Positions 1 to 64,000 of a stretch of DNA of 64,000 nucleotides are shown here, one piece after another; the stretch's first letter is position 1, and every line of letters begins with the position of its first letter. Made by a program: the position numbers and the translations under genes. The stretch covers positions 1,282,001 through 1,346,000 of the forward strand of contig NZ_CP152003.1 in the NCBI RefSeq assembly GCF_038595065.1, given 5' to 3'. Origin of the DNA: Sutcliffiella sp. FSL R7-0096. Its GTDB lineage: Bacteria > Bacillota > Bacilli > Bacillales > Bacillaceae_I. The notes under the pieces are model-generated. The model was not told the DNA's origin and did not search any database. It was given only the letters and a program-made list of their open reading frames with translations.

Positions 1-272
1 TCATGGCAGCCATTAAGAAACAAAGTGAAATTGCCCTGGGTAATATAGTTGGAAGCAATATATTTAACATCTTTTTTGTTCTGGGTACATCCTCATTGAT
101 TACCCCGCTTCCCGTAAATGGAAAAGTCTTTGTGGATATTGGGTTGATGTTGATACTGACCGTTATTCTGCTAGTGTTTTCAAGAACCAATTATCGTATA
201 GGAAAAATAGAAGGTAGCTTTTTGGCAGTGGCATATGTGTTATACTTAGTATTCATTATTATTAGAAATTGA
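1..272 (+). CDS. Na+/Ca2+ exchanger family protein, C-terminal fragment
   Basis: This is the 3' end of a gene that begins before the window. The readable 90 residues contain ALGNIVGSNIFNIFFVLG, the second alpha-repeat signature of the Na+/Ca2+ exchanger superfamily (CaxA/YrbG type), followed by two hydrophobic segments and a short tail. The family exports Ca2+ or other cations across the membrane in exchange for Na+ or H+. It runs straight into uppP, with the uppP ribosome-binding site overlapping its stop codon, so the two are probably co-transcribed. The cation cannot be told from this fragment. Confidence 0.85.
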   Translation, partial: MAAIKKQSEIALGNIVGSNIFNIFFVLGTSSLITPLPVNGKVFVDIGLMLILTVILLVFSRTNYRIGKIEGSFLAVAYVLYLVFIIIRN

Positions 273-283
273 GGTTTAGTTAC

Positions 284-1096
284 ATGGAAGATATCATAAA
301 TTTATTAAAGTATATTTTTCTTGGGATATTCCAAGGTATTACAGAGCCGATTCCGGTTTCTTCAAGCGGGCATGTCATGATCCTACAAGAACTAATGGGT
401 ATGAGGCTTGAAGGTTTGACGTTTGAAATCGTGGTGAATGCTGCATCCTTGATAGCAATCCTTATTATCTACCGTGAATCCATCTCCAGGCTTTTCTTTG
501 GTGCATTAAGGTTTATCGCAAAGAAAAGCCAAGATGATAAAGCTGATTTCATGTTTGTCATTTATCTTATCATTGGAACCATTCCTGCTGGAATTATCGG
601 CGTCGTTTACGGTGATGCCATTTCCGGTGCTCTGGAAAATATTAAAGTAATTGGGTTTACACTTATCGCCACAGGTATCGCTCTTTGGTTGATTCGTAAC
701 CTTAGAGGAAGAAAAAATGATGCAGAGTTATCTACCTTGGATGCTATCATTGTTGGATTTGCCCAAGCGGTAGCATTGATTCCGGGTGTCAGCAGATCTG
801 GTGCAACCATTGTTGCGGCAATGGCACGTGGAATGAAACAAGAAACTGCATTGAGATTTTCTTTCCTGTTATTCATTCCAGTTAGTGTAGGGAGTATCCT
901 CCTTGCAATAAAAGATTTGCTTGGAATGGATAACTTAAATGAAATTATTCTGCCTTATTCGCTGGCATTTATAGCGTCATTAATTGCATCCTACTTTTCA
1001 TTAAAATGGTTTATGGGGATTATGGCAAAAGGGAACTTGATTTACTTCTCTATCTACTGTTTCATCGTGGGAACACTTGTAGTTCTTTTCTTATAA
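284..1096 (+). CDS. uppP: Undecaprenyl-diphosphatase UppP (first copy)
   Basis: 270-residue multi-pass membrane phosphatase of the BacA/UppP family, which dephosphorylates undecaprenyl pyrophosphate so the lipid carrier can be reused in wall synthesis; it often gives bacitracin resistance. Both family motifs are present: GITEPIPVSSSGH near residue 17 and PGVSRSGAT near residue 166. The ATG at 284 is chosen because GAGG lies 9 bases upstream; a TTG at 269 would overlap the preceding stop. It carries the variant TEPIP instead of the commoner TEFLP of the second copy at 13969. Its terminator has been split by a family A insertion. Confidence 0.93.
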   Translation: MEDIINLLKYIFLGIFQGITEPIPVSSSGHVMILQELMGMRLEGLTFEIVVNAASLIAILIIYRESISRLFFGALRFIAKKSQDDKADFMFVIYLIIGTIPAGIIGVVYGDAISGALENIKVIGFTLIATGIALWLIRNLRGRKNDAELSTLDAIIVGFAQAVALIPGVSRSGATIVAAMARGMKQETALRFSFLLFIPVSVGSILLAIKDLLGMDNLNEIILPYSLAFIASLIASYFSLKWFMGIMAKGNLIYFSIYCFIVGTLVVLFL

Positions 1097-1111
1097 TCAA
1101 GCAGTCTCCAT

Positions 1112-1185
1112 GTTGATTGTAGTGGAAGCCGGGAAATTTCGAGGCAGCCCTTTGGATAAGTTAAGCGCCTGGACCGGATATCAAC
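1112..1185. repeat. Degenerate internally deleted copy of the GC-rich repeat
   Basis: The stretch starts with GTTGATTGTAGTGGAAG and ends with a GGACCGG..ATCAAC motif, matching the two outer arms of the GC-rich repeat core found intact at 1262-1390. The middle is missing. It lies directly after uppP and shows that the spacer received more than one repeat. Confidence 0.55.
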
Positions 1186-1205
1186 TGAAATTGTAAACTA
1201 TCTAA

Positions 1206-1224
1206 GCACCGCTTCTAGCGGTGT
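1206..1224 (+). repeat. Upstream copy of duplicated terminator hairpin
   Basis: A 19-base stem-loop (CACCGC, loop TTCTA, GCGGTG) identical to the one at 1436-1454. It has no T tract here because the family A element begins immediately after it. It is the left half of a direct duplication that brackets the element. Confidence 0.85.
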
Positions 1225-1435
1225 CAGTGTGTAGACAAAGCTTAAAATAATGAAATTCTCTAGTTGATCGCAGTGGAAGGAGCGAAGACTCCTGCGGGAG
1301 GAAGGGACATGGGAGACCCCGCAGGGCGTTAGCCCGAGGAGGCTCCCGGACCGCCCGCGGAAAGCGAAGCTCCTGCAACGAAGATCAACTCTTCCAACAG
1401 ATAACCTAACTAGTTTATAGTTTGTCAACAGTCTG
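1225..1435 (+). mobile_element. Family A non-coding element, copy 1
   Basis: 211-bp element starting CAGTGTGTAGACAAAGC and ending GTTTGTCAACAGTCT. The ends form an imperfect inverted repeat (TGTAGACAAA against TTTGTCAACA). The interior holds the GC-rich palindromic repeat with the core GGAGCGAAGACTCCTGCGGG and GAGGAGGCTCCCGG. A second copy with the same ends lies at 9614-9821. There is no credible coding sequence, so it would depend on a transposase in trans. It is flanked on both sides by the same 19-base terminator hairpin. Confidence 0.8.
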
Positions 1436-1458
1436 GCACCGCTTCTAGCGGTGTTTTT
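1436..1458 (+). terminator. Rho-independent terminator of uppP (displaced copy)
   Basis: CACCGC-TTCTA-GCGGTG hairpin followed by seven T residues. It is the downstream copy of the hairpin at 1206-1224 and kept the T tract when the family A element was inserted between the two. Confidence 0.85.
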
Positions 1459-1477
1459 TTATTATAGAAGCATATCA

Positions 1478-1507
1478 TTAAAATGTTACATATATATATG
1501 TTATAAT
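1478..1507 (+). promoter_or_regulatory. Possible sigma-A promoter of the recombinase gene
   Basis: TATAAT at 1502-1507 with a weak TTAAAA at 1478-1483, spacer 18 bases. The spacer holds an AT alternating stretch flanked by TGTTA and TAACAT half sites that could bind a repressor. Confidence 0.4.
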
Positions 1508-1537
1508 AAAGATAAGTAACATTAGGGAGGGTACTTA

Positions 1538-2080
1538 GTGGAATATGTTGAAGCATTAAGAGATCGAAAATATATCCAACAAATTAAACAATATTTAAAA
1601 AACTACTCCTTAAGGGATTACTTGTTTTTTGTCATGGGAATCAATATGGGCCTACGTCTTAGTGAACTCCTGCATGTAAAAGTAGAGGATGTAACAGAAG
1701 GCGGAAGGGTCAAAGATTTTTATGGTATTGAACCTTGTATCTACATGAACAAACACGTCAAACAGGCAATTATGGAATATCTTCATAAAAGACAGCTTGA
1801 CTCCACAGACTATTTATTCAAGTCACAAAAATGTTCTTCCCCGATTACACGGCAACAAGCCTACCGTATCATAAATAAAGCCGCAAAAGATGTAGGGGTG
1901 CCCGGAAAAGTGGGAACTCATACATTGCGTAAAACTTTCGGCTATCATGCATACAGAAGTGGTGTCGCTGTTTCGTTACTTCAAAAACACTTTCATCATG
2001 CTACACCTTCGGAAACACTCCGTTATTTGGGAATCAACAAACAAGAAAATATACCAGTCAAAATCGACGTCAATCTATAA
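1538..2080 (+). CDS. Short tyrosine recombinase/integrase (YoeC-like)
   Basis: 180-residue protein made of the catalytic domain of the tyrosine recombinase family with almost none of the usual N-terminal core-binding domain. Visible catalytic elements are R in GLRLSEL, H-x-x-R in HTLRKTFGYHAY, a histidine in FHHATPSET, and the nucleophile Y in TLRYLGI. The length resembles B. subtilis YoeC. GTG start at 1538 with GGGAGGG seven bases upstream. It lies alone, with no phage genes or visible attachment sites, and 11 bases before the antiporter gene. Function unknown; it could be a relic or an accessory recombinase. Confidence 0.8.
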   Translation: MEYVEALRDRKYIQQIKQYLKNYSLRDYLFFVMGINMGLRLSELLHVKVEDVTEGGRVKDFYGIEPCIYMNKHVKQAIMEYLHKRQLDSTDYLFKSQKCSSPITRQQAYRIINKAAKDVGVPGKVGTHTLRKTFGYHAYRSGVAVSLLQKHFHHATPSETLRYLGINKQENIPVKIDVNL

Positions 2081-2091
2081 GGGGGGATAAG

Positions 2092-3648
2092 ATGCTTCAA
2101 GGTGCATTTAATGTAGATTATTTTATTTTGTTAACCGCATTTCTTTTAATTGTTGGAGTTATTACCACCAAGTTCTCCTCAAGACTAGGTGTACCAGCGC
2201 TTGTTCTGTTCATCATTGTCGGAATGATGGCAGGAAGCGACGGATTAGGATTCATCTACTTTGACAATGTGAAATACGCGCAATTAATTGGTATCTTCGC
2301 TCTTGTCATCATATTGTTTGAAGGGGGTCTGCAGACCAAATGGACGACTGTTCGAAAGGTTGTCAAACCTTCTCTATCATTGGCAACTATCGGAGTCATC
2401 CTTACTTCAGCATTGGTAGCAGCAGCAGCTAAACTTATTCTGGATGTTACATGGTTAGAAGCATTCCTTTTTGGTGCAATTGTAGGATCAACTGATGCCG
2501 CTGCAGTATTTGCGGTACTCAAAGGGCAGAACATTAAAGCAAGGATGGGTGCCACATTAGAGGCAGAGTCTGGTACGAATGATCCGATGGCGGTGTTTTT
2601 GACATTATCCTTCATTGAACTTATTACAGCCTCCAATCCAAGTTACATTGGATTCATCGGAAGCTTTTTCTGGCAGATGGGTATCGGTTTGCTATTGGGA
2701 TTAGGCTTTGGGAAACTGGCCTCCATTTCCATCAACAAAATAAACCTTGATTCTTCCGGTTTATATCCTGTGTTCGCCATGGCATTTGCCCTTTTGACTT
2801 ATAGTATCGCTGCACTAGTAGGGGCAAGCGGGCTATTGGCTGTTTATGTAGCAGCATTGATTATAGGCAACAATGAATTGACCTATCGTCAATCCATTTT
2901 CCGTTTCAACGAAGGATTTGCGTGGATGATGCAAATTCTCATGTTCATCATTCTAGGATTGCTCGTCTTCCCAGGCCAATTGTTCCAATGGGATATTATG
3001 CTAAAAGGGTTGTTACTATCTGTGATTTTAATTGTCATTGCTAGACCTATAGCCGTCTTCCTTTCCACGATAGGCATGGATTTCAGCGTAAAAGAGAAAG
3101 TATTCCTATCGTGGGCGGGACTTCGCGGGGCAGTACCGATCGTTCTTGCTACATTTCCTATGATTGCAGGAATTCCGAATGCACAATTGTTCTTTAATGT
3201 CGTTTTCTTCGTCGTGCTGACATCTACTCTAGTTCAAGGGTCAACCATTACGATGCTTGCAAAAAAATTGAATCTCACCGGACCAAAGAAAATCGCTCCT
3301 ATACATTCTTTAGAGCTGGTCTCGATTGGTAAAGCAAATGCAGAAATCATCGAGTTCCAGGTGGAGGAGGATTTAGACATGGTTGGAAAAACTCTAGCTG
3401 AACTGGAATTTCCTGATAAAACTTTAATCAATGCTATCATAAGAGCGGGCATACTTGTAACGCCATCTGGTGATACAGAAATCAAAGATAAGGATTTCTT
3501 ATATATCCTTACATCCAGAAAGAGTAAGCTTGCATTAGAGGAGTTTTTGAAAAAGAAGAAAGAAGACTCCACTGAAAATATGGAGACCCAGGATCCACTT
3601 GACCCTGCTGAAGAATCAAATAAAGAGGAAATGAAAGAAACCGTATAA
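2092..3648 (+). CDS. K+/H+ (cation/proton) antiporter, NhaP2/CvrA type
   Basis: 518-residue CPA1-family antiporter. About twelve hydrophobic segments cover residues 10-385 and include GSTDAAAVFAVL and GTNDPMAVFL, which hold the family's membrane acidic residues. A cytoplasmic RCK_C (TrkA-C) domain covers about 405-490, followed by an acidic, lysine-rich tail. The family expels K+ or Na+ for H+ and is gated through the TrkA-C domain by ligands such as nucleotides. ATG at 2092 follows AAGGGGGGATAAG. Orthologues are commonly annotated as potassium/proton antiporter; substrate preference cannot be read from sequence. Confidence 0.88.
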   Translation: MLQGAFNVDYFILLTAFLLIVGVITTKFSSRLGVPALVLFIIVGMMAGSDGLGFIYFDNVKYAQLIGIFALVIILFEGGLQTKWTTVRKVVKPSLSLATIGVILTSALVAAAAKLILDVTWLEAFLFGAIVGSTDAAAVFAVLKGQNIKARMGATLEAESGTNDPMAVFLTLSFIELITASNPSYIGFIGSFFWQMGIGLLLGLGFGKLASISINKINLDSSGLYPVFAMAFALLTYSIAALVGASGLLAVYVAALIIGNNELTYRQSIFRFNEGFAWMMQILMFIILGLLVFPGQLFQWDIMLKGLLLSVILIVIARPIAVFLSTIGMDFSVKEKVFLSWAGLRGAVPIVLATFPMIAGIPNAQLFFNVVFFVVLTSTLVQGSTITMLAKKLNLTGPKKIAPIHSLELVSIGKANAEIIEFQVEEDLDMVGKTLAELEFPDKTLINAIIRAGILVTPSGDTEIKDKDFLYILTSRKSKLALEEFLKKKKEDSTENMETQDPLDPAEESNKEEMKETV

Positions 3649-3680
3649 AAAAAGGATGCCCAGCATGGGCGTCCTTTTTT
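3647..3680. terminator. Bidirectional terminator
   Basis: GGATGCCCA and TGGGCGTCC arms around a short AGC loop, with A tract before and T tract after. It can end the antiporter transcript on the plus strand and the 3679-4224 transcript on the minus strand. Confidence 0.85.
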
Positions 3681-4224
3681 AGCAAATAGATTGACAAATT
3701 TTTTCTGTGAAGAATTTCAGTATGTAGGAAATTATGATATACAGTGGTATAGAGATGAATACGTTCCAATGAAAAGGAGTATATAGGCCGAGCTTCTCCG
3801 CTACGGGCTCTGCGATCAAAGATGCACCAACTGCAAGTACGAGATTGGCAAGGAAAAACTTTTTTCCTATAGGGAAATACTGATATATTAGCATATATGT
3901 AACGGGGATCAAGCAATAATCAAAGACATACGATTTTGGCAAGTAGGGGCTAAGATTGTATGTATACCCCCATAGACCGAATTCATAACCCAACCCATCA
4001 AGGTTAGAGGCAACAATAATCCACAGCAGCCCGAAAATGGATATTCGCGGAAGTTCCTCCGGTTTTTTTAGCTTCCAGAACAAGGTCCATAAGAGGATGA
4101 AAATACCAATCATTAACCACCATTGCCAAGAAAACACCACATGTTCTAGCCAAAAGTTAACATGCGCTTGGACAGCTGATTGATTTTCATTAAAAATTTC
4201 AATGTATTGTTGCATAATGGACAT
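3679..4224 (-). CDS. CBO0543-like multi-pass membrane protein
   Basis: 181 residues with an N-terminal soluble stretch of about 28 residues and five hydrophobic segments. The composition, with tryptophan-rich first helices and a conserved-looking SNLDGLGYEFGLWGY loop, resembles proteins annotated as CBO0543 family in Bacillus and Clostridium, for which no function is known. The ATG at 4224 has only a weak GCAGG upstream; an ATG three codons later is possible. No catalytic motif seen. Related-looking proteins occur at 12139 and 12675 in this window. Confidence 0.6.
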   Translation of the reverse strand: MSIMQQYIEIFNENQSAVQAHVNFWLEHVVFSWQWWLMIGIFILLWTLFWKLKKPEELPRISIFGLLWIIVASNLDGLGYEFGLWGYTYNLSPYLPKSYVFDYCLIPVTYMLIYQYFPIGKKFFLANLVLAVGASLIAEPVAEKLGLYTPFHWNVFISIPLYIIISYILKFFTEKICQSIC

Positions 4225-4298
4225 AATTTATGCCTGCTCTCATTATTAAAGATATCAGTAGTTTTTCTTGTTTAATAATAAATGATACATCATTCGGT

Positions 4299-4694
4299 TT
4301 AGGAGTCTGGTATGGATATAAAAGGTGCGGCTGGAATGGATTGTAGCTCTCTCTTGATGGTTTCTGTAGCAATTGAAGCCTCCATTCCTGTACCAAAAGT
4401 TTGGATCCAGAGTCCCTGTGTGGCAACAATCTGGGCTTGCAATTCCAATTGGGGATCATCTGAAAGTACCTCAGCAGTCGTGCCAATAGCCACTACAATG
4501 TCTCCAATGGTCTGTACCCATGCCCCAGTAAGAATGCCTTTCTCAACATCTGATAATGGATCATTCGTTAAATTGTACAACTTACTCAGGTTTATAGCCT
4601 CCAAGACCTGACCTATTACTTGAAGCCATACAGCAAAAGCTATATTTTCTTGAAGGCGCTGTTCCAACTCTTTTGTTTCCTTATCCTTTTCCAT
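4299..4694 (-). CDS. Hypothetical protein with three internal W-x-Q repeats
   Basis: 131-residue protein without signal peptide. Three units of about 37 residues are each centred on AVWLQVIGQV, GAWVQTIGDI and GLWIQTFGTG. The repeats suggest a helical bundle built by triplication. Similar repetitive small proteins are annotated DUF6944 in Bacillus, but I am not certain of that match. ATG start with ATAGGA about nine bases upstream. It lies between the CBO0543-like gene and the glycine-rich gene on the same strand. Function unknown. Confidence 0.6.
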   Translation of the reverse strand: MEKDKETKELEQRLQENIAFAVWLQVIGQVLEAINLSKLYNLTNDPLSDVEKGILTGAWVQTIGDIVVAIGTTAEVLSDDPQLELQAQIVATQGLWIQTFGTGMEASIATETIKRELQSIPAAPFISIPDS

Positions 4695-4765
4695 TCCTAT
4701 CAGTCCTATCGTTAAAAGTGTAAGAAAACCCTCATAAAGTTTCTTTATAAGGGCCCTTGATATTT

Positions 4766-5167
4766 TTATTGAAAGTTACCTTGGAAGCCGGTGAACCCTG
4801 TTCCGCCACCAAACCCTTGTGTGGCGCCGAATCCCGGTCCACCGCCGAAACCTGGTCTACCACCGAAACCCGGCCCTCCATATCCAATACCAGGATAGCC
4901 ACCGAATCCCGGTCCACCGCCGAAACCTGGCCTACCACCGAAACCCGGCCCTCCATATCCAATACCAGGATAACCACCAAAACCTGGTCCACCACCGAAA
5001 CCACCGCCGTATCCAAAGTTATTGAAAATGGCGCTGCCTAACAGACCCCCAGCAAGTCCTCCTAATAGTGGAAATCCAAAGCCACCAAAGCCCAGCCCTC
5101 CATATCCTGGTCCTATGGAACGGTATCCATGTTGAGATACTCCGTTCATATGATTTTGTAAATACAT
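4766..5167 (-). CDS. Glycine-rich GFGG-repeat protein
   Basis: 133 residues. Residues 1-20 are ordinary, then the chain is dominated by GFGG, GPGF, GYPG and GGRPG units. A hydrophobic patch PLLGGLAGGLLGSAIF sits near residue 33. The second half consists of two near-identical 25-residue tandem units plus a partial third. Such proteins are found in Bacillus spore coats and cell surfaces and are usually structural, but there is no direct evidence of location. A good AGGAGG site precedes the ATG (TTAGGAGGAGACGGAAT region). Confidence 0.7.
   Translation of the reverse strand: MYLQNHMNGVSQHGYRSIGPGYGGLGFGGFGFPLLGGLAGGLLGSAIFNNFGYGGGFGGGPGFGGYPGIGYGGPGFGGRPGFGGGPGFGGYPGIGYGGPGFGGRPGFGGGPGFGATQGFGGGTGFTGFQGNFQ
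4836..4985. repeat. 75-bp in-frame tandem repeat, two full units
   Basis: Units 4836-4910 and 4911-4985 are nearly identical; each begins GGTCCACCGCCGAAACCTGG or a close variant, and a third unit starts at 4986. 75 is a multiple of three, so unit number can change without a frameshift. Confidence 0.85.
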
Positions 5168-5322
5168 TCCGTCTCCTCCTAACTCTGCCTACTTTGTATT
5201 GTATGTGCATTCGTCCAAAACTCGTGGGCTAGTGCCTTGTTAGCAGGAATATTTCGAAATTCTTTTGCATGGAAGAGGATATTTTATGTGATAAAAGGGG
5301 GGAGGACATGAACGAAAGACTC

Positions 5323-5352
5323 AAAAAAAGCCGAGAGCAATAACTCTCGGCT
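5323..5352 (-). terminator. Terminator of the xpt-permease operon
   Basis: On the minus strand AGCCGAGAG, loop TTATTG, CTCTCGGCT, then seven T residues; it lies 13 bases past the permease stop codon. Confidence 0.9.
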
Positions 5353-5365
5353 TGAACAATTCATT

Positions 5366-6895
5366 TTATGAAGCAACCTGCCGTTTCACAACAACCTTCT
5401 GTTTCGTCTGCTTGAGAGCAGTTGATGCTTGCTGATATGAACAATAAACCAAGAATACAGCAACTAGTACATAGCCTATAGCAAAGTCAGGCGCGGCATT
5501 CACGGCAAGCTTTGGTGCATGCATAAATCCGACGAAGGATAGGAATGCGCCAATCAATGCGAAGTAAGATGCTTGGCGGTAGTCCTGGTCGATAATATAA
5601 ACAGTGATAGCACCAAGAACAATGGCTGTAAACATGGCACCCTGACCAAGAGGGACAATACCTTCAGAGATGCCTGCGACCACTTCGCCTGCGCTATTAT
5701 TAAAGCGTGTCATTACATAGTTTGCGAAGTATGGTAGCATCGCAATCGCAACCGCAGGGAAATACTTTTTGTCATTGGTCTGGAATGCAGTTGCTACCAT
5801 GGAGATCCCGACAAATACCAAAATTGGAGCTACTGCAGCAAGAGGGATAATGGCAGCAAGGGCTGCAATCACCCCTGTCATGGCCGCAATGCCAAAAACG
5901 ATGGCGTTCAAGATGCTATATCCTCTGCCGGCACCCATCCATTTGGAGCCCACTGTCGCAATATAAACAGTAGTAGGGAAGAGGCCGCCAAAAATGGCAC
6001 CAAGCATCGTTCCGACCCCATCCACTGCCTGGCATTCACGTACATCATAAGAATCACCCGCTGCAGACATGGCATCCACATTGTTCATCGTTTCAATCGC
6101 ATTATAAAGTGTGATTGGTAAAATGATCGCCAGTAGTCCGATAAGTGCACCAAATAAATAGGTCATCCCTTCAAAAGCAGCCAAAGTAGGTAGAATTGGA
6201 TAGAAACCGATGTTGGCAAGCCCATCAGAGATTTGGGATGGTGATTGATACCCCAATGCGAATGCAAGAACAGTACCAATGATGACAGCAAATAAGGATG
6301 CTGGAATTTTGAATGGCATGGACATCTTTCCAACAACACCTACAATTATGATAACAAGTGCAACTAACCCTACAACAGGGATGGAAAAAGTATTAAATAA
6401 CATCTCACCAGCAATGAATGTAAGAGCTACCCCTGCTAGGGCGCCAAGCATAGCTGCACGAGGCAGATGGTTTCGAACCCAGTTCCCTGTAAAGCTGACC
6501 AAGGTTTCTATCAATCCACTCAAGAATGCAGCAGCCACAGCAATCTTCCATGCAAGCTCTGGATCCCCAGTCAATGCGTTAGCAGGCGCTAAAACTCCAA
6601 ATAAGAAAACAAACATAACGGGAGTGCTGATTCCATAGGAGAGGGCAGTGACATCTGTCCGTCCCTCTTTCTGTGCCAGTCGCTTTGCCATGAATGCATA
6701 GTAAAGGTTACCGACCATTACGGCAACCGCCGCTCCAGGGATTACTTTTCCGAATACAATGGATGCCGGAAAGCCCATGCCAAGCATGGTGACCGCAATG
6801 ATTACAAAGTTTGCTAAATTATTTTGAAAGAGTGCGAAGAATGCATCTGTATCTTCTTTTTTATACCATGGATATTGTACAGTAGTTGCTTTCAT
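5366..6895 (-). CDS. NCS2-family purine permease
   Basis: 509-residue polytopic transporter of the NCS2 nucleobase:cation symporter family. Seen are about 12-14 hydrophobic segments, an N-terminal FALFQNNLANFVIIAVTMLG and the GGLFPTTVYIATVG-type segment of the substrate region. It is longer than B. subtilis PbuX and resembles the AzgA-like group, so xanthine, guanine or hypoxanthine are all possible. It is the second gene after xpt and behind a guanine riboswitch, which supports a role in purine base import. ATG at 6895 follows TGGAGGTCATCTT; upstream in-frame codons lie in the spacer to xpt. Confidence 0.87.
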   Translation of the reverse strand: MKATTVQYPWYKKEDTDAFFALFQNNLANFVIIAVTMLGMGFPASIVFGKVIPGAAVAVMVGNLYYAFMAKRLAQKEGRTDVTALSYGISTPVMFVFLFGVLAPANALTGDPELAWKIAVAAAFLSGLIETLVSFTGNWVRNHLPRAAMLGALAGVALTFIAGEMLFNTFSIPVVGLVALVIIIVGVVGKMSMPFKIPASLFAVIIGTVLAFALGYQSPSQISDGLANIGFYPILPTLAAFEGMTYLFGALIGLLAIILPITLYNAIETMNNVDAMSAAGDSYDVRECQAVDGVGTMLGAIFGGLFPTTVYIATVGSKWMGAGRGYSILNAIVFGIAAMTGVIAALAAIIPLAAVAPILVFVGISMVATAFQTNDKKYFPAVAIAMLPYFANYVMTRFNNSAGEVVAGISEGIVPLGQGAMFTAIVLGAITVYIIDQDYRQASYFALIGAFLSFVGFMHAPKLAVNAAPDFAIGYVLVAVFLVYCSYQQASTALKQTKQKVVVKRQVAS

Positions 6896-6914
6896 AAGAT
6901 GACCTCCATTTTTC

Positions 6915-7640
<726 letters not shown>

Positions 7641-7641
7641 T

Positions 7642-7712
7642 CACTCGTAGTCAAGCCATTTACGGTAGCTTGGTAGAGACTTGTAGGCCATATTCCTACT
7701 ATTATACGAGTT
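7642..7712 (-). promoter_or_regulatory. Guanine-class purine riboswitch aptamer (xpt)
   Basis: On the minus strand the canonical blocks occur in order: ACTCGTATAAT, ATATGG, AAGTCTCTACC, CCGTAAATGG, GACTACGAGTG. The specifier residue is C (GACTA rather than GATTA), which predicts guanine/hypoxanthine rather than adenine. P1 pairs CTCGTA with TACGAG. Confidence 0.95.
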
Positions 7713-7742
7713 GTTATATGGAGTTGTTTGGATTATGAAGTG

Positions 7743-7771
7743 ATTATATCGGAAAAAGGTGAGTTTGAAAA
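7743..7771 (-). promoter_or_regulatory. xpt promoter
   Basis: TATAAT on the minus strand at 7743-7748 with a weak TTTTCA about 17 bases upstream. It lies 30 bases before the riboswitch aptamer. Confidence 0.55.
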
Positions 7772-7784
7772 GGGGTTTTTGTTA

Positions 7785-7828
7785 AAAACACGAATAAAAT
7801 TATGATAGTGTAATTTGAAGTTCGGAAT
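7785..7828 (-). promoter_or_regulatory. Paired PurBox-like PurR sites
   Basis: On the minus strand AATTCCGAACTTC fits the Bacillus PurBox AWWWCCGAACWWT at 12 of 13 positions (plus-strand 7815-7828). An inverted weaker box AAACACGAATAAA lies about 15 bases away. B. subtilis PurR binds two inverted boxes at about this spacing upstream of purine genes including xpt. Confidence 0.55.
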
Positions 7829-8041
7829 TTGTCTATATAAAGGTGTGGGAAAGCCACATAATACAGTATCTCTTAGTACTAGGAAAGTGTTCAACTAAAA
7901 TAGCGAATCATAAGGGTTAATGCTACTTTACTTTCCCAATAGCTTCCTAGGAATATTTATCTTAAGATTAAAGGTGGGGCTATAGAACTATATTTAGTTT
8001 TATTTTCCTAGGCATTAGAAACGGAACAGGGGGTAACAACA

Positions 8042-9031
8042 TTGAAAAGGTTATTTATAATCATCTCAATATCCAGTCTACTAGTACTTGGAGGTTATTC
8101 TATCTATGAATACACAAGTTACACCTTGAAAAATTCCGAAAGAAACATCACAAGTTTCATCCACGAACATCTGGGTCCAAAACAGAAGGAACCACTGTTA
8201 TTGGAAGTATTTCCAATTGAGGGTACAAACAAAGTAGTGGCGACATTTGAATATAGTCAAAGTAAGTTGGGTGTGGCCATTTTTATAAAAGGAGTTTATG
8301 GCAAGCTAAAGCTTGAAACGTTCTTACTTGACCGCTCCTACTATTCGGAGGTAATGAATACAAGAGATGGAACCCAAATCCTTTTCATAGGGGAAAACCT
8401 GCAAACGTCTGTAAAAACAATCGAAACAGACATTGTCATCCAAGGTGAAAGAGTGAAACTGGCAATCCCGCCACAAAAATATTTCACTCATATAAGTAAA
8501 ATGGAGAACGCCTTAAAAATTGACAAAGAACCAATTTACATTTACCGCAATCTAAAGGGGGCACTTGCCGGGGCTACGAAAGAACTGGGAGGGATGGAGG
8601 TGATGTTTGTAGACGAAAACAATCAATCATTCCTGATTTATTCTGAAAAGAATGCAGTATTAAAAACGGTACTTGGAGGTTTTCAGCAGAGTGAGGAGGG
8701 GTTTATCGTTACAGGAGTGGAGGAGCCGAACTATTATACTATGAATGAAGAAAAGAGCTTCTGTTACGAAGAGAAGAAGATAGATGTTCATCATATAGAG
8801 CAAACATATCTTCACGGCCTGGTACCGCAAGAGGATGAGGTTCAAAAAGTAGTGCTTGAAGTGAAAAGGAAAGATGAAGTGATCTATCAGTTTTCGAGCA
8901 ATGTGGTTGCTAATCAGTTCCTCATCCATATTTCTCGCCCAGAAATTTTGGAGTCAGATGAAAATACTATAAAAAAATTTCATTTTTATGATAAGGACGG
9001 AAATTACATACGAACTGAGATGAAGAGCTAG
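8042..9031 (+). CDS. Hypothetical membrane-anchored or exported protein
   Basis: 329 residues. Residues 2-24 form one hydrophobic segment after KR, with no lipobox, so a signal peptide or N-terminal anchor is likely. The rest is polar, mixed alpha/beta and rich in lysine and glutamate, with no motif I recognise. TTG start at 8042 with a GGGGG-type site seven to twelve bases upstream. The preceding 250 bases show no other gene. A hairpin terminator overlaps the stop codon, so it is a single-gene transcript. Function unknown. Confidence 0.7.
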   Translation: MKRLFIIISISSLLVLGGYSIYEYTSYTLKNSERNITSFIHEHLGPKQKEPLLLEVFPIEGTNKVVATFEYSQSKLGVAIFIKGVYGKLKLETFLLDRSYYSEVMNTRDGTQILFIGENLQTSVKTIETDIVIQGERVKLAIPPQKYFTHISKMENALKIDKEPIYIYRNLKGALAGATKELGGMEVMFVDENNQSFLIYSEKNAVLKTVLGGFQQSEEGFIVTGVEEPNYYTMNEEKSFCYEEKKIDVHHIEQTYLHGLVPQEDEVQKVVLEVKRKDEVIYQFSSNVVANQFLIHISRPEILESDENTIKKFHFYDKDGNYIRTEMKS

Positions 9032-9049
9032 CTTTTTGCTGGCTTTTTT
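9026..9049 (+). terminator. Terminator overlapping the stop codon of the 8042 gene
   Basis: AGCTAGC, loop TTTTT, GCTGGCT, then six T residues; one G-T pair in the stem. Confidence 0.75.
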
Positions 9050-9124
9050 ATTATGTATATTTGAAAGTAGAATGGAAGTAAATATCTCAGCGAAAGTGGA
9101 CGGGAAAAGTTTTTATTAGTAAGA

Positions 9125-9158
9125 AGACCGCTCGATATTCCAATCCAAGAAGCGGTCT
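9125..9158 (-). terminator. Possible terminator of the 9157 gene
   Basis: AGACCGCT and AGCGGTCT arms with an 18-base loop; the T tract on the minus strand is poor (TCTTACTAAT), so termination is uncertain. Confidence 0.4.
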
Positions 9159-9351
9159 AGCCTTTAACAGGTTCATCAGTTGTGGAGATATGTCTATAAA
9201 CGGAAATATTCTGAAGAATGCTGACAACCATTAGAATGAACATTGTCCAAAAATAACCGATGTCATGAATGACAAATGCTATGACAGAAGCAACAAGCAT
9301 TAGAAAGCTAGCCATGATACTAATGACGAAAATAATTTTACTCAAACTCAA
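9157..9351 (-). CDS. Small two-helix membrane protein
   Basis: 64 residues with two hydrophobic segments (about 5-27 and 33-50) joined by an HD turn. TTG start at 9351 with AAGGAGGAG eight bases upstream, which is a strong site. No family recognised. It is transcribed alone between the 8042 gene and a repeat-bearing spacer. The spacer 9360-9579 upstream of it holds no other gene that I can see. Confidence 0.6.
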   Translation of the reverse strand: MSLSKIIFVISIMASFLMLVASVIAFVIHDIGYFWTMFILMVVSILQNISVYRHISTTDEPVKG

Positions 9352-9579
9352 TGCTACATCTCCTCCTTAATTATAGAAGTATAACATAATAAGTGCTTTC
9401 GGTATCTATATACCCATGATTAGGGTATGATATGTGTGTAATTATACTACAATTATGGTTTTCTCTTCATTACAGTTATGTAAAATCTTCTATGTAAAAT
9501 CTTCGTAAAACGAAAGATTTACTAATAAGACGGTTAGAAAGGGAAAAAGGTTCCATCGAAGTATAAATAATAATCCAAA

Positions 9580-9613
9580 AAAATGAAAGATAATTGTTCA
9601 TTATCTTTCATTA
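9580..9613 (-). terminator. Distal copy of duplicated terminator hairpin with T tract
   Basis: A 12-base perfect stem AATGAAAGATAA / TTATCTTTCATT with loop TTGTTCA. On the minus strand it is followed by TTTTTT. Its 34-base sequence recurs exactly at 9822-9855, on the other side of a family A element. Confidence 0.9.
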
Positions 9614-9821
9614 CAGTGTGTAGACAAAGCTTAAAATAATGAAATTCTCAGTTGATCGCAGTGGAAGGAGCGAAGACTCCTGCGGGAGGAAAGGACATGG
9701 AAGACCCCGCAGGGCGTAGCCCGAGGAGGCTTCCGGACTGCCCGCGGAAAGCGAAGCTCCTGCAACGGAGATCAACTCTTCCAACAGATAACCTAACTAG
9801 TTTATAGTTTGTCAACAGTCT
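9614..9821 (+). mobile_element. Family A non-coding element, copy 2
   Basis: 208 bp with the same ends as copy 1 (CAGTGTGTAGACAAAGC and GTTTGTCAACAGTCT) and about 95 percent identical inside by eye, including GGAGCGAAGACTCCTGCGGG. It separates two identical 34-base copies of the terminator hairpin of the 9843-10511 gene. Relative to the terminator's direction it is inserted in the opposite orientation to copy 1. Confidence 0.85.
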
Positions 9822-9855
9822 AAAATGAAAGATAATTGTTCATTATCTTTCATTA
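9822..9855 (-). repeat. Proximal copy of duplicated terminator hairpin
   Basis: Identical to 9580-9613. It overlaps the last three codons and stop of the lipoprotein gene at 9843 and has lost its T tract to the inserted element. Confidence 0.88.
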
Positions 9856-10511
9856 ATCTTTATTAATTTATGAACATCTTTTAATACCTCTTCTTTAATT
9901 TCATGCCGGATCCATCCTACGTGTGGGGCGAAAACTGAACTTCCTTTACGTAGTGTGTTGCCATCCTGGTCCTTTTCTTCGAAATCAATAATGATACAAT
10001 CCTTGAACGTCTTAGCAGGTGTTTCGATTTCAGCATTTATTGACCTGATATGATAAGTGATATCCAAGTCGAAATCCTCTATTGTTTCGGTCCATTCTTT
10101 ACTTTCTTCCAGCGGGTAGGCAATGATTTTCGTTTTAGGGAATTTTTTAATATCATCTGCATCCCATTCTGTTGGGAAGTCCTCCGATAAAACGATATAT
10201 CCATAGATGCCATCTTTCTTCTCTTCATAAAAGTTGATCGTTTCCGAAGTATCTGTTGAAGAGTCTTCGGAACCTAGATCCACAACCGTTTTCACTTCTA
10301 CAATCTGGCTGTCTGGAACCTTGCTATAAAGCACCCTGTATTCTGTGTGCTCCTTTTCTTCAATGTACCTTTGAAAAGTATAATCCCCTGTCGATGGCAG
10401 CAAAGGTGGTGGTTCTTCAGCATTACCCGGAACACCTTCAATGGCAGAACCGCACCCAATAGTAACGGCTGAAATGATACTAATAAAAAGAATAATGAGT
10501 ACGTTCTTCAA
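9843..10511 (-). CDS. Putative lipoprotein
   Basis: 222 residues with a lipoprotein signal peptide: MKN, hydrophobic core, lipobox VTIGC with cysteine 20. A short proline-rich linker (EEPPPLLP) follows, then a predicted beta-rich domain of about 180 residues with no motif I know. It should be anchored to the outer face of the cytoplasmic membrane. TTG start at 10511 with GGAGGGG seven bases upstream. Its 3' end runs into the duplicated terminator. Function unknown. Confidence 0.72.
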   Translation of the reverse strand: MKNVLIILFISIISAVTIGCGSAIEGVPGNAEEPPPLLPSTGDYTFQRYIEEKEHTEYRVLYSKVPDSQIVEVKTVVDLGSEDSSTDTSETINFYEEKKDGIYGYIVLSEDFPTEWDADDIKKFPKTKIIAYPLEESKEWTETIEDFDLDITYHIRSINAEIETPAKTFKDCIIIDFEEKDQDGNTLRKGSSVFAPHVGWIRHEIKEEVLKDVHKLIKINER

Positions 10512-10577
10512 ATAAAACCCCTCCTGGAAAGGTTCAAGTTGAAGATAGTGTACCCAATATTCCTTTTTTTAGTTATT

Positions 10578-11010
10578 GGCTCTGTTAAACACGCTGGTGA
10601 TTTCCGCACTAGGCTTCGTTTTCCTAGGGGCGTTTGGGGAGCCTCCTCGGCTTACGCCAAGGCCACTGATAAACCTAATAACTTATCTTTTTTATGGTTT
10701 CTAGCTGTTGATTGGAGCAATAGGCGAAGACTCCTGCGGGGGGATAGCGACAATCTTGAGACCCCGCAGGGCGTAGCCTGAGGAGGCTCAAGGTCGCCCC
10801 GCGGAAAGCGAAGCCGTTTGCGGAAATCAACAGCGGTGTTAACCAGATTATTAAAGTTCATTACTTTTTCAGTGGCCACGCTTGCGCCTGCGGGGTCTCC
10901 CCTAAACGCTATCTCCCTCAGGACAAGGAAGGCTTCGGCAGCAAAACATCGCACGAAGAAAATGCGGCAACATTGTTGCTGCATAATCAACAGCATGCTT
11001 TAACAGAGCC
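10578..11010. mobile_element. Family B composite element with 8-bp target duplication
   Basis: 433 bp bounded by inverted ends GGCTCTGTTAAACACGCTG and CAGCATGCTTTAACAGAGCC. The 8-bp sequence TAGTTATT is repeated exactly on both sides (10570-10577 and 11011-11018), a clear insertion footprint. No transposase gene is inside. A second element (10661-10877) is nested within it. The insertion hit the stop codon of the 11010 gene: the original TAA became TAG using the element's terminal G. Confidence 0.85.
10661..10877 (+). mobile_element. Nested family B-inner element
   Basis: 217 bp with inverted ends GGCCACTGATAAA and TTTTTCAGTGGCC, containing the palindromic core with CGAAGACTCCTGCGGGG and GAGGAGGCTCAAGG. 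Related copies occur at 14755-14941 and 53226-53499, so it moves independently of the outer element. A GCTTACGCC/GCTTGCGCC near-duplication lies two bases outside its ends. Confidence 0.7.
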
Positions 11011-11423
11011 TAGTTATTCATTTCCAGCATCTCGAGAAACCCTGTGCAATCTTCACTGAAATAGTAGAACATTGGCTGCTCTTTTTCATTGAAGATAAGC
11101 AAATACGGCTTTTCTCCTTCAGGAAAAATGAAGATTACTTGCTTGACGGATTGTTTTAACACTTTCGTGTCGATGTTTTCTGAGGGTTCAAAAGGCACTT
11201 TGACCATAAAGCCTGTTTTTGGTGTAGGGTTCAGCTTTGGATAAAGGGCGTTTATACTTTTTACAAGCTTAAGGGCCTCAGACCTGTTTCTTTCGTCCAA
11301 TGGAATGGACTTTGTCACCTTACTCTGTGTTACATCAAATACTTCTATTTGAAGGGGTTGTGCCGATACAGGGACAGCCAGTATTCCCCAGGTAAGCAGT
11401 AGAAAAAAGAAGACTTTTCTCAT
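11010..11423 (-). CDS. Small exported protein of unknown function
   Basis: 137 residues with a Sec-type signal peptide (RK, about 14 hydrophobic residues, cleavage likely after VSA). The mature part is basic, with several aromatic residues near the C terminus. I place the start at the ATG at 11423, seven bases after AGAGGTG; another ATG two codons upstream overlaps that site. The stop codon was recreated by insertion of the family B element, so the protein is unchanged. It may be co-transcribed with the small membrane gene at 11475. Function unknown. Confidence 0.65.
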   Translation of the reverse strand: MRKVFFFLLLTWGILAVPVSAQPLQIEVFDVTQSKVTKSIPLDERNRSEALKLVKSINALYPKLNPTPKTGFMVKVPFEPSENIDTKVLKQSVKQVIFIFPEGEKPYLLIFNEKEQPMFYYFSEDCTGFLEMLEMNN

Positions 11424-11474
11424 TTTCATCACCTCTTTGTTAGTATGGAGCAAAAGAAGTGAAATCATGAGGAT

Positions 11475-11588
11475 TCAGTCTTCATGCCCAAGGAATCGAT
11501 AACCGATGTATAAAACAAATAAGCACCCCAATGTAATCAGAATCAGGTCATAACCGACGCAAGATGTTTGAAGACATAGTTTCCCCAT
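11475..11588 (-). CDS. 37-residue membrane peptide
   Basis: Short open frame starting ATG at 11588, six bases after a strong GGAGGG site. It encodes 37 residues with three cysteines, a central hydrophobic helix (LILITLGCLFVLYIGY) and a charged end (GHED). Size and layout are those of a one-pass membrane peptide. It lies 51 bases upstream of the exported-protein gene on the same strand. No family recognised; expression is inferred only from the ribosome-binding site. Confidence 0.5.
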   Translation of the reverse strand: MGKLCLQTSCVGYDLILITLGCLFVLYIGYRFLGHED

Positions 11589-11674
11589 TTTTGCCCTCCA
11601 ATAAATAATTTAATAATATGTGAAAAAAAACACTTTATGACTAATAGTAAGCGTTTACATATAAGGAAATTAGT

Positions 11675-11720
11675 AAAGCCGAACCGGGGACTTCCGTCAT
11701 TATGCCCTCGTCTCGGCTTT
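11675..11720 (-). terminator. Possible terminator of the 11724 lipoprotein gene
   Basis: AAAGCCGA and TCGGCTTT arms with a 30-base loop; the minus-strand tail is only moderately T-rich. Confidence 0.45.
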
Positions 11721-11723
11721 GCC

Positions 11724-12077
11724 TTATTCCGCTCTTTCTTTCTCGTCTTGAATCTTTTCCTTCAATAACGATACAGCCTCTTCCTTGTCATAGGTGAATA
11801 AAATCATGTCGTCGGTAAGATACCCTGTATATTCAAACACTATATAAGCAGGAGTTTGTTCAATATTGTATTTGGGGTAATTCTCGGTTGCCTCATCCAA
11901 TCCGACCACCACTTCACTGTCTTTCAGAATGAAATCAATATCCTCCACTTCAGAAAGAGATGCATCTTCTTTCTTGTCGACAACTTCAATGTACGAAAAG
12001 CGATCTGGAATGTGCGTTGGCATACCACAGGCTGTTAGAAAAAGGAGGAATAGGGATATAAGAATGATTTTCTTCAT
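11724..12077 (-). CDS. Small putative lipoprotein
   Basis: 117 residues beginning KKIILISLFLLFLTAC, a lipoprotein signal with cysteine 17. The mature part is acidic (many D and E) and about 100 residues long, with no motif I know. ATG at 12077 follows TTGGAGGTGCTGATAT. It sits in a run of minus-strand genes for small surface or membrane proteins. Function unknown. Confidence 0.7.
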   Translation of the reverse strand: MKKIILISLFLLFLTACGMPTHIPDRFSYIEVVDKKEDASLSEVEDIDFILKDSEVVVGLDEATENYPKYNIEQTPAYIVFEYTGYLTDDMILFTYDKEEAVSLLKEKIQDEKERAE

Positions 12078-12138
12078 ATATCAGCACCTCCAATAAGTAT
12101 AATTCGACATATTTTTAAAAAACCCTTTTCTGATATTA

Positions 12139-12678
12139 TTATTTTATAGGGTTAGCTTTTTTATCTTGAAGGTGCTTTCTGAATTTGTTGAAAAAGAATG
12201 TATTTAAAGTCATTATAAATGCATAAAACATACACGAGTATAAGAGTGTCCACTCATTATATTGAAAAAGATCGAAAAAAAGCGAGATCCATTCCAGAGA
12301 TATCAGAATGAGAGCCCAGCCAATTATAAATCCGATTGTAGCCGGTCTGAATTTTGCATAAAAATGAATAGCGATAACAATGGTCGCTGGATAGGGAATT
12401 GTTTGTAAAATAACATCAAAAATCTCTGCATGTGCGTAGTCCATCGTATCGTAAAAATCTAATGGGTGTTCGGCTAACAATGATTCCAAGGTGGTGCTCA
12501 AAAATAGATTAAATAGATATACACTGGCCAGTTCCGTGTTGGTAAGTGTTCGGTAGTGTGTATGTAAAAACCAAAGGACTACAATTACCATTATGGAAAT
12601 AAAAATAGTGAATACTTCGTTTTCATCAAAAAATTTTGGGGAAATGGGATGGAGGATAGATTTGATTTGACTGTTCAT
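12139..12678 (-). CDS. Multi-pass membrane protein (CBO0543-like), second of pair
   Basis: 179 residues with about five hydrophobic segments after a polar N terminus of 23 residues. Its organisation resembles the 3679-4224 protein. The start codon overlaps the stop of the upstream gene in an ATGA, so translation of the two is coupled. No catalytic motif was seen. Function unknown; a role shared with its partner is likely from the coupling. Confidence 0.55.
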   Translation of the reverse strand: MNSQIKSILHPISPKFFDENEVFTIFISIMVIVVLWFLHTHYRTLTNTELASVYLFNLFLSTTLESLLAEHPLDFYDTMDYAHAEIFDVILQTIPYPATIVIAIHFYAKFRPATIGFIIGWALILISLEWISLFFDLFQYNEWTLLYSCMFYAFIMTLNTFFFNKFRKHLQDKKANPIK

Positions 12679-13157
12679 GTGATTACCTGCTCATTTCTCA
12701 ATAGTAAACGAATGGTCTTCAGAATAAAATGCGTTAGTAGAAGTATGAAGATGGCCGCTGCTAAATCAATGAGTGGATACCACTTTTCATTTTGTGTTTC
12801 CAATATCCCCGATAAAAATAAAGCTTTCTCACTTGCAATTACAAACAGGATCCATCCAATCCCACTTGCTACATAATAGCTGAAACGGGTGCTCTTTAGA
12901 ATATACAATACAATGATCAGTAGGACGGGGAGGGTAATGCCAAAATGTAATTTCACTGTGAGTTTCGCCCATCCGCTATCAGCAATGCTAATCCGGTCAT
13001 AAGGGGAAAATAGTTTATAGTATGTATTTTGACAGATGTAGGATGAAAATAGAAATAACAAAAACAGTTCGAGGGCCTCGAATTTACTTTTGATCATACG
13101 GAGTGAAAGCAGTAGAAAGATGGACAAAACTATCGTGACTGTTAATGCAATATACAT
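12675..13157 (-). CDS. Multi-pass membrane protein, first of coupled pair
   Basis: 160 residues with four or five hydrophobic segments and a short basic C terminus. The ATG at 13157 is chosen because GAGGGAG lies six bases upstream; the frame is open further upstream, but with no ribosome-binding site there. Four-base ATGA overlap with the following gene. The region 13158-13367 upstream holds only divergent promoter DNA for this gene and dedA. No family recognised with confidence. Confidence 0.55.
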   Translation of the reverse strand: MYIALTVTIVLSIFLLLSLRMIKSKFEALELFLLFLFSSYICQNTYYKLFSPYDRISIADSGWAKLTVKLHFGITLPVLLIIVLYILKSTRFSYYVASGIGWILFVIASEKALFLSGILETQNEKWYPLIDLAAAIFILLLTHFILKTIRLLLRNEQVIT

Positions 13158-13367
13158 AAGTAACTCCCTCATCATCAAATAGTCTTTCGCCACTAGTATT
13201 ACTAAGGTGTTTCTATTCCATTCATGAACATTCCACTGAGTGGCGGGAACCAAAGTGGGGGCCACACTTCCCAGGTTGAAAAATAACTACATTCGTTTTT
13301 TAGTGCTTTTCATGGACTTGCCTTCATACATTGTTAGGGACAACTCTCTTACAAATGAGGCGAGGAT

Positions 13368-13955
13368 ATGGAGCACTTTTTTTTATCTATTTTTGAATTT
13401 TTCCAGACGATGGGAGTTTGGGGAATTGCGTTAGGATTAATGGTGGAAGTTATACCAAGCGAAATTGTATTGGGATATGGGGGTTATTTGATTTCCATCG
13501 GTAAAATAAGTTTTACAGGAGCCCTTGTGGCCGGTGTGGCAGGAGGTACACTTGCACAACTATTTTTGTATTGGGCCGGGAGCATTGGAGGAAGGCCATT
13601 TCTTGAAAAGTATGGGAAATACATATTAATTCAAACGAAGCACTTGAATATCTCTGAAAAGTGGTTTGAGAACTATGGACCGATTGTGATTTTCACAGCC
13701 CGATTCATACCGGTGGTACGGCATGCCATATCGATACCGGCAGGCATTGCAAAAATGAAGTTCTTGCCCTTTCTTCTTTACACGGTGGCGGCGGTAATAC
13801 CTTGGACGGTCCTATTTCTCTATATAGGCTTTCAATTGGGAGAAAACTGGCGTGATATCAAACACGCTGCCCAGCCGCTCATTATCCCTTTAATGATTTT
13901 AATCATTTTAGGGGCCATCACTTATTTTGTTTTTGACAGGAAACGTTCGATATAG
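13368..13955 (+). CDS. DedA-family membrane protein
   Basis: 195 residues. The DedA/VTT signature is clear in the middle: FTARFIPVVRHAISIPAG followed by a PWTVLF segment, with the E/G-rich N-terminal re-entrant motif VEVIPSEIVLGYGGY. Several DedA proteins, including UptA, return undecaprenyl phosphate across the membrane; others act on phosphatidylethanolamine or maintain proton-motive force. The next gene, 13 bases downstream, is a UppP phosphatase, which favours the undecaprenyl role by inference. ATG at 13368 after GAGGCGAGGAT. Confidence 0.9.
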   Translation: MEHFFLSIFEFFQTMGVWGIALGLMVEVIPSEIVLGYGGYLISIGKISFTGALVAGVAGGTLAQLFLYWAGSIGGRPFLEKYGKYILIQTKHLNISEKWFENYGPIVIFTARFIPVVRHAISIPAGIAKMKFLPFLLYTVAAVIPWTVLFLYIGFQLGENWRDIKHAAQPLIIPLMILIILGAITYFVFDRKRSI

Positions 13956-13968
13956 GAGGAGGAAGAGC

Positions 13969-14748
13969 ATGTCCAAAATTGAGGCGTTCATTTTAGGTAT
14001 TATTCAAGGACTTACGGAATTTCTTCCAATTTCAAGTACGGGGCACTTGTATTTGGGACGGAATCTATTTGGCCTGCAGGAAGCGGGACTGCTGCTCGAT
14101 ACGATGCTACACTTTGGGACATTGATTGCCGTTCTTTATTTTTATCGTGAGGAATTTATCAAAATTATCCGTAACCCATTTCACAAGCTGTCCTTTTTGC
14201 TAGTGATCGGGACCATTCCAGCTGTCATTATAGGGCTTGCTTTTAAAGACTATTTTGAGGATATTTCCAAAACAGGCGTTACAATCGGTTGGGAGTTTTT
14301 GATAACGGGGGCCTTTCTGTGGTTTGCGGATTCCATCAAAAAAGGTGCAAAAAAAATGGAGGATATTACGTGGAAGGATGCCTTGTTCATTGGTTCCTTC
14401 CAAGCTGCCGCCATTTTCCCTGCTATATCACGCTCAGGGCTGACCATTGTAGCAGGTCTCTTCCGAAAGTTGGATAGGGAAACGGCAGCATATTTTTCCT
14501 TTCTGCTATCGACACCAGCGATTGCAGGAGCGGTGTTTCTCCAAACTGTCGAGGTCGCACAGGTGGGTAGGGAGGATATATCACTGACTTCATTGATGAT
14601 TGGAATTCTTGCTTCCTGTTTCTTTGGGTACATTGCGGTAAAATGGATGATCAATTACTTGAAAAAGCATTCCCTGCGCACATTTGCTGTCTATGTGTGG
14701 ATATTGGGAGTTGTTGTCTTGAGTCTACAATATCTGGGATTATTTTAA
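13969..14748 (+). CDS. uppP: Undecaprenyl-diphosphatase UppP (second copy)
   Basis: 259 residues, BacA family, with the usual motifs GLTEFLPISSTGHL near residue 13 and AISRSGLT near 155, and eight hydrophobic segments. It removes a phosphate from undecaprenyl pyrophosphate outside the membrane. ATG at 13969 follows TAGGAGGAGGAAGAGC; codons upstream overlap dedA. Paired with dedA, it would make a two-step recycling unit: UppP forms undecaprenyl phosphate and DedA flips it inward. Divergent from the copy at 284, so not a recent duplication. Confidence 0.93.
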   Translation: MSKIEAFILGIIQGLTEFLPISSTGHLYLGRNLFGLQEAGLLLDTMLHFGTLIAVLYFYREEFIKIIRNPFHKLSFLLVIGTIPAVIIGLAFKDYFEDISKTGVTIGWEFLITGAFLWFADSIKKGAKKMEDITWKDALFIGSFQAAAIFPAISRSGLTIVAGLFRKLDRETAAYFSFLLSTPAIAGAVFLQTVEVAQVGREDISLTSLMIGILASCFFGYIAVKWMINYLKKHSLRTFAVYVWILGVVVLSLQYLGLF

Positions 14749-14754
14749 TGGTTC

Positions 14755-14941
14755 TGGTTAAACACCGCTGTTGATTTCCCCAAACGGCTTCGCTTATCCA
14801 AAGGGCGACCTTGAGCCTCCTCGGGCTACGCCCTGCGGGGTCTCAAGATTGACGCTATCCCCCCGCAGGAGTCTTCGCCTATTGCTCCACTCAACAGCTA
14901 TAAATCTTAAAAAAGATAAGTTATTGGATTTTTCAGTGGTC
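14755..14941 (-). mobile_element. Family B-inner element, 3'-truncated
   Basis: Minus-strand copy with the typical GACCACTGAAAAATCC end at 14941 and the CAACAGCGGTGTTTAACCAG motif at the other side, where it breaks off seven bases after the uppP stop codon. The core carries CGAAGACTCCTGCGGGG. Downstream 14942-15030 shows decayed repeat-like GC-rich sequence. Confidence 0.7.
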
Positions 14942-15095
14942 ATGCTGCCTGTAGGGTCTTCTGCTATGCGCTACCTCGCGCTGGAGTCTATGCCCTTCGC
15001 TTCAATCACCAACTCCAAAACTCAATTTATATTTGGGTTTTCTTTTTCACAAAACATTCTGTTATTATGGAAGGAGGACAAAGGGGGAGTATTCT

Positions 15096-15356
15096 GTGTT
15101 CAAAGATATAAAAACAAGAAAAAAACCTATTGTTTTCCTTCAACTGCTGCTGGTTATAAGCGGGCTCATTCTGGGGGGGATGGGAGCGTACCTTGATAGC
15201 CCTACACATTTGGGGTGGATGTTTTGGTTATTTGCAGGTGCTTTTCTTATCAGGGGATTGGAAAGGCTACTTTTGGAGAAACAAAGCTATATGGGCTATA
15301 TGCTAATGGGGGTTTTCTATCTCGCCTTTTCTTTTTTTGTTTATCCTATCTGGTAA
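15096..15356 (+). CDS. Small membrane protein
   Basis: 86 residues with three hydrophobic segments after a KTRKKP basic start, so the N terminus is probably cytoplasmic. GTG at 15096 is chosen because AAAGGGGGAG lies six bases upstream; the frame is open earlier but only over repeat-derived DNA. It resembles the small DUF3953-type membrane proteins of Bacillus in size only. Function unknown. Confidence 0.55.
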   Translation: MFKDIKTRKKPIVFLQLLLVISGLILGGMGAYLDSPTHLGWMFWLFAGAFLIRGLERLLLEKQSYMGYMLMGVFYLAFSFFVYPIW

Positions 15357-15360
15357 AGAG

Positions 15361-15386
15361 AGCCGTGGACTGCGTTGGTCCACGGC
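15361..15386 (-). terminator. Terminator of nrdAB
   Basis: GCCGTGGAC and GTCCACGGC arms with a short loop; on the minus strand the tail is TCTCTTTACC. It lies 12 bases after the nrdB stop. Confidence 0.65.
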
Positions 15387-15397
15387 GGGAAAGCATC

Positions 15398-16441
15398 TTA
15401 TAAATCGTCAAACCCATTATCCACGACATTCACTTTTGTGTATTGCCTTGATTTTTGTTCAAAGAAGTCCGACTTACCAAGATCCACTTCCTCATATGCT
15501 TTGATCCATTTTAAGGGGTTAGTCCGGTATCCTTCAAACGGGCGGTTGAAACCAAGCTGATTGGAGCGGACATTGGCATAGAATTTAATATAGGCTTCCA
15601 CATCCTCAAGTTCAATGCCTGTAAAATGGTTTCCGATTATTTGTCTCGCCCAATCAATCTCCAGTTCTGCGGCCTGCTTAAAGGTCTCCTCCACAAATTG
15701 AGCAAGTGCCTCTGTATCATATTCTGGATATTCCAATAGAACTTCTTGAAATATCTTCACAAACAGATCGACATGAATCTGCTCATCCCTATTGATGTAA
15801 TTGATCATCGTACTAGAGGCGACCATTTTTTGGTTTCTGGCAAGGTGATAAAAGAAAGCGAAGCCTGAATAAAAGAAAAGCCCTTCCAATATCACATCAT
15901 ATACAATCGATCGTAACAAATTTTCGACGGTAGGTTCCTCTGCAAAGGCTTTATAACCATCTGTAATGAAATCATTCCGCTTTCTCAAGGTCGGTTCGGT
16001 ACGCCAGTATTCGAAAACCTCCTCTTGTTTAGTACGAGTTACAAGACTTGATAGGACGTAGGAATAGGAGTGATTATGTACGACCTCCTGTTGGGCAAGC
16101 ATAATCATCAATGCGTTCAGACTGGAGTCGGTTAAATAATCAGCGACTTTACCTGCATAGTCAGTCTGAATACTGTCCAAGAGTGCAAGCAGGCCGATGA
16201 TCTTCAGGAACGCATCCTGTTCTTTTGCTGTCAGCCCCGGGAATTGTTTAATATCCTGGGACATATTGATTTCAAAAGGAGACCAGAAATTGGCCAGCAT
16301 TTTCTTGTACTTGGGATATGCCCAGGAAAACGCTACGTCATCCCAATTCAGTACATTGGAGCTATCCCCGTTGATGATTCTGGTAGATCTATTAGGTGCA
16401 TGTGTGTCCATGATGGAACGTTTATGAAGATAATTACTCAT
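15398..16441 (-). CDS. nrdB: Ribonucleotide reductase beta subunit, class Ia
   Basis: 347-residue R2 subunit that houses the diiron-tyrosyl radical for ribonucleotide reduction. Metal ligands and radical residue are visible: D89 in LLALLDSIQ, E119 and H122 in QEVVHNHSYSY with tyrosine 126 at the Y122 position of E. coli NrdB, then E in ILEGLFF and E/H in RDEQIHVD. ATG at 16441 has GGGAGGAAG upstream and is 15 bases after nrdA. No nrdI gene is adjacent, which argues for class Ia over Ib. B12 riboswitch and NrdR sites control the operon. Confidence 0.93.
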   Translation of the reverse strand: MSNYLHKRSIMDTHAPNRSTRIINGDSSNVLNWDDVAFSWAYPKYKKMLANFWSPFEINMSQDIKQFPGLTAKEQDAFLKIIGLLALLDSIQTDYAGKVADYLTDSSLNALMIMLAQQEVVHNHSYSYVLSSLVTRTKQEEVFEYWRTEPTLRKRNDFITDGYKAFAEEPTVENLLRSIVYDVILEGLFFYSGFAFFYHLARNQKMVASSTMINYINRDEQIHVDLFVKIFQEVLLEYPEYDTEALAQFVEETFKQAAELEIDWARQIIGNHFTGIELEDVEAYIKFYANVRSNQLGFNRPFEGYRTNPLKWIKAYEEVDLGKSDFFEQKSRQYTKVNVVDNGFDDL

Positions 16442-16456
16442 TTTTCTTCCTCCCTA

Positions 16457-18718
16457 TTAACTTGCGCACGAATCGCATTCTTCTATTTCCTTAGATGTCG
16501 ACCGAACGTAGTAGGTGGTTTTAAGCCCCTGCTTCCATGCTTCCAAATGAAGATCTAATAAGGCCTTGGCTTTAATGGTGTTGGTGACATATAGGTTAAA
16601 GGAGATGGCCTGGTCAATATGCTTTTGCCTTGCCGCATTCTGGGTGATGCTCCAATGCTGATCAATATGATAGGCGGACTTATAGAACCAAGTAGTTTCT
16701 GAATTTAAGTCAGGTGCCGTAACCGGTATCTTATAATCTTTTTTCTCTTCCGAGTAAACCTTCAGGAAAATCGGGTCGATACTCGCTGTGCTTCCGGCAA
16801 TGATTGAAGTTGTCGCATTTGGGGCAACAGCCATCAGATAGCCATTACGGATACCGGTAGTGGCCACTTTCTTTTGAAGCACTTCCCAGTCCAGCCCTGC
16901 TTTGGAATCATAATTTCTTTTTGAAAAATATTTCCCAGTTTGCCAGTCCGATCCTTCAAATGCAGGGTACGCACCTTTTTCTTTGGCAAGTAGGGCACTT
17001 GCTTGAATCGTGTAGAAAGCGATTCTTTCGTAAAGGTCATCCGCATACTTTACCGCTTTTTCCGATTCCCATTTGATGCCTTCCAATGCCAGCAGGTGGT
17101 GCCAGCCAAAGGTGCCAAGCCCTACAGCCCTGTACTTTTGATTAGTTATTTTTGCTTGAAGAACAGGGATATCATTTAAATCAATCACATTATCAAGCAT
17201 GCGGACTTGAATGGGAATAAGACGCTCTAGCACATCCTCTTTCACCGCACGTGCAAGGTTTATGGACGATAGATTGCAAACAACGAAATCACCTGGTGTT
17301 TTGACGGTGATGATGCTTCCGTCTTTCACTGCTTGAGTATTGGTTACCGTGGCACTTTGGTTCTGGGTAATTTCTGTACAAAGGTTGGTACAATAAATCA
17401 TCCCTTTATGATGATTAGGGTTCATGCGGTTTACCTCGTCACGGTAAAACATGAAGGGACTTCCCGTTTCAAGCTGCCCTCTCATGATTGCTTTCATGAT
17501 GTCGATGGCTGCCACTTTTTCCTTTGCAAGATCAGGGTGGTTCACGCATTCCTCATATCTTATCCGGAAGCTACCGTCGCCTTTTACCTCGTCAAAATAA
17601 TCTTCCAGGGAGTATCCCATCGTCTTTCTGACTTCATGGGGATCAAATAAATACCAGTCACCTCTTTTTTCTACTTGCTCCATAAAAATGTCGGGAATAC
17701 AGACACCATTGAAAAGGTCGTGTGTACGCATCCGCTCGTCCCCGTTGTTCAGCTTGCTGTCGAGAAAGGAAAAAATGTCTTTATGCCAAACATCGAGATA
17801 GACGGAAATGGCTCCTTTACGTTGGCCAAGTTGGTCCACACTGACTGCTGTATTGTTCAATTGTTTCATCCATGGAATGACGCCACTGGAAACTCCTTTA
17901 AAACCACGGATATCACTGCCGCGGCTTCGGATTTTACCGAGGTATACTCCGATTCCTCCACCAGATTTGGAGAGGTTGGCAATATCTGTATTGCTGTCAT
18001 ATATTCCTTGTAAACTATCATCCACTGTATCGATGAAACAACTAGAAAGTTGGCCGTACGTTTTACCTGCATTTGCAAAGGTGGGGGTGGCTACCGTCAT
18101 ATATAAATTGCTCAAAGCCCAGTAAGCCTCCTTTACATACTGAAGCCTGTTTTTCTGTTCCTTTCTCATGAGTGTCATGGCGATTATCATGAACCGTTCT
18201 TGTGGAAGCTCCCAAAGCTCCTTGTTGTGGTCACGCGTTAAATATCGATCTGACAGAGTCTTCAGGCCAATATAAGTAAAAAGATGGTCTCTTTCAGGTT
18301 GTAAGAAAGCCTCCAATTCTTGGACTTCATTTTCTGTGTAAGACTCTAAAAGTTGAGAATGATAGATTCCTTTATGGGTTAACGCTTCTATTAATTGGTA
18401 CAGATTTGTATAAGAAATCGTAGTATTCCTGTTATGGCGAACATTCTGTTGAAGTTGATGAGCAAGGAGTCTAGAAGCTATATAGGTCCAATCTGGTTCT
18501 TCTTCTGTCAAATGACTGAGCGCTTCTAAAATTAGTTGATTATAAAGCTCTTGTACTTGGTTAAGGGGTAACAGCTTGTTAGAAAGCTTCTCCGCTTTTT
18601 GTAAAAATATGTCCGCCTCAAGAGAAGGGAATTCCCTTAGGGTTGATTCAAGTAATCCTTGAAAGGTTTGTAAGGATTGCATATTTTCTTTGTGTGGTGT
18701 TTCTGTATGTATGGTCAT
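16457..18718 (-). CDS. nrdA: Ribonucleotide reductase alpha subunit, class Ia
   Basis: 753-residue R1 catalytic subunit, which reduces NDPs to dNDPs. Seen: TPTFANAGKTYGQLSSCF with one active-site cysteine, NLCTEITQN and the conserved VCNLSSINL loop, PNATTSIIAGSTASIDPI, and the C-terminal redox pair in ECDSCAS. The N-terminal 100 residues are unlike a full ATP-cone, so the dATP allosteric site may be missing or altered. ATG at 18718 follows CGGAGTGAAGAAAG. The transcript begins with NrdR boxes and a cobalamin riboswitch about 650 bases upstream. Confidence 0.95.
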   Translation of the reverse strand: MTIHTETPHKENMQSLQTFQGLLESTLREFPSLEADIFLQKAEKLSNKLLPLNQVQELYNQLILEALSHLTEEEPDWTYIASRLLAHQLQQNVRHNRNTTISYTNLYQLIEALTHKGIYHSQLLESYTENEVQELEAFLQPERDHLFTYIGLKTLSDRYLTRDHNKELWELPQERFMIIAMTLMRKEQKNRLQYVKEAYWALSNLYMTVATPTFANAGKTYGQLSSCFIDTVDDSLQGIYDSNTDIANLSKSGGGIGVYLGKIRSRGSDIRGFKGVSSGVIPWMKQLNNTAVSVDQLGQRKGAISVYLDVWHKDIFSFLDSKLNNGDERMRTHDLFNGVCIPDIFMEQVEKRGDWYLFDPHEVRKTMGYSLEDYFDEVKGDGSFRIRYEECVNHPDLAKEKVAAIDIMKAIMRGQLETGSPFMFYRDEVNRMNPNHHKGMIYCTNLCTEITQNQSATVTNTQAVKDGSIITVKTPGDFVVCNLSSINLARAVKEDVLERLIPIQVRMLDNVIDLNDIPVLQAKITNQKYRAVGLGTFGWHHLLALEGIKWESEKAVKYADDLYERIAFYTIQASALLAKEKGAYPAFEGSDWQTGKYFSKRNYDSKAGLDWEVLQKKVATTGIRNGYLMAVAPNATTSIIAGSTASIDPIFLKVYSEEKKDYKIPVTAPDLNSETTWFYKSAYHIDQHWSITQNAARQKHIDQAISFNLYVTNTIKAKALLDLHLEAWKQGLKTTYYVRSTSKEIEECDSCAS

Positions 18719-18800
18719 CTTTCTTCACTCCGTTTCGTCTATAAGATAAGGCTTCATTCGTTCCCCAAATGGGGTATGGGGGAATGGAAATTCCGGGAAT

Positions 18801-18832
18801 AAAAAAAATCCACTCAGGCAGCTGAGTGGATC
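18801..18832 (-). terminator. Intrinsic terminator of the B12 riboswitch
   Basis: On the minus strand ATCCACTCAG, loop CTGC, CTGAGTGGAT, then eight T residues, between the aptamer and nrdA. An alternative long stem AAACGATCA / TGATCGTTT (18833-18842 with 18935-18945) just upstream could be part of the switch. Confidence 0.9.
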
Positions 18833-18977
18833 AAACGATCATAGAAAGGGAGAATAGAGGAAGGGGGGATCCTAAAACCGTGCCAACGGGATGTTGGGTC
18901 CGGATATACCTGCTCTTTCCATATGTTTCTAGTGATCGTTTCATCTTCTCAACTCCCGAAGAAAGAGAAACTAATCG

Positions 18978-19153
18978 CTAAAGGCAGGTCTCCTGACTCA
19001 TGCTTCTTCCTATCTTGATCCTTCCCATATAAGAGCCGTTAAGCCTGTTTATACAGTGGTTTTTCAAGATCGTCTGCACTTACAGTTGCGGGGACAGTTC
19101 CGGAGTTTCACCAGATTCCCTATTAAGTCTATTAAAAGACACCTTTACCGCAT
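18978..19153 (-). promoter_or_regulatory. Cobalamin (B12) riboswitch upstream of nrdAB
   Basis: Minus strand carries the cobalamin aptamer blocks in order: TAAAGGTG, GGGAATCTGGTGAAACTCCG, GTCCCCGCAACTGTAAG, CCACTG near the central helix, and GAGTCAGGAGACCTGCCT. It is followed by a strong terminator, so B12 should switch nrdAB off. By precedent this is found where a B12-dependent class II reductase can replace class I. Confidence 0.95.
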
Positions 19154-19164
19154 TATTAAACAAA

Positions 19165-19212
19165 ATACTGTATGTAGTTAGTTAATTGTCATCTAAGCAC
19201 TATATATAGTGT
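19165..19212 (-). promoter_or_regulatory. Paired NrdR boxes
   Basis: ACACTATATATAGTGC (19197-19212, minus strand) is a near-perfect match to the NrdR box consensus. A second box with CTGTATGTAG core lies 32 bases away (19168-19177), i.e. three helical turns, the spacing typical for cooperative NrdR repression. They sit just downstream of the nrdA -10. Confidence 0.85.
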
Positions 19213-19226
19213 TATTCATGAATGAT

Positions 19227-19254
19227 AGTATAATCATAAATGAAACATAATCAA
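19227..19254 (-). promoter_or_regulatory. nrdAB sigma-A promoter
   Basis: On the minus strand TTGATT, 16-base spacer, TATACT, immediately upstream of the NrdR boxes. Confidence 0.65.
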
Positions 19255-19326
19255 ATGGCAAGACATTTCATGTGCAAGATTTTTAGAATGGATAGAAGGA
19301 TTTTTGGGGAGGTTCGACATGAAGTG

Positions 19327-19366
19327 AAAAATTCCTGCCGGGGTCTGACCCCGACAGGAATTTTTT
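19327..19366 (-). terminator. Terminator of the STAS-domain gene
   Basis: AAATTCCTG..CGGGGT arms, perfect but for one pair, with A/T tracts on both sides; it lies next to the TAA of the 19368 gene and can work in both directions. Confidence 0.9.
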
Positions 19367-19367
19367 A

Positions 19368-20195
19368 TTATTGCTGCTGTAACACCTGTTCGATAGACCC
19401 ACTGATGTGGATGTCGCGAAGGATAAGGCCTGAGTTGATGAATTGCAGGCTTAGTTCCGGCCTCAGTCCTGTTATGATAGGCGTGATGCCTATAAGTTTA
19501 AGGGAGCGGAGGAGGAGGTCCATGGTATGGAGGACCGTTCTATCCAATTTATAAACACCGGAAAAATCAATGATCAGTTTGGAGATGGACAGGTTTTTAC
19601 TTTTTTCCAATGTCTCTTCTATAAGGATACTTGCCCGTACATCGTCAATTTCCCCGACAAGGGGTAGAACGGCCATCCCTTGGAGTAGTGGTACAATTGG
19701 GATGGATAGTCTGATCAGGGAGGCTCTTGTATCCAGCATTTTCTGTTCGGTTGCAATGGAAAAGGCCTGACTGAATCCGTAGACGATAATATTGAACAAC
19801 TCATCTATAAGGATGAAGATCTCCGAGATTTGTTTCATTGGGTATCCTTCATTTGTCCCTTCCTTCTGGATAAAGGCCCATAAGCACCTCTTATACAATG
19901 TCATGTTGGAAAGCGTTTCCTCTAATGACCCTCCAGCTTTTACAGACATAAAGCCTATGGATTCCCCCCAATTCTTGGCACGGTCTAAGATGGATTTCTC
20001 AGAATCCAACACGTATTCTCCCAAAAACTGAATGAGGGTCCGAAAGATTTCTTTGATTTTATCTTCGGTCTCTTCCTGTCTGTATTGAGGAACGTCTGGA
20101 TAGGTTTTCTGGATTTCCCTAAGCATGTTTTCTGCTACCTCATGCTGTGAATCTATCAATCTATTCCCTATCAGTGTTTGTGCCGTCAATGTCAT
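19368..20195 (-). CDS. RsbR-like STAS-domain protein
   Basis: 275 residues: an N-terminal helical RsbRD-type domain (about 1-150) and a C-terminal STAS domain (about 155-270) with LIIDFSGVYKLDRTVLHTMD and a GITPIITGLRPE strand. RsbR paralogues belong to the stressosome that feeds the sigma-B pathway. In RsbRA the phospho-acceptor region reads DxTGVxxxDT; here it reads DFSGVYKLDRT, so phosphorylation at the usual site is uncertain. ATG at 20195 is preceded by AAAGGAA; a TTG seven codons upstream lacks a good site. Single-gene transcript. Confidence 0.8.
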   Translation of the reverse strand: MTLTAQTLIGNRLIDSQHEVAENMLREIQKTYPDVPQYRQEETEDKIKEIFRTLIQFLGEYVLDSEKSILDRAKNWGESIGFMSVKAGGSLEETLSNMTLYKRCLWAFIQKEGTNEGYPMKQISEIFILIDELFNIIVYGFSQAFSIATEQKMLDTRASLIRLSIPIVPLLQGMAVLPLVGEIDDVRASILIEETLEKSKNLSISKLIIDFSGVYKLDRTVLHTMDLLLRSLKLIGITPIITGLRPELSLQFINSGLILRDIHISGSIEQVLQQQ

Positions 20196-20302
20196 AATAG
20201 GTATTCCTTTCTTCAAAACCTGTAATAGTTATTAACTATTTTAAAGAAAAGTTTATTAGTTGTATATCTTTTAATGGTATAAGCTAAAAGAAAGGCGTTT
20301 TT

Positions 20303-20332
20303 TTGGCTTATGAAGCGTGGAAGAGGTATAAT
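20303..20332 (+). promoter_or_regulatory. Possible promoter of the aldo/keto reductase gene
   Basis: TTGGCT at 20303-20308, 18-base spacer, TATAAT at 20327-20332, about 32 bases before the start codon. Confidence 0.5.
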
Positions 20333-20363
20333 TTTTAAATAATTAATGAATAGGAGTGAGAGA

Positions 20364-21266
20364 ATGGAGCGGGTTCAGTTAGCGGAAGATGTATCTTTAT
20401 CAAGAATCGTTCATGGTATGTGGAGGTTGAATGATTGGGGATACAGTAAGGAAGAGACTTTGAATTTCATTGAGAGCTGTTTGTACATGGGCATTACATC
20501 CTTTGATCATGCTGATATATACGGGAACTACACGGTGGAGGAACAGTTCGGCCATGCATTGGCATTGAAGCCTTCGCTAAGAGACCAGATAGAACTGGTA
20601 ACAAAATGTGGGATTAAATTGATCTCTACCAATAGGCCCGAACACAAAATTAAACATTATGATACAAGCAAGGAACATATCATTCAGTCTGTAGAACAAT
20701 CTTTAAGAAACTTCCAAACAGACTATATCGATTTATTGTTAATACATAGACCAGATCCCATGATGGACCCAAGTGAAGTGGCAGAAGCATTTACCCAATT
20801 GAAAAGGGAAGGGAAGGTAAAACGCTTTGGTGTATCGAATTTTCTACCGTCCCAATACAACCTGCTAAACTCCTCTTTGGATGATTCATTGGTGACCAAT
20901 CAAATCGAAATTTCTGCAACTCATTTGGAGCATTTTGAGAATGGAACGTTAGAACAATGCCAAAGAGATCGTATCTCTCCTATGGCATGGTCTCCACTTG
21001 GTGGAGGAAGTATTTTCACAAGTGGGGACGAGAAAACGGTGCGCGTCCGAAATGTTTTGGAGAAAATAAAAGTAGAAACAGGGGCTACCTCCATCGATCA
21101 AGTATTATATGCTTGGTTACTTTCTCATCCTGCAACGATCATACCGATAGTTGGGTCTGGGAAACTAGACCGAGTAAAATCAGCGGTTGACGCATTGGGA
21201 CTTAAACTTTCAAGACAGCAGTGGTTTGAAATCCTGGAATCTTCAAAGGGAAATGAAGTGGCATAA
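20364..21266 (+). CDS. Aldo/keto reductase
   Basis: 300-residue TIM-barrel NAD(P)H-dependent oxidoreductase resembling the YdhF/Tas branch. The catalytic tetrad is visible: D and Y in SFDHADIYGNY, K in LVTKCG, and H in LLLIHRPDPM. The cofactor-binding GSGK segment near residue 265 is typical. ATG at 20364 follows AGGAGTGAGAGA; the earlier ATG at 20346 has no site. Physiological substrate unknown. Single gene with its own promoter and terminator. Confidence 0.87.
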   Translation: MERVQLAEDVSLSRIVHGMWRLNDWGYSKEETLNFIESCLYMGITSFDHADIYGNYTVEEQFGHALALKPSLRDQIELVTKCGIKLISTNRPEHKIKHYDTSKEHIIQSVEQSLRNFQTDYIDLLLIHRPDPMMDPSEVAEAFTQLKREGKVKRFGVSNFLPSQYNLLNSSLDDSLVTNQIEISATHLEHFENGTLEQCQRDRISPMAWSPLGGGSIFTSGDEKTVRVRNVLEKIKVETGATSIDQVLYAWLLSHPATIIPIVGSGKLDRVKSAVDALGLKLSRQQWFEILESSKGNEVA

Positions 21267-21284
21267 TTATTATATTTTAATAGT

Positions 21285-21315
21285 AAAAAAACCGGGACAT
21301 TTGTCCTGGTTTTTT
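21285..21315 (+). terminator. Terminator of the aldo/keto reductase gene
   Basis: AAAAAACCGGGACA, loop TTTG, TCCTGGTTTTTT. Confidence 0.88.
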
Positions 21316-21348
21316 AGTTGAGAAACCCTTTTTATGGAATGGTTTCCA

Positions 21349-21579
21349 TTAAAATTTAAATTGATTGTTTCTCTTTTCCACGAACTTTTTGTACACATCA
21401 GACAAAAACATCAATCCGACACACCCAAAAATGACATACGATAAATTAAAGTAGAGAGCAGGATCTATTCTAACATGTTCCCCGCCCGCAGCAATTTTAA
21501 TGATTTGGTAAGAATCTATGGCAACTTTAGCTGCAACAAGGATAAATATTGCCACAATAACTCTCCAAAGTAATTTCAT
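21349..21579 (-). CDS. Small two-helix membrane protein
   Basis: 76 residues with hydrophobic segments at about 5-22 and 42-60, separated by a polar loop KIAAGGEHVRIDPALY, and a basic C terminus. ATG at 21579 after TGGAGGGGTTCAG. No family recognised. The 300-base spacer up to 21886 shows only AT-rich promoter-like DNA with a short palindrome AGACCGGTCT at 21747. Confidence 0.6.
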   Translation of the reverse strand: MKLLWRVIVAIFILVAAKVAIDSYQIIKIAAGGEHVRIDPALYFNLSYVIFGCVGLMFLSDVYKKFVEKRNNQFKF

Positions 21580-21886
21580 CTGAACCCCTCCATCATTGCA
21601 TGAAAAATTTTCTATTTGTAAATGCTATAAAAGTTAAATTAATGGGTAAATAAAAGTAGAAAATCGTTGTTAAATATATCAAAACTGAGAAAAGAAAACA
21701 ATAAGACTTTTGGACTTTTTATAGTGTATTATAACAGACAACCAGAGACCGGTCTATCATAAATCACTTTACAGATTTAAAAATACCCCGTAGAATGAAA
21801 AAAGTCGCCTTTTGTCGAATTATAGAATATATCCAAGGATTCTGAAAAAGAAATTATATTAATATTACAAAAGGGAGGAATTTCAT

Positions 21887-23143
21887 GTGAAAATGACATT
21901 AACAAAGAAAATTATTATCGGTCTTATCTTAGGTATTTTAGTTGGTCTTGCATTGAATATTTATGCACCATCGCTATTTCAACCATTTGATACATATCTC
22001 TTTCAACCTTTAGGGAAGATATTCCTGAATCTTATCACCATGCTGGTTGTTCCAATAGTCCTTATCTCCATCACACTTGGTGTGGTCGGTTTGGGGGATA
22101 CCAAGAAGCTAGGAACCATCGGGCTAAAGACAATTGTGTTCTTCATGGTTACCACGTGTATTGCGATCACAATTGGCCTATCACTTGCTTCTGTCATCCA
22201 ACCGGGACTTGCAGGTAACTTTGAAAATATGATGGTGGATGAGCTGTCCGAAGAAGAAAAGCCAGAAGAAGCCCCACCAGTTATGGAAACTCTTTTAAAC
22301 ATCATTCCGACAAACCCTATCAAGGCAATGGCAGAGGGGGAAATGCTCCAAATAATCTCCTTTTCCGTACTCCTTGGATTTGCCATAAATGCATTGGGAG
22401 AAAAAGCAGGCAGAGTCAAGACTTTACTGGAGCAAGCAAATGATATAGTGATGTTTCTTGTTCATATTGTTATCAAAACCGCGCCATATGGGGCATTCGG
22501 TTTAATCGCTTCAGCGGTTGGTGGACTTGGGATCGACGCAATTAAAGCGATGGGTGCCTATTTCATTGTCGTAATAATCGCCTTGTTCTTGCATTTCTTT
22601 ATTACTTACGGAGGCGCTTTATTCCTATTAGGGAAAATCAATCCGCTTACGTTCTTTAAACGATTCATTCCGGCAATGAGTGTCGCTTTCAGTACATCCA
22701 GCAGTAATGCAACTCTTCCGATGTCGATGGATGTGGCTCAGGAAAACCTTGGCGTACCAAAACGGATCAGCAGTTTCGTTCAGCCGCTCGGTGCCACTAT
22801 CAACATGGACGGTACTGCAATCATGCAAGGTGTAGCAACTGTCTTTATTGCTCAGGTATATGGAATCGACCTGTCTTTGACACAGCTGCTTACAGTTGTA
22901 GGTTTAGCAGTTGTAGCGAGTATCGGGACAGCTGGTGTTCCTGGGGTAGGTTTTATCCTGCTAGCCATGGTGCTTGGCCAGGTAGGTCTTCCTGTTGAAG
23001 GAATTGCTCTTATTCTAGGGATTGACCGTTTATTGGATATGACAAGAACGGCAGTCAACATTACAGGCGACGCAGCATGTGCCTTTATTGTGGCGAAGTC
23101 TGAAGAAGGCGAAATCAATATACCCAAAGAACAACAAATATAA
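21887..23143 (+). CDS. Dicarboxylate/amino acid:cation symporter (DAACS, GltP/DctA type)
   Basis: 418-residue symporter of the glutamate/C4-dicarboxylate family. Hallmarks: serine-rich re-entrant loop STSSSNATLP, NMDGTAIMQG in TM7, TAGVPGVG in hairpin 2, and DMTRTAVNITGDAACA in TM8. The TM8 arginine after DMT is the position that favours acidic substrates such as glutamate, aspartate or dicarboxylates. GTG start with GGGAGG eight bases upstream. It imports substrate with Na+ or H+. Single gene with terminator; substrate inferred, not shown. Confidence 0.9.
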   Translation: MKMTLTKKIIIGLILGILVGLALNIYAPSLFQPFDTYLFQPLGKIFLNLITMLVVPIVLISITLGVVGLGDTKKLGTIGLKTIVFFMVTTCIAITIGLSLASVIQPGLAGNFENMMVDELSEEEKPEEAPPVMETLLNIIPTNPIKAMAEGEMLQIISFSVLLGFAINALGEKAGRVKTLLEQANDIVMFLVHIVIKTAPYGAFGLIASAVGGLGIDAIKAMGAYFIVVIIALFLHFFITYGGALFLLGKINPLTFFKRFIPAMSVAFSTSSSNATLPMSMDVAQENLGVPKRISSFVQPLGATINMDGTAIMQGVATVFIAQVYGIDLSLTQLLTVVGLAVVASIGTAGVPGVGFILLAMVLGQVGLPVEGIALILGIDRLLDMTRTAVNITGDAACAFIVAKSEEGEINIPKEQQI

Positions 23144-23148
23144 GAAGG

Positions 23149-23189
23149 AAAAGCCATTCCAGATCATCATGGTCGGAATGGCTTTTTTT
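23149..23189. terminator. Terminator between gltP-like gene and SMR operon
   Basis: AAAAGCCATTCC and GGAATGGCTTTT arms with a long loop and a T7 tract on the plus strand; it may also stop the convergent SMR transcript. Confidence 0.85.
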
Positions 23190-23196
23190 ATATTGC

Positions 23197-23511
23197 TTAT
23201 TGAGTGATTTTCAATCCAATCACCCCGATAATAATCAGAGATAGCAACACAATTCGTATTCTCTCCTTGGATTCTTTAAATAAAATCATCCCAAGTAGTA
23301 CACTTCCTGCTGATCCGATTCCAGTCCATACAGCATAAGCAGTACCCATAGGAATTTCTTTTAAGGCAAGCGATAGGAAATAAAAACTTAACATTCCGAT
23401 GACGGCAAAGCTGATGGAAGGTATGAGTTTTTTGAACCCATCAGCAAATTTTAATGAAACTACCGCACCGATTTCGCAAACACCTGCAATCGTAAGAAAT
23501 ATCCATGCCAT
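23197..23511 (-). CDS. SMR-family efflux protein, second subunit
   Basis: 104 residues, four hydrophobic helices, with the essential membrane glutamate in GVCEIGAVV and the PMGTAYAVWTGIG signature of small multidrug resistance proteins. Starts at 23511, one base after the stop of its partner, with GAGGAGGGG upstream. The tandem TetR-SMR-SMR order matches B. subtilis yvdT-yvdS-yvdR, where the two form a paired transporter. Substrate may be cationic drugs or guanidinium-like compounds. Confidence 0.88.
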   Translation of the reverse strand: MAWIFLTIAGVCEIGAVVSLKFADGFKKLIPSISFAVIGMLSFYFLSLALKEIPMGTAYAVWTGIGSAGSVLLGMILFKESKERIRIVLLSLIIIGVIGLKITQ

Positions 23512-23512
23512 C

Positions 23513-23863
23513 TCAAATCCCCTCCTCAATTATTTTTTTGTCTTCATCAGGAGTGGTCATTTTTAACCCGATAATCCCAATCAACATAAGACTGATAAAA
23601 AATAACTTAGAAAAGCTGGCCGATTCTCCGAAAAACAGTATTCCGACAACAGCGGTGCCAGCAGCTCCAAATCCTGTGAAAATGGCATAAGCTGTCCCAA
23701 TAGGGATATATTTAAGTGACTTAGAGAATAGATAAAAACTGATTGCCAACGTAATAACCGTGACGATGCTTGGAATCAGAACCGTAAATCCCTCTGAGAA
23801 TCTCAAGCCTAAAACCCATATTATTTCTAAAAGTCCTGCTATAAAAATGTACACCCATTGCAT
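23513..23863 (-). CDS. SMR-family efflux protein, first subunit
   Basis: 116 residues with four helices; GLLEIIWVLGLRFSEG carries the conserved glutamate and PIGTAYAIFTGFG is the SMR signature. The C terminus extends about 12 residues further than its partner and is acidic. ATG at 23863 lies two bases after the TetR stop and its GGAGGTC site lies inside the TetR gene, so the three genes are one operon. Likely acts as a heterodimer with the next protein. Confidence 0.88.
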   Translation of the reverse strand: MQWVYIFIAGLLEIIWVLGLRFSEGFTVLIPSIVTVITLAISFYLFSKSLKYIPIGTAYAIFTGFGAAGTAVVGILFFGESASFSKLFFISLMLIGIIGLKMTTPDEDKKIIEEGI

Positions 23864-23865
23864 GA

Positions 23866-24459
23866 TTATTGACCTCCAATCTTTGCGGCTTTCCAAAAGT
23901 GCTCAAAGGCATGCTCCACCTTCTTGTCGTACTCAGGTAAGGGATAGAAGAAACGCTGTACAAAGAGGCCGTCAATCAGGCAATAAAAAGAATCGATTAA
24001 TGGTTCGATGGACTGATTGGAAATCTCTTTATTTTGTTGTCCCGCTCCAATAATTTCTCTAAGGATAGCCGTGGTATGCGCTTCTGTTTGGATGAATTGT
24101 TCCTGGATGTAAGAACGGAAATGCTCTTCAGGGAATAAAAGGGTTCTTTTGTACAAAAGCCCCAGTGTTTCATCCTTCCAAAAGTCCACCATGTTCTTCA
24201 AGAACATATATAATACTTCTTTGGTGGAATGCTGGTCCATAACAGATGGGTCAATGCTTACACGGTCTAAAAACGTATCCATCAGTTCCTGGAGAATAGA
24301 AAGGTACAAATCATCTTTATTTTTAAAATGTGCATAAAGGGAAGGTTTTTTTATTCCTACCATTGTCGCCACCTCATTTAGCGACGTTCCATAATACCCC
24401 TTTTGGGCAAAGAGCTGAATGGCGCTATGTTTAATTCGTTCTGATGTAGAAGTAGACAT
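23866..24459 (-). CDS. TetR-family repressor of the SMR operon
   Basis: 197 residues. The N-terminal DNA-binding domain (about 8-55) shows AIQLFAQKGYYGTSLNEVA and GIKKPSLYAHFKNKDDLY, the TetR helix-turn-helix. The C-terminal ligand domain is of QacR-like length. It is first gene of the operon and faces two palindromic sites at 24484-24531 overlapping its own promoter, so it should repress itself and the two transporters until an effector binds. Confidence 0.9.
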   Translation of the reverse strand: MSTSTSERIKHSAIQLFAQKGYYGTSLNEVATMVGIKKPSLYAHFKNKDDLYLSILQELMDTFLDRVSIDPSVMDQHSTKEVLYMFLKNMVDFWKDETLGLLYKRTLLFPEEHFRSYIQEQFIQTEAHTTAILREIIGAGQQNKEISNQSIEPLIDSFYCLIDGLFVQRFFYPLPEYDKKVEHAFEHFWKAAKIGGQ

Positions 24460-24483
24460 AAAATTTTCTCCTCATAAAAAACT

Positions 24484-24501
24484 ACCTAACGTTCGTTAGG
24501 T
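24484..24501. promoter_or_regulatory. TetR operator 1
   Basis: ACCTAACG-TT-CGTTAGGT, a perfect inverted repeat around a two-base centre, placed just downstream of the -10 of the TetR-SMR promoter. Confidence 0.8.
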
Positions 24502-24509
24502 GCAAGATC

Positions 24510-24538
24510 ATTATACAACGGTCGGTAGGTTAAATCAA
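24510..24538 (-). promoter_or_regulatory. TetR-SMR operon promoter with operator 2 in the spacer
   Basis: On the minus strand TTGATT, exactly 17 bases, TATAAT. The spacer is filled by a diverged second operator, ACCTACCG-AC-CGTTGT (24516-24531), so repressor binding would block RNA polymerase at both sites. Confidence 0.75.
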
Positions 24539-24548
24539 ATATTTCTGG

Positions 24549-24573
24549 GTTTTATATTTGACCAATGGGGTAT
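24549..24573 (+). promoter_or_regulatory. Sigma-B-type promoter
   Basis: GTTTTA at 24549-24554, 13-base spacer, GGGTAT at 24568-24573: close fit to the sigma-B consensus GTTTAA-N12-14-GGGTAT. The first start codon is 32 bases downstream. Confidence 0.7.
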
Positions 24574-24604
24574 TTAAACGTTAAGAGATGAGGGAGGAAT
24601 TGAT

Positions 24605-24763
24605 GTGAAAAAACGGTTGAAAGCTAAGTTGGAAAAGAGGCAAGCTCTTTTTAAATCACAATCTGAGCACCGTGCGATTGGACACACCAATCGATTAGTG
24701 GCCTCGCGTCAGAGAGCACAAAGCAATACACATCGACCTACACCAAAAGAACAGCAACAATAA
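24605..24763 (+). CDS. 52-residue basic protein
   Basis: GTG start at 24605 with GAGGGAGGA upstream, stop at 24763. The peptide is very basic (KKRLKAKLEKRQ at the start) and ends in a proline/glutamine tail PKEQQQ. No hydrophobic segment, so cytoplasmic, perhaps nucleic-acid binding. The stop codon overlaps the ribosome-binding site of the next gene, indicating a two-gene operon. The sigma-B-type promoter suggests stress expression. Not recognised. Confidence 0.55.
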   Translation: MKKRLKAKLEKRQALFKSQSEHRAIGHTNRLVASRQRAQSNTHRPTPKEQQQ

Positions 24764-24776
24764 GGAGGGGACTGCT

Positions 24777-25106
24777 TTGGGTGAAAATACGTTGAAAAAG
24801 AAGAATCAGAATTTGATGGAAAAGGCCAAGTATGCAGAAGAAGGATCAGGCCTGAAGAAAGATGCAAAGAGCGTCCGGAGAATTAACCGGCACATGGAGA
24901 GGGAAAAGAATCGTAAAGAGCAAAAAGCGGCACAACCTGCGTATGAAGTGTCTGTGAATGATAATACCTTCAAAGTCACAGGCGTTAATTCAGAACAGGA
25001 AGCCATTGATAAGCTTTCCAAATGGAGCGCCTTTCATAATATGGTCAATAAGATGAAGGAAAACGATGAAGAGGTAAATATTGAAGCAAAGAAAATACAG
25101 GGATAA
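24777..25106 (+). CDS. Hypothetical basic protein
   Basis: 109 residues. The N-terminal half is lysine/arginine-rich and helical (VRRINRHMEREKNRKEQK), and the C-terminal half is a short alpha/beta stretch with EVSVNDNTFKVTGVNSEQEAIDKL. TTG start at 24777 after AAGGAGGGG; the nearby GTG is out of frame and stops after four codons. Second gene behind the sigma-B-type promoter, followed by a strong terminator. Function unknown. Confidence 0.6.
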   Translation: MGENTLKKKNQNLMEKAKYAEEGSGLKKDAKSVRRINRHMEREKNRKEQKAAQPAYEVSVNDNTFKVTGVNSEQEAIDKLSKWSAFHNMVNKMKENDEEVNIEAKKIQG

Positions 25107-25140
25107 CAAAACACACCACTGAAAGATGTGGTGTGTTTTG
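25107..25140. terminator. Terminator after the 24777 gene
   Basis: CAAAACACACCAC and GTGGTGTGTTTTG arms with a seven-base loop, symmetrical, so it may also serve the convergent 25157 gene. Confidence 0.85.
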
Positions 25141-25156
25141 CTGTAATGGCAAACCA

Positions 25157-25600
25157 TCAAATACATTGGAAAGAGCGGATGCGGTTTGTATCAATTCCGA
25201 AGTACACCCATGTAAAGAAGAACCATCGATAACCAGCGACCGATCTTCTTCCGATAAAAGTGGGATAGAACCAGAATTGTTCCCCACTATTTAACCTAAC
25301 CCATGTATAGCGGTACAAGCAACCGTAAAATGCTCCGGGATCCACCGCGAATACTGTCGGTCCACCTGGTGCCCCTAAACTTGCTGCTGTTTGAGGTGGC
25401 GGGCTGGAAGGTGGTGGTCCTGGTGGTGGCCCACCTCCCGGCCCTCCTCCAGGAGGTCCTCCACCCGGTGGTCCGAAGCCAGGTCCTCCAGGGGGCCCAA
25501 AACCAGGAGGTCCACCAGATGGTGGTCCAAAGCCAGGACCTTGACCACCACCGGGAGGCGGCCCAAATGGAGGGAAACTAAGTTGACGATAAGAATACAT
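25157..25600 (-). CDS. Proline/glycine-rich protein with conserved aromatic C-terminal domain
   Basis: 147 residues in two parts. Residues 10-70 are a collagen-like PPGFGPPGG repeat region without other structure. Residues 85-147 form a compact aromatic domain, FYGCLYRYTWVRLNSGEQFW and RRSVAGYRW, with two cysteines. I recall similar two-part proteins in many bacilli, sometimes mislabelled as transporters; the first part resembles spore-coat or surface spacers. ATG at 25600 follows AAGGGAGAAATCCT. Location and function are unproven. Confidence 0.65.
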   Translation of the reverse strand: MYSYRQLSFPPFGPPPGGGQGPGFGPPSGGPPGFGPPGGPGFGPPGGGPPGGGPGGGPPPGPPPSSPPPQTAASLGAPGGPTVFAVDPGAFYGCLYRYTWVRLNSGEQFWFYPTFIGRRSVAGYRWFFFTWVYFGIDTNRIRSFQCI

Positions 25601-25734
25601 AGGATTTCTCCCTTCAAGTAAGTTCCCTATACGTTATGCGTATGCCCAGGGGATGGTGAAAATAAAAAAATCTTAAGTTAACTAGGTGGATTCGAGATGA
25701 ACTTCGCGGTTTTTTTGGAGTGTTATTAATTAAA

Positions 25735-25771
25735 ATAGCAGATTCCCTGATGGAAACCTGCTACATTGAAA
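25735..25771 (-). terminator. Probable terminator of the universal stress gene
   Basis: Minus strand TAGCAGGTTTCC, loop ATCA, GGGAATCTGCTA, then TTTTAATT. Confidence 0.65.
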
Positions 25772-25778
25772 ATTTTAG

Positions 25779-26294
25779 TTATTTTGCAATTAGTACCGGA
25801 CAGTTGGCGGTGTTCGTAACTTTATCACTTACACTCCCCAAAATCAGCTTTTTCAAGCCGCCAAGGCCTCTGCTTCCAATGATGATCAAGTCGCTTTCCT
25901 GTGTATCGGCGAAATTACAGATGGTTTTTGCAGGGTCGCCTTGCATTACCTCTACAGGAGCTTCCACTCTTTCTTGAGAAAGAAGGGCATGGATTTCATT
26001 CAATGCTTGTTCTGTGTCTTCATGATCAGCTGTAGCTACATGCTGCTTTGATGGCACACGTTCTTTCACATTTTGTGTATAAATGTTCAGTCCATCGACA
26101 TTTCCCATTCCTCCTGCTGGCATTGCATCGGGTCTTGTTACAGGGATGGGAACATTAACCGAGCTTTCTTCCAATACATGTAGAATCGTGATATTGGAAT
26201 CCAACCTCTTTTTCATGTCAATCCCCATTTTAACGGCCTTTAAACTGCTATGCGAACCGTCATAGGCAATCAGTATATTCCTAAAAGGTCCCAT
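25779..26294 (-). CDS. Universal stress protein (UspA family, NhaX-like)
   Basis: 171-residue single UspA domain. ATP-binding elements are ILIAYDGSHSS at the start and the G-2x-G-9x-G(S/T) motif in GSRGLGGLKKLILGSVS near residue 141. Such proteins are induced in stress and bind ATP. There is a 30-residue insertion rich in glycine and methionine after residue 45. ATG at 26294 follows AAAGGAGTAG. A sigma-B-type promoter lies 55 bases upstream, which agrees with a general stress role. Confidence 0.9.
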   Translation of the reverse strand: MGPFRNILIAYDGSHSSLKAVKMGIDMKKRLDSNITILHVLEESSVNVPIPVTRPDAMPAGGMGNVDGLNIYTQNVKERVPSKQHVATADHEDTEQALNEIHALLSQERVEAPVEVMQGDPAKTICNFADTQESDLIIIGSRGLGGLKKLILGSVSDKVTNTANCPVLIAK

Positions 26295-26346
26295 CGTTCA
26301 TCTACTCCTTTCAACTGTTTTGTGTATGTTTATCGTTGTAATTTAA

Positions 26347-26371
26347 GTACCCTATGCAACAACTTTTAAAC
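26347..26371 (-). promoter_or_regulatory. Sigma-B-type promoter of the universal stress gene
   Basis: On the minus strand GTTTAA (perfect -35), 13-base spacer, GGGTAC (one mismatch to GGGTAT). Confidence 0.78.
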
Positions 26372-26454
26372 GCAATGAAAAGGTGAAGGAGAACAAAAAT
26401 TAACCTTAACCCCCAAAAAACAAATTTTGTAACGAAAGGAAGCGTCAGGATACC

Positions 26455-28170
26455 CTACTGGATAGCGATATGCTCATAGCGCGTAACATCAAATAAACCA
26501 GTATCCGTTATTTTTAAGGCAGGTATCACCGGAAGGCTCAAAAAGGATAATGCAACAAAAGGATGGAAGTCAGTTTGGCTTCCGATTAGATGGAGTGCAT
26601 GGTGAAGTTCTTTTAGAGAATGCATTACTTTATCAGTAGGCATACTGGCCATCAAGCCTGAAATCTGCAGAGGCAATTTGGCTGTAACTTCTCCTTTTTT
26701 CACCACAATCAGGCCGCCCTGCATGCGTTCAAGGGCTCGGACAGCCACTAACATATCTTCATCATTAGTACCTACTGTCACGATATTGTGTGAGTCGTGA
26801 GCAACTGTTGATGCGATGGCCCCATCTTTCATTTGGAAACCTTTTACTATTCCAAGGCCGACATTTCCAGTATGACGGTGTCTTTCAATGACTGCCAGTT
26901 TCAAGTGATCCTGTTCGGTGTTCGGAATAAATCGCCCCTCCTTTGTTGATACCTTTTCACATATGTGTTTGGTTACAAGGCTGTTAGGAATAATTTCGAT
27001 TATGTTGGCTGGTTCTCCAGAATCAATCTTTATATGAAGATCGTTGTTTGTTAAATGTGCTATTTTGACAGAGTCCAGAACCAAATCAGGAATTTGGAGA
27101 GGTAGGCTCTTGGAGGTGTTGCCATCTATTTTAATGCCATCTTTAAATACATTTTTAATGGTGAAACGTTCGAGTTCTTCTAAAAAAAGAAAGTCAGCAC
27201 GGTATCCGGGTGCCACCGCGCCTCTGTCCGTTAGAGAGAAGCATTCGGCTGCATTCAACGTAGCGATCTGTATGGCAAGAAGCGGATCGAGACCTTCTTT
27301 GATTGCAATTCGAATATTGTGGTCGATGCTCCCCTCATTCACAAGGTCATCTAGATGCTTGTCATCTGTGCAGAAGAGAAAACGACGTGCGTTTCGTTCG
27401 TTTACCAGAGGAAGCAACGCTTTGACATCTTTGGCAACAGATCCTTCCCGCATCATCACATACATCCCCCGTTTGATTCGTTCTTTTGCTTCTTGGGCGG
27501 TAACGCATTCATGGTCTGTTTTTATGTGGGCAGATGCATAGATGTTCAATTCTTCTGCGACTAATCCTGCTCCATGGCCATCTATCCGCTTCTTATGTTG
27601 AATAGCCTGCGAAAGCTTTGCTAGCATGGCCTCATCTCTTTCGCGAACTGCAGGGAAATCCATCACTTCGGCCAGTCCTATGACTCTATCGTGTTTATAA
27701 AAAGGTTCTAAATCAGTTGCCTGTATGCTTGCTCCATTATGCTCAAAGGGAGTTGCAGGTACACAGGAAGGGAGCATGAAATATACATCCACAAGTACAT
27801 TTTCTGTAGCATCTAGCATGAATTGTATCCCTTTCGTACCGCTTACATTAGCAATCTCATGTGGGTCAGTGATGATCGTGGTAACGCCATGAGATAGGAT
27901 GACGCTAGTAAAGTAGTGTGGATGGATCATGGAAGATTCCATATGAACATGGCCGTCTATGAGGCCAGGACAAATGAAGGAACCGTCTGCATCGATTACT
28001 TGTTTTCCTTCATACTTCCCAATTCCTACAATCAGGCCATCTTTGATTGCAATGTCTTCTTCTATTATTTCTAGATTAAAGACATCTATAATTCTTCCAT
28101 TTTTGATGACGAGGTCTGCAGTTGTTTGTTTTCCTGCTGTTTTTATGATAGCTTCCAAGTTTTGAGTCAT
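26455..28170 (-). CDS. adeC: Adenine deaminase
   Basis: 571-residue amidohydrolase converting adenine to hypoxanthine in purine salvage. Metal-binding motif GLIDGHVHMESSM near residue 70, TDPHEIANVSG near 105 and FCTDDKHLDD near 275 are all present, and the C-terminal domain typical of Ade (AdeC) is full length. ATG at 28170 with GGAGGGG upstream. Single gene under the guanine-class riboswitch at 28260-28328. No clear terminator was seen after the stop codon. Confidence 0.95.
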   Translation of the reverse strand: MTQNLEAIIKTAGKQTTADLVIKNGRIIDVFNLEIIEEDIAIKDGLIVGIGKYEGKQVIDADGSFICPGLIDGHVHMESSMIHPHYFTSVILSHGVTTIITDPHEIANVSGTKGIQFMLDATENVLVDVYFMLPSCVPATPFEHNGASIQATDLEPFYKHDRVIGLAEVMDFPAVRERDEAMLAKLSQAIQHKKRIDGHGAGLVAEELNIYASAHIKTDHECVTAQEAKERIKRGMYVMMREGSVAKDVKALLPLVNERNARRFLFCTDDKHLDDLVNEGSIDHNIRIAIKEGLDPLLAIQIATLNAAECFSLTDRGAVAPGYRADFLFLEELERFTIKNVFKDGIKIDGNTSKSLPLQIPDLVLDSVKIAHLTNNDLHIKIDSGEPANIIEIIPNSLVTKHICEKVSTKEGRFIPNTEQDHLKLAVIERHRHTGNVGLGIVKGFQMKDGAIASTVAHDSHNIVTVGTNDEDMLVAVRALERMQGGLIVVKKGEVTAKLPLQISGLMASMPTDKVMHSLKELHHALHLIGSQTDFHPFVALSFLSLPVIPALKITDTGLFDVTRYEHIAIQ

Positions 28171-28193
28171 TGTTTTTCCCCTCCAAAAATGAA

Positions 28194-28223
28194 TAAAACT
28201 CCAAGCGATAACTTGGAGTTTGA
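28194..28223 (-). terminator. Riboswitch-controlled terminator in the adeC leader
   Basis: Minus strand AACTCCAAG, loop TTATCG, CTTGGAGTT, then TTATT. The 5' arm CTCCAAG is complementary to CTTGGAG in the aptamer, giving an obvious antiterminator. An additional hairpin TACCCCGCCC / GGGGTA lies between aptamer and terminator. Confidence 0.75.
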
Positions 28224-28259
28224 CAGAGAGAATTACCCCACTTTAAATTGGGCGGGGTA

Positions 28260-28328
28260 TCTCGTAGTCAAACTCTTTACGGTAGTTTGGTAGAAACTTA
28301 TGGACCATATCTCCAAGATTATACGAGT
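28260..28328 (-). promoter_or_regulatory. Guanine-class purine riboswitch aptamer (adeC)
   Basis: Blocks on the minus strand: ACTCGTATAATCTTGGAG, ATATGG, AAGTTTCTACC, ACCGTAAAG, GACTACGAG. The specifier is C (GACTA), so guanine or hypoxanthine, the product of AdeC, is the expected ligand rather than its substrate adenine. Confidence 0.93.
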
Positions 28329-28616
28329 AGTTCTATATGAGTATTTTTTGATAATTGTTCCTCATTATAGAAGGGGAAGGAATGGGAGTCAAGTACGAAT
28401 ATATTGGCGAAAAATTTCGAATATGGGTAAAGGGGTTCCCTTTTGTTGAAAAAGGGTATGTAATAGTGTTTAAGTTATAGGAATGTTATCATCAACATGT
28501 AATTTTTCTATAACTATCATAATGAATCATTTGGGGGTTTATGCACGTCACCCTAAAAAAGAAAGGTTTCATTTCGAATAACTATGAATATTTTGTTGCA
28601 CATATAGGAGGTTCTT

Positions 28617-30677
28617 ATGGCTGAAAGAGCAAGTAAGCATAAGCGGGGAGTGAGTTTCAGGGCACTGTTACTCATTGCGGGTTTATTGGCTTTAATTATT
28701 CTGTTAGGAATGCAATTATATATTAATTCAAGGGACGTCAGTGCATTGACTGATCCATTGCCACAGTCCTCTGTCATTTATGACCGTCACGGGGAAGTAG
28801 CAAGCAGGATCACTTCCAATCAAATAGAGGGGGTATCTTCCGATGAAATACCGGAAGTGCTCAAGCAGGCGGTTGTAGCGGTTGAGGACCAGCGCTTTTA
28901 TGAGCATGATGGATTTGATTTTGTAGGGACTGTGCGTGCCCTGACTACGAATGTGAAAGCAGGGGGCTATGTACAGGGTGGAAGTACCATCACTCAGCAG
29001 TTAGCGAAAAACGTCTTTTTATCACATGATAAAACATTGAAACGGAAAACGGATGAATTCTTTTTGGCAAAGAAAGTGGAAAAATCCTATTCAAAGGACC
29101 AAATTATCAGTCTTTATCTTAACCAGATCTATTTTGGGGAAGGTGCCTGGGGTATCAAGCGGGCGGCAGCAGTTTATTTTGCCAAGGAACCCAAGGACCT
29201 GACATTGGCGGAGGCTGCTACTTTGGCCGGGCTGATTAAAGCCCCGTCTGCCTTGTCTCCATTAAATAATGAAGAACGCTCGATTCAACGCAGGAACCTG
29301 GTACTTTCTTTGATGCATAACCAAGGTTTTGTCACAGCCGAAGAAGTGGAAGAGGCAAAGCAGGAAGAGATGAAGCTTGAATCAAGGCACGTAGATCCGT
29401 ATAAAGCTAAATATCCTAGCTTTACGGATTACATAATCGATGAAGCCGAAAGAATGTACGGCATCAGTGAAAGTGAGCTACTTGCGGGCGGGTACCGAGT
29501 GTACACCACATTGGAGCCGAAAGTCCAAGAAGCCCTTGAAAAAGTATATGCAGACCCAGAGAATTTTCCGACTGCGCCAACCGGAGAGGTGGCACAAAGC
29601 AGTGGCATTCTACTTGATCCGAAATCAGGAGGGATTCTCGGAATGATTGGGGGTAGGGACTATGAGTTCCGCGATTTCAACCGTGCCTCCAAATTGAAAA
29701 AACCTCCGGGTTCTACTGCCAAACCATTATTGGTGTATGCCCCTGCTCTTGAAGAGGGATATGATGTTTATGACATGTTGAATGACTCACCGACTGAATT
29801 CGGCGATTATACCCCTCAAAATCACACATTGGATTTTCGTGGAGAAGTTTCGATGTATGACGCAGTGTTGAATTCCTATAATATTCCTGCCGTATCCCTG
29901 CTTTATGAGATGGGGATCCAAAAAGGGATGGATGCAGCAAAGAAGCTATATCTCCCGGTTGATGAGAAAGAAGATAGAACATTAGGAAACATAGCCTTAG
30001 GTGGATTTTACGGAGTATCCCCTAAACATATGGCAGAAGCTTATTCGGTCTATGCCAATAATGGGGAGATCATTGAATCCCATGCAATTGTTAAAATTGA
30101 GACGGTTACAGGTCAAGAAGTAGCCTCATTTGAAGAAGAAAAAGAACGGGTCTTTTCAGAAGGCACGGTAGAAAAAATGAATTTTATGCTCAAAGAAGTA
30201 GTGGAAGAAGGCAGTGGAAAGAACGCCATCATAGAAGGGCGTGAAGTAGCCGGAAAAACTGGTTCCACCCAAACAAGTGACAATAACCATGGTGCTACAT
30301 CCAACCAATGGTTTGTTGGTTACACCCCGCAGATTGTCGGAGCATTCTGGATAGGATTCGATAAAGAGTCTTCAGAAAATGTACTCCCAATCATTTCTGG
30401 TGCCGGTAGTCCATCAGCCAAGGTGTTTCAGCAGGTTGTTAGTGAAGCGCTTGAAGGGGAACCGGTAGAATCCTTCAACCTCCCAGCAAGCCTGCAGAAA
30501 AAGAAAGACTCTGCGAAGAAGGAAGAGAAAAAGCAGGAGCAAGAACAGCAAAGAAAGAAAGAGCAAAAGAAGAAAGATGAAAAGAAAAGAGAAGAAAAAA
30601 AGAAAAAAGAAGAGAAGAAAAGAGAAGAAAAAAAGAAAGAGCGTGGCAAGAAGAAAGACCGAGATGACGATGACTAA
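28617..30677 (+). CDS. Class A penicillin-binding protein
   Basis: 686-residue bifunctional peptidoglycan synthase. A basic start and one membrane anchor (about 14-34) precede a GT51 glycosyltransferase domain with the catalytic EDQRFYEHDG (E90) and GGSTITQQLAKN. The transpeptidase domain has S366-T-A-K369, S420-Y-N and K547-T-G. A tail from about 628 to the end is almost purely K, E, R, Q and D. Size resembles B. subtilis PBP2d (PbpG). ATG with AGGAGG upstream. Exact orthologue not decided; B. subtilis has several similar PBPs. Confidence 0.92.
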   Translation: MAERASKHKRGVSFRALLLIAGLLALIILLGMQLYINSRDVSALTDPLPQSSVIYDRHGEVASRITSNQIEGVSSDEIPEVLKQAVVAVEDQRFYEHDGFDFVGTVRALTTNVKAGGYVQGGSTITQQLAKNVFLSHDKTLKRKTDEFFLAKKVEKSYSKDQIISLYLNQIYFGEGAWGIKRAAAVYFAKEPKDLTLAEAATLAGLIKAPSALSPLNNEERSIQRRNLVLSLMHNQGFVTAEEVEEAKQEEMKLESRHVDPYKAKYPSFTDYIIDEAERMYGISESELLAGGYRVYTTLEPKVQEALEKVYADPENFPTAPTGEVAQSSGILLDPKSGGILGMIGGRDYEFRDFNRASKLKKPPGSTAKPLLVYAPALEEGYDVYDMLNDSPTEFGDYTPQNHTLDFRGEVSMYDAVLNSYNIPAVSLLYEMGIQKGMDAAKKLYLPVDEKEDRTLGNIALGGFYGVSPKHMAEAYSVYANNGEIIESHAIVKIETVTGQEVASFEEEKERVFSEGTVEKMNFMLKEVVEEGSGKNAIIEGREVAGKTGSTQTSDNNHGATSNQWFVGYTPQIVGAFWIGFDKESSENVLPIISGAGSPSAKVFQQVVSEALEGEPVESFNLPASLQKKKDSAKKEEKKQEQEQQRKKEQKKKDEKKREEKKKKEEKKREEKKKERGKKKDRDDDD

Positions 30678-30683
30678 CAGTAA

Positions 30684-30719
30684 ACACCTTCCTCGATAAA
30701 TGGGGAAGGTGTTTTTTCT
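30684..30719 (+). terminator. Terminator of the PBP gene
   Basis: ACACCTTCC, loop, GGAAGGTGT and six T residues. Confidence 0.88.
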
Positions 30720-30721
30720 GT

Positions 30722-30905
30722 GACTGTTATCGTAAACTTTGTTGCTTTTTCCTATGTTTAAAACAACCGTTATATTCTTTGCTATCATGCTCTTTTCCTG
30801 GCTGTACAGTCAAGCTCCCCTGCTTATTATAGAGTGAATAAACGATAAAAAGTTCAATTGCCGACTTTTTACTAGTGTATAAAACCAATCTTTAAGAAAA
30901 GAGCC
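30722..30905. mobile_element. Family C element, copy 1 (left end decayed)
   Basis: 184 bp with ends GACTGTTATCGTAAACTTTG (decayed) and AATCTTTAAGAAAAGAGCC. The interior keeps GTGCTCTTTTCC-like ATGCTCTTTTCC and the hairpin AAAAAGT..CAATTGCC.GACTTTTTAC shared by copies at 44094, 50595 and 53757. No coding capacity. Confidence 0.7.
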
Positions 30906-30973
30906 TTATATGTTTAGATCATCCACTTTCGTGATAAAGACTATTAAACCACAAGTTTAAAGGAGAGGATTCT

Positions 30974-31780
30974 TTGACCTATCATAAGACAATGAAAAAA
31001 CTTTCGAACATGAGATTTACTAAACCAGACAAAGTATTAAGCTTATATTTACACACCGATCGCAGCCACCCCGACCAGCAAGGTGGCGAATGGAAAATAG
31101 CATTGAAGAATGGGTTCAATCGATTAGAGGAATATATAGAAGCTAGCAGTATGGAAGAGTTAAAAAGATTGCGTTCCATTCGTGAAAATGTTGAAAAGTA
31201 TGTGGAAAGCATGGATAGGAAAATGCCGAGAGGCCTAATCATCTTTGCATCTGCTGATAGCGGGCTATGGGAGACGTTTGAATTACAGGTTTCTGTACCG
31301 ACCGATTTTTATTGGGAGGAATATCCTGTACTCGATGAGCTACAAAAAATGTATCAGGCATACCCTTTAACTGGTTTTATTCTTATGCAACAGAATGAAA
31401 TTAAAATTCTTACATCGATGTTTGCCCTGATAGAAGAAAGTGAGTCGATGGAATATGATTTGGAAATCGATGACTGGAGAATGCATCAGGGTCCCTCTCA
31501 TCACAGTTCCAGTATGGGAAGTGGAGCCATTAAAACTGCGAGCCAAGTGGATCATTACGAAGATCGCATCCATGCAAATCAGAAGAGATGGGTAAAGAGC
31601 CTTGGCAGCATGCTTGATAAAAAGGCAGCGGATAAGCAGTGGGAAAAAATAATTTTAGTTGGAGACAAAGGAGAAGCAGAATTGCTTGAAGGGTATATGA
31701 ATAAAAAGGTGGATGCCATCATCCAGAAGAACCTATTAAATGAAAATGAGAACACTGTATTAGAAAAGTTATTAGCTTAA
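30974..31780 (+). CDS. VLRF1-family (aeRF1-type) protein
   Basis: 268 residues. The N-terminal part (VLSLYLHTDRSHP..WKIALKNG..RLEEYI) and the central VGDKGEAELL segment match what is annotated in Bacillus as VLRF1-family aeRF1-type release factor, related to eukaryotic Vms1/ANKZF1, which cleave peptidyl-tRNA on stalled ribosomes. A canonical GGQ loop is not present; HHSSSMGSGAIKTASQ lies where such a loop could be. TTG at 30974 follows AAGGAGAGGATTC. A role in ribosome rescue is inferred from the family only. Confidence 0.65.
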   Translation: MTYHKTMKKLSNMRFTKPDKVLSLYLHTDRSHPDQQGGEWKIALKNGFNRLEEYIEASSMEELKRLRSIRENVEKYVESMDRKMPRGLIIFASADSGLWETFELQVSVPTDFYWEEYPVLDELQKMYQAYPLTGFILMQQNEIKILTSMFALIEESESMEYDLEIDDWRMHQGPSHHSSSMGSGAIKTASQVDHYEDRIHANQKRWVKSLGSMLDKKAADKQWEKIILVGDKGEAELLEGYMNKKVDAIIQKNLLNENENTVLEKLLA

Positions 31781-31789
31781 CTTTTAGTA

Positions 31790-31818
31790 AAGCCCCCTTA
31801 AATTATTTAGGGGGCTTT
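31790..31818. terminator. Bidirectional terminator
   Basis: AAAGCCCCCTTA and TAGGGGGCTTT arms with a short AT loop, between convergent genes. Confidence 0.85.
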
Positions 31819-31835
31819 CATTATGGTCCCTTGAG

Positions 31836-32000
31836 CTAGATAACAGGATATTCCGCTTCATATATTGGTTCTGTGTAGTACGGAGGGCGCGGTCCAATTT
31901 TGGGCATCGGCCATTTATTTGGTTGGTAAACCATTTGGACTTTTGCATCCGATTGATTGATTAACAATAGTTCGACTTCAGGGTTAAATTCGTAACGCAA
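31836..32000 (-). CDS. Hypothetical small protein
   Basis: 54 residues if started at the TTG at 32000, nine bases after AAGGAGTGG. The frame is open up to a TTG at 32063 directly after the SDR stop codon, which would give 75 residues but has no good site. The C terminus is proline- and tyrosine-rich (KIGPRPPYYTEPIYEAEYP). It follows the SDR gene on the same strand. Not recognised; start uncertain. Confidence 0.45.
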   Translation of the reverse strand: MRYEFNPEVELLLINQSDAKVQMVYQPNKWPMPKIGPRPPYYTEPIYEAEYPVI

Positions 32001-32063
32001 AATAATCCACTCCTTCGCAATATTTTTTGAATGTGTGAATGGAGAAACATCTCCTTTCCACAA

Positions 32064-33044
32064 TCAAGAAGCCGTAAACTCTCCTCCATTTACATGCAGT
32101 ACTTGGCCTGTAACGAATCGGGAGTCATCTGATGCGAGATAAACATAAGTGGGGGCTAATTCAAATGGTTGAGCCGCCCGATTCATGGGGTTAAATGCTC
32201 CAAACACTGCTACTTGATCCGATGAAAAACTTGCAGGAATGAGTGGTGTCCAGGTTCTTCCCGGGGCGACGGCATTTACGCGGATACCTTGGTCAACGAT
32301 ACTATTGGCAAGGGCACGTGTAAACCCGATGTTAGCTGCCTTGGTAGCAGTATAATCAATCAATTGTTTTTCCCCTGCATAAGCGACTACGGAGGCGGTA
32401 TTTATGATGGAACTGCCGGGTTTCAAGTAGGGCAAAGCTGCTCTGGTTGTATAGAAGTGGGAATAAATATTCACCTTGAATGTGTCATCGAACTGTTCAT
32501 CGGTAATATCAAGCAAACTTAGTTGTTGAAATTGTATTCCCACATGATTCACCAGGATATCCAACCTTCCGAAAGCTTGGATGGTTTGCTCTACAATTGC
32601 CACACATTGTTTCTTCTCTCTTAAATCCCCAGGCATAAGCATACAACGTTGCCCGAGCTCTTCAATTCTAGCTTTTGTTCGGTTCGCATCTTCATGTTCA
32701 TCAAGATAGGAGATGGCTAGATCTGCACCTTCTTTTGCATAAGAAATCGCTGTCGCTGCACCTATCCCGCTATCCCCGGCAGTAATGAGTGCGACCTTTC
32801 CCTTTAACTTGCCACTGCCCTTATAGTTAGGATTTTCAATAATGGGCTTTGGAACCATGTATTTTTCCAATCCTGGCTGCTGTAATTGGCGTTGTTCTGG
32901 AAAGTTGATGGGTATTTCTTGGTATTTCGTTATTTTTCCATAATTAGGATATAAGGGGTAGGGGTCCTTTTGTCTATTCGATTCAAACCACTCTTGATAT
33001 TGGCTTAGCTCATCCATGTTCCGCTGCTTGTCAAATGAGTCCAT
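32064..33044 (-). CDS. Short-chain dehydrogenase/reductase (YhxC/YdaD-like)
   Basis: 326 residues: an N-terminal 75-residue extension, then a Rossmann SDR domain. Cofactor loop [12 protein letters not shown] (usually TGGDSGIG), NHVG in place of NNAG, catalytic S in INTASVVAY and YTATK as Y-x-x-x-K. The extension places it with the general stress SDRs YhxC, YhxD, YdaD and YhdF of B. subtilis. ATG at 33044 follows AGAGGAGGTTTTAG. No sigma-B promoter could be made out upstream, unlike the B. subtilis relatives. Confidence 0.87.
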
Positions 33045-33155
33045 CTAAAACCTCCTCTAATCTTCCTTTGCACAACTATATTTATATGGAAAAGGCAACT
33101 TGGCTTATGCCATTATCCTGCTGTTTGTCCTCCACCTCCAGACCGAGAGAAAAAG

Positions 33156-33170
33156 AACCGACAGTCGGTT
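33156..33170. promoter_or_regulatory. Palindromic operator upstream of the MFS gene
   Basis: AACCGAC-A-GTCGGTT, a perfect 15-base inverted repeat 56 bases before the MFS start, of the size and style bound by TetR-type repressors. No regulator gene is adjacent. Confidence 0.55.
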
Positions 33171-33226
33171 AACGGCACTTCTTAAAGAAGATAAACTTAT
33201 TTTAGATAATGATTAGTGGAGGAAAA

Positions 33227-34510
33227 ATGATGGGAAATATGATCGCCATATTCAAGAAACCAAATTACAGTTTGTTGTTCTGGTCATCTTTTACGTCGAC
33301 AATGGGGAGTATCGTTGGTATCGCAGCGTTGATGCTGTATTTGTTGGACAGATATACAGATCAGCCTTTTTATGCCGCGTTAACGGAACTGATGTATTCC
33401 TTGCCGACACTTGCAGTATTCTTTCTGGTAGGAGTATTAGCTGACAGAATGGATCGTCAGAAAATTGCTGTTTACAGTGATGTGATTTGTGCCATTTTAT
33501 CGCTGGCGCTTATGGGGGCGATTTATATTGATTGGATGCCGCTCGTATTCGCTTTGTTGTTCTTAAGAAGTGCCGTATCGAAATTCTTCCACCCTGCCCA
33601 AGCTGCCATCATCCAAGGAATTCTGACGAAGGATGAATATACAGTGGCAGCAGGACTGAATCAGATGACAAGCAGCTTGTTCATGTTGTTCGGAAATGCC
33701 CTTGGAATTTTCATCTACTGGACGGTAGGCCTTCAGGGTGCAATATTTGTATGTTTTATCACTTATATGGTCAGTGCGATACTGATACGTGCATGTAAGT
33801 TAGAAGAAACTGTTGTCCTACCAAATGGCAGGCACGAATGGAATCAACTTAATGTTAGATTTGTGGCAAATGACTTTAAAGATGGCATGCTTTATATTTT
33901 GAAAAATCCTTTGTTAGTCTACCTGATCATTGGTTTCTTTGTTTTTGGAATTGTGAACGGAGGGCTCTCCGTCATGCCAGCCTATATACTTAAATATAAA
34001 CTTGCCCCAATAGACTATGAGCAGCTCATGATGGTGATGGGAGTAGTGTTTGGCATCTCAATTTTGATTGGAAGCATTGTTGCCTCGATGTTGGCGAAAA
34101 AGTTGAAATTGTATCAGATGATTATTATCGGTCTTAGCATCTCTGGTGCATTCGTCATAGCAAGCGGGTATAGCCCTAGTACGTATTATTACCTTGCATT
34201 TACTGCATTGATTGGTCTGGGACTACCATTCGTCAATATTGGAATCGGTGGATGGCTGCCTAGGATTGTAGATCCAAAAATGATGGGAAGGGTTCAAGGC
34301 TGGATCACTCCCTTGATGATGTTGTCCCAATCTATCACCCTTGGAGTGATTGCCCTGACCTTTCAAAAGATGCTAACCGTGGAAGGGCTGCACCTTTTGG
34401 TAGGCGGATGCCTGGTGTTTGTTGGATTATTTTATATGTTCACCTTGCCCAAACATACTACGGAAGAAGAAGAGACGCCTGAAGGATTGGGAAATTCAGC
34501 TTCTGTGTAA
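33227..34510 (+). CDS. MFS transporter
   Basis: About 427 residues, 12 predicted membrane segments, major facilitator superfamily. The loop 2-3 motif is GVLADRMDRQKIAVYSD, the usual antiporter motif A region. It looks like the MFS_3 group of macrolide/enterobactin-type exporters. Two adjacent ATG codons (33227 and 33230) are both compatible with the GGAGG at 33218-33222. Single gene. Substrate unknown; the upstream palindrome suggests drug- or ligand-induced expression. Confidence 0.83.
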   Translation: MMGNMIAIFKKPNYSLLFWSSFTSTMGSIVGIAALMLYLLDRYTDQPFYAALTELMYSLPTLAVFFLVGVLADRMDRQKIAVYSDVICAILSLALMGAIYIDWMPLVFALLFLRSAVSKFFHPAQAAIIQGILTKDEYTVAAGLNQMTSSLFMLFGNALGIFIYWTVGLQGAIFVCFITYMVSAILIRACKLEETVVLPNGRHEWNQLNVRFVANDFKDGMLYILKNPLLVYLIIGFFVFGIVNGGLSVMPAYILKYKLAPIDYEQLMMVMGVVFGISILIGSIVASMLAKKLKLYQMIIIGLSISGAFVIASGYSPSTYYYLAFTALIGLGLPFVNIGIGGWLPRIVDPKMMGRVQGWITPLMMLSQSITLGVIALTFQKMLTVEGLHLLVGGCLVFVGLFYMFTLPKHTTEEEETPEGLGNSASV

Positions 34511-34519
34511 AATTATTCT

Positions 34520-34548
34520 TTGACAAAATAGAAAAAGCTGATTAACAT
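34520..34548 (+). promoter_or_regulatory. Promoter of the tenA-ykoEDC operon
   Basis: TTGACA at 34520-34525, 17-base spacer, TAACAT at 34543-34548, 42 bases before the TPP aptamer. Confidence 0.7.
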
Positions 34549-34589
34549 AGGTATCAGAAATTGCTTTCCGACAACTCGATACGAATCTA

Positions 34590-34679
34590 CCACTAGGGGT
34601 GCCTTTATAAGGCTGAGATTGAAGTGTGACTTCAAGACTCTTAGAACCTGATCTGGTTAACACCAGCGTAGGGAAGTGG
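34590..34679 (+). promoter_or_regulatory. TPP riboswitch 1 (tenA-ykoEDC)
   Basis: THI-box blocks: CCACTAGGGGTGCC, GGCTGAGATT, GAACCTGATCTGGTTAACAC and CAGCGTAGGGAAGTGG. CTAGTG at 34715-34720 can pair with CACTAG of helix P1 and so act as antiterminator. Confidence 0.95.
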
Positions 34680-34726
34680 GGTCGAAAACACTATACTTTT
34701 AATGTTCAGTTGTACTAGTGAATTCA

Positions 34727-34762
34727 CCACCTTCTTTGCGCCAGCGAGGAAGGTGGTTTTTT
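34727..34762 (+). terminator. TPP-controlled terminator 1
   Basis: CCACCTTC and GAAGGTGG arms with a 14-base loop and six T residues, before the tenA ribosome-binding site. Confidence 0.88.
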
Positions 34763-34795
34763 GCATTATACTAACAATTTTAGGAGGAATGAAGA

Positions 34796-35479
34796 ATGAA
34801 ATTTTCACAGTTTGTAAGAGAAAAAGCGGATCACATTTGGGAGGCGAGCTTTCATCACCCGTTTGTAAAAGGAATAGCAGATGGAAATTTATCATTGGAA
34901 TCGTTCAAGTACTATGTTTTGCAGGACGCCTATTATTTGAGCCACTTTGCAAAAGTCCAAGCATATGCAGGGGCAAAAGCGTTTGATTTGCAAACGACAG
35001 CAAGACTAGCTGCACATGCACAAGGTACATATGAAGCAGAATTATCCTTGCACGAAAATTTTTCAAAACGTCTTGGGGTGACAGAGGCAGAAAAGGCGGC
35101 ATTCCAGGCAGCTCCGACCGCACACGCTTATACTTCCCATATGTATCGTGCCGTATTGACCGGTGGGTTGGGAGAAGTGATTGCAGCCCTGCTTCCTTGC
35201 TACTGGTTATATTATGAAATTGGTGAGAGATTAAAAGACTGCACTCCAGCTGAACCAATCTATCAGGAGTGGATTGCAGCTTATGGTGGGGAATGGTTCA
35301 AGGAGCTTGTGGAAGAGCAAATCAATAGATTGGATGAATTGGCAGACAAGGCAACCGAGGAAGAGAAAGCCAGAATGCTTGAGTATTTCATCATCAGCAG
35401 CCAGTATGAATATTCCTTTTGGGAAATGGCCTACACCTTGGAGAAGTGGCCGGTCTCAGAAACTGTAGTGAAGGCATAG
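34796..35479 (+). CDS. tenA: Thiaminase II / aminopyrimidine aminohydrolase TenA
   Basis: 227-residue all-helical TenA protein that salvages thiamine breakdown products by hydrolysing aminomethyl- to hydroxymethyl-pyrimidine. Visible: FHHPFVKGIADG, YYVLQDAYYL with the conserved aspartate and tyrosines, catalytic cysteine in ALLPCYWLYYEIG, and the C-terminal EYSFWEMAY glutamate. ATG follows TAGGAGGAATGAAGA. First gene behind TPP riboswitch 1, followed by a pyrimidine-type ECF transporter. Confidence 0.95.
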   Translation: MKFSQFVREKADHIWEASFHHPFVKGIADGNLSLESFKYYVLQDAYYLSHFAKVQAYAGAKAFDLQTTARLAAHAQGTYEAELSLHENFSKRLGVTEAEKAAFQAAPTAHAYTSHMYRAVLTGGLGEVIAALLPCYWLYYEIGERLKDCTPAEPIYQEWIAAYGGEWFKELVEEQINRLDELADKATEEEKARMLEYFIISSQYEYSFWEMAYTLEKWPVSETVVKA

Positions 35480-35490
35480 GGGGGATTCAA

Positions 35491-36072
35491 ATGAACAAAG
35501 GATTAAAGCTTACAGATATATTGGTGACGGTCATTATTGCATTGGTATTCGGGATTGTTTATAAGTTTTGGGCTCCGGTGTATAACGTGCTGGCGCCATT
35601 CGGACTGCAGCTTCAAGAGCTGACATATGGCATGTGGTTCATTGCCGCCACGGTTGCTTATCTACTGATCAGAAAAGCTGGTGTAGCATTCCTAGCGGAA
35701 GTGGCAGCCGCCTCAGGTGAATTTCTGGTCGGGTCGGAATATGGGTTGATGGTTTTGATATATGGTGTGATACAAGGACTTTTTGCTGAGATGGTATTCA
35801 TGGCTTTCCGCTATAAGCGGTTTGATGTGCTTGTCGCATCTCTTGCAGGTATCGCAGCAGGTGTCGGCTCGCTTCTATTGGACCTATTTAGGGGATACCT
35901 GTTTGATTATGTCTGGTGGAATGTAACCTTGCTAATATCTTTCCGTTTGATCGGAGCGGTCCTTTTAGCGGGAGTACTTGCTTATGTTTTGGTAAAAGCA
36001 CTAGAGGCAACGGGAGTCACAAGTCTACTGAGACCGGTCAGCAAGGATGATTATGATTCCTTAAGGCAATAG
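35491..36072 (+). CDS. ykoE: ECF transporter S component YkoE
   Basis: 193-residue membrane protein with five or six helices and no ATPase motif. Segments GMWFIAATVAYLLIRKAG and EFLVGSEYGLMVLIYGVIQG resemble YkoE, the substrate-binding subunit of a thiamine-related ECF transporter in B. subtilis (YkoFEDC). ATG at 35491 follows AGGGGGGATTCAA, 11 bases after tenA. Expected to bind hydroxymethylpyrimidine or thiamine-related compounds. The soluble YkoF partner is not in this operon. Confidence 0.88.
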   Translation: MNKGLKLTDILVTVIIALVFGIVYKFWAPVYNVLAPFGLQLQELTYGMWFIAATVAYLLIRKAGVAFLAEVAAASGEFLVGSEYGLMVLIYGVIQGLFAEMVFMAFRYKRFDVLVASLAGIAAGVGSLLLDLFRGYLFDYVWWNVTLLISFRLIGAVLLAGVLAYVLVKALEATGVTSLLRPVSKDDYDSLRQ

Positions 36073-36082
36073 GGAGGCAAAG

Positions 36083-37540
36083 ATGGAACCAATCATACAA
36101 TTAAACCAGTTACGACTGAAATATCCGGGTGGAGAAAGGATATTTGAAGACTTGTCCATCCAGATCGGGAGAGGAGAGAAGGTATTGATCCTTGGCCCCT
36201 CAGGTAGTGGGAAATCTACGCTCATTCAAGTTTTGGCAGGACTTATTCCGAATGTCATGGAAGTGCCGATGATTGTAAAAGAGCAACTTTTGCCCAATTC
36301 ATGGGGATATGTCTTCCAAGACCCGGATGCACAGTTTTGTATGCCTTATGTGGATGAAGAGCTTGCATTTGTACTGGAAAACCTCGCTGTTCCAAGAGAG
36401 GAAATGGAGAAGAGAATTACAGGAGCCCTTGATATGGTGGGGTTGGAATTACCAAATTCCCACATGAAAATCCAGCAACTCTCAGGAGGGATGAAGCAAC
36501 GGCTTGCCATTGCTTCCGTCCTCTCGATGGATCCAGACGTGCTCTTTTTGGATGAACCGACCGCGTTATTAGATCCAGAAGGTACCAGGGAAGTTTGGGA
36601 CACCATTAAGAAAGTGGCAGATGATAAAACAGTTATCATCGTGGAGCATAAAGTGGAGCAGCTACTCGGCTTCGTGGAAAGGATCATCGCGTTGGATGAG
36701 GCTGGAAATATTATTGTTGATGGTAAGACGCAAGATGTTTTTCGCACCTCGCTTTCGCTTTTAAACGAATATGGCATATGGTATCCAGGTGCTTGGGAGA
36801 ATTATTTGAAAACTAGAGAGCACTTCTCCATGCTTAACGTGGAAGCTGAAACGGTGTTAAAAGTGGACGGTCTTTCAGGCTTTCGTGGCAAAGAGAAAAA
36901 GATTTATGTAGAGGAAGCGGAAGTTCGTAAGGGGGAATGGATTTCCGTGGTAGGGGAAAATGGGGCAGGGAAAAGCACATTGCTCGAATCGTTAATGAAG
37001 CTGTTAAAGACAGAAGGCACCCTAGAAATTAATGGGGAAAAGGTCAAACGTATCCCCACTGACCTGATCACCTTCGTTTTCCAAAATCCCGAATTCCAAT
37101 TTGTTACTAAATCTGTGGAAGCGGAAGTTGCCTATACACTGCGCCTGAAGAAGATGAATGAAGCTTTGGTTTTGGAAAAAGTAGAAGAAATGCTGAGACG
37201 TTTCCAGTTGGACCACGTTCGTTATCAGCATCCATACCAACTATCCGTTGGCCAAAAAAACAGGTTGAGCGTAGCGGCAGCTGTCATACACCAGCCGAGT
37301 ATCCTTTTGTTGGATGAACCGACATTCGGCCAGGACAGCAGAAACACGTTTGCCATGCTGGAATGGTTGGAAGGGTTAAGGGAAGCAGGCGTCGCTATTT
37401 TGATGGTCACTCATGATGAGCACATCGTATCTGAGTTTTCGGATACCATTTGGACGGTAAAAGATGGGCAACTTATCGATATGAGGAGTAATGAGAGATT
37501 AAGAGGCAGGGGAGAAAAGGATGCAGTTGGAGCTTTATAA
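36083..37540 (+). CDS. ykoD: ECF transporter double ATPase YkoD
   Basis: 485 residues with two ABC ATPase domains fused in one chain. Domain 1: Walker A GPSGSGKST near 39, LSGGMKQR, Walker B VLFLDEPT. Domain 2: GENGAGKST near 292, signature degenerate as LSVGQKNR, Walker B ILLLDEPTFGQDS. Energises the YkoE/YkoC transporter. ATG with GGGAGG upstream; its last 20 bases overlap ykoC. Confidence 0.92.
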   Translation: MEPIIQLNQLRLKYPGGERIFEDLSIQIGRGEKVLILGPSGSGKSTLIQVLAGLIPNVMEVPMIVKEQLLPNSWGYVFQDPDAQFCMPYVDEELAFVLENLAVPREEMEKRITGALDMVGLELPNSHMKIQQLSGGMKQRLAIASVLSMDPDVLFLDEPTALLDPEGTREVWDTIKKVADDKTVIIVEHKVEQLLGFVERIIALDEAGNIIVDGKTQDVFRTSLSLLNEYGIWYPGAWENYLKTREHFSMLNVEAETVLKVDGLSGFRGKEKKIYVEEAEVRKGEWISVVGENGAGKSTLLESLMKLLKTEGTLEINGEKVKRIPTDLITFVFQNPEFQFVTKSVEAEVAYTLRLKKMNEALVLEKVEEMLRRFQLDHVRYQHPYQLSVGQKNRLSVAAAVIHQPSILLLDEPTFGQDSRNTFAMLEWLEGLREAGVAILMVTHDEHIVSEFSDTIWTVKDGQLIDMRSNERLRGRGEKDAVGAL

Positions 37541-38315
37541 AAATAAATCATGGATGCATGATATTAATCCGAGCTTTAAACTATCAGGGATGGTCCTCCT
37601 CTTTATAGGTGTTCTGTTCATTCATAATATCAATGTGATGCTGAACTTAACCGGAATACTATTGTTAGTTTACCTTTTAATGACGGGGCAAACATATAAG
37701 CTGAAGCTTCTTTTATTGATTCCGTTTGGCTTTTTATTTTTTACATCGGCTGTCTCCATGGTTCTGTTTGGAAAGGGAGATACCACCTGGTTACAATTCG
37801 GCCTAATAAATGTATCGGAGGAGAGTTTCTATCGGGGAGTTCATTTAGGTTTACGGTCACTTGCATTTGCTTTTTGTGGGTTGATTTTCGCCTTGACGAC
37901 CCAGCCGGTATATTTATTTTATTCCTTGATGCAGCAATGGAAGCTACCGCCGAAATTTGCTTATAGCTTTATGGCGGGTATCCGTCTATTGCCGTTAATT
38001 CTAGAGGAATTTCTCACCTTAAGGAAGGCGCTGATTGTTAGGGGAGTAGAGCAGAAGGGTAGCTTGCTGAAAAAGGTGTATTTTTACAGCATCCCTTTAC
38101 TTTCCCAGAGTATCAGAAGAGCGCACCGAATTGCAGTGGCCATGGAAGCGAAGCGTTTCAGTAATCAAAAGAATCGTACCTTTTATTACGAGCTTGGCTA
38201 CTCCCGGAAGGATCTGTGGTTCGTGCTTTTAATCCTGTTGATGATTGCTTTGTCCCTTTATCTTGGCATAAAGATACCCTATGTACCGGTAACAGATGTC
38301 AGATACAGCGGATAG
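37521..38315 (+). CDS. ykoC: ECF transporter T component YkoC
   Basis: 264-residue EcfT-like membrane protein. The coupling helices show RRAHRIAVAMEAKRF, a version of the A-R-G/A-x motifs that contact the ATPase, and about five membrane segments. ATG at 37521 lies inside the end of ykoD and follows GGGGAGAAAAGG, so the two are coupled. It connects YkoE with YkoD in the import complex. Confidence 0.9.
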   Translation: MQLELYKNKSWMHDINPSFKLSGMVLLFIGVLFIHNINVMLNLTGILLLVYLLMTGQTYKLKLLLLIPFGFLFFTSAVSMVLFGKGDTTWLQFGLINVSEESFYRGVHLGLRSLAFAFCGLIFALTTQPVYLFYSLMQQWKLPPKFAYSFMAGIRLLPLILEEFLTLRKALIVRGVEQKGSLLKKVYFYSIPLLSQSIRRAHRIAVAMEAKRFSNQKNRTFYYELGYSRKDLWFVLLILLMIALSLYLGIKIPYVPVTDVRYSG

Positions 38316-38327
38316 TATGCATTTCTT

Positions 38328-38355
38328 TTGAAAATAAGAAATTGTGTGCTATACT
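38328..38355 (+). promoter_or_regulatory. Promoter of the tenI-thi operon
   Basis: TTGAAA at 38328-38333, 16-base spacer, TATACT at 38350-38355, starting 13 bases after the ykoC stop. Confidence 0.72.
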
Positions 38356-38380
38356 GAAGCCATCAATTGAATAACTCGTA

Positions 38381-38471
38381 ACACTGGGGGAGTCAATAGT
38401 GACTGAGATGGAAAGAGTAATTTCCAGACCCTTTGAACCTGATCTAGTTTGTACTAGCGTAGGGAAGTGGA
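38381..38471 (+). promoter_or_regulatory. TPP riboswitch 2 (tenI-thiOSGFDE)
   Basis: THI-box blocks: ACACTGGGGGAGTC, GTGACTGAGATGG, CCCTTTGAACCTGATCTAG and CTAGCGTAGGGAAGTGG. Confidence 0.95.
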
Positions 38472-38512
38472 AATGTTCTATCACTGTTGGCTATACATAC
38501 CACACATAGATG

Positions 38513-38545
38513 AAACCCACTCTTACGTTAAAGAGTGGGTTTTTT
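38513..38545 (+). terminator. TPP-controlled terminator 2
   Basis: AACCCACTCTT, loop, AAGAGTGGGTT and a T tract, 42 bases after the aptamer. Confidence 0.9.
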
Positions 38546-38574
38546 GCATTGTTTTGAGTTTGAAATGGTCTATC

Positions 38575-38712
38575 AAACTCCTGTAGATTTCCGTTCCAGG
38601 TGTTCGCTTTCCTAGGGGCGGTGCTGGAGCCTCCTCACAACGCTTCAGGGGTCTCAAGCTACCGCTATCTCCCTTAGGAGTCTCACACCTTGCACTACAA
38701 TCTACATGGGAA
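38575..38712 (-). repeat. Degenerate GC-rich repeat inside the thi leader
   Basis: Minus-strand remnant of the GC-rich repeat: GTAGATT at both sides and inner blocks CCTAGGGGCGGTGCTGGAGC and CTCCTCA..AGGGGTCTC. It stands between the riboswitch terminator and tenI, lengthening the leader by about 140 bases. Confidence 0.6.
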
Positions 38713-38740
38713 TCTGAATTAACAAAAAGGGTGAGGATCT

Positions 38741-39355
38741 TTGCAATTACATCTTATTACAGATGGTAAAAAAACGAAGGAAGAGCTTGTTGCCATCTTG
38801 AGTGAAGTCCATGGATCAGTGGATTTCATCCATATAAGAGAAAAACACCGTAGTGCAAATGAGGTCTATGAACTAGTTGATGAACTGATTAGATCTGGGG
38901 TTCGGCCAGGGAAAATCATCATAAACGACCGTGTCGATGTAGCTCATGTGCTCAATGTCGGAGGAGTTCAACTGGCCTATCATAGTCTTGAAGTTTTCGA
39001 GATTCGCAGAAATTTCCCTGAATTAAGGGTTGGTAAGTCGGTACATAGTTACGAAGAGGCAATACAGGCAGAAATGGACGGGGCTGATTTTATCCTATAT
39101 GGCCATATCTATTCGACCTCATCCAAGGAGGGGTTGATACCTAAAGGCCTGATGGAGTTTAGAAGATTAACTAGGTCATTGAAGATTCCCGTTATTGGCA
39201 TAGGCGGAATAACTCCTGACAAACTTCAGGAGCTAAGGGCTTCCGGGGCTGGAGGGATCGCGGTCATGTCCGGGATTATGGATGCAGAAGATAAAGTTCA
39301 TGCAGCTAAAACCTTTCAAGCAGCTTTGTTTGCCGAGAAGGAGGAGATTGGATGA
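38741..39355 (+). CDS. tenI: Thiazole tautomerase TenI
   Basis: 204-residue TIM barrel of the ThiE/TenI family that aromatises the thiazole product of ThiG. Phosphate-binding loops GIGGITPDKL and SGAGGIAVMSGI are present, and the catalytic histidine region is FILYGHIYSTSSKEG. It lacks the ThiE pyrimidine-pyrophosphate motif found in the 43300 gene. TTG start at 38741 after GGGTGAGGAT. First gene of the thiazole/pyrimidine operon; stop overlaps thiO in an ATGA. Confidence 0.92.
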   Translation: MQLHLITDGKKTKEELVAILSEVHGSVDFIHIREKHRSANEVYELVDELIRSGVRPGKIIINDRVDVAHVLNVGGVQLAYHSLEVFEIRRNFPELRVGKSVHSYEEAIQAEMDGADFILYGHIYSTSSKEGLIPKGLMEFRRLTRSLKIPVIGIGGITPDKLQELRASGAGGIAVMSGIMDAEDKVHAAKTFQAALFAEKEEIG

Positions 39356-40482
39356 ATAAAAGCTATGATGTAATTATTATCGGTGGTGGTGTCAATGGCT
39401 GTTCCATAGCATACTACCTTGCACGTGATGGAAAAAGTGTATTGCTTTTGGAAAGGGAGAAGTTGGCGGGTAAGGCATCGAGTGCAGCAGCCGGCATGCT
39501 TGGAGCACAAGTGGAAGTGACGGAAGAAGGAGCACTTTTTGATATTGCAAAGGAAAGCAGGGCCATGTTTCCTTCTCTTCAATACGAATTGAAAGAGCAC
39601 TCGGGAATCGATATGGAGCTTGTGCAGAAAGGGATGCTGAAGCTTGCAATGAATGAGGGAGAGGCACAGCACCTAAAAAACACGATTGACTTTCAACAAA
39701 AGCTAGGGGAACGGGCAGAATGGCTTGATCCGGAACAAGTAGCAGAAAGGGAGGGGCAACTTTCGGATGCTCTGTTGGGGGCTATGGATATTCCAATGGA
39801 TGGCCATGTCAATCCTGAACGACTTACCGATGCATTTGCAAAATCGGCAGTCAACCTTGGAGCGGAAGTGAAAGAGTATGTTGAGGTGTACTCGTTAATT
39901 TTGGATGGACGTAGCGTTAGAGGTGTAGAAACTAGCATCGGAAGGTTTCATGGGGGAAATGTGGTCATTGCAGCAGGAGCTTGGAGTAAAAGGTTGCTGG
40001 ATGGTTGCGGAGTGACAATTCCTGCCTATCCGGTAAAGGGGGAGTGCTTCTCAGTCATCACAGACCGACCATTGCTGTCAAGTACGATTTTTACAGAAAA
40101 ATGTTATCTTGTACCGAAAAGTGGAAACAGGTTGGTTATCGGGGCCACGATGGTCCCTGACACGTATTCCGAGAATGTTTCGGTAGGGGGGCTCTTTCAG
40201 TTAATGGAGGAGGCTGCCAGAGTGCTTCCGTCCGTAAAGTATGCTACTTTTGAAAGATTTTGGTCGGGGATACGTCCTCAGACGGGGGATGGTCTTCCTT
40301 ATCTGGGACAGCATCCGAAATATAGGGATCTTATCATCGCTACCGGACATTACCGGAATGGAATTCTGCTTTCGCCTATCACAGGAAAACTTGTGACAAA
40401 AATGATTCAGGATGAGCCGATTCCTGCTTATATGGAAGCATTCAAGTTAGATAGATTAAAAGAACATGCAAGGGGTGAGTAG
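39352..40482 (+). CDS. thiO: Glycine oxidase ThiO
   Basis: 376-residue FAD enzyme of the D-amino-acid oxidase family that makes dehydroglycine for thiazole synthesis. The dinucleotide fold is VIIIGGGVNGCSIAYYLARDG at the start; later GIRPQTGDGLPYLG and GHYRNGILLSP are the substrate and flavin C-terminal motifs. Four-base overlap with tenI. ATG at 39352 after GGAGGAGATTGG. Confidence 0.94.
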   Translation: MNKSYDVIIIGGGVNGCSIAYYLARDGKSVLLLEREKLAGKASSAAAGMLGAQVEVTEEGALFDIAKESRAMFPSLQYELKEHSGIDMELVQKGMLKLAMNEGEAQHLKNTIDFQQKLGERAEWLDPEQVAEREGQLSDALLGAMDIPMDGHVNPERLTDAFAKSAVNLGAEVKEYVEVYSLILDGRSVRGVETSIGRFHGGNVVIAAGAWSKRLLDGCGVTIPAYPVKGECFSVITDRPLLSSTIFTEKCYLVPKSGNRLVIGATMVPDTYSENVSVGGLFQLMEEAARVLPSVKYATFERFWSGIRPQTGDGLPYLGQHPKYRDLIIATGHYRNGILLSPITGKLVTKMIQDEPIPAYMEAFKLDRLKEHARGE

Positions 40483-40483
40483 A

Positions 40484-40687
40484 TTGAAACTGATCATTAA
40501 TGGCGACGCTATTGAAATTCCGGATTCAGTGAAGACCGTATCGGAAGTGTTAGTGCATTTTCAATTGGATCAGAAGGTAGTCATAGTGGAAAAGAACAAA
40601 GAAATTCTGCAGAAGGAACATCATGCTGCAGAGAACGTGCAAGATGGAGATCAATTAGAGTTAGTACATTTTGTAGGAGGCGGTTAA
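40484..40687 (+). CDS. thiS: Sulfur carrier protein ThiS
   Basis: 67-residue ubiquitin-fold carrier ending in VGGG with the conserved terminal Gly-Gly that ThiF adenylates and that receives sulfur. TTG start at 40484, one base after the thiO stop, with AAGGGGTGAG upstream. Its last codons hold the GGAGG site of thiG. Confidence 0.93.
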
Positions 40688-40688
40688 T

Positions 40689-41456
40689 ATGTTGAAAATT
40701 GGTTCATATTCATTTAATTCCAGGTTGTTGTTAGGAACAGGCAAGTACCCAGACTTTGATATCCAAAAGCAGGCGGTGGATGTTTCAGAATCTGAAATAC
40801 TGACATTCGCGGTTAGAAGAATGAACATCTTTGAAGCAAGTCAGCCAAACTTTTTGGAAAAGCTAGATTTGGAGAAATACACGCTCTTACCGAACACAGC
40901 AGGTGCCAAAACGGCGGAAGAAGCTGTAAGGATAGCAAAGCTTGCGAAGGCTTCCGGTCTTTGCGACATGATCAAGGTAGAAGTAATCGGTTGTTGGAAA
41001 ACACTATTGCCAGATCCAGTGGAAACGTTGAAGGCAACGGAAGAGCTTTTGAAAGAAGGCTTTACTGTACTCCCTTATACTTCAGATGATGTAGTTCTTG
41101 CTAGAAAACTAGAAGAGCTTGGTGCCCACGCCATCATGCCAGGTGCCTCCCCCATCGGTTCTGGTCAAGGAATCATCAACGAATTGAATTTGGGCTTTAT
41201 TATCGAACAATCCAATGTACCCGTTATTGTGGATGCAGGAATCGGTTCACCAGCAGATGCCGCGAAGGCTATGGAATTGGGAGCGGATGGAGTGCTATTG
41301 AATACGGCCGTTTCGGCAGCAAAAGATCCCGTGAAAATGGCACAAGCCATGAAACTTGCGATTGAAGCCGGGCGTCTCGGATATGAGGCCGGAAGAATGG
41401 AAAAGAAACGCTATGCGACAGCCAGCAGTCCTAGTGAAGGAATGAGTGTCGGGTAA
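40689..41456 (+). CDS. thiG: Thiazole synthase ThiG
   Basis: 255-residue TIM barrel that condenses deoxyxylulose phosphate, dehydroglycine and ThiS thiocarboxylate into the thiazole. Seen: [48 protein letters not shown] with the Schiff-base lysine, and [20 protein letters not shown]. Overlaps thiF by one base (TAATG). Confidence 0.96.
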
Positions 41457-42484
41457 TGGATCGATATTCACGTCAGACTCTGTTCGCACCGATTGGAGTG
41501 GACGGTCAAAAAAGCATTGGTGAAAAACACGCGTTAGTCATCGGTGCAGGCGCATTGGGTACAGGAAATGCGGAGGCGCTGGTCAGGGCGGGAGTCGGAA
41601 AGATCACAATCATAGACAGGGATTATGTGGAGTGGAGCAACCTTCAACGTCAACAGCTATACTCTGAAAAGGATGCACAAGAAAAGCTGCCAAAAGCTGT
41701 GGCAGCAAAAGAGCGGCTCCAGCTGATCAATTCAGAAGTGGAAATAAATGCTCACGTTGCGGATGTGACTGCAGATATGTTGGATGCGCTAGTGAAAAAA
41801 GAGGGGTTCGACCTGTTGCTTGATGCAACCGATAACTTTGATATCCGCATGATTATGAATGATATTAGTCAAAAGCATGGTGTTCCTTGGATATATGGGG
41901 CGTGTGTGGGGAGCTACGGGATCTCTTTTACCATTTTTCCAGGCGAAACCCCCTGCTTGCAGTGTTTGCTGAAAACAGTTCCACTGGGAGGTGCGACTTG
42001 CGATACAGTTGGAATTATAGCTCCAGCTGTGGGGATGGTGGTAGCACATCAAGTTGCAGAGGCATTGAAAATCCTTTCTGGTAACGTCGAGGACTGCAAT
42101 CGCAAGCTCGTTTCCTTCGATTTGTGGAAAAATCAGTATGTCTCCTTGAATGTAGATAAATTAAAGGACCCTGAGTGTTTAAGTTGTGGAGACAATCAGA
42201 CTTATCCCCGTCTATCTTTTGAAAACCAAACGAAAACTGCTGTCCTTTGCGGAAGGGATTCCGTACAGATAAGACCGGCGGAAACAATGTCTGGAGCTAG
42301 GAGTCTGATGGCAGTTAAAGAGCTTTTGACATCCCAAGGCATAGGTGTCGAAGCCAACCCATACTTAATTTCCTTCCAAGTGGAGGGGCATCGCCTGGTA
42401 GCTTTTCAGGATGGAAGGGTGCTTGTTCATGGAACAAAGGAGATTGCGAGGGCAAAAACATTGTATCACCGATATTTAGGATAA
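41456..42484 (+). CDS. thiF: Sulfur carrier adenylyltransferase ThiF
   Basis: 342-residue E1-like enzyme that adenylates ThiS. ATP-binding motif VIGAGALGTGNAEALVRAGV, DATDNFDIRM, zinc cysteines in PCLQC and ECLSC, and the conserved cysteine in GGATCDTVGI. The C-terminal 90 residues extend beyond MoeB length as in Bacillus ThiF. ATG overlaps the thiG stop. Confidence 0.94.
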   Translation: MDRYSRQTLFAPIGVDGQKSIGEKHALVIGAGALGTGNAEALVRAGVGKITIIDRDYVEWSNLQRQQLYSEKDAQEKLPKAVAAKERLQLINSEVEINAHVADVTADMLDALVKKEGFDLLLDATDNFDIRMIMNDISQKHGVPWIYGACVGSYGISFTIFPGETPCLQCLLKTVPLGGATCDTVGIIAPAVGMVVAHQVAEALKILSGNVEDCNRKLVSFDLWKNQYVSLNVDKLKDPECLSCGDNQTYPRLSFENQTKTAVLCGRDSVQIRPAETMSGARSLMAVKELLTSQGIGVEANPYLISFQVEGHRLVAFQDGRVLVHGTKEIARAKTLYHRYLG

Positions 42485-42499
42485 GGGACTGAGAATTCT

Positions 42500-43303
42500 A
42501 TGGTAGCAAAAGTATTAACGATAGCAGGTTCCGATAGTGGCGGAGGGGCCGGCATCCAGGCTGATATCAAAACGTTTCAGGAGCTGGAGGTGTTTGGGAT
42601 GTCGGCCATCACCGCCTTGACTGCCCAAAACACATTAGGGGTCCAAAGCGTCTATCCGATCCCCGTTGACATGATAATGGAGCAATTGCATTCCATTGCA
42701 GAGGATTTACGTCCGGAAGCTTTAAAGACTGGAATGCTGTTCAGCGGCGTCATCATTGAGTCGGTAGCCAATAAGATTGCAGAGCAAGGCTGGGGAAATG
42801 TAGTGGTCGACCCTGTCATGATAGCCAAAGGTGGTGCAAGGCTTTTACAAGAGGATGCAATAAGGGCTATTCGCGAAAAACTCCTCCCACTTGCGACTGT
42901 TACAACGCCGAATATTCCCGAAGCGGAAGTGCTGACCGAAATGACATTGGATTCAATGGACAGAAGGAAGGAAGCGGCACGAATGCTTCATAAACTAGGA
43001 GCCTCCCATGTTGTCATCAAAGGTGGACATGGGGAAGGAGATGAGTTAGTTGATCTTGTTTATGATGGCAACAAATTTATTGAGCTGAAAAGCATGCGCA
43101 TTGATACAAGGCACACTCATGGAACCGGCTGTACGTTTGCAGCGGCTATCGCGGCTGGACTTGCCAAAGGTCGCACAGTGGAAGATGCGATCTTAGTGGC
43201 GAAACGCTATATTCATCTTGCCATTGAGCACGAACTTGGAATAGGTAGTGGCCATGGTCCAACCAATCATTGGGCATATCGAAAAGCTGGTGTTGGCGTA
43301 TGA
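42500..43303 (+). CDS. thiD: Hydroxymethylpyrimidine (phospho)kinase ThiD
   Basis: 267-residue ribokinase-fold kinase making HMP-PP. Motifs: TIAGSDSGGGAGIQADIKTF at the N terminus, VDPVMIAKGG, TPNIPEAEVL and the anion-hole THGTGCTFAAAIAAGLAKG. Only a weak ribosome-binding site is seen (AAGGGACTGAG). ATGA overlap with thiE. Confidence 0.95.
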   Translation: MVAKVLTIAGSDSGGGAGIQADIKTFQELEVFGMSAITALTAQNTLGVQSVYPIPVDMIMEQLHSIAEDLRPEALKTGMLFSGVIIESVANKIAEQGWGNVVVDPVMIAKGGARLLQEDAIRAIREKLLPLATVTTPNIPEAEVLTEMTLDSMDRRKEAARMLHKLGASHVVIKGGHGEGDELVDLVYDGNKFIELKSMRIDTRHTHGTGCTFAAAIAAGLAKGRTVEDAILVAKRYIHLAIEHELGIGSGHGPTNHWAYRKAGVGV

Positions 43304-43947
43304 AGAGGGAATGGTTAAACGTATATTTTGTGATGGGAAGTGTGGATTGCAACGGTCGTGATCCAAGGGATGTGCTGCAGGAAGCCATCAACGGGGGAAT
43401 TACTCTTTTTCAGTTTCGTGAAAAAGGGCAAGGGGCCAAGGTGGGTGCCGAAAAAAGGGAACTTGCCCTAGAGCTTAAGGAAATTTGTAAGAGGCATGAT
43501 ATTCCGTTTATCGTGAATGACGATATCGATCTAGCGCTTGAGGTCGAGGCGGACGGCGTGCATATCGGGCAAGAGGATGCCGCTTTTCCTTTGGTGAGGG
43601 AACGGCTAACGCCTGGAATGGTTATCGGTGTTTCCTGTCACACGGTGGAGGAGGCTGCAGAAGCTGTTTCGTCTGGAGCAGATTACATCGGAGTGGGACC
43701 CATGTACTTCACTTCCACCAAAAAGGACATCAGGGAAGTGAAAGGCCCAGAGGTTATCAGGCGAATTCGTCATGCTGGGATGACGGTTCCCATAGTGGGA
43801 ATAGGCGGTATAACAGTAGAAAATGCAGGGGCAGTATTGGAATCTGGAGCAGATGGAGTTGCAGTAATTTCAGCAATTTCAAAAGCTGAGTCATCTTTTG
43901 CGGCGGCAGAGGCTTTTTCTCGTTTTCACAACATTGTCAAAAAATAA
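43300..43947 (+). CDS. thiE: Thiamine-phosphate synthase ThiE
   Basis: 215-residue TIM barrel that joins HMP-PP and thiazole phosphate. Motifs: LFQFREKG, IPFIVNDDIDLALE, ADGVHIGQEDA, GADYIGVGPMYFTSTKKD and GIGGITVENAGAVLESGADG. ATG at 43300 overlaps the thiD stop; an earlier ATG in this frame lies inside thiD. Last gene of the operon. Confidence 0.95.
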   Translation: MKREWLNVYFVMGSVDCNGRDPRDVLQEAINGGITLFQFREKGQGAKVGAEKRELALELKEICKRHDIPFIVNDDIDLALEVEADGVHIGQEDAAFPLVRERLTPGMVIGVSCHTVEEAAEAVSSGADYIGVGPMYFTSTKKDIREVKGPEVIRRIRHAGMTVPIVGIGGITVENAGAVLESGADGVAVISAISKAESSFAAAEAFSRFHNIVKK

Positions 43948-44013
43948 TCACTAAACTTCAAAATACGTGATATAATAAAATCACCATTTACTTTATAACA
44001 TGTTTGCATGTAG

Positions 44014-44049
44014 TCCCCTGCTCTTGATTTAGAGCGGGGGTATTTTTTT
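44014..44049 (+). terminator. Terminator of the thi operon
   Basis: CCCCTGCTCT, loop TGATTT, AGAGCGGGGG, then TATTTTTTT. Confidence 0.9.
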
Positions 44050-44093
44050 GACATCAACCAAAACGAAGCCAAACAACAAAGCTCTTTTCTTAA

Positions 44094-44276
44094 GGCTCTT
44101 TTCTGAAAAATTGTTGCTATTCACTAGTAAAAAGTCGGCAATTGGACTTTTTATAGCATTGAAACCTTAAAAAATGCATGAAAGCTTTTTTGTATAGTCA
44201 GGAAAAGAGCACGCCAGCAAGGAAAAAACGGTTTGTTTATAAATACGAAAAAGCAACAAAGTATTAGTAAATAGCC
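44094..44276 (-). mobile_element. Family C element, copy 2
   Basis: 183 bp in reverse orientation. Ends GGCTCTTTTCTGAAAAATTG and AGCAACAAAGTATTAG..TAGCC; internal hairpin GTAAAAAGTC, loop, GGACTTTTTA and the GGAAAAGAGCACG motif common to all copies. No matching 8-bp flanks could be made out; a second GCTCTTTTCTTAA lies just outside the left end. Confidence 0.75.
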
Positions 44277-44284
44277 AACAACAA

Positions 44285-44315
44285 AGAGCCTGCTGCAAAC
44301 AAGCAGCAAGCCCTC
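44285..44315 (-). terminator. Probable terminator of hmp
   Basis: GAGCCTGCTGC, loop AAACAA, GCAGCAAGCCCTC; on the minus strand followed by TCTTTGTTGTT, a weak T tract. Confidence 0.55.
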
Positions 44316-44323
44316 GACCATTA

Positions 44324-45556
44324 TTATTTAACCGCCATTTCTACTTCCTTCTTCATATCAATAGAAGGTCCAAAAAACTCGTATCTGATATTTTCCTCAG
44401 CAACTCCAAGTTTTCCAAGGATGGAGATGACAAATTTCATGAATGGAACTGGTCCACAGACATAATATAGTGCATTATTATCTATGTTTAATGCTTCTAA
44501 CATATTTTCCGTAATGTACCCTTGTTCATGGAAAGTTCCTAATCTTACGTCCTCATCTGATGGATTTTTATAAACAAATAGATTTTTCCCGTTCTCCATC
44601 ATTTCAATGGCTTCTCTGACCTCATCTTTAAATGCATGTACAGAACCATTTCTGGCAGCGTGGATGAAAGTGGTTGGCCTTGCCGGTTGTTCTTTAGCAA
44701 TGGTCTTCAACATACTTAGCATTGGTGTGATACCCACACCTCCACTTATTAAGTAAACAGGTGAGTCTTGTTTCGTTTCAAGAATAAAATCACCCGCTGG
44801 TGCTGTCACTTCCAAAGTATGACCTGGTTCCACCTGGTCGTGAAGGTAATTGGATACTACCCCATCAGGATCACCATTTTCTTTTTTGACAGAGATTCGG
44901 AAGCACTCCCCGTTGCTGGCATCAGATAAACTGTACTGACGATTGAATAAATTCTTTTCTCCTGGTATGGAGATTCTGATAGTGATGTACTGTCCAGGTG
45001 TGAAAGATGGTACAGCAGACCCGTCAGATGGCTTCAAGTAGAATGAAGTAATAAGCTCGCTTTCCTCCACCTTTTCCACCACTTCGAAGTCTTTGAAATC
45101 TTCCCAACCTGCATGCTGTTGTGCTGCTGCCTCATACATTTCTTTTTCTACGGATATGAACACATCTGCAATCACTCCATAAGCTTCTCCCCAAGCTTCA
45201 ATAATTTCCTCTGTTGCTGCGTCTCCAAGTACGGCCTTTATCGCTTCAAGTAAATGTTCCCCAACAATAGGGTAATGTTCCGGTTTAACGGCCAAACTTC
45301 TATGCTTGTGGGCTATCTGCTTTACGGCAGGTATTAGGACCTCCAGTTGATCGATATAGGTAGCTGCCGCATAGACGGTGTTTGCCAAAGCGGTTTGCTG
45401 GCGCCCTTTTTTTTGATTAGCATGATTAAAGATATTTAAAAGTTCTGGGTGATTGGAAAATAAAGTTTTATAGAAATGGGTGGTAATTTCCTCACCCTTC
45501 ACGGCTAGAACTGGAGCGGTTGATTTAACAATTTCAATTGTTTTTGAGCTAAGCAT
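44324..45556 (-). CDS. hmp: Flavohemoprotein (nitric oxide dioxygenase) Hmp
   Basis: 410-residue protein: N-terminal globin (about 1-138) with the proximal histidine in AHKHRSLAVKPEHYPIVGEHL, then an FAD domain with RQYSLSDAS and an NAD domain with ISGGVGITPMLSM. It detoxifies NO to nitrate with O2 and NADPH. ATG at 45556. Two NsrR-type boxes lie in the 100 bases upstream, so expression should be induced by NO. Single gene. Confidence 0.96.
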   Translation of the reverse strand: MLSSKTIEIVKSTAPVLAVKGEEITTHFYKTLFSNHPELLNIFNHANQKKGRQQTALANTVYAAATYIDQLEVLIPAVKQIAHKHRSLAVKPEHYPIVGEHLLEAIKAVLGDAATEEIIEAWGEAYGVIADVFISVEKEMYEAAAQQHAGWEDFKDFEVVEKVEESELITSFYLKPSDGSAVPSFTPGQYITIRISIPGEKNLFNRQYSLSDASNGECFRISVKKENGDPDGVVSNYLHDQVEPGHTLEVTAPAGDFILETKQDSPVYLISGGVGITPMLSMLKTIAKEQPARPTTFIHAARNGSVHAFKDEVREAIEMMENGKNLFVYKNPSDEDVRLGTFHEQGYITENMLEALNIDNNALYYVCGPVPFMKFVISILGKLGVAEENIRYEFFGPSIDMKKEVEMAVK

Positions 45557-45573
45557 CTTAAAATGCCTCCCCT

Positions 45574-45602
45574 TTAAAGATATATTTTAAATACATCTTT
45601 AT
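45574..45602 (-). promoter_or_regulatory. NsrR box 1 (hmp)
   Basis: AAGATATATTTTAAATACATCTT closely follows the palindromic NsrR consensus (AAGATGYATTT-N-AAATRCATCTT; one arm has one change). It overlaps the region just upstream of the hmp ribosome-binding site and the probable start of transcription, next to a minus-strand TATAAT. Confidence 0.82.
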
Positions 45603-45621
45603 TATATATGAGGGCCCACAT

Positions 45622-45649
45622 TAAAGTAATATGTAAAATACATCTTTAA
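45622..45649 (-). promoter_or_regulatory. NsrR box 2 (hmp)
   Basis: AAAGTAATATGTAAAATACATCTTT has the same right half (AAATACATCTTT) with a weaker left half, about 47 bases from box 1. Confidence 0.6.
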
Positions 45650-45716
45650 CAAATTAGCCACAAGTTAAGATGAAAAGGGGGGAGAATTGGAGGTATTTAT
45701 CCAAGAAAGTCAAAAC

Positions 45717-45745
45717 AAAAAGGCTCCCATCACTGGGAGCCTTTT
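45717..45745 (-). terminator. Terminator of the cold-shock gene
   Basis: Minus strand AAAAGGCTCCCA, loop GTGA, TGGGAGCC, then TTTTT. Confidence 0.9.
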
Positions 45746-45762
45746 ATATGTTGTGCTATAAA

Positions 45763-45963
45763 TTATGCTTTGTTTACGTTAGCAGCTTGGTCGCCACGGT
45801 TACCTTGAACGATTTCAAATGTAACAGATTGACCTTCTTCTAAAGATTTGAAACCTTCGCCTTGGATCGCTGAGAAGTGAACGAATACGTCGTCTCCGTC
45901 TTGGCGCTCGATGAATCCGAAACCTTTTTCTGCGTTAAACCATTTTACTGTACCTTGTAACAT
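45763..45963 (-). CDS. Cold-shock protein (CspB/CspC type)
   Basis: 66-residue single cold-shock domain that binds single-stranded RNA and DNA. RNP1 KGFGFIER and RNP2 VFVHFSAI are present. ATG at 45963 follows TAGGAGGTAACAAC; the frame upstream is leader. As in other csp genes the 5' leader is probably long (no other gene lies in 45964-46120). Which paralogue cannot be told. Confidence 0.95.
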
Positions 45964-46149
45964 GTTGTTACCTCCTAGTGTGCTTACCACACAATGTATT
46001 ACTATTCTTGCTCTTAGAAATATCAAGGCGAAAGTTAAATCTTAACTTTGAATCCTTACATACCGAACAAAAATAATTCTTCTTAAGAATAACAGTTTAA
46101 TCCAAAAATAGCAAGGGGAGAACACAAATGCCCAAAACTGCGTGGGACT

Positions 46150-46205
46150 TCGCCGTAGAAGGGGAAACTCCTGTGCGGGTCTGTCCCCCTTCTTTTAATT
46201 TAACA
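46150..46205. other. Unexplained hairpin upstream of the leader-peptide gene
   Basis: GAAGGGG and CCCCTTC arms with a 20-base GC-rich loop, followed by TTTTAATTT. It may be a terminator of an unseen transcript or a remnant of the GC-rich repeat (CTCCTGTGCGGGTCT resembles its core). Confidence 0.35.
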
Positions 46206-46258
46206 AATGTAACATGACTGAAATATTTAAACTATCTTAATTTTGGTTAAATTGGTGA

Positions 46259-46288
46259 TTGACAATTGCTTGTCTACGGTGGTAAGTT
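46259..46288 (+). promoter_or_regulatory. Possible promoter of the leader-bmrCD operon
   Basis: Perfect TTGACA at 46259-46264 with a weak TAAGTT about 18 bases downstream; the leader peptide starts 52 bases later. Confidence 0.45.
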
Positions 46289-46339
46289 TAAAAAGTGGAA
46301 ATTATATGAAACTTTTTAAATTTAAATGAAAGGGAGGTT

Positions 46340-46459
46340 ATGAAGATGATGAAGTTAATGACAACAGATTTTGTGATTGGCAAAGATGTTAAAAATGGCT
46401 GCATCAATAATTTAATAAATCTCGTGACCTGTCCTAAAAGATATGAGGTTAGCATGTAA
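46340..46459 (+). CDS. BmrB-like leader peptide
   Basis: 39-codon frame with a strong GGGAGG site and ATG at 46340. The peptide starts MKMMKLMTTD, has two cysteines and no signal. It lies before the bmrC-type gene as bmrB does in B. subtilis, where translation of the leader controls transcription attenuation of bmrCD. The codons at 46424-46432 (GTGACCTGT) are exactly complementary to the 5' arm of the next terminator, so a ribosome covering them would decide which hairpin forms. Identity with bmrB rests on position, size and mechanism, not sequence. Confidence 0.65.
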   Translation: MKMMKLMTTDFVIGKDVKNGCINNLINLVTCPKRYEVSM

Positions 46460-46503
46460 CTCATTTCTGTTTCTTTAAATTTGTTCAGATATCTTTGTAG
46501 GGA

Positions 46504-46542
46504 ACACAGGTCACCAACAGGGCGTGACGTGTGCTTTTTTTA
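46504..46542 (+). terminator. Attenuator terminator 1 before bmrC
   Basis: CACAGGTCAC and GTGACGTGTG arms, nine-base loop, seven T residues. Its 5' arm can instead pair with leader codons 46424-46432 (nine bases), which would be the antiterminator. Confidence 0.78.
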
Positions 46543-46547
46543 TGGAG

Positions 46548-46592
46548 AAAAAAGGTGGCATACCGAGTAACGTTCGGTATGCCACCTTTTTG
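46548..46592 (+). terminator. Attenuator terminator 2 before bmrC
   Basis: AAAAAGGTGGCATACCGA, loop GTAACGT, then the perfect complementary arm and TTTTTG; a very strong hairpin in tandem with terminator 1. Confidence 0.85.
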
Positions 46593-46766
46593 TTTTGGTT
46601 TATTTCTATAATTTCCCAGAATAATCACCGAAAGGATCACTCTTTCGGAATATCAGGAGGAATTAACTATGCAAAGTGTTTATGTTCGTTTGATGATGTA
46701 CAAAGTGGCTTCAGATGGAGGGTAGCAAGAAACTGGAATTCAGCATAGAAGGGAGAGTTTACAATT

Positions 46767-48524
46767 ATGTTTTCAGTACTAGGAAAATTGGGTTGGTTTT
46801 TTAAAGAACATTGGAAAAGATATACGATTGCCATTGTATTACTTATTTTTGCAGGTATTTTAGAGGTCATTCCACCGAAAATGATCGGGATGGCGATTGA
46901 TGATATACAGGTTGGGGCGTTCACGCCGGAGAAACTCATGCAGTATGTGGTGTTCCTCATGCTATTGGCCATTGTCATTTACGGTATCACCTACACCTGG
47001 ATGTACCAGCTGTTCGGAAGTTCTTTTTTGGTGGAAAGATCCCTACGATCAAAATTGATGGGGCATCTGTTAAAGATGACACCAACCTTTTATGAAAAGA
47101 ACCGGACAGGGGATTTAATGGCCCGCGCAACCAACGACTTGAAGGCAATTTCTACGACAGCGGGCTTCGGTGTATTGACACTGATTGATTCAAGTGTCTT
47201 CATGCTTATCATTTTAGGGACAATGGGCTTCATGATTAGCTGGAAGTTGACGCTTGCTGCAATCATTCCGTTGCCACTAATGGCACTTGCCATGAATATC
47301 TATGGGAAAAAAATTCACCAGCGTTTTACAGAAGCGCAGGATGCTTTTGGAGATATGAATGACAGAGTACTCGAATCCATTGCGGGAGTCCGTGTCATTC
47401 GTGCTTATGTACAGGAAAGGGCGGATCAGGGTAGATTCCATCAGATGACAGATGATGTCTATAAGAAAAATGTTAAGGTTGCCATCATCGATTCTTTGTT
47501 TGAGCCGACTATTAAACTGTTGGTTGGTGCAAGCTATCTGATTGGTCTTGGATACGGTGCATACTTGGTTTTCCACAAAACCATAACACTTGGGGAACTT
47601 GTTGCATTCAACGTTTACCTTGGGATGTTGATCTGGCCGATGTTTGCTATTGGTGAACTCATCAATGTCATGCAAAGAGGTAATGCATCTTTGGATCGTG
47701 TCAATGAGACACTTTCCTACAAACAGGATGTCGCAGATCACCCTGAGTTGATGGATGTTTTCCAACCTAACACCATTGAATTTAATCAGGTTACATTCAA
47801 ATACCCATCCTCTACAGTAGAAAATTTAAAGAATGTCTCCTTCCATTTAAAAGCCGGGCAGACACTTGGGATTGTCGGGAAAACTGGTAGTGGAAAAACG
47901 ACATTGATTAAACAACTCTTAAGGGAATATCCACTTGGAACTGGTAGAATAAGCATCAATGAGGTAGATCTACAACAAATTCCGCTCCACACCATCCAAG
48001 GGTGGATTGGGTATGTACCACAAGATCATATCCTTTTTTCGAGGTCTGTCAAAGAGAACATCCTTTTTGGAAAAGAAAACGCCACAACAGAAGAAATCGC
48101 GCAGGCTATCAGGTCGTCTGCTTTTGAAAAGGATTTGGAGATGCTGCCGGAGGGATTACAGACATTGGTCGGTGAGAAAGGGGTCTCCTTGTCAGGTGGA
48201 CAGAAGCAACGGATATCTATAGCACGTGCTCTTATTGCCAATCCTGAAATACTCATTCTGGATGATTCCTTATCGGCAGTCGATGCTAAAACGGAAGCTA
48301 CCATCATTGAAAATATCAGAAACGAACGGGCTGGAAAGACAACACTTATCTCCACTCACCGGTTATCAGGTGTCCAGCATGCAGATTGGATTATCGTTCT
48401 TGAGGACGGGGAAATCGTGGAATCGGGCATGCATGACCAATTGATGGCCATCGGAGGGTGGTACAAGGAACAGTTTGAACGGCAACAGGTTCAGTCGCCA
48501 AAAGGAGGCGAAGTTTTAACATGA
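46767..48524 (+). CDS. bmrC: Multidrug ABC transporter subunit BmrC-like
   Basis: 585-residue half transporter: six membrane helices (about 15-295) and an ABC domain with Walker A GKTGSGKTT at 371-379, signature LSGGQ at 475 and Walker B ILILDD ending in D499-D500. The usual catalytic glutamate is aspartate (D500), the mark of the degenerate site partner in heterodimeric exporters. Length equals B. subtilis YheI (BmrC). It should pair with the next protein to export drugs. Stop overlaps bmrD in ATGA. Confidence 0.87.
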   Translation: MFSVLGKLGWFFKEHWKRYTIAIVLLIFAGILEVIPPKMIGMAIDDIQVGAFTPEKLMQYVVFLMLLAIVIYGITYTWMYQLFGSSFLVERSLRSKLMGHLLKMTPTFYEKNRTGDLMARATNDLKAISTTAGFGVLTLIDSSVFMLIILGTMGFMISWKLTLAAIIPLPLMALAMNIYGKKIHQRFTEAQDAFGDMNDRVLESIAGVRVIRAYVQERADQGRFHQMTDDVYKKNVKVAIIDSLFEPTIKLLVGASYLIGLGYGAYLVFHKTITLGELVAFNVYLGMLIWPMFAIGELINVMQRGNASLDRVNETLSYKQDVADHPELMDVFQPNTIEFNQVTFKYPSSTVENLKNVSFHLKAGQTLGIVGKTGSGKTTLIKQLLREYPLGTGRISINEVDLQQIPLHTIQGWIGYVPQDHILFSRSVKENILFGKENATTEEIAQAIRSSAFEKDLEMLPEGLQTLVGEKGVSLSGGQKQRISIARALIANPEILILDDSLSAVDAKTEATIIENIRNERAGKTTLISTHRLSGVQHADWIIVLEDGEIVESGMHDQLMAIGGWYKEQFERQQVQSPKGGEVLT

Positions 48525-50548
48525 AAAAAATAAAATCAGGCAAACGCCTATTTCAATATGCATTAACACAAAAGAAAATAATCATCATTGCATTACTGAT
48601 GCTCTCGGTTGCGGTTGCTGCGGAATTGACTGGCCCCTTCATTGCAAAACGAATGATCGATAATCATATTCTGGGAATTGAGAAAGCCTGGATTACGACG
48701 GAAGAGAACGGCAAAGACCGAGTGTTCTTCCAAGGGAAGTACTATGTCAGGGAGGACAGGGTTGAGATAGACCCTACATCAGAGAATACTGTAAGGATCC
48801 TTCAAGTGGGAAGAGAATATTACTTTCTTCCTTCTGATATTCGTTTTGATGGGGAGAGGACGGCACGAAACGGTGAACTGACCATCAGTCGTGGTGGGGA
48901 ACAGGAATCCTATCCTGCACAGAGGCTTTCCAATAGTGAACTAATCAGCTTTTATGAACCGGATGTAAAATACATCATTTACTTGGTTGGTCTTTATTTT
49001 GCTCTGCTGGTTGTGGCATCCTTCTTCCAGTACGGGCAAAGCTATTATTTACAGACTTCAGCGAATCGCATCATCCAGAAGATGAGGGAGGATGTGTTTG
49101 GTCAGATTCAGAAGTTGCCAATCCAGTATTTTGATCACCTTCCAGCAGGTAAAGTAGTGTCAAGGATTACGAATGATACAGAAACGATCAAGGAATTGTA
49201 TGTAACCGTATTGGCTACCTTCTTTTCCGGATTGATTTATATTACAGGAATTTATATTGCGCTCTTTTTACTTGATGTAAAGCTAGCGGCAATCTGCCTG
49301 GCACTGATTCCTATCTTGATCATTTGGTTCATTTTCTACCGAAAATATGCTTCAGTTTACAACCATAAAATACGTGCACTTCTAAGTGATATCAATGGTA
49401 ATATCAATGAATCGATACAGGGTATGCCCATCATTCAAGCCTTCCGTCGTCAGAAGAAGGCGAAGGAAGAATTCGAGGGCTGGAATGAGCAGCATTTCTC
49501 TTATCAAAATAAGCTGTTAAGTTTGAATGCCTTGACCTCCCATAATCTTGTAGGGGTATTAAGAAATATCTCATTTGTCGTGGTCATTTGGTATTTTGGC
49601 GGTGCATCTCTTGGGATCGGGACAATGGTTTCTCTAGGAGTTCTTTACGCTTTCGTGGATTACTTGGGAAGAATGTTCGGGCCCATCACCGGAATGGTGA
49701 ACCAGCTGGCAAACCTGGAACAAGCGCGTGTTTCTGCAGTACGTGTCTTTGAATTGATGGATGAGGCTGGCATTCAGGTTTCCGATGTGAAACACCCTCG
49801 ATATGAAGGAAATGTATCGTTTGATTCCGTTTGGTTTGGTTACAAGGAGAACGAGCATGTTCTTAAAGACATCTCTTTTACTGCGCATAAAGGCGAGACT
49901 GTCGCACTTGTAGGTCATACAGGATCCGGAAAGAGCTCCATCATGAACCTCCTATTTCGCTTTTATGATATTGAAAAAGGCAAAATCGTCATTGATGGGG
50001 AGAATATTCAGGATTTACCGAAGCAGGCAGTCAGACAGCATATGGGTATTGTGCTGCAAGATCCGTTCCTGTTCAGTGGAACCATTGCTTCAAATGTAAG
50101 CTTGGATGATCCTTCCATTACTATAGAGCGGGTCAAAAAAGCACTTGAGGACGTAGGTGCCATGGATTTCATCAACGCACTTCCGAATGGGCTAGAGGAA
50201 CCTGTCATTGAAAAGGGGAGTACCTTGTCTTCTGGACAACGACAGCTAATTTCTTTTGCGCGTGCTCTTGCGTTCGATCCGGCCATACTTATTCTGGATG
50301 AGGCGACAGCAAGTATTGATACAGAAACCGAGGCTATTATTCAACAGGCTTTGGAAGTTCTTAAAAAAGGAAGAACGACTTTTATCATTGCACATAGACT
50401 TTCTACTATTAAGAATGCGGATCAAATCCTTGTCTTGGATCGTGGAGAAATTTCAGAGCGGGGCAATCATGAAGATCTGATGGAGATTAAAGGGAAATAC
50501 TATCAAATGTATGAACTGCAGCAGGGAAGTAAAGGGTTGGCAGGATAA
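48521..50548 (+). CDS. bmrD: Multidrug ABC transporter subunit BmrD-like
   Basis: 675-residue half transporter. After the first helix, an extra domain of about 100 residues (about 55-150, external by prediction) is inserted, as in BmrD/YheH. ABC domain: Walker A GHTGSGKSS, signature changed to LSSGQ, Walker B LILDEA with the normal catalytic glutamate. Signature and Walker B differences complement those of BmrC, as expected for a one-active-site heterodimer. ATGA overlap with bmrC. Confidence 0.87.
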   Translation: MKKIKSGKRLFQYALTQKKIIIIALLMLSVAVAAELTGPFIAKRMIDNHILGIEKAWITTEENGKDRVFFQGKYYVREDRVEIDPTSENTVRILQVGREYYFLPSDIRFDGERTARNGELTISRGGEQESYPAQRLSNSELISFYEPDVKYIIYLVGLYFALLVVASFFQYGQSYYLQTSANRIIQKMREDVFGQIQKLPIQYFDHLPAGKVVSRITNDTETIKELYVTVLATFFSGLIYITGIYIALFLLDVKLAAICLALIPILIIWFIFYRKYASVYNHKIRALLSDINGNINESIQGMPIIQAFRRQKKAKEEFEGWNEQHFSYQNKLLSLNALTSHNLVGVLRNISFVVVIWYFGGASLGIGTMVSLGVLYAFVDYLGRMFGPITGMVNQLANLEQARVSAVRVFELMDEAGIQVSDVKHPRYEGNVSFDSVWFGYKENEHVLKDISFTAHKGETVALVGHTGSGKSSIMNLLFRFYDIEKGKIVIDGENIQDLPKQAVRQHMGIVLQDPFLFSGTIASNVSLDDPSITIERVKKALEDVGAMDFINALPNGLEEPVIEKGSTLSSGQRQLISFARALAFDPAILILDEATASIDTETEAIIQQALEVLKKGRTTFIIAHRLSTIKNADQILVLDRGEISERGNHEDLMEIKGKYYQMYELQQGSKGLAG

Positions 50549-50552
50549 TAAA

Positions 50553-50585
50553 TAGGTCATGGGGATTAATCTCCATGACCTTTTG
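50553..50585 (+). terminator. Terminator of the bmrCD operon
   Basis: AGGTCATGG..AGATTAAT..CCATGACCT type arms followed by TTTTG. Confidence 0.8.
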
Positions 50586-50594
50586 TTATTTTAA

Positions 50595-50777
50595 GGCTAT
50601 TTACGTAAACATTGTTGCTTTTACGTATTTTTAAACCAACCGTTATTTTCCTTACTGTCGTGCTCTTTTTCCTGCAATACTAAATATGCTACTTGCACAT
50701 CTTGAGTAAATACCCAGTAAAAAGTCCAATTGCCGACTTTTTACTAATGAATAGCAACAATCTTTTAGAAAAGAGCC
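50595..50777 (+). mobile_element. Family C element, copy 3
   Basis: 183 bp with ends GGCTATTTACGTAAACATTG and AGCAACAATCTTTTAGAAAA..GAGCC. Flanks TATTTTAA (50587-50594) and TACTTTAA (50778-50785) are an 8-bp duplication with one change. Interior hairpin GTAAAAAGTCcaattgcc / GACTTTTTAC. Confidence 0.82.
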
Positions 50778-50822
50778 TACTTTAAAAATAATTAGGGAAT
50801 AGTAAAAAGGAAAACAAAGTCT

Positions 50823-50851
50823 TTGACAAGTGATTCAACATTTTATACTAT
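50823..50851 (+). promoter_or_regulatory. Promoter of the tcyABC-like operon
   Basis: TTGACA at 50823-50828, 17-base spacer, TACTAT at 50846-50851. ATACTATACAGTAT around the -10 is a short inverted repeat. Confidence 0.72.
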
Positions 50852-50903
50852 ACAGTATGTTGCTATTAAATAATTCATATAAGAATACTGGGGGTTAAAT
50901 AAA

Positions 50904-51725
50904 ATGAAGAAAAAATTACTATCAGCTTTAGCACTTCTTTTCCTATCAGCAGTGGTACTTGCAGCTTGTGGTACATCAAATGACAACGGTTCAACAGGAG
51001 ATGCTCCTAAAGAAGAAACAGACAATCTTTTAAGCAAAGTAGAAAAGGAAGGCGAGCTTCTAATTGGAACAGAAGGTACATATCCGCCATTTACTTTTCA
51101 TGATAAGTCAGGGAAACTGACAGGATTTGACGTGGAAATTGCTGAAGCGATTGCAGAGAAAATGGGTGTAGAAGCAAAGTTCATGGAAACGCAATGGGAT
51201 GCCATGTTTGCAGGCCTTGACTCTAAGCGCTTTGATATGATTGCAAATCAAGTAGGTATTCGTGAGGATCGCCAAGAGAAATATGATTTCTCCGATCACT
51301 ACATCACCTCTGCTGCCGTACTTGTTACGAAAGAGGATAATGACGAAATTAATGGCTTTGAAGATATCGATGGGAAAAAATCGGCGCAATCCCTGACAAG
51401 CAACTATGCAGATATTGCGCGTGAATACAATGCGGAAATTGAAGGAGTCGAAGGATTCAATCAAGCAATTGAATTAATAAACTCAAACCGTGTGGATGTC
51501 ACGATTAATGATAAATTGTCCGTACTTGATTTCCAAAAGAACCGGCCGAATGCAGCCATTAAAATCGTAGCAGAGTCTGACAACGCAGCGCAAAGTGGTT
51601 TTATGTTCCGAAAAGGCAGTGACGAGCTTGTAGAAGCTGTGAATAAAGCACTTGCTGAAATCATTGAAGACGGAACGTACGAAGAAATTGCAGAGAAATG
51701 GTTTGGTGAAAATGTACTTAACTAG
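50904..51725 (+). CDS. tcyA: Amino acid ABC transporter substrate-binding lipoprotein (TcyA-like)
   Basis: 273 residues. Lipoprotein signal with lipobox VLAAC (cysteine 21), serine/acid linker, then a family 3 solute-binding domain with [35 protein letters not shown] and [14 protein letters not shown], closely like B. subtilis TcyA. It binds cystine or related amino acids outside the membrane. ATG follows TGGGGGTTAAATAAA. Substrate is by similarity. Confidence 0.85.
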
Positions 51726-52413
51726 TATCCTTACTGATCCGGAACGACTTGAAAGATGGATGTCAATCGCACAGAACTCCCTTCTCCCTTTGGTGAAGGG
51801 AGCTTTGTCTTATACGATTCCGTTAACATTGCTTTCATTCAGTTTAGGATTGATGATTGCCATTTTAACGGCATTGGCACGCATTTCTCCCATTAAACCG
51901 TTACAGATACTTGCTAGCGTTTATGTTTCCATCATTAGAGGTACTCCCTTATTGGTGCAATTGTTCATTATCTTTTACGGGTTACCTTCCATCGGTGTGA
52001 CCATAGATTCATTTCCGGCAGCGGTCATTGCATTTTCTTTAAATGTAGGAGCGTATGCATCTGAAATCATTCGCGCTGCAATCCTGTCCACACCTAAAGG
52101 GCAATGGGAAGCAGCATATTCAATGGGGATGAGCTATCCACAGGCTTTAAGAAGAATTATTCTTCCACAAGCTTCACGTGTTTCTATACCTCCATTGTCC
52201 AATTCATTTATCAGTCTTGTAAAAGATACATCGTTGGCGTCGTTAATTTTGGTAACAGAGATGTTCAGGGTAGCCCAACAAATAGCAGCGACCAACTATG
52301 AATTCCTTCTTTTATATGCACAGGCAGGTGCGATTTATTGGATTATTTGCTTCTGCTTATCCTTAGTGCAAGGAAGAGTGGAGCGTCGATTAGATAGATA
52401 TGTCGCAAAATGA
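51712..52413 (+). CDS. tcyB: Amino acid ABC transporter permease (TcyB-like)
   Basis: 233-residue membrane protein with five helices and the ABC-permease EAA loop [20 protein letters not shown]. The [17 protein letters not shown] segment is typical for polar amino acid uptake permeases. ATG at 51712 overlaps the end of tcyA by 14 bases. Pairs with the TcyC ATPase. Confidence 0.87.
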
Positions 52414-52446
52414 TTAATTACAGCCATAAATAAAGGAGCTCGAGAG

Positions 52447-53190
52447 ATGATTTCAGTAGAGAGCTTATATAAGCAATTTGGAGATTTGAAAGTACTAAAA
52501 GGAATTGACTTGAATGTGGAGCAAGGGAAGGTAGTTGTGGTCATTGGCCCGTCTGGTTCAGGGAAAACAACCCTCCTTCGTTGTCTTAATATATTGGAGA
52601 CACCGACTTCAGGTAAAGTGGGGATAGACCAGCAAGCCCTGGATTTTTCCAACAGGGTTTCCGCAGGCAAGATTGCCGATTTCAGGCGTTTGACAGGAAT
52701 GGTCTTCCAGAGCTACAATCTGTTCCCACATATGACGGCTTTGCAAAATGTGATGGAAGGTCCGATTACAGTAAAAAAAGAAGAGAAAGCGAAAGTGGAA
52801 GAGCGGGCTCGCAGGCTTCTGGAAAAAGTGGGGCTTGGGGACAAGCTTGATTTCTACCCATTCCAGCTTTCCGGTGGCCAGCAACAGCGTGTTGGAATTG
52901 CAAGGGCGCTTGCCATGGAACCGAAAGTGATGCTCTTTGATGAACCGACATCTGCCCTTGATCCGGAACTAGTAGGCGAAGTGCTCAGAGTAATGAAGGA
53001 GCTCGCGCAGGAAGGCATGACAATGGTGGTTGTCACCCATGAAATGAAATTTGCGAGAGAAGTTGCGGATGAAGTGATCTTCATGGATGATGGAAAAATA
53101 GTAGAGCAGGGGACACCTGCAAATATCTTTGAGAATCCTAAAAATGTGAGAACAAAGCAGTTTCTGCGTTTGATAGAAAGTAATGTATAA
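52447..53190 (+). CDS. tcyC: Amino acid ABC transporter ATPase (TcyC-like)
   Basis: 247 residues: Walker [10 protein letters not shown] near 33, Q-loop [17 protein letters not shown], signature [10 protein letters not shown], Walker [16 protein letters not shown]-loop VVVTHEM. Powers uptake with TcyA and TcyB. ATG follows AAAGGAGCTCGAGAG. Last gene of the operon; its terminator region now carries a family B-inner insertion. Confidence 0.9.
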
Positions 53191-53225
53191 TTGTACGACC
53201 ATAAAAGCCCTCTATTCTAGCAGGA

Positions 53226-53499
53226 GGACACTGAAAAATCCAATAACTTCACTTCTGATGATTTCTAGCTGTTGATTGGAGCAATAGACGAAGACTCCTT
53301 GAAAATGCGAGCATTTTATGCGTGCGATGTATCGCTGTCGCAACCTTCCTTGTCCTGCGGAGGGATAGCGACAATCTTGAGACCCCACAGGACGCTAGTC
53401 CATGGAGGCTCAAGGTCGCCACGCGGAAAGCGGAGCCGTATACGAAAGTTAACAGAGGTGTTTAACAGATTATTAGAATACTGAACTTTTTCAATGGCC
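53226..53499 (+). mobile_element. Family B-inner element, copy with internal insertion
   Basis: 274 bp with ends GGACACTGAAAAATCC and TTTTTCAATGGCC. Compared with 10661-10877 it carries about 57 extra bases after CGAAGACTCCT. It lies between the tcyC stop and a terminator at 53497, the same position relative to a terminator as the family A copies; a possible decayed hairpin CCCTC..GGAGG precedes it. Confidence 0.72.
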
Positions 53500-53523
53500 C
53501 CTTCTATCAGAAGGGGCTTTTTT
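53497..53523 (+). terminator. Terminator, probably of tcyABC, now behind the repeat
   Basis: GCCCCTTCT, loop ATC, AGAAGGGGC, then six T residues. Confidence 0.85.
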
Positions 53524-53719
53524 GTTGATATTTTCGCATGAAATCAACGTCTATCTTGTGTTTAAGCTTCCATGCTACCTTATTGTGGAAAGTAAAATTT
53601 GCATATTGAAACAAAGCCTCTTGATTCCCAGTTGAAATCAACGATAAGAAATGACGCTGGGGGTTGAATGTCCGACATGCTTCCTTTTTAAGATAGCGAG
53701 TTATATTCTCCCAAAGCAA
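53507..53719 (-). pseudogene. Possible gene remnant or hypothetical protein
   Basis: A 70-residue frame with gene-like composition (ENITRYLKKEACRTFNPQ, FTFHNKVAWKLKHKIDVDFM) but only a poorly placed GGGTG before the TTG, and a stop codon inside the terminator. It may be the 3' end of a lost larger gene. Not recognised. Confidence 0.35.
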
Positions 53720-53756
53720 TTCACCCTAGCATATCGCCACCTTCAGCATTTTAATT

Positions 53757-53940
53757 GGCTCTTTTCGTAAACTTTGTTGCTTTTTCGTATGTATACATCA
53801 ACCTTTATTTTCCTTACTGTCGTGCTCTTTTCCCTGCCGTACTTAAGAAACTATTTGCACCTTTTAGAGTATGAGAGCAGTAAAAAGTCCAATTGCCGAC
53901 TTTTTACAAGTAAATAGCAACAATCTTTGAGAAAAGAGCA
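53757..53940 (+). mobile_element. Family C element, copy 4, with perfect 8-bp duplication
   Basis: 184 bp. Left end GGCTCTTTTCGTAAACTTTG, right end AGCAACAATCTTTGAGAAAA..GAGCA. TTTTAATT is repeated exactly at 53749-53756 and 53941-53948. Interior hairpin GTAAAAAGTCcaattgcc / GACTTTTTAC. The best-preserved copy of the family. Confidence 0.88.
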
Positions 53941-53981
53941 TTTTAATTATAGTTTATATGATTTAGGTGTTATTACCTAAT

Positions 53982-54374
53982 CTAACGGGCAATGGTTCCT
54001 TCCTTATAGACAGGAGGAAGCTTCCTTGGATTTGGTCCATACTTATTATCAGATTCACTTTCCATGCAAGCGAAGACGAAAATGGGAATCCAGCCAATCA
54101 GGGGAATAAGTCCAAGTAAATTCCACCAACCGCTTCTTCCGATATCATGCAATCTGCGAACGGTAATGGAGATGGTTGGTAAAAACATGACAACTCCATA
54201 AACCAATATGAATATTACACCAGGTGTATCATTATTTGGGAAAATGGTGATGAGTAAAATAGCCACTACCCAGAATATTACGAAATTTCCTAAAGTGAAA
54301 ATCCAATACTCCTTCCTTCTAGCTCTCCCACTGAAGTTAAAATAATTTCTGAAACCTTCTAAATACCAATGCAT
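53982..54374 (-). CDS. DUF805 membrane protein
   Basis: 130 residues with four hydrophobic segments. The DUF805 features are visible: the N-terminal NYFNFSGRARRKEYWIF and the RRLHDIGRSGWWNLLGLIPLIGWI loop. ATG at 54374 follows AAGAGGAGGTTTTTTC. Function of DUF805 is unknown; the proteins sit in the cytoplasmic membrane. Single gene. Confidence 0.88.
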   Translation of the reverse strand: MHWYLEGFRNYFNFSGRARRKEYWIFTLGNFVIFWVVAILLITIFPNNDTPGVIFILVYGVVMFLPTISITVRRLHDIGRSGWWNLLGLIPLIGWIPIFVFACMESESDNKYGPNPRKLPPVYKEGTIAR

Positions 54375-54483
54375 GAAAAAACCTCCTCTTCAAATTTATG
54401 TAAAATATTAAAATCTATATACCTATACCCCAGGAAGTAGAAAAATAACCCATATAATAAATGCTATAGGTTCTTAACATACT

Positions 54484-54513
54484 AAGAAAGACACCCCAAA
54501 AATTGAGGTGCCT
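54484..54513 (-). terminator. Terminator of the SASP gene
   Basis: Minus strand GGCACCTC, loop AATTTTT, GGGGTGTC, then TTTCTTAG. Confidence 0.7.
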
Positions 54514-54557
54514 TCAGCCATACATATGAAATTATGTTGTTACTGAAAAACTGTTAC

Positions 54558-54758
54558 TTATCTTCCGCCTAGGGATTGCTCAGCCATTTGAACTAGACGC
54601 TTAGTGATTTCTCCACCAACAGATCCGTTAGAGCGAGAAGTTGTGTCTGCACCAAGATTTACACCAAATTCAGTCGCGATTTCATACTTCATTTGGTCGA
54701 TAGCTGCTTGAGCTCCAGGTGCTACTAATTGATTAGACGAATTGTTTCTGTTTGCCAT
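54558..54758 (-). CDS. Alpha/beta-type small acid-soluble spore protein
   Basis: 66-residue DNA-binding spore protein. The germination protease site is in [18 protein letters not shown] and the second conserved helix is [17 protein letters not shown]. Expressed in the forespore and coats DNA against UV and heat. ATG at 54758 follows ACGAGGAGATGAATCAC. Proof that the organism forms spores. Which ssp paralogue cannot be told. Confidence 0.95.
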
Positions 54759-55018
54759 GATGTGATTCATCTCCTCGTAATATAGTTTTGGCTGGACCAA
54801 CTGGGATTGCACCAGTGAGTGCAGAGGATTCTGCTGCCTTCTAGGCTCGGTCCATCGGGTGATAAGTTGTTACTTGTATTATAGGAAATTCATAAAATCA
54901 TTATTCATTTTATTTTAGGTAATTTATGGATAATTTGAATTTGAGGAATATGGGATATTTACTGGTAAGATGCAAAAATTATAAGGAAGCAAAGAAGAAT
55001 GCAATTGGAGGAACCGTC

Positions 55019-55261
55019 ATGGAGATTTGTCCGCTATGTAATGGGTTTGAAAATTACACTGGTTTGTGCGCCTCTTGTGGGAGTGTGATGATTGATACAG
55101 GGAAGGTTACCGATTATCTGGATGATTATAGTGCTTACATGGAAATAAATCTTTTAAAGTTGGTGGATGGAGACTTGAACAGTCTGGAAAATCATGTTTG
55201 TGTTCATCTGATCAGTTGTGCAGTTTGCCAAAACGAGCAGATTATTTCTATTCAAGATTAA
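55019..55261 (+). CDS. Small zinc-ribbon-like protein
   Basis: 80 residues. CPLCNGF and CASCG near the start form a C-x2-C...C-x2-C zinc ribbon; a second H/C set (HVCVHLISCAVC) is near the C terminus. The middle DYLDDYSAYMEI is acidic. ATG at 55019 follows GGAGGAACCGTC; the frame is open upstream but has no site. I recall similar unnamed proteins in other bacilli. Function unknown. Confidence 0.7.
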   Translation: MEICPLCNGFENYTGLCASCGSVMIDTGKVTDYLDDYSAYMEINLLKLVDGDLNSLENHVCVHLISCAVCQNEQIISIQD

Positions 55262-55264
55262 ATA

Positions 55265-55364
55265 AGGCTCTTTTCTTAGTGCGACAGGGAAAAGAGCACG
55301 ACAGTAAGTGAGATAACGGATGATTAGAATATACGAAAAAACAACAAGGCTTACGAAAACAACC
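55265..55364 (-). mobile_element. Family C element, copy 5, internally deleted
   Basis: 100 bp. Both ends are recognisable (GGCTCTTTTCTTAG and ACAACAAGGCTTACGAAAAC), as is GGGAAAAGAGCACGACAGTAAG, but the hairpin-bearing half is missing. Confidence 0.7.
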
Positions 55365-55366
55365 AT

Positions 55367-55397
55367 AAAAAAAACAGGCCGATTATGGCCTGCTTTT
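55367..55397 (-). terminator. Terminator of msmX
   Basis: Minus strand GCAGGCC, loop ATAATC, GGCCTGT, then eight T residues. Confidence 0.9.
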
Positions 55398-55409
55398 GTA
55401 AAGGTAAAA

Positions 55410-56513
55410 TTATTTAGAACGAATGCGAGATTCAGTTTCAAGATCGAAGAAGTGGCATTTGTTCATATCCAACGCAAGTTGAAGTTGCTGTTGAGGCTTC
55501 ACATCTGTACGGGAGTCAACACGTGCTACGAAATCTTGACCATGAATTTGAGAGTATAACATAGATTCTGCACCAAGAAGCTCAGAAACTTCAATCACGG
55601 CTGTGATTGTGCTTCCTACGGATGATTCGATAAATACAGGCTCATCATGGATATCTTCCGGACGAATTCCAAGGATTACTTCTTTTCCAACGTATCCTTG
55701 ATCGCGAAGAACTTTCATTTTTCCTTCTGGGACAGTAATTTTTTGCTCACCGATATTGAATGAACCGTCTTCAAGTTTACCATTGAAGAAGTTCATTGCT
55801 GGAGAACCGATGAATCCACCAACAAATACATTCTCAGGGTTTTCGTAAACTTCTTTTGGAGAACCAAGCTGTTGGATGATTCCATCTTTCATAACAACAA
55901 GGCGTGTAGCCATTGTCATCGCTTCTGTTTGGTCATGCGTTACATAGATAGTAGTCGTTTGCAGGCGTTGGTGAAGCTTGGAGATTTCCGCACGCATCGC
56001 TACACGAAGCTTTGCATCAAGGTTGGACAAAGGCTCATCCATCAAGAATACTTTTGCATCACGAACGATTGCACGGCCAAGTGCCACACGTTGACGCTGA
56101 CCACCGGATAATGCCTTTGGTTTACGATCTAAGTATTGCTCTAAGCCAAGGATTGCAGCAGCTTCCTTAACACGACGATCAATTTCTTCTTTAGGGAATT
56201 TACGTAATTTCAAGCCGAATGCCATGTTGTCATATACATTCATATGTGGATATAATGCATAGTTTTGGAATACCATCGCAATGTCGCGATCTTTTGGTGC
56301 AACATCATTCATTCTTTTTCCATCAATCTCGAAATCACCTTTGGATATTTCCTCAAGTCCTGCAATCATACGAAGTGTAGTTGATTTACCGCAACCAGAT
56401 GGACCTACGAATACGATAAACTCTTTATCTTTAATGTGTAAGTTGAAATCTTTAACAGCAGTTACGTCGCCTTCATATACCTTATAAATGTGATCTAATT
56501 TTAATTCAGCCAT
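55410..56513 (-). CDS. msmX: Multi-sugar ABC transporter ATPase MsmX
   Basis: 367 residues: ABC domain with GPSGCGKST near 37, LSGGQRQRVALGRA, FLMDEPLSNLDAKLR, then a C-terminal TOBE/MOP domain (about 240-367) with VILGIRPEDI, as in MsmX/UgpC/MalK. In B. subtilis MsmX is the common motor for several sugar importers, whose membrane parts are encoded elsewhere; likewise none is nearby here. ATG with GGGGGAAATAG upstream. Two cre-like sequences in the promoter region suggest CcpA control. Confidence 0.93.
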   Translation of the reverse strand: MAELKLDHIYKVYEGDVTAVKDFNLHIKDKEFIVFVGPSGCGKSTTLRMIAGLEEISKGDFEIDGKRMNDVAPKDRDIAMVFQNYALYPHMNVYDNMAFGLKLRKFPKEEIDRRVKEAAAILGLEQYLDRKPKALSGGQRQRVALGRAIVRDAKVFLMDEPLSNLDAKLRVAMRAEISKLHQRLQTTTIYVTHDQTEAMTMATRLVVMKDGIIQQLGSPKEVYENPENVFVGGFIGSPAMNFFNGKLEDGSFNIGEQKITVPEGKMKVLRDQGYVGKEVILGIRPEDIHDEPVFIESSVGSTITAVIEVSELLGAESMLYSQIHGQDFVARVDSRTDVKPQQQLQLALDMNKCHFFDLETESRIRSK

Positions 56514-56529
56514 GTCTATTTCCCCCTAA

Positions 56530-56543
56530 TGAAATCGTTTTCT
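56530..56543. promoter_or_regulatory. cre-like site 1 upstream of msmX
   Basis: TGAAATCGTTTTCT fits TGWNANCGNTNWCA at 13 of 14 positions. Confidence 0.55.
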
Positions 56544-56562
56544 TAATCTGTTTACAGTGTAC

Positions 56563-56576
56563 CGAAAACGATTACA
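56563..56576. promoter_or_regulatory. cre-like site 2 upstream of msmX
   Basis: TGTAATCGTTTTCG on the minus strand fits TGWNANCGNTNWCA at 13 of 14 positions; 33 bases from site 1. Confidence 0.55.
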
Positions 56577-56626
56577 TTCCGTAAATGTACAAGTTGCACA
56601 AAAAAAAGGCACGTCTTTGTGCAACG

Positions 56627-57538
56627 TTACCTTTTGTGCTCATTTTCCATGATAATGATAGCCAAATAGGCTGCCAATGCGCCTTGAAAATTTTTGATAT
56701 CGATACCAGTTCGTTCAATGAATTTATCAATTCGGTATTGAAGGCTGTTCCGGTGCATGAATAGCTTTTTTGCGGTGAGCGAGACATTCATATTATTTTC
56801 GATATAGACCTTCACGCTTTGTAATAGTTCCTTCTCATCTTCCAAGATCGTTCCAAACATGCTTTTGATGGGAGGGAGATGTCCAATTTCTAACTGTTCT
56901 GTCACGATATAGGGGAGGGCGTGCTCGAACGTATGGATGCTTCTCTGCTTTCTTCCTTTCATGGAAAGAGCAAAGCACCGTTCTTCCCATTGAAACAGAG
57001 CTGCCAGGTCTTCTTGAGAACTGGTATAGGCACCGATATACAACTTAACATTTGTATAAAAATCGGTGGCAGTCGTATCTACCATATCAGAAAAGGATAC
57101 AAACTCATCCCCTTTAGTTTCTGGTATTAAGTCAATAATGACTCCGCTTGTAAGGCTGTCCCATACAATTTCTATTTCACTGTCAAAAAACGCAAGCATT
57201 GCTTCTTTCCATTCTTCCTTATTTAATAGGGGTTCGGAAAAATGAAAATGGATAAACCGGAGAGATCTTTGTGCGTTGAAGAGGTCTTTTTCAGGTTGTT
57301 GTTGGAGAAACAATAGTTCATGCCACCACTTTTCCGTACCTGTCATGGAAAGTTGGCTTTCTTCGACTCTTTTGAGAAACGTTTCGAGAAAAAGAATATC
57401 CCTTGGACTCAGCGCTTCATTTTCAATTCCGTAGTAGTCATTGTCAGGGGTAAGAAACCAGGCGTAGCGTGAAAAACTGTGGGGGGATGATGTTTGAATA
57501 AGTGCGTTCTTATAAATTCTCTCTAAATTGTTGTACAT
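56627..57538 (-). CDS. PucR/CdaR-type transcriptional regulator
   Basis: 303 residues. The C-terminal 70 residues are a PucR-type helix-turn-helix: NVSLTAKKLFMHRNSLQYR followed by IDKFIERTGIDIKNFQGALA. The N-terminal 220 residues have no recognised sensor. It lies directly upstream of msmX on the same strand with a 113-base gap, so it may regulate sugar transport genes; this is inference from position. ATG at 57538. Confidence 0.82.
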   Translation of the reverse strand: MYNNLERIYKNALIQTSSPHSFSRYAWFLTPDNDYYGIENEALSPRDILFLETFLKRVEESQLSMTGTEKWWHELLFLQQQPEKDLFNAQRSLRFIHFHFSEPLLNKEEWKEAMLAFFDSEIEIVWDSLTSGVIIDLIPETKGDEFVSFSDMVDTTATDFYTNVKLYIGAYTSSQEDLAALFQWEERCFALSMKGRKQRSIHTFEHALPYIVTEQLEIGHLPPIKSMFGTILEDEKELLQSVKVYIENNMNVSLTAKKLFMHRNSLQYRIDKFIERTGIDIKNFQGALAAYLAIIIMENEHKR

Positions 57539-57617
57539 GTCTTATCCCTCTTCTTTAAAAGCTTAATGATTGCTTATGTCCCATTATATCGAAGTGTGCA
57601 GGACAAACAAAGACAAA

Positions 57618-57637
57618 GCTCTTCCAAGGAAGAGCTC
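57618..57637. terminator. Palindrome, possibly a displaced terminator
   Basis: AGCTCTTCCAAGGAAGAGCT, on the minus strand followed by TTGTCTTTGTTTG. It could end the transcript of the 58032 gene, from which it is separated by repeat copies. Confidence 0.4.
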
Positions 57638-57679
57638 GACTGTTGAGAAACCCAATTAATTTTTAGAATTGCTCTTCTT

Positions 57680-57800
57680 CATTTCAGACGCTTCGCTATC
57701 CGCGGGCGGTCCTGGAGCCTCCTCGGGCTACGTCCTGCGGTGTCTTCCATGTCCTTTCCTCCCGAGGGAGGATACGCGCCTTCCACTACAATCAACAATG
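57680..57800 (-). repeat. Degenerate family A-type GC-rich repeat
   Basis: Minus-strand remnant: GTTGATTGTAGTGGAAGGCG, GACACCGCAGGACGTAGCCC and GAGGAGGCTCCAGGACCGCC. The conserved ends of family A are not visible, so it is old or truncated. Confidence 0.6.
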
Positions 57801-57869
57801 TTCCTTCATTCACCTAAAGGACGATGTAAAGCTCATCTAACCAAATTAACGCATTACCGTTTAGTTCTC

Positions 57870-58020
57870 GTAATTTCTAGCTGTGTATTGGAGCAAATGG
57901 CGTAGACTCCAGCGGGGGAGTAGCGGCAATGTTGAGACGCCGCAGGCTTGCCGAGGAGGCTCAACATTGCCTTCTGGATAAGCGCAGCTATTTGCAAAAA
58001 GAAACAGCGGTGATTAACAA
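57870..58020 (+). repeat. Degenerate family B-inner repeat
   Basis: Plus-strand remnant beginning AATTTCTAGCTGTGTATTGG and ending AAACAGCGGTGATTAACA; the core keeps GAGACGCCGCAGG and GAGGAGGCTCAACATTGCC. It abuts the degenerate copy at 57680-57800. Confidence 0.6.
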
Positions 58021-58031
58021 AACAACAAAAA

Positions 58032-58217
58032 CTATTTTCTTTCAATAGGTGGTTCTTCTTTTTTCAGATCGCGGGCCTCTTCGATGTTGGTGTAGCGGTC
58101 GCGTTCAAAGACAGTTCCGCCAGCCATCCCCTCATTGATATACCTATCGACATCTATGAAATATTCGTCACGGCCTTCGTATTGTGGTTCTTTGGACGTT
58201 TTTTCCTTTTCAGACAT
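58032..58217 (-). CDS. Small acidic hypothetical protein
   Basis: 61 residues, no hydrophobic segment, rich in E, D, R and K, with DEYFIDVDRYINEGMAGG in the middle. ATG at 58217 follows AAGGAGGGATTCTTT, a strong site. It lies next to the yheE gene. Not recognised. Its 3' spacer has been filled with repeats. Confidence 0.6.
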   Translation of the reverse strand: MSEKEKTSKEPQYEGRDEYFIDVDRYINEGMAGGTVFERDRYTNIEEARDLKKEEPPIERK

Positions 58218-58288
58218 AAAGAATCCCTCCTTGTTGTTAGTGTATCTTAAGGAGGGGAAATGATTCTTTCAACTAAATACTTTTGAAG

Positions 58289-58501
58289 TCAATCATAGAC
58301 ATGGAACAGCATCAATTCATGAATTTGTGCTTCGACAGCCTGTTTTTCCTCTTCGGAAAGAGCTTGCGATTCTGGCCATTCAATTGAACCGTTTTTGTGA
58401 TAGACGGCTTTTACGGCGTGACCTTTAAAGAAGAAAGAAAGGTGCCAGCCAGGTAGTTGGTTGTTTTGATATAAAGGTTTAAGTTGGAAGTGAGAAATCA
58501 A
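58289..58501 (-). CDS. yheE: YheE-like protein (DUF5342)
   Basis: 70 residues starting ISHFQLKPLYQNNQLPGWHL and ending HELMLFHVYD, like B. subtilis YheE. No membrane segment. TTG start at 58501 with GGGGAGGAAA upstream. Position next to the yheC/yheD cluster is conserved with B. subtilis. Function unknown. Confidence 0.72.
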   Translation of the reverse strand: MISHFQLKPLYQNNQLPGWHLSFFFKGHAVKAVYHKNGSIEWPESQALSEEEKQAVEAQIHELMLFHVYD

Positions 58502-58557
58502 GCAAATTTCCTCCCCTTGATGTGTCGGTTATTTATAGCTTATAACCATATTCTACA

Positions 58558-59751
58558 TTATGAAGTGGATTCCTGCTTGGAATAATCCGTTCTCTCATAA
58601 AACACTCTGGTAATATTTTCAGCAGCCTGCTGCTTGATCGGGGGCTCATCAAAATCCATCGGTTTGGCATTCAGTTCAAAAATATAAAGCTTTCCTTCAC
58701 GTGTCACCCCAACATCTGCAGAAAATTCTCCAATTTCGTCATAAAAAGCATTTAGCTGTTTTCCACAATGATTTATCAGAAGATTCATGGTCTCATGGTC
58801 TGTTGTAACTGGAAGTTCATCTGTTGAGACGATGGCACCACCTGCAGGGACATGGGTGGTTACTTGCTGTTTTTTTGCCAACCTAACTCCGACACCGGTG
58901 ATGGTAAAACGGTTATGATTTGCGTGGGCTAAAATCCGATAATCAAACTTTTTCCCTTTCATTGGCAAAGTGGAGATAGCTTCTTGAATGATATAGGAAT
59001 CCAGGGCTTCCTCCTTTTGAAGGAAGCGAGCAAGTTTGCCCAAGGTTGGAAACAGGACGGTTGAGGGGGAAGTTGTCCTCATCAAATAAGTATTACCATT
59101 CCGGATAATAAGATAGATTCCTTTTCCTTTCTTGCTTTTCCGCTTCTTAATATAAACCGCCGGGTAGGTTGAAAGGTACTCGCCTAATGTATCCTCAGAA
59201 AGGAGTGCGGTTTTCGGAAGATGCTGGATTAATTTTTCATTATCCTGCAACTGCAGGTGTAGCTCCCATTTGTCAAAGAAATGGGGATTGAACACAGGGA
59301 TGTGATAAAGAGATGCAAGCTTCTCCGTTTGATCAAGAAATCGTCTTTCATCCTCATAGCTGGATAAGCGATTATAGATAATGTCTGGCAGAGGGGTTCG
59401 CATCTTTATCCAATGGTCATGTTGAGGCAGATAACAAAATCCATCGCCTCCATTTTCCGTAAGGCTCTTTGGGGTGACTACAACAGAAAGGCCTCCATGT
59501 TGCTGAAGGCTCTTCTGTATACGTTTGAATAATCCGACGTTCCCAACAAAGCCTTCTTGTTTCGGAGTGGCCAATATGGCGACAAGAGGGCCTGCTTTAG
59601 AATCTTTAAGGAGAAAAGGGAGGTTAATATGTTTAGATGAATGCTCTTTTTTATATGGAACAGAATAGTACTTTCCAAACGTCACCTTTTCTTCTTCGTC
59701 AAAATTCTGATACCAAGTCTGGGAGTCTAGTTCATAATATAGTTCTTTCAT
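58558..59751 (-). CDS. YheC/YheD-family ATP-grasp protein, divergent fourth member
   Basis: 397 residues. It keeps the family frame: an N-terminal beta domain (about 1-95), HDHWIKMRTPLPDIIYNRLS, DYRILAHANHNRFTITGVGV and the metal-binding C-terminal FELNAKP. The nucleotide loop, NGS-x-G-x-G in the neighbours, is altered to KSKKGKGIY, so ATP binding may differ. ATGA overlap with the upstream member shows coupled translation. In B. subtilis YheC and YheD are spore-coat-associated; the reaction is unknown. Confidence 0.78.
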   Translation of the reverse strand: MKELYYELDSQTWYQNFDEEEKVTFGKYYSVPYKKEHSSKHINLPFLLKDSKAGPLVAILATPKQEGFVGNVGLFKRIQKSLQQHGGLSVVVTPKSLTENGGDGFCYLPQHDHWIKMRTPLPDIIYNRLSSYEDERRFLDQTEKLASLYHIPVFNPHFFDKWELHLQLQDNEKLIQHLPKTALLSEDTLGEYLSTYPAVYIKKRKSKKGKGIYLIIRNGNTYLMRTTSPSTVLFPTLGKLARFLQKEEALDSYIIQEAISTLPMKGKKFDYRILAHANHNRFTITGVGVRLAKKQQVTTHVPAGGAIVSTDELPVTTDHETMNLLINHCGKQLNAFYDEIGEFSADVGVTREGKLYIFELNAKPMDFDEPPIKQQAAENITRVFYERTDYSKQESTS

Positions 59752-61115
59752 GAAAAAACACCCTCCGGATTTTTTATTGAGGTTTCCGTCAAATAAACCG
59801 CATATTCGATGGAAAGCTTACGTGTCAGAATATCTTCACTTCGCAATTTCGGATGAAAAAATATGGAGCGGCCAGGTTTGGAATTGGCTTCAAACATCCA
59901 AAGCCTTTGTTCCTTATCAAGTCCAAAATCAAACCCTATTTCTCCGATGAAGCCAGGCATATGGGTATCAATGGCTTCACTTATTAGAAGGGAGGCATGA
60001 GTAAGTTTACTGATGACTGTTTTGAGCTCTACCTCATCGGTAAAAATTTCTGGTATGGTCTTGATGATTCCGCCGCTGTTAGCATGGGTGGTAATGCTGC
60101 CTTTTCCGCTCAGCTTAGCGGCCATTGCGCTCACTACCCATTGACCATGGTCATCCTTATTCGTGTGGACGCGGAAATCAACAAAAGAATCATCCACTTT
60201 CAGCAAAGGAATACCTTGTTGAATGAGATAAGCTGACAGGTCGCGATTTTTAAGTATATGGGACAACAACCCTTCAAGCGAGGAGGAACGTTGCAGTTTA
60301 TTGACAAAGTCTTCTGTTCTATAACGGGCGTAATAAACTTCCTCTTCACGATTGTAGATGATTTTATAAACGCCAAGGCCTAAACTTCCATTGGTGGGTT
60401 TCAAATAGATGAACGGGTATTTGGATAATAGTTTCTCCATCTTATCGATTGTCACTTCATTATGGGTTTCTGGCAGATAGTCCACGATATTTTCTTCAAT
60501 CATCAATTTTTGATGAATATCCCATTTGTTGAAGAAGCCCGGATTGAACCATGGTATGGCATAATCCTTTTGCATCTTTTCCCGTGTTTGGGCTAGCAAC
60601 CTATGTCTTTCTGTACGTCTGTTCGGAAGCCGGTCATAAACGACGTGCGGAAAGGGAAGCGTCTTTTTACACCATCCGTGTTCGGTAAACATAAAACCTT
60701 CCATGGTCCCATCTTCCCAATTGATATGGTTGGCGCCGAAAAGGAACATGTATGCACCGACTTTTCTCTCGGTGGAAAGCAGTTTTGAAAAAAATAAGGA
60801 ACGCTCGCCGATCGGACGAATAATGGAACTGGTAAACCCTGCTGTAAAAATACCGATCAATGGTCCAAGGTGCAAGGTCCCCCCGTGTACGAACACATGA
60901 ATATTTCCTTCATATGGGACTAAAAGTTTTTCAAACAAAGGTCTGGAGACAATAAGAGAATGTCCACTATGAAGGCTGGCATTACAAGAAAACTGGTGGG
61001 TACCAAAGGCGATTGATTCTATTGCCATACTACTGATCTGGGACGGAACCAGGATCCGGTTGTCCTTTAATTCATCCCTGCATTTGACAGGTAAGAGTGC
61101 TTTCATTTTCATCAA
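59748..61115 (-). CDS. yheD: YheC/YheD-family ATP-grasp protein (YheD-like), third member
   Basis: 455 residues: N-terminal beta-rich domain (about 1-125), linker with FPHVVYDRLPNRR, then ATP-grasp with YLKPTNGSLGLGVYKI near 233, VDFRVHTNKDDHGQW, and metal ligands in GEIGFDFGLDKEQRLWMFEA followed by NSKPG. Full set of ATP-grasp residues, so a carboxylate-amine/thiol ligase activity is plausible. Length matches B. subtilis YheD (453). ATG at 61115; 11 bases after the second member. Confidence 0.85.
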   Translation of the reverse strand: MMKMKALLPVKCRDELKDNRILVPSQISSMAIESIAFGTHQFSCNASLHSGHSLIVSRPLFEKLLVPYEGNIHVFVHGGTLHLGPLIGIFTAGFTSSIIRPIGERSLFFSKLLSTERKVGAYMFLFGANHINWEDGTMEGFMFTEHGWCKKTLPFPHVVYDRLPNRRTERHRLLAQTREKMQKDYAIPWFNPGFFNKWDIHQKLMIEENIVDYLPETHNEVTIDKMEKLLSKYPFIYLKPTNGSLGLGVYKIIYNREEEVYYARYRTEDFVNKLQRSSSLEGLLSHILKNRDLSAYLIQQGIPLLKVDDSFVDFRVHTNKDDHGQWVVSAMAAKLSGKGSITTHANSGGIIKTIPEIFTDEVELKTVISKLTHASLLISEAIDTHMPGFIGEIGFDFGLDKEQRLWMFEANSKPGRSIFFHPKLRSEDILTRKLSIEYAVYLTETSIKNPEGVFS

Positions 61116-61126
61116 CTCCCATTAGG

Positions 61127-62185
61127 TCACCTTTTGATAGACGACAAGTACATACAGTACCTGCTCGGGGCTTCATAGATTTCTGTCTTAACAGTAGGGG
61201 AAGCCATTGTTACTATCTTATGACCTGGCTTGGAATTAATATCTAAAATCCATAAATTATAGTCGGGATCCACACCTATATCTATGCCAAGTTCAAATAG
61301 TGACTTTATGTTCTTTTCAATGGCAGGTGGCAAACCTTCAACAATAGCTTGCAATTGCTCTTCCATCTTCTTTCTTTTTAAAGGGGAGACTCCATGAAGA
61401 AGTACTGAAAAAGGGAGCATCTCGCCACCGCCTGCCAAGTTAGAGGTGATATAGTTTTTAGGACCTGTCCTGATGGCGCGAACTCTTTCTGTCCATTTCC
61501 CCTCCTCGTCTTTTTGAAGAAGGAGCCTCAAATCAAAGGGTGCATTCTTTTTATTTTGCAAAGGAAGAAAAGGTTGAAAAAGATAGTCAACATGCTGCAT
61601 TCGAATATGTAGCCATTTTTTCAAATGGGCTTCAGACCGGAATACATGGAGTTGTTCTCCTGGCTGCACCACTTCCTTTACGACGTATTGCCCACTAACC
61701 TTCTCCACCTTTATCAAGCCCCTTCCTTGCGATCCATTTATCGGTTTGATCAACCAGTTGTCGTGGTGGGTAAAATGGGACAAAAAATAAGCCACACTTG
61801 TCAACTTTCTTGTGGTTGGGAAAAAAGCCTCTAATTCTGGAAGGGAAGATAGTGACTGATACACTTCCCATTTATTTGGCAGGCCATAGCCCAGAAAGTG
61901 TACATCCTCCCTCATTTTCAGTGTTTCTGTATGGATCTTGAAGAGACGTGTCTTTTTATTTCCATAGTAACAACGATCGTAGATAAAAGAAGGAATGGGA
62001 AATGACGTGCTCTCCCATTCCTCTTTAGATGGAGAGTATAACAGTCCATTCACAATAGAAGGATTTCCTGTTAATTGAGCAGGTGAAAGGATGCAAGTCC
62101 TGACGCCATTTTTTATCGCATGTTCCGCAATTCTCGTAAGGTAGGGGGTAGGTTGTGAAAACGAGAGGACACCAAGGGTTATCAT
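61127..62185 (-). CDS. yheC: YheC/YheD-family ATP-grasp protein (YheC-like), second member
   Basis: 352 residues, without the longer N-terminal domain of the YheD-like members. ATP-grasp motifs: LIKPINGSQGRGLIKVEK near 142, FDLRLLLQKDEEGKW, SNLAGGGEMLP and ELGIDIGVDPDYNLWILDIN. The last acidic ligand is D (DINSKPG) rather than E. Size fits B. subtilis YheC (about 363). ATG at 62185 begins one base after the stop of the first member. Confidence 0.85.
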   Translation of the reverse strand: MITLGVLSFSQPTPYLTRIAEHAIKNGVRTCILSPAQLTGNPSIVNGLLYSPSKEEWESTSFPIPSFIYDRCYYGNKKTRLFKIHTETLKMREDVHFLGYGLPNKWEVYQSLSSLPELEAFFPTTRKLTSVAYFLSHFTHHDNWLIKPINGSQGRGLIKVEKVSGQYVVKEVVQPGEQLHVFRSEAHLKKWLHIRMQHVDYLFQPFLPLQNKKNAPFDLRLLLQKDEEGKWTERVRAIRTGPKNYITSNLAGGGEMLPFSVLLHGVSPLKRKKMEEQLQAIVEGLPPAIEKNIKSLFELGIDIGVDPDYNLWILDINSKPGHKIVTMASPTVKTEIYEAPSRYCMYLSSIKR

Positions 62186-62186
62186 G

Positions 62187-63569
62187 TTATCTCTCCTTTA
62201 AATGTTCATGAATAAGGTTTAGGCAATAGAGAATGACAGCTTTTGCAGAAGGTCGAATTGTCCTTGTGCTTTGGGGTTGATCCAAGTTTTTGGACGGTTT
62301 TGTATTTACTTCAATAATCCAAGGGTGACCGGTTTTATCTATCGCGAGGTCAATGCCCAATTCCCCGAAGATGCCTTCAGAAACAGCCCCTATTTCCATC
62401 GCGACTTCCAAGGCCAGTTCTTTCAGGTGCTTACGGATCTGGGGCATTTCCTTTGCATCAAATTGTGCGCTCAGTACATGGTTGACAGATAGCATCTCCC
62501 CTCCCTGGGCAAGATTTGAAACGAATGAACCGCTTTTGGATGCCCTGGCGGTGGTGGAGGTGACCTGCCAACGATTATTTTCGGTACGATGGCACAGATA
62601 ACGGAAATCCACCGGTCTTTCATCAAGATGTACCAGATTCAAGCCTTGCTGCAGGATGTATTGCCTTTTCTTGATATGGGGGGAAAGTCGCTTGTACAAA
62701 TCATGGAAACTGCTGTATGTTTGAGATGCTTGTTGTTGAAGGGAAGAGTAATCCAATTTATAGCCTTCTGAAGTTTTACAAACTTTGAAGATTTGCTTTC
62801 CCTGGTTGCCATTGATCGGTTTTAAAAACACCACAGAATACGTTTCCAGCCATGTTTCAAGACGCTTAGCAGAAAAGAGTGCCGTATCAGGCAGGTATGG
62901 AAGCAAATGTTCCACTTCGGCAAGCTGCTCATGGACGGTCCATTTATTGAGAAAATGAGCATTGAAATAAGGGATGCTCCATTCTTGTAATTGGTCGGTA
63001 AATTCCCGGAACATTTCACTCTTCTCATTCGTACGTTTATGGAGTCGGTTATGAACGACCTGAGGAAATGGGAGCAGTGCTTTGTTCCACATGTTATTTT
63101 CCAGATAGAACCCTTCCATGCTTTTTTTGGATAGTTCTTTATGAAAGGTAAATACATAAAAGATGACTCCGATATCTTCTGAATAGTTTGCAAGCTCCAT
63201 ACAATAGTCTTCAATGGATTTAAGGTCGATCTGCTCATCTTCTTTTACGGATATTTCTGTAAGAAGGGCGATGACAGGGCCGATATGAAGCTTGTTAGAC
63301 TCAGCATCATAGGTGATAAGATACGTCCTTTCTTCTTCAAACAGAAGCAACGACTCCTGGATGGTTCTGTCCATTCTTACCAGGTTTCCTTCTATATTGA
63401 TGTTTACGATATTGCATGTAATTGTATTCCGACTGCATTGGACGGTACATATGGATATATCTTCCGGAAGCTTTAATCTTTTTGCCAAAGCTCCACTTAT
63501 TTGTATAATTGGTACAGGTGATTTTTTTTCAATTTCAATAGGAATTACCCTGACTGCTTGAAAGTTCAT
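62187..63569 (-). CDS. YheC/YheD-family ATP-grasp protein (YheD-like), first member
   Basis: 460 residues: N-terminal beta domain (about 1-130), FPQVVHNRLHKR linker, ATP-grasp with FLKPINGNQGKQIFKV near 250, VDFRYLCHRTENNRW, and GELGIDLAIDKTGHPWIIEV then NTKPS as metal-binding end. First gene of the four-member operon; ATG at 63569 with TGAGGGAAAAAC upstream. Faces yheB across a 118-base divergent promoter region. A role in spore or envelope structure is inferred from the B. subtilis relatives only. Confidence 0.82.
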   Translation of the reverse strand: MNFQAVRVIPIEIEKKSPVPIIQISGALAKRLKLPEDISICTVQCSRNTITCNIVNINIEGNLVRMDRTIQESLLLFEEERTYLITYDAESNKLHIGPVIALLTEISVKEDEQIDLKSIEDYCMELANYSEDIGVIFYVFTFHKELSKKSMEGFYLENNMWNKALLPFPQVVHNRLHKRTNEKSEMFREFTDQLQEWSIPYFNAHFLNKWTVHEQLAEVEHLLPYLPDTALFSAKRLETWLETYSVVFLKPINGNQGKQIFKVCKTSEGYKLDYSSLQQQASQTYSSFHDLYKRLSPHIKKRQYILQQGLNLVHLDERPVDFRYLCHRTENNRWQVTSTTARASKSGSFVSNLAQGGEMLSVNHVLSAQFDAKEMPQIRKHLKELALEVAMEIGAVSEGIFGELGIDLAIDKTGHPWIIEVNTKPSKNLDQPQSTRTIRPSAKAVILYCLNLIHEHLKER

Positions 63570-63687
63570 GTTTTTCCCTCATTTTTCGTCTAAGGTTAGG
63601 CAACAGTTGGAGAGACTTGGGGAATATCCCCACAATGTATAGTATTGAAACAAAGATAAATCGGTGATTGGAAAGAGGTTCTGATAG

Positions 63688-64000
63688 ATGGATATATTAT
63701 TAGTCATTGTGTTGATGGTGGGAATTGGTGCGTTAATAGGTGGCGTTACTAACTCCCTCGCAATTCGGATGCTATTCCGGCCATATAGTCCCATTTTTCT
63801 GTTCGGCAAGAGAGTACCATTTACTCCCGGATTGATTCCCAAAAGAAGATCAGAGCTTGCTGATCAACTTGGAAAGCTTGTCATGGAGCATCTCCTGACA
63901 GCTGAAAGCATGAAAAGAAGATTGGTGAACAGTTCGTTTCAGGAAAAGTCAGAAGAATGGATAAAGGAAGAGATCGACCGTTATCTTGAAAAAGGGATAA
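63688..64000 (+). CDS. yheB: YheB-like DUF445 membrane protein, 5' part
   Basis: First 104 residues; the gene continues beyond the window. An N-terminal membrane helix ([18 protein letters not shown]) is followed by [15 protein letters not shown] and [18 protein letters not shown], the typical start of DUF445 proteins such as B. subtilis YheB. ATG at 63688 follows GAAAGAGG. Divergent from the yheC/D cluster as in B. subtilis. Function unknown. Confidence 0.88.

Follow-up and report, generated by a model that had tools for sequence, protein, structure and literature searches.

A MITE family of Sutcliffiella with IS1182-type relatives lies between duplicated, mostly terminator-like hairpins

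Copies of a short repeat in the genome of Sutcliffiella sp. FSL R7-0096 mostly lie between direct repeats that are themselves hairpins, and full-length insertion sequences with matching ends duplicate hairpins in the same way. We consider it likely that the repeat is a non-autonomous MITE of one clade of the IS1182 family, the transposase of which would join the element at the 5′ feet of a cruciform, with gap filling then duplicating the stem-loop. For the clade as a whole we lean, with less assurance, towards DDE transposases that take the geometry of strand transfer from a four-way junction, so that joins at the 5′ feet of extruded cruciforms give a duplication without fixed length.

The window analyzed here, a stretch of 64,000 nucleotides, corresponds to positions 1282001–1346000 of a single 4.9-Mb contig and contains two copies of the element, both read on the plus strand. 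The copy at site 1 (1225–1435; ends CAGTGTGTAGACAAAGC...GTTTGTCAACAGTCTG) is flanked by an exact 19-bp repeat, the hairpin GCACCGCTTCTAGCGGTGT, at 1206–1224 and 1436–1454. The right hairpin is followed by a T-tract and forms a putative terminator downstream of the plus-strand gene at 269–1096. The copy at site 2 (9614–9822; ends CAGTGTGTAGACAAAGC...GTTTGTCAACAGTCTA) is flanked by a different hairpin, AAATGAAAGATAATTGTTCATTATCTTTCATTA, which is identical at 9581–9613 and 9823–9855. Here an A-tract precedes the left hairpin and marks the putative terminator of the minus-strand gene at 9843–10511. This gene is an open reading frame of 222 aa that looks like a lipoprotein by eye, and the target hairpin overlaps its 3′ end. 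The sequence-only reading had placed the two copies in opposite orientations relative to the terminator, and the tracts agree with this, the T-tract lying to the right of the element at site 1 and the A-tract to its left at site 2. It had also given the duplication at site 2 as 34 bp and its hairpin as a 12-bp stem with a 7-base loop. The flanking copies are indeed identical, but they measure 33 bp if the element ends on A and 34 bp only if this ambiguous A is assigned to the target; the terminal A is a feature of a sub-group, and most copies have G. The palindrome is likewise the one described, although a 13-bp stem with a 5-base loop fits best and the earlier version is a shorter cut of it. 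The end of the minus-strand gene is intact at site 2 because the right hairpin copy holds its last codons and stop (from 9843). The gene end was thus retained by the right copy and the tract by the left copy, and an insertion that replaced the hairpin would have lost both.

Throughout the genome, the element measures about 209 bp, and its ends follow the pattern CAG..TGT.GACAAA / TTTGTC.ACA..CTG. It has the properties of a MITE, being short and multi-copy, with terminal inverted repeats, a target duplication and no transposase gene; the open reading frame list of the window contains no frame of 80 aa within it, and it is too short for a transposase. A DNA search of the genome gave 45 matches with at least 40 full-size copies, and searches with the end motifs added further copies among the matches listed. 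From the 67 stretches fetched we obtained 64 candidate end pairs, in which one copy occurs twice, and thus at least 63 distinct copies. A repeat score of at least 15 was reached in 51 of the 64 listed pairs (50 of 63 distinct copies), compared with 3 of 4032 mismatched pairs of left and right flanks. Under a strict rule (≥15 bp and ≥90% identity), 48 of the 63 candidates have direct repeats of 15–33 bp, 30 of them identical. The idea of a hairpin-duplicating element, first formed on the two copies in the window, therefore survived the genome-wide survey of direct repeats. The remaining 15 candidates fall below the 15-bp/90% criterion. Some of them (e.g., L026, L049, L051, and L052) are older copies in which the hairpins on the two sides have diverged from each other, and diverged hairpins also occur at both junctions of the second L054 copy; others (e.g., L085, L095, L098, and L100) miss the hairpin foot at one junction. 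L015 is the only case with a 15-bp repeat, and the right copy of its hairpin is only half present. At L049, L086, and L032, the two hairpins have diverged in sequence and both still pair, a pattern as though selection acts on both copies.

The window also contains a second MITE-like repeat at about 10666–10875 (ends GGCCACTGA...TCAGTGGCC), which is located inside another, GC-rich repeat. Similar ends are found in an IS1182-like element of genome G006 (the L060 group, with ends GAGGCCACTG and the 8-bp repeat CAACGAAG), which lies in GC-rich cores too. The GC-rich core GAAGACTCCTGCGGG...CCCGCGGAAAGCGAAG is present at about 10700–10830 and inside both copies of the MITE (family A) in the window. 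Across the genus it is also found where family A ends are absent, in the manner of a module common to different elements.

Orthologous loci in related genomes show the target before insertion. At site 2, 8 of 10 congeneric relatives (G004, G005, G006, G007, G008, G011, G013, and G014) have a single hairpin and no element, the hairpin of G004 being ATGAAAGATAAGTCAAATTATCTTTCAT, and elements are present in G003 and G009. Among the ten stretches compared for site 1, G004 has one matching hairpin and no element, G014 and G012 have a single but different hairpin at the same place, G003 and G009 have elements, and the remaining five stretches are without a call. The view that the hairpins are host target and not part of the element, taken earlier from the window, is therefore upheld by element-free sites with one hairpin. 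In G003, as read from the sequence by eye, both sites carry the element in the orientation opposite to that in the window, each flanked by two identical hairpins of the version found in G003, which points to at least two independent insertions at each of these two terminators. The element of G009 at site 1 is also in the opposite orientation, and one of its hairpin copies is incomplete; at site 2, G009 has the element in the window's orientation with another MITE nested inside. This nested copy (L150) is of a second MITE type, sits in the family A core and has, by eye, a short palindromic repeat at its ends.

Full-length relatives of the MITE were found in the same genus. A search of 16 genomes with the Pfam model PF05598 gave matches in seven genomes at 29 loci, and at six of these (in G003, G008, and G012) MITE-type ends lie 1498–1563 bp apart with hairpins on both sides. 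The repeats are identical at five of the six loci, and the left copy is shortened at L067. The transposase from G008 (locus L058, 448 aa) scores 477.4 bits with the IS1182 model NF033551 (cut-off 270), and its matches to PF05598 and PF13751 both exceed the cut-offs. Since full-length relatives with matching ends encode an IS1182-family transposase, the link to this family that the sequence-only reading had tentatively raised is confirmed for these relatives. Residues Asp148, Asp275, and Glu402 are invariant across 14 aligned transposases, and by their motif context we read them as the putative DDE catalytic triad. In four copies of a 1563-bp, hairpin-duplicating insertion sequence in G012 (L056, L063, L068, and L072), the transposase is split between two reading frames (193 + 254 aa in L056), possibly through a programmed frameshift. 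The predicted structure of the transposase was too poor for use (mean pLDDT 53), and comparison of its sequence with solved structures gave one match, to a ribosomal protein (E = 0.083).

The G008 protein was further scanned over a collection of species genomes, from which 80 of 463 loci were kept. At six of these the two ends could not both be recognized, the flank was cut by the contig end in five, and 69 were measurable. Repeats of 19–42 bp, identical in 60 cases, flank 62 of the 69 measurable copies (hereafter IS sites); the longest, at L233, is a 42-bp palindrome with 19 pairs. Seven copies have no repeat, and four of these have poor ends. The two ends of the repeat-less copy L238 adjoin different hairpins, and at L234 and L235 a clear hairpin is present on just one side; products of this type would be expected from recombination between copies. 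The transposase search also gave a match on a plasmid of Sutcliffiella horikoshii (NZ_CP082921.1, positions 65472–66815). Among six further records, the plasmid copy L326 has a hairpin duplication of 24/24 bp and the phage-borne L331 one of 21/22 bp, and in L327 and L328, also on plasmids, the hairpin at one end differs from that at the other. For L329 and L330, no pair of matching ends was found. L329 is a copy of ISEfa7, an IS1182-like element of Enterococcus faecium plasmids with 58.9% transposase identity; it has the left end CAGACTGTAGACAAAG, and beside this one opened copy there is no matching right end, hairpin or repeat.

Profile searches of the MITE's own genome with PF13751 and PF05598 detected no intact transposase. 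A search with an IS1182 protein gave one weak remnant (E = 1e-5 over 55 residues), and a search with the IS1182 model gave two weak remnant matches (best E = 2.7e-6). The MITE and the insertion sequences have matching ends and the same insertion mode, and these searches of the MITE's own genome found transposase remnants only. One such remnant of an IS1182-type transposase (L285, located at 1214000–1217500; 55 residues, 36%) lies near a hairpin-flanked CAG-type end and is possibly a relic of the MITE's former helper.

The direct repeat itself is a hairpin, defined by Watson-Crick pairing at seven or more of its outer eight positions, at 43 of 48 MITE sites and 56 of 62 IS sites, compared with 134 of 200,000 random positions of the same lengths. 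As proposed from the window, the length of the duplication follows the hairpin and no fixed number: lengths vary, and the two are correlated over the 51 listed sites (Spearman 0.96), where the hairpin was taken from the right flank alone with one side bounded by the element border, so that the coefficient shows symmetry about the hairpin and not, by itself, an end at the last pair. A fixed-length duplication was ruled out by the observed range of 15–42 bp (15–33 bp for the MITE and 19–42 bp for the insertion sequences). At successive positions inward from the cut, pairing was found at 38, 45, 47, and 44 of 48 MITE sites and at 48, 58, 59, and 59 of 62 IS sites; outward from the cut, the corresponding numbers were 27, 30, 18, and 21 of 48 and 49, 42, 38, and 34 of 62. 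The repeat spans the stem-loop, and the cut is located at the stem base and does not always coincide with the last possible pair. Since the A- and T-tracts on the two sides pair with one another, the cut commonly falls inside such A/T pairs. The outermost pair of the repeat is A..T at 38 of 48 MITE and 46 of 62 IS sites. Among exact repeats, however, it is a different pair in 6 of 30 MITE and 14 of 60 IS cases, and this variation indicates that the outermost bases are duplicated target and not element. Across sites, the stem sequences have nothing obvious in common.

Most of the targets resemble Rho-independent terminators. Forty of 48 MITE hairpins have a T- or A-tract (T or A at 5 of 8 bases) next to them, compared with 13 of 48 at thirty bases distance (Fisher p = 4e-8), as do 56 of 62 IS hairpins, compared with 14 of 62 (Fisher p = 7e-15). 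In 38 of 49 listed MITE rows, a raw count in which one copy is listed twice, the end of a gene points at the hairpin. MITE copies point either way relative to the terminator about equally often (20 right, 19 left, and 9 ties), and the orientation of the insertion sequences does not deviate significantly (28 right, 17 left, and 17 ties; p = 0.14). The earlier suggestion that terminators are recognized by their structure stands in so far as most targets are terminator-like; the cut, however, fits the base of a DNA palindrome, and 8 of 48 MITE and 6 of 62 IS sites have no T/A-tract by the above definition. A terminator is therefore the usual but perhaps not an obligatory target. For either direction of transcription, a hairpin copy bearing the T-tract would remain beyond the element and the putative terminator would be kept. 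If transcription continued through the first hairpin, which has no tract, it would reach a complete terminator-like site about 210 bases further on. An Rfam scan of the window gave no match at the MITE. Elsewhere in the window, it matched at 7628–7729, 18966–19161, 28245–28346, 34585–34691, 38376–38482, and 45715–46094, comprising two purine, one cobalamin and two TPP riboswitches and a cspA thermoregulator.

Hairpin duplication is confined to one part of the IS1182 transposases sampled. IS1182 transposases were sought in 299 genomes of the phylum, and element ends were set by comparison of copies in 19 groups. The elements of G036, G154, G052, and G218, which have ends related to CAGACTGT, duplicate hairpins, and the other 15 groups show no hairpin repeat. 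Non-duplicating groups include elements with GGGGCTGTCC-like ends (e.g., in G165, G219, G292, and G110). Short repeats of about 5–6 bp occur in G131, which is outside the tree, and 8-bp repeats in the L060 group, and no repeat was found at the GAGGCTGGGAC-ended pair L062/L066 from the same genus as the window. A scan that uses no end motif detected a hairpin repeat in 28 of 30 duplicating rows, with L180 and L214 labeled as duplicating from the end-based measurement of IS copies and not from the scan; it gave 0 false matches in 3192 cross pairs. Chance repeats are thus ruled out by this control as well as by that with mismatched flanks.

For the transposase tree, 60 loci were chosen and 57 used, L309, L320, and L071 being left out because they had no match to the query protein. 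Thirty rows were labeled as duplicating, 22 as non-duplicating, and 5 of the 57 stayed unlabeled; the label "no hairpin duplication" means that boundaries were derived from several copies or that the scan found none. A single branch (support 100/98) divides the 30 duplicating from the 22 non-duplicating rows, with one change of state and none of 500 shuffles as low, in a tree with some long branches according to a tool warning. The duplicating rows have open frames of 434–512 aa in 29 of 30 cases and the non-duplicating rows frames of at least 520 aa in 16 of 22, both as stop-to-stop lengths. L277 was labeled as non-duplicating despite a 31-bp hairpin repeat that the scan found near it. At L277, L304, and L305 (G249), a different IS1182-like element apparently lies inside a CAG-ended element that is flanked by this repeat, and we read the repeat as belonging to the outer element.

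The repeats may be explained as follows. A DDE transposase, apparently no longer intact in the MITE's own genome, would act in trans on the MITE. In standard DDE chemistry the 3′ ends of the element join to 5′ ends of the target. The two 3′ ends would here be joined to both strands of a target palindrome, each at the 5′ foot of a cruciform hairpin arm, and the two feet would lie together at the four-way junction whatever the length of the arms. Gap filling would then produce a target duplication as long as the stem-loop (19–42 bp in the full-length elements). Rho-independent terminators, as common intergenic palindromes, would be the usual target. Target-site duplications of DDE transposons are generally of fixed length, reflecting the spacing of the two active sites. 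We propose a cruciform because joins 19–42 bp apart on linear DNA are hard to square with one fixed active-site spacing, whereas the feet of a cruciform are adjacent. This explanation, which we regard as the best one, assumes that stems of 7–14 bp extrude as cruciforms in vivo. Among 770 stem positions, the mismatches comprise 13 G.U/U.G (in RNA sense) and 16 A.C/C.A, and the lack of a G.U bias is a weak sign that both DNA strands fold. The pairing that continues outside many cuts counts against a strict version of this mechanism.

The same observation would suit a different reading, which we judge to be clearly less probable than the cruciform but worth weighing. A dimeric transposase, or proteins or stalled RNA polymerase at terminators, might read symmetric half-sites in duplex DNA with flexible spacing, so that cuts are symmetric near the outer ends of the palindrome and no cruciform is formed. 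Pairing beyond the cut is frequent (the base next to it on the outside still pairs at 49 of 62 IS sites), the A start and T end of most repeats (38 of 48 and 46 of 62) amount to a small sequence component, and the T/A-tracts at most targets, together with the gene ends that point to the hairpin in the raw count of MITE rows given above, would be in keeping with factors bound at terminators. Against half-sites speak the stems without obvious common sequence and the cuts that are still symmetric about the hairpin at lengths of 19–42 bp, as well as the unbiased orientation of the MITE to the terminator; the mismatches without G.U bias (13 versus 16 of 770) point weakly in the same direction.

A further reading starts from IS1272, a member of the IS1182 family that is reported by Furi et al. 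(2016; PMC4923244) and by Wan et al. (2017; PMC5678879) to insert into hairpins, some of them confirmed terminators, and to delete or replace them without duplication. If the elements studied here did the same through joins at the 3′ feet, the flanking hairpins would need another explanation. The transposase family and the targeting of hairpins described in these papers are shared, but the sections of both that we used report no target duplication for IS1272, whereas here both hairpin copies are present and are identical at 30 of 48 MITE and 60 of 62 IS sites. Removal of the hairpin is thus contradicted for the hairpin-duplicating clade, with duplicates at 48 of 63 MITE candidates and 62 of 69 IS copies, and we consider this reading very improbable. 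That the hairpins are the element's own long, imperfect ends, as their direct contact with the ends at most copies might suggest, can be dismissed almost entirely, since the hairpin sequence changes from site to site, element-free relatives have one hairpin of local sequence, and the outer bases vary with the site, with pairs other than A..T in exact repeats (6 of 30 and 14 of 60).

The direct repeats of IS1182-family elements are tabulated as 0–60 bp. ISPse1, an IS1182 element of Paracoccus, is tabulated with what reads as a 4-bp duplication in the portion of PMC3281130 used here, so that the family is mixed. Among the closest known systems is IS1272/TnSha1 of staphylococci. Like the elements studied here, it is described in the consulted sections of PMC4923244 and PMC5678879 as having an IS1182-family transposase and as inserting into hairpins that are poorly conserved in sequence, in both orientations and repeatedly at one terminator; RNA-seq confirmed some of its targets as terminators, and some of its targets are non-palindromic (PMC5678879). 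The difference lies in the product, as IS1272 reportedly deletes or replaces the hairpin and the present clade, with ends CAG..TGT.GACAAA, duplicates it. In the model of Wan et al. (2017; PMC5678879, Fig. 13), joining at the 3′ feet replaces the hairpin, as proposed for IS1272, while the hypothetical pathway b of the figure legend, with joining at the 5′ feet, would duplicate it, and a third branch with joining at the loop would duplicate the loop. The whole stem-loop would be duplicated in pathway b as it is here, where A/T-tract pairing often extends beyond the repeat. The part of PMC5678879 at hand presents pathway b as hypothetical and without an example, and 110 sites (48 MITE and 62 IS) with its product are described here. 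That some IS1182 members target palindromes is attributed in both IS1272 papers to Siguier et al. (2015), with the remark by Wan et al. that detailed data had not been given.

Like other bacterial MITEs (e.g., RUP, BOX, and QMITE), the element is short, non-autonomous, derived from an insertion sequence and present in many intergenic copies. MITEs in general have short duplications of fixed length. The sections of a MITE review (PMC10969869) that we used mention no MITE that duplicates a terminator, and a search of the open-access literature for terminator-targeting or hairpin-duplicating insertions found none that fits beyond the two IS1272 papers. As far as we have seen, the family and its targeting of hairpins are known, and the duplicating product, predicted but apparently undocumented in the open-access literature, here marks one clade.

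A duplication length that is dictated by the structure of the target over at least 19–42 bp suggests that the transposase measures structure and not distance. The branch that remained hypothetical in Wan et al. (2017) now has natural products at 110 sites, and because one branch splits duplicating from non-duplicating relatives, the switch between the two can be mapped on the protein. The element also provides a means of asking whether short palindromes extrude as cruciforms in living cells. Elements of this kind may be misread by annotation in which short repeats of fixed length are expected. With one hairpin and the original T-tract left beyond the element, insertions would be nearly neutral, which would have helped the family to tens of copies and may explain how a repeat can become this numerous at gene ends with little damage. 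If this is true, the element would be a near-harmless "terminator parasite" that regenerates its target terminator, and possibly an in vivo recorder of extruding palindromes.
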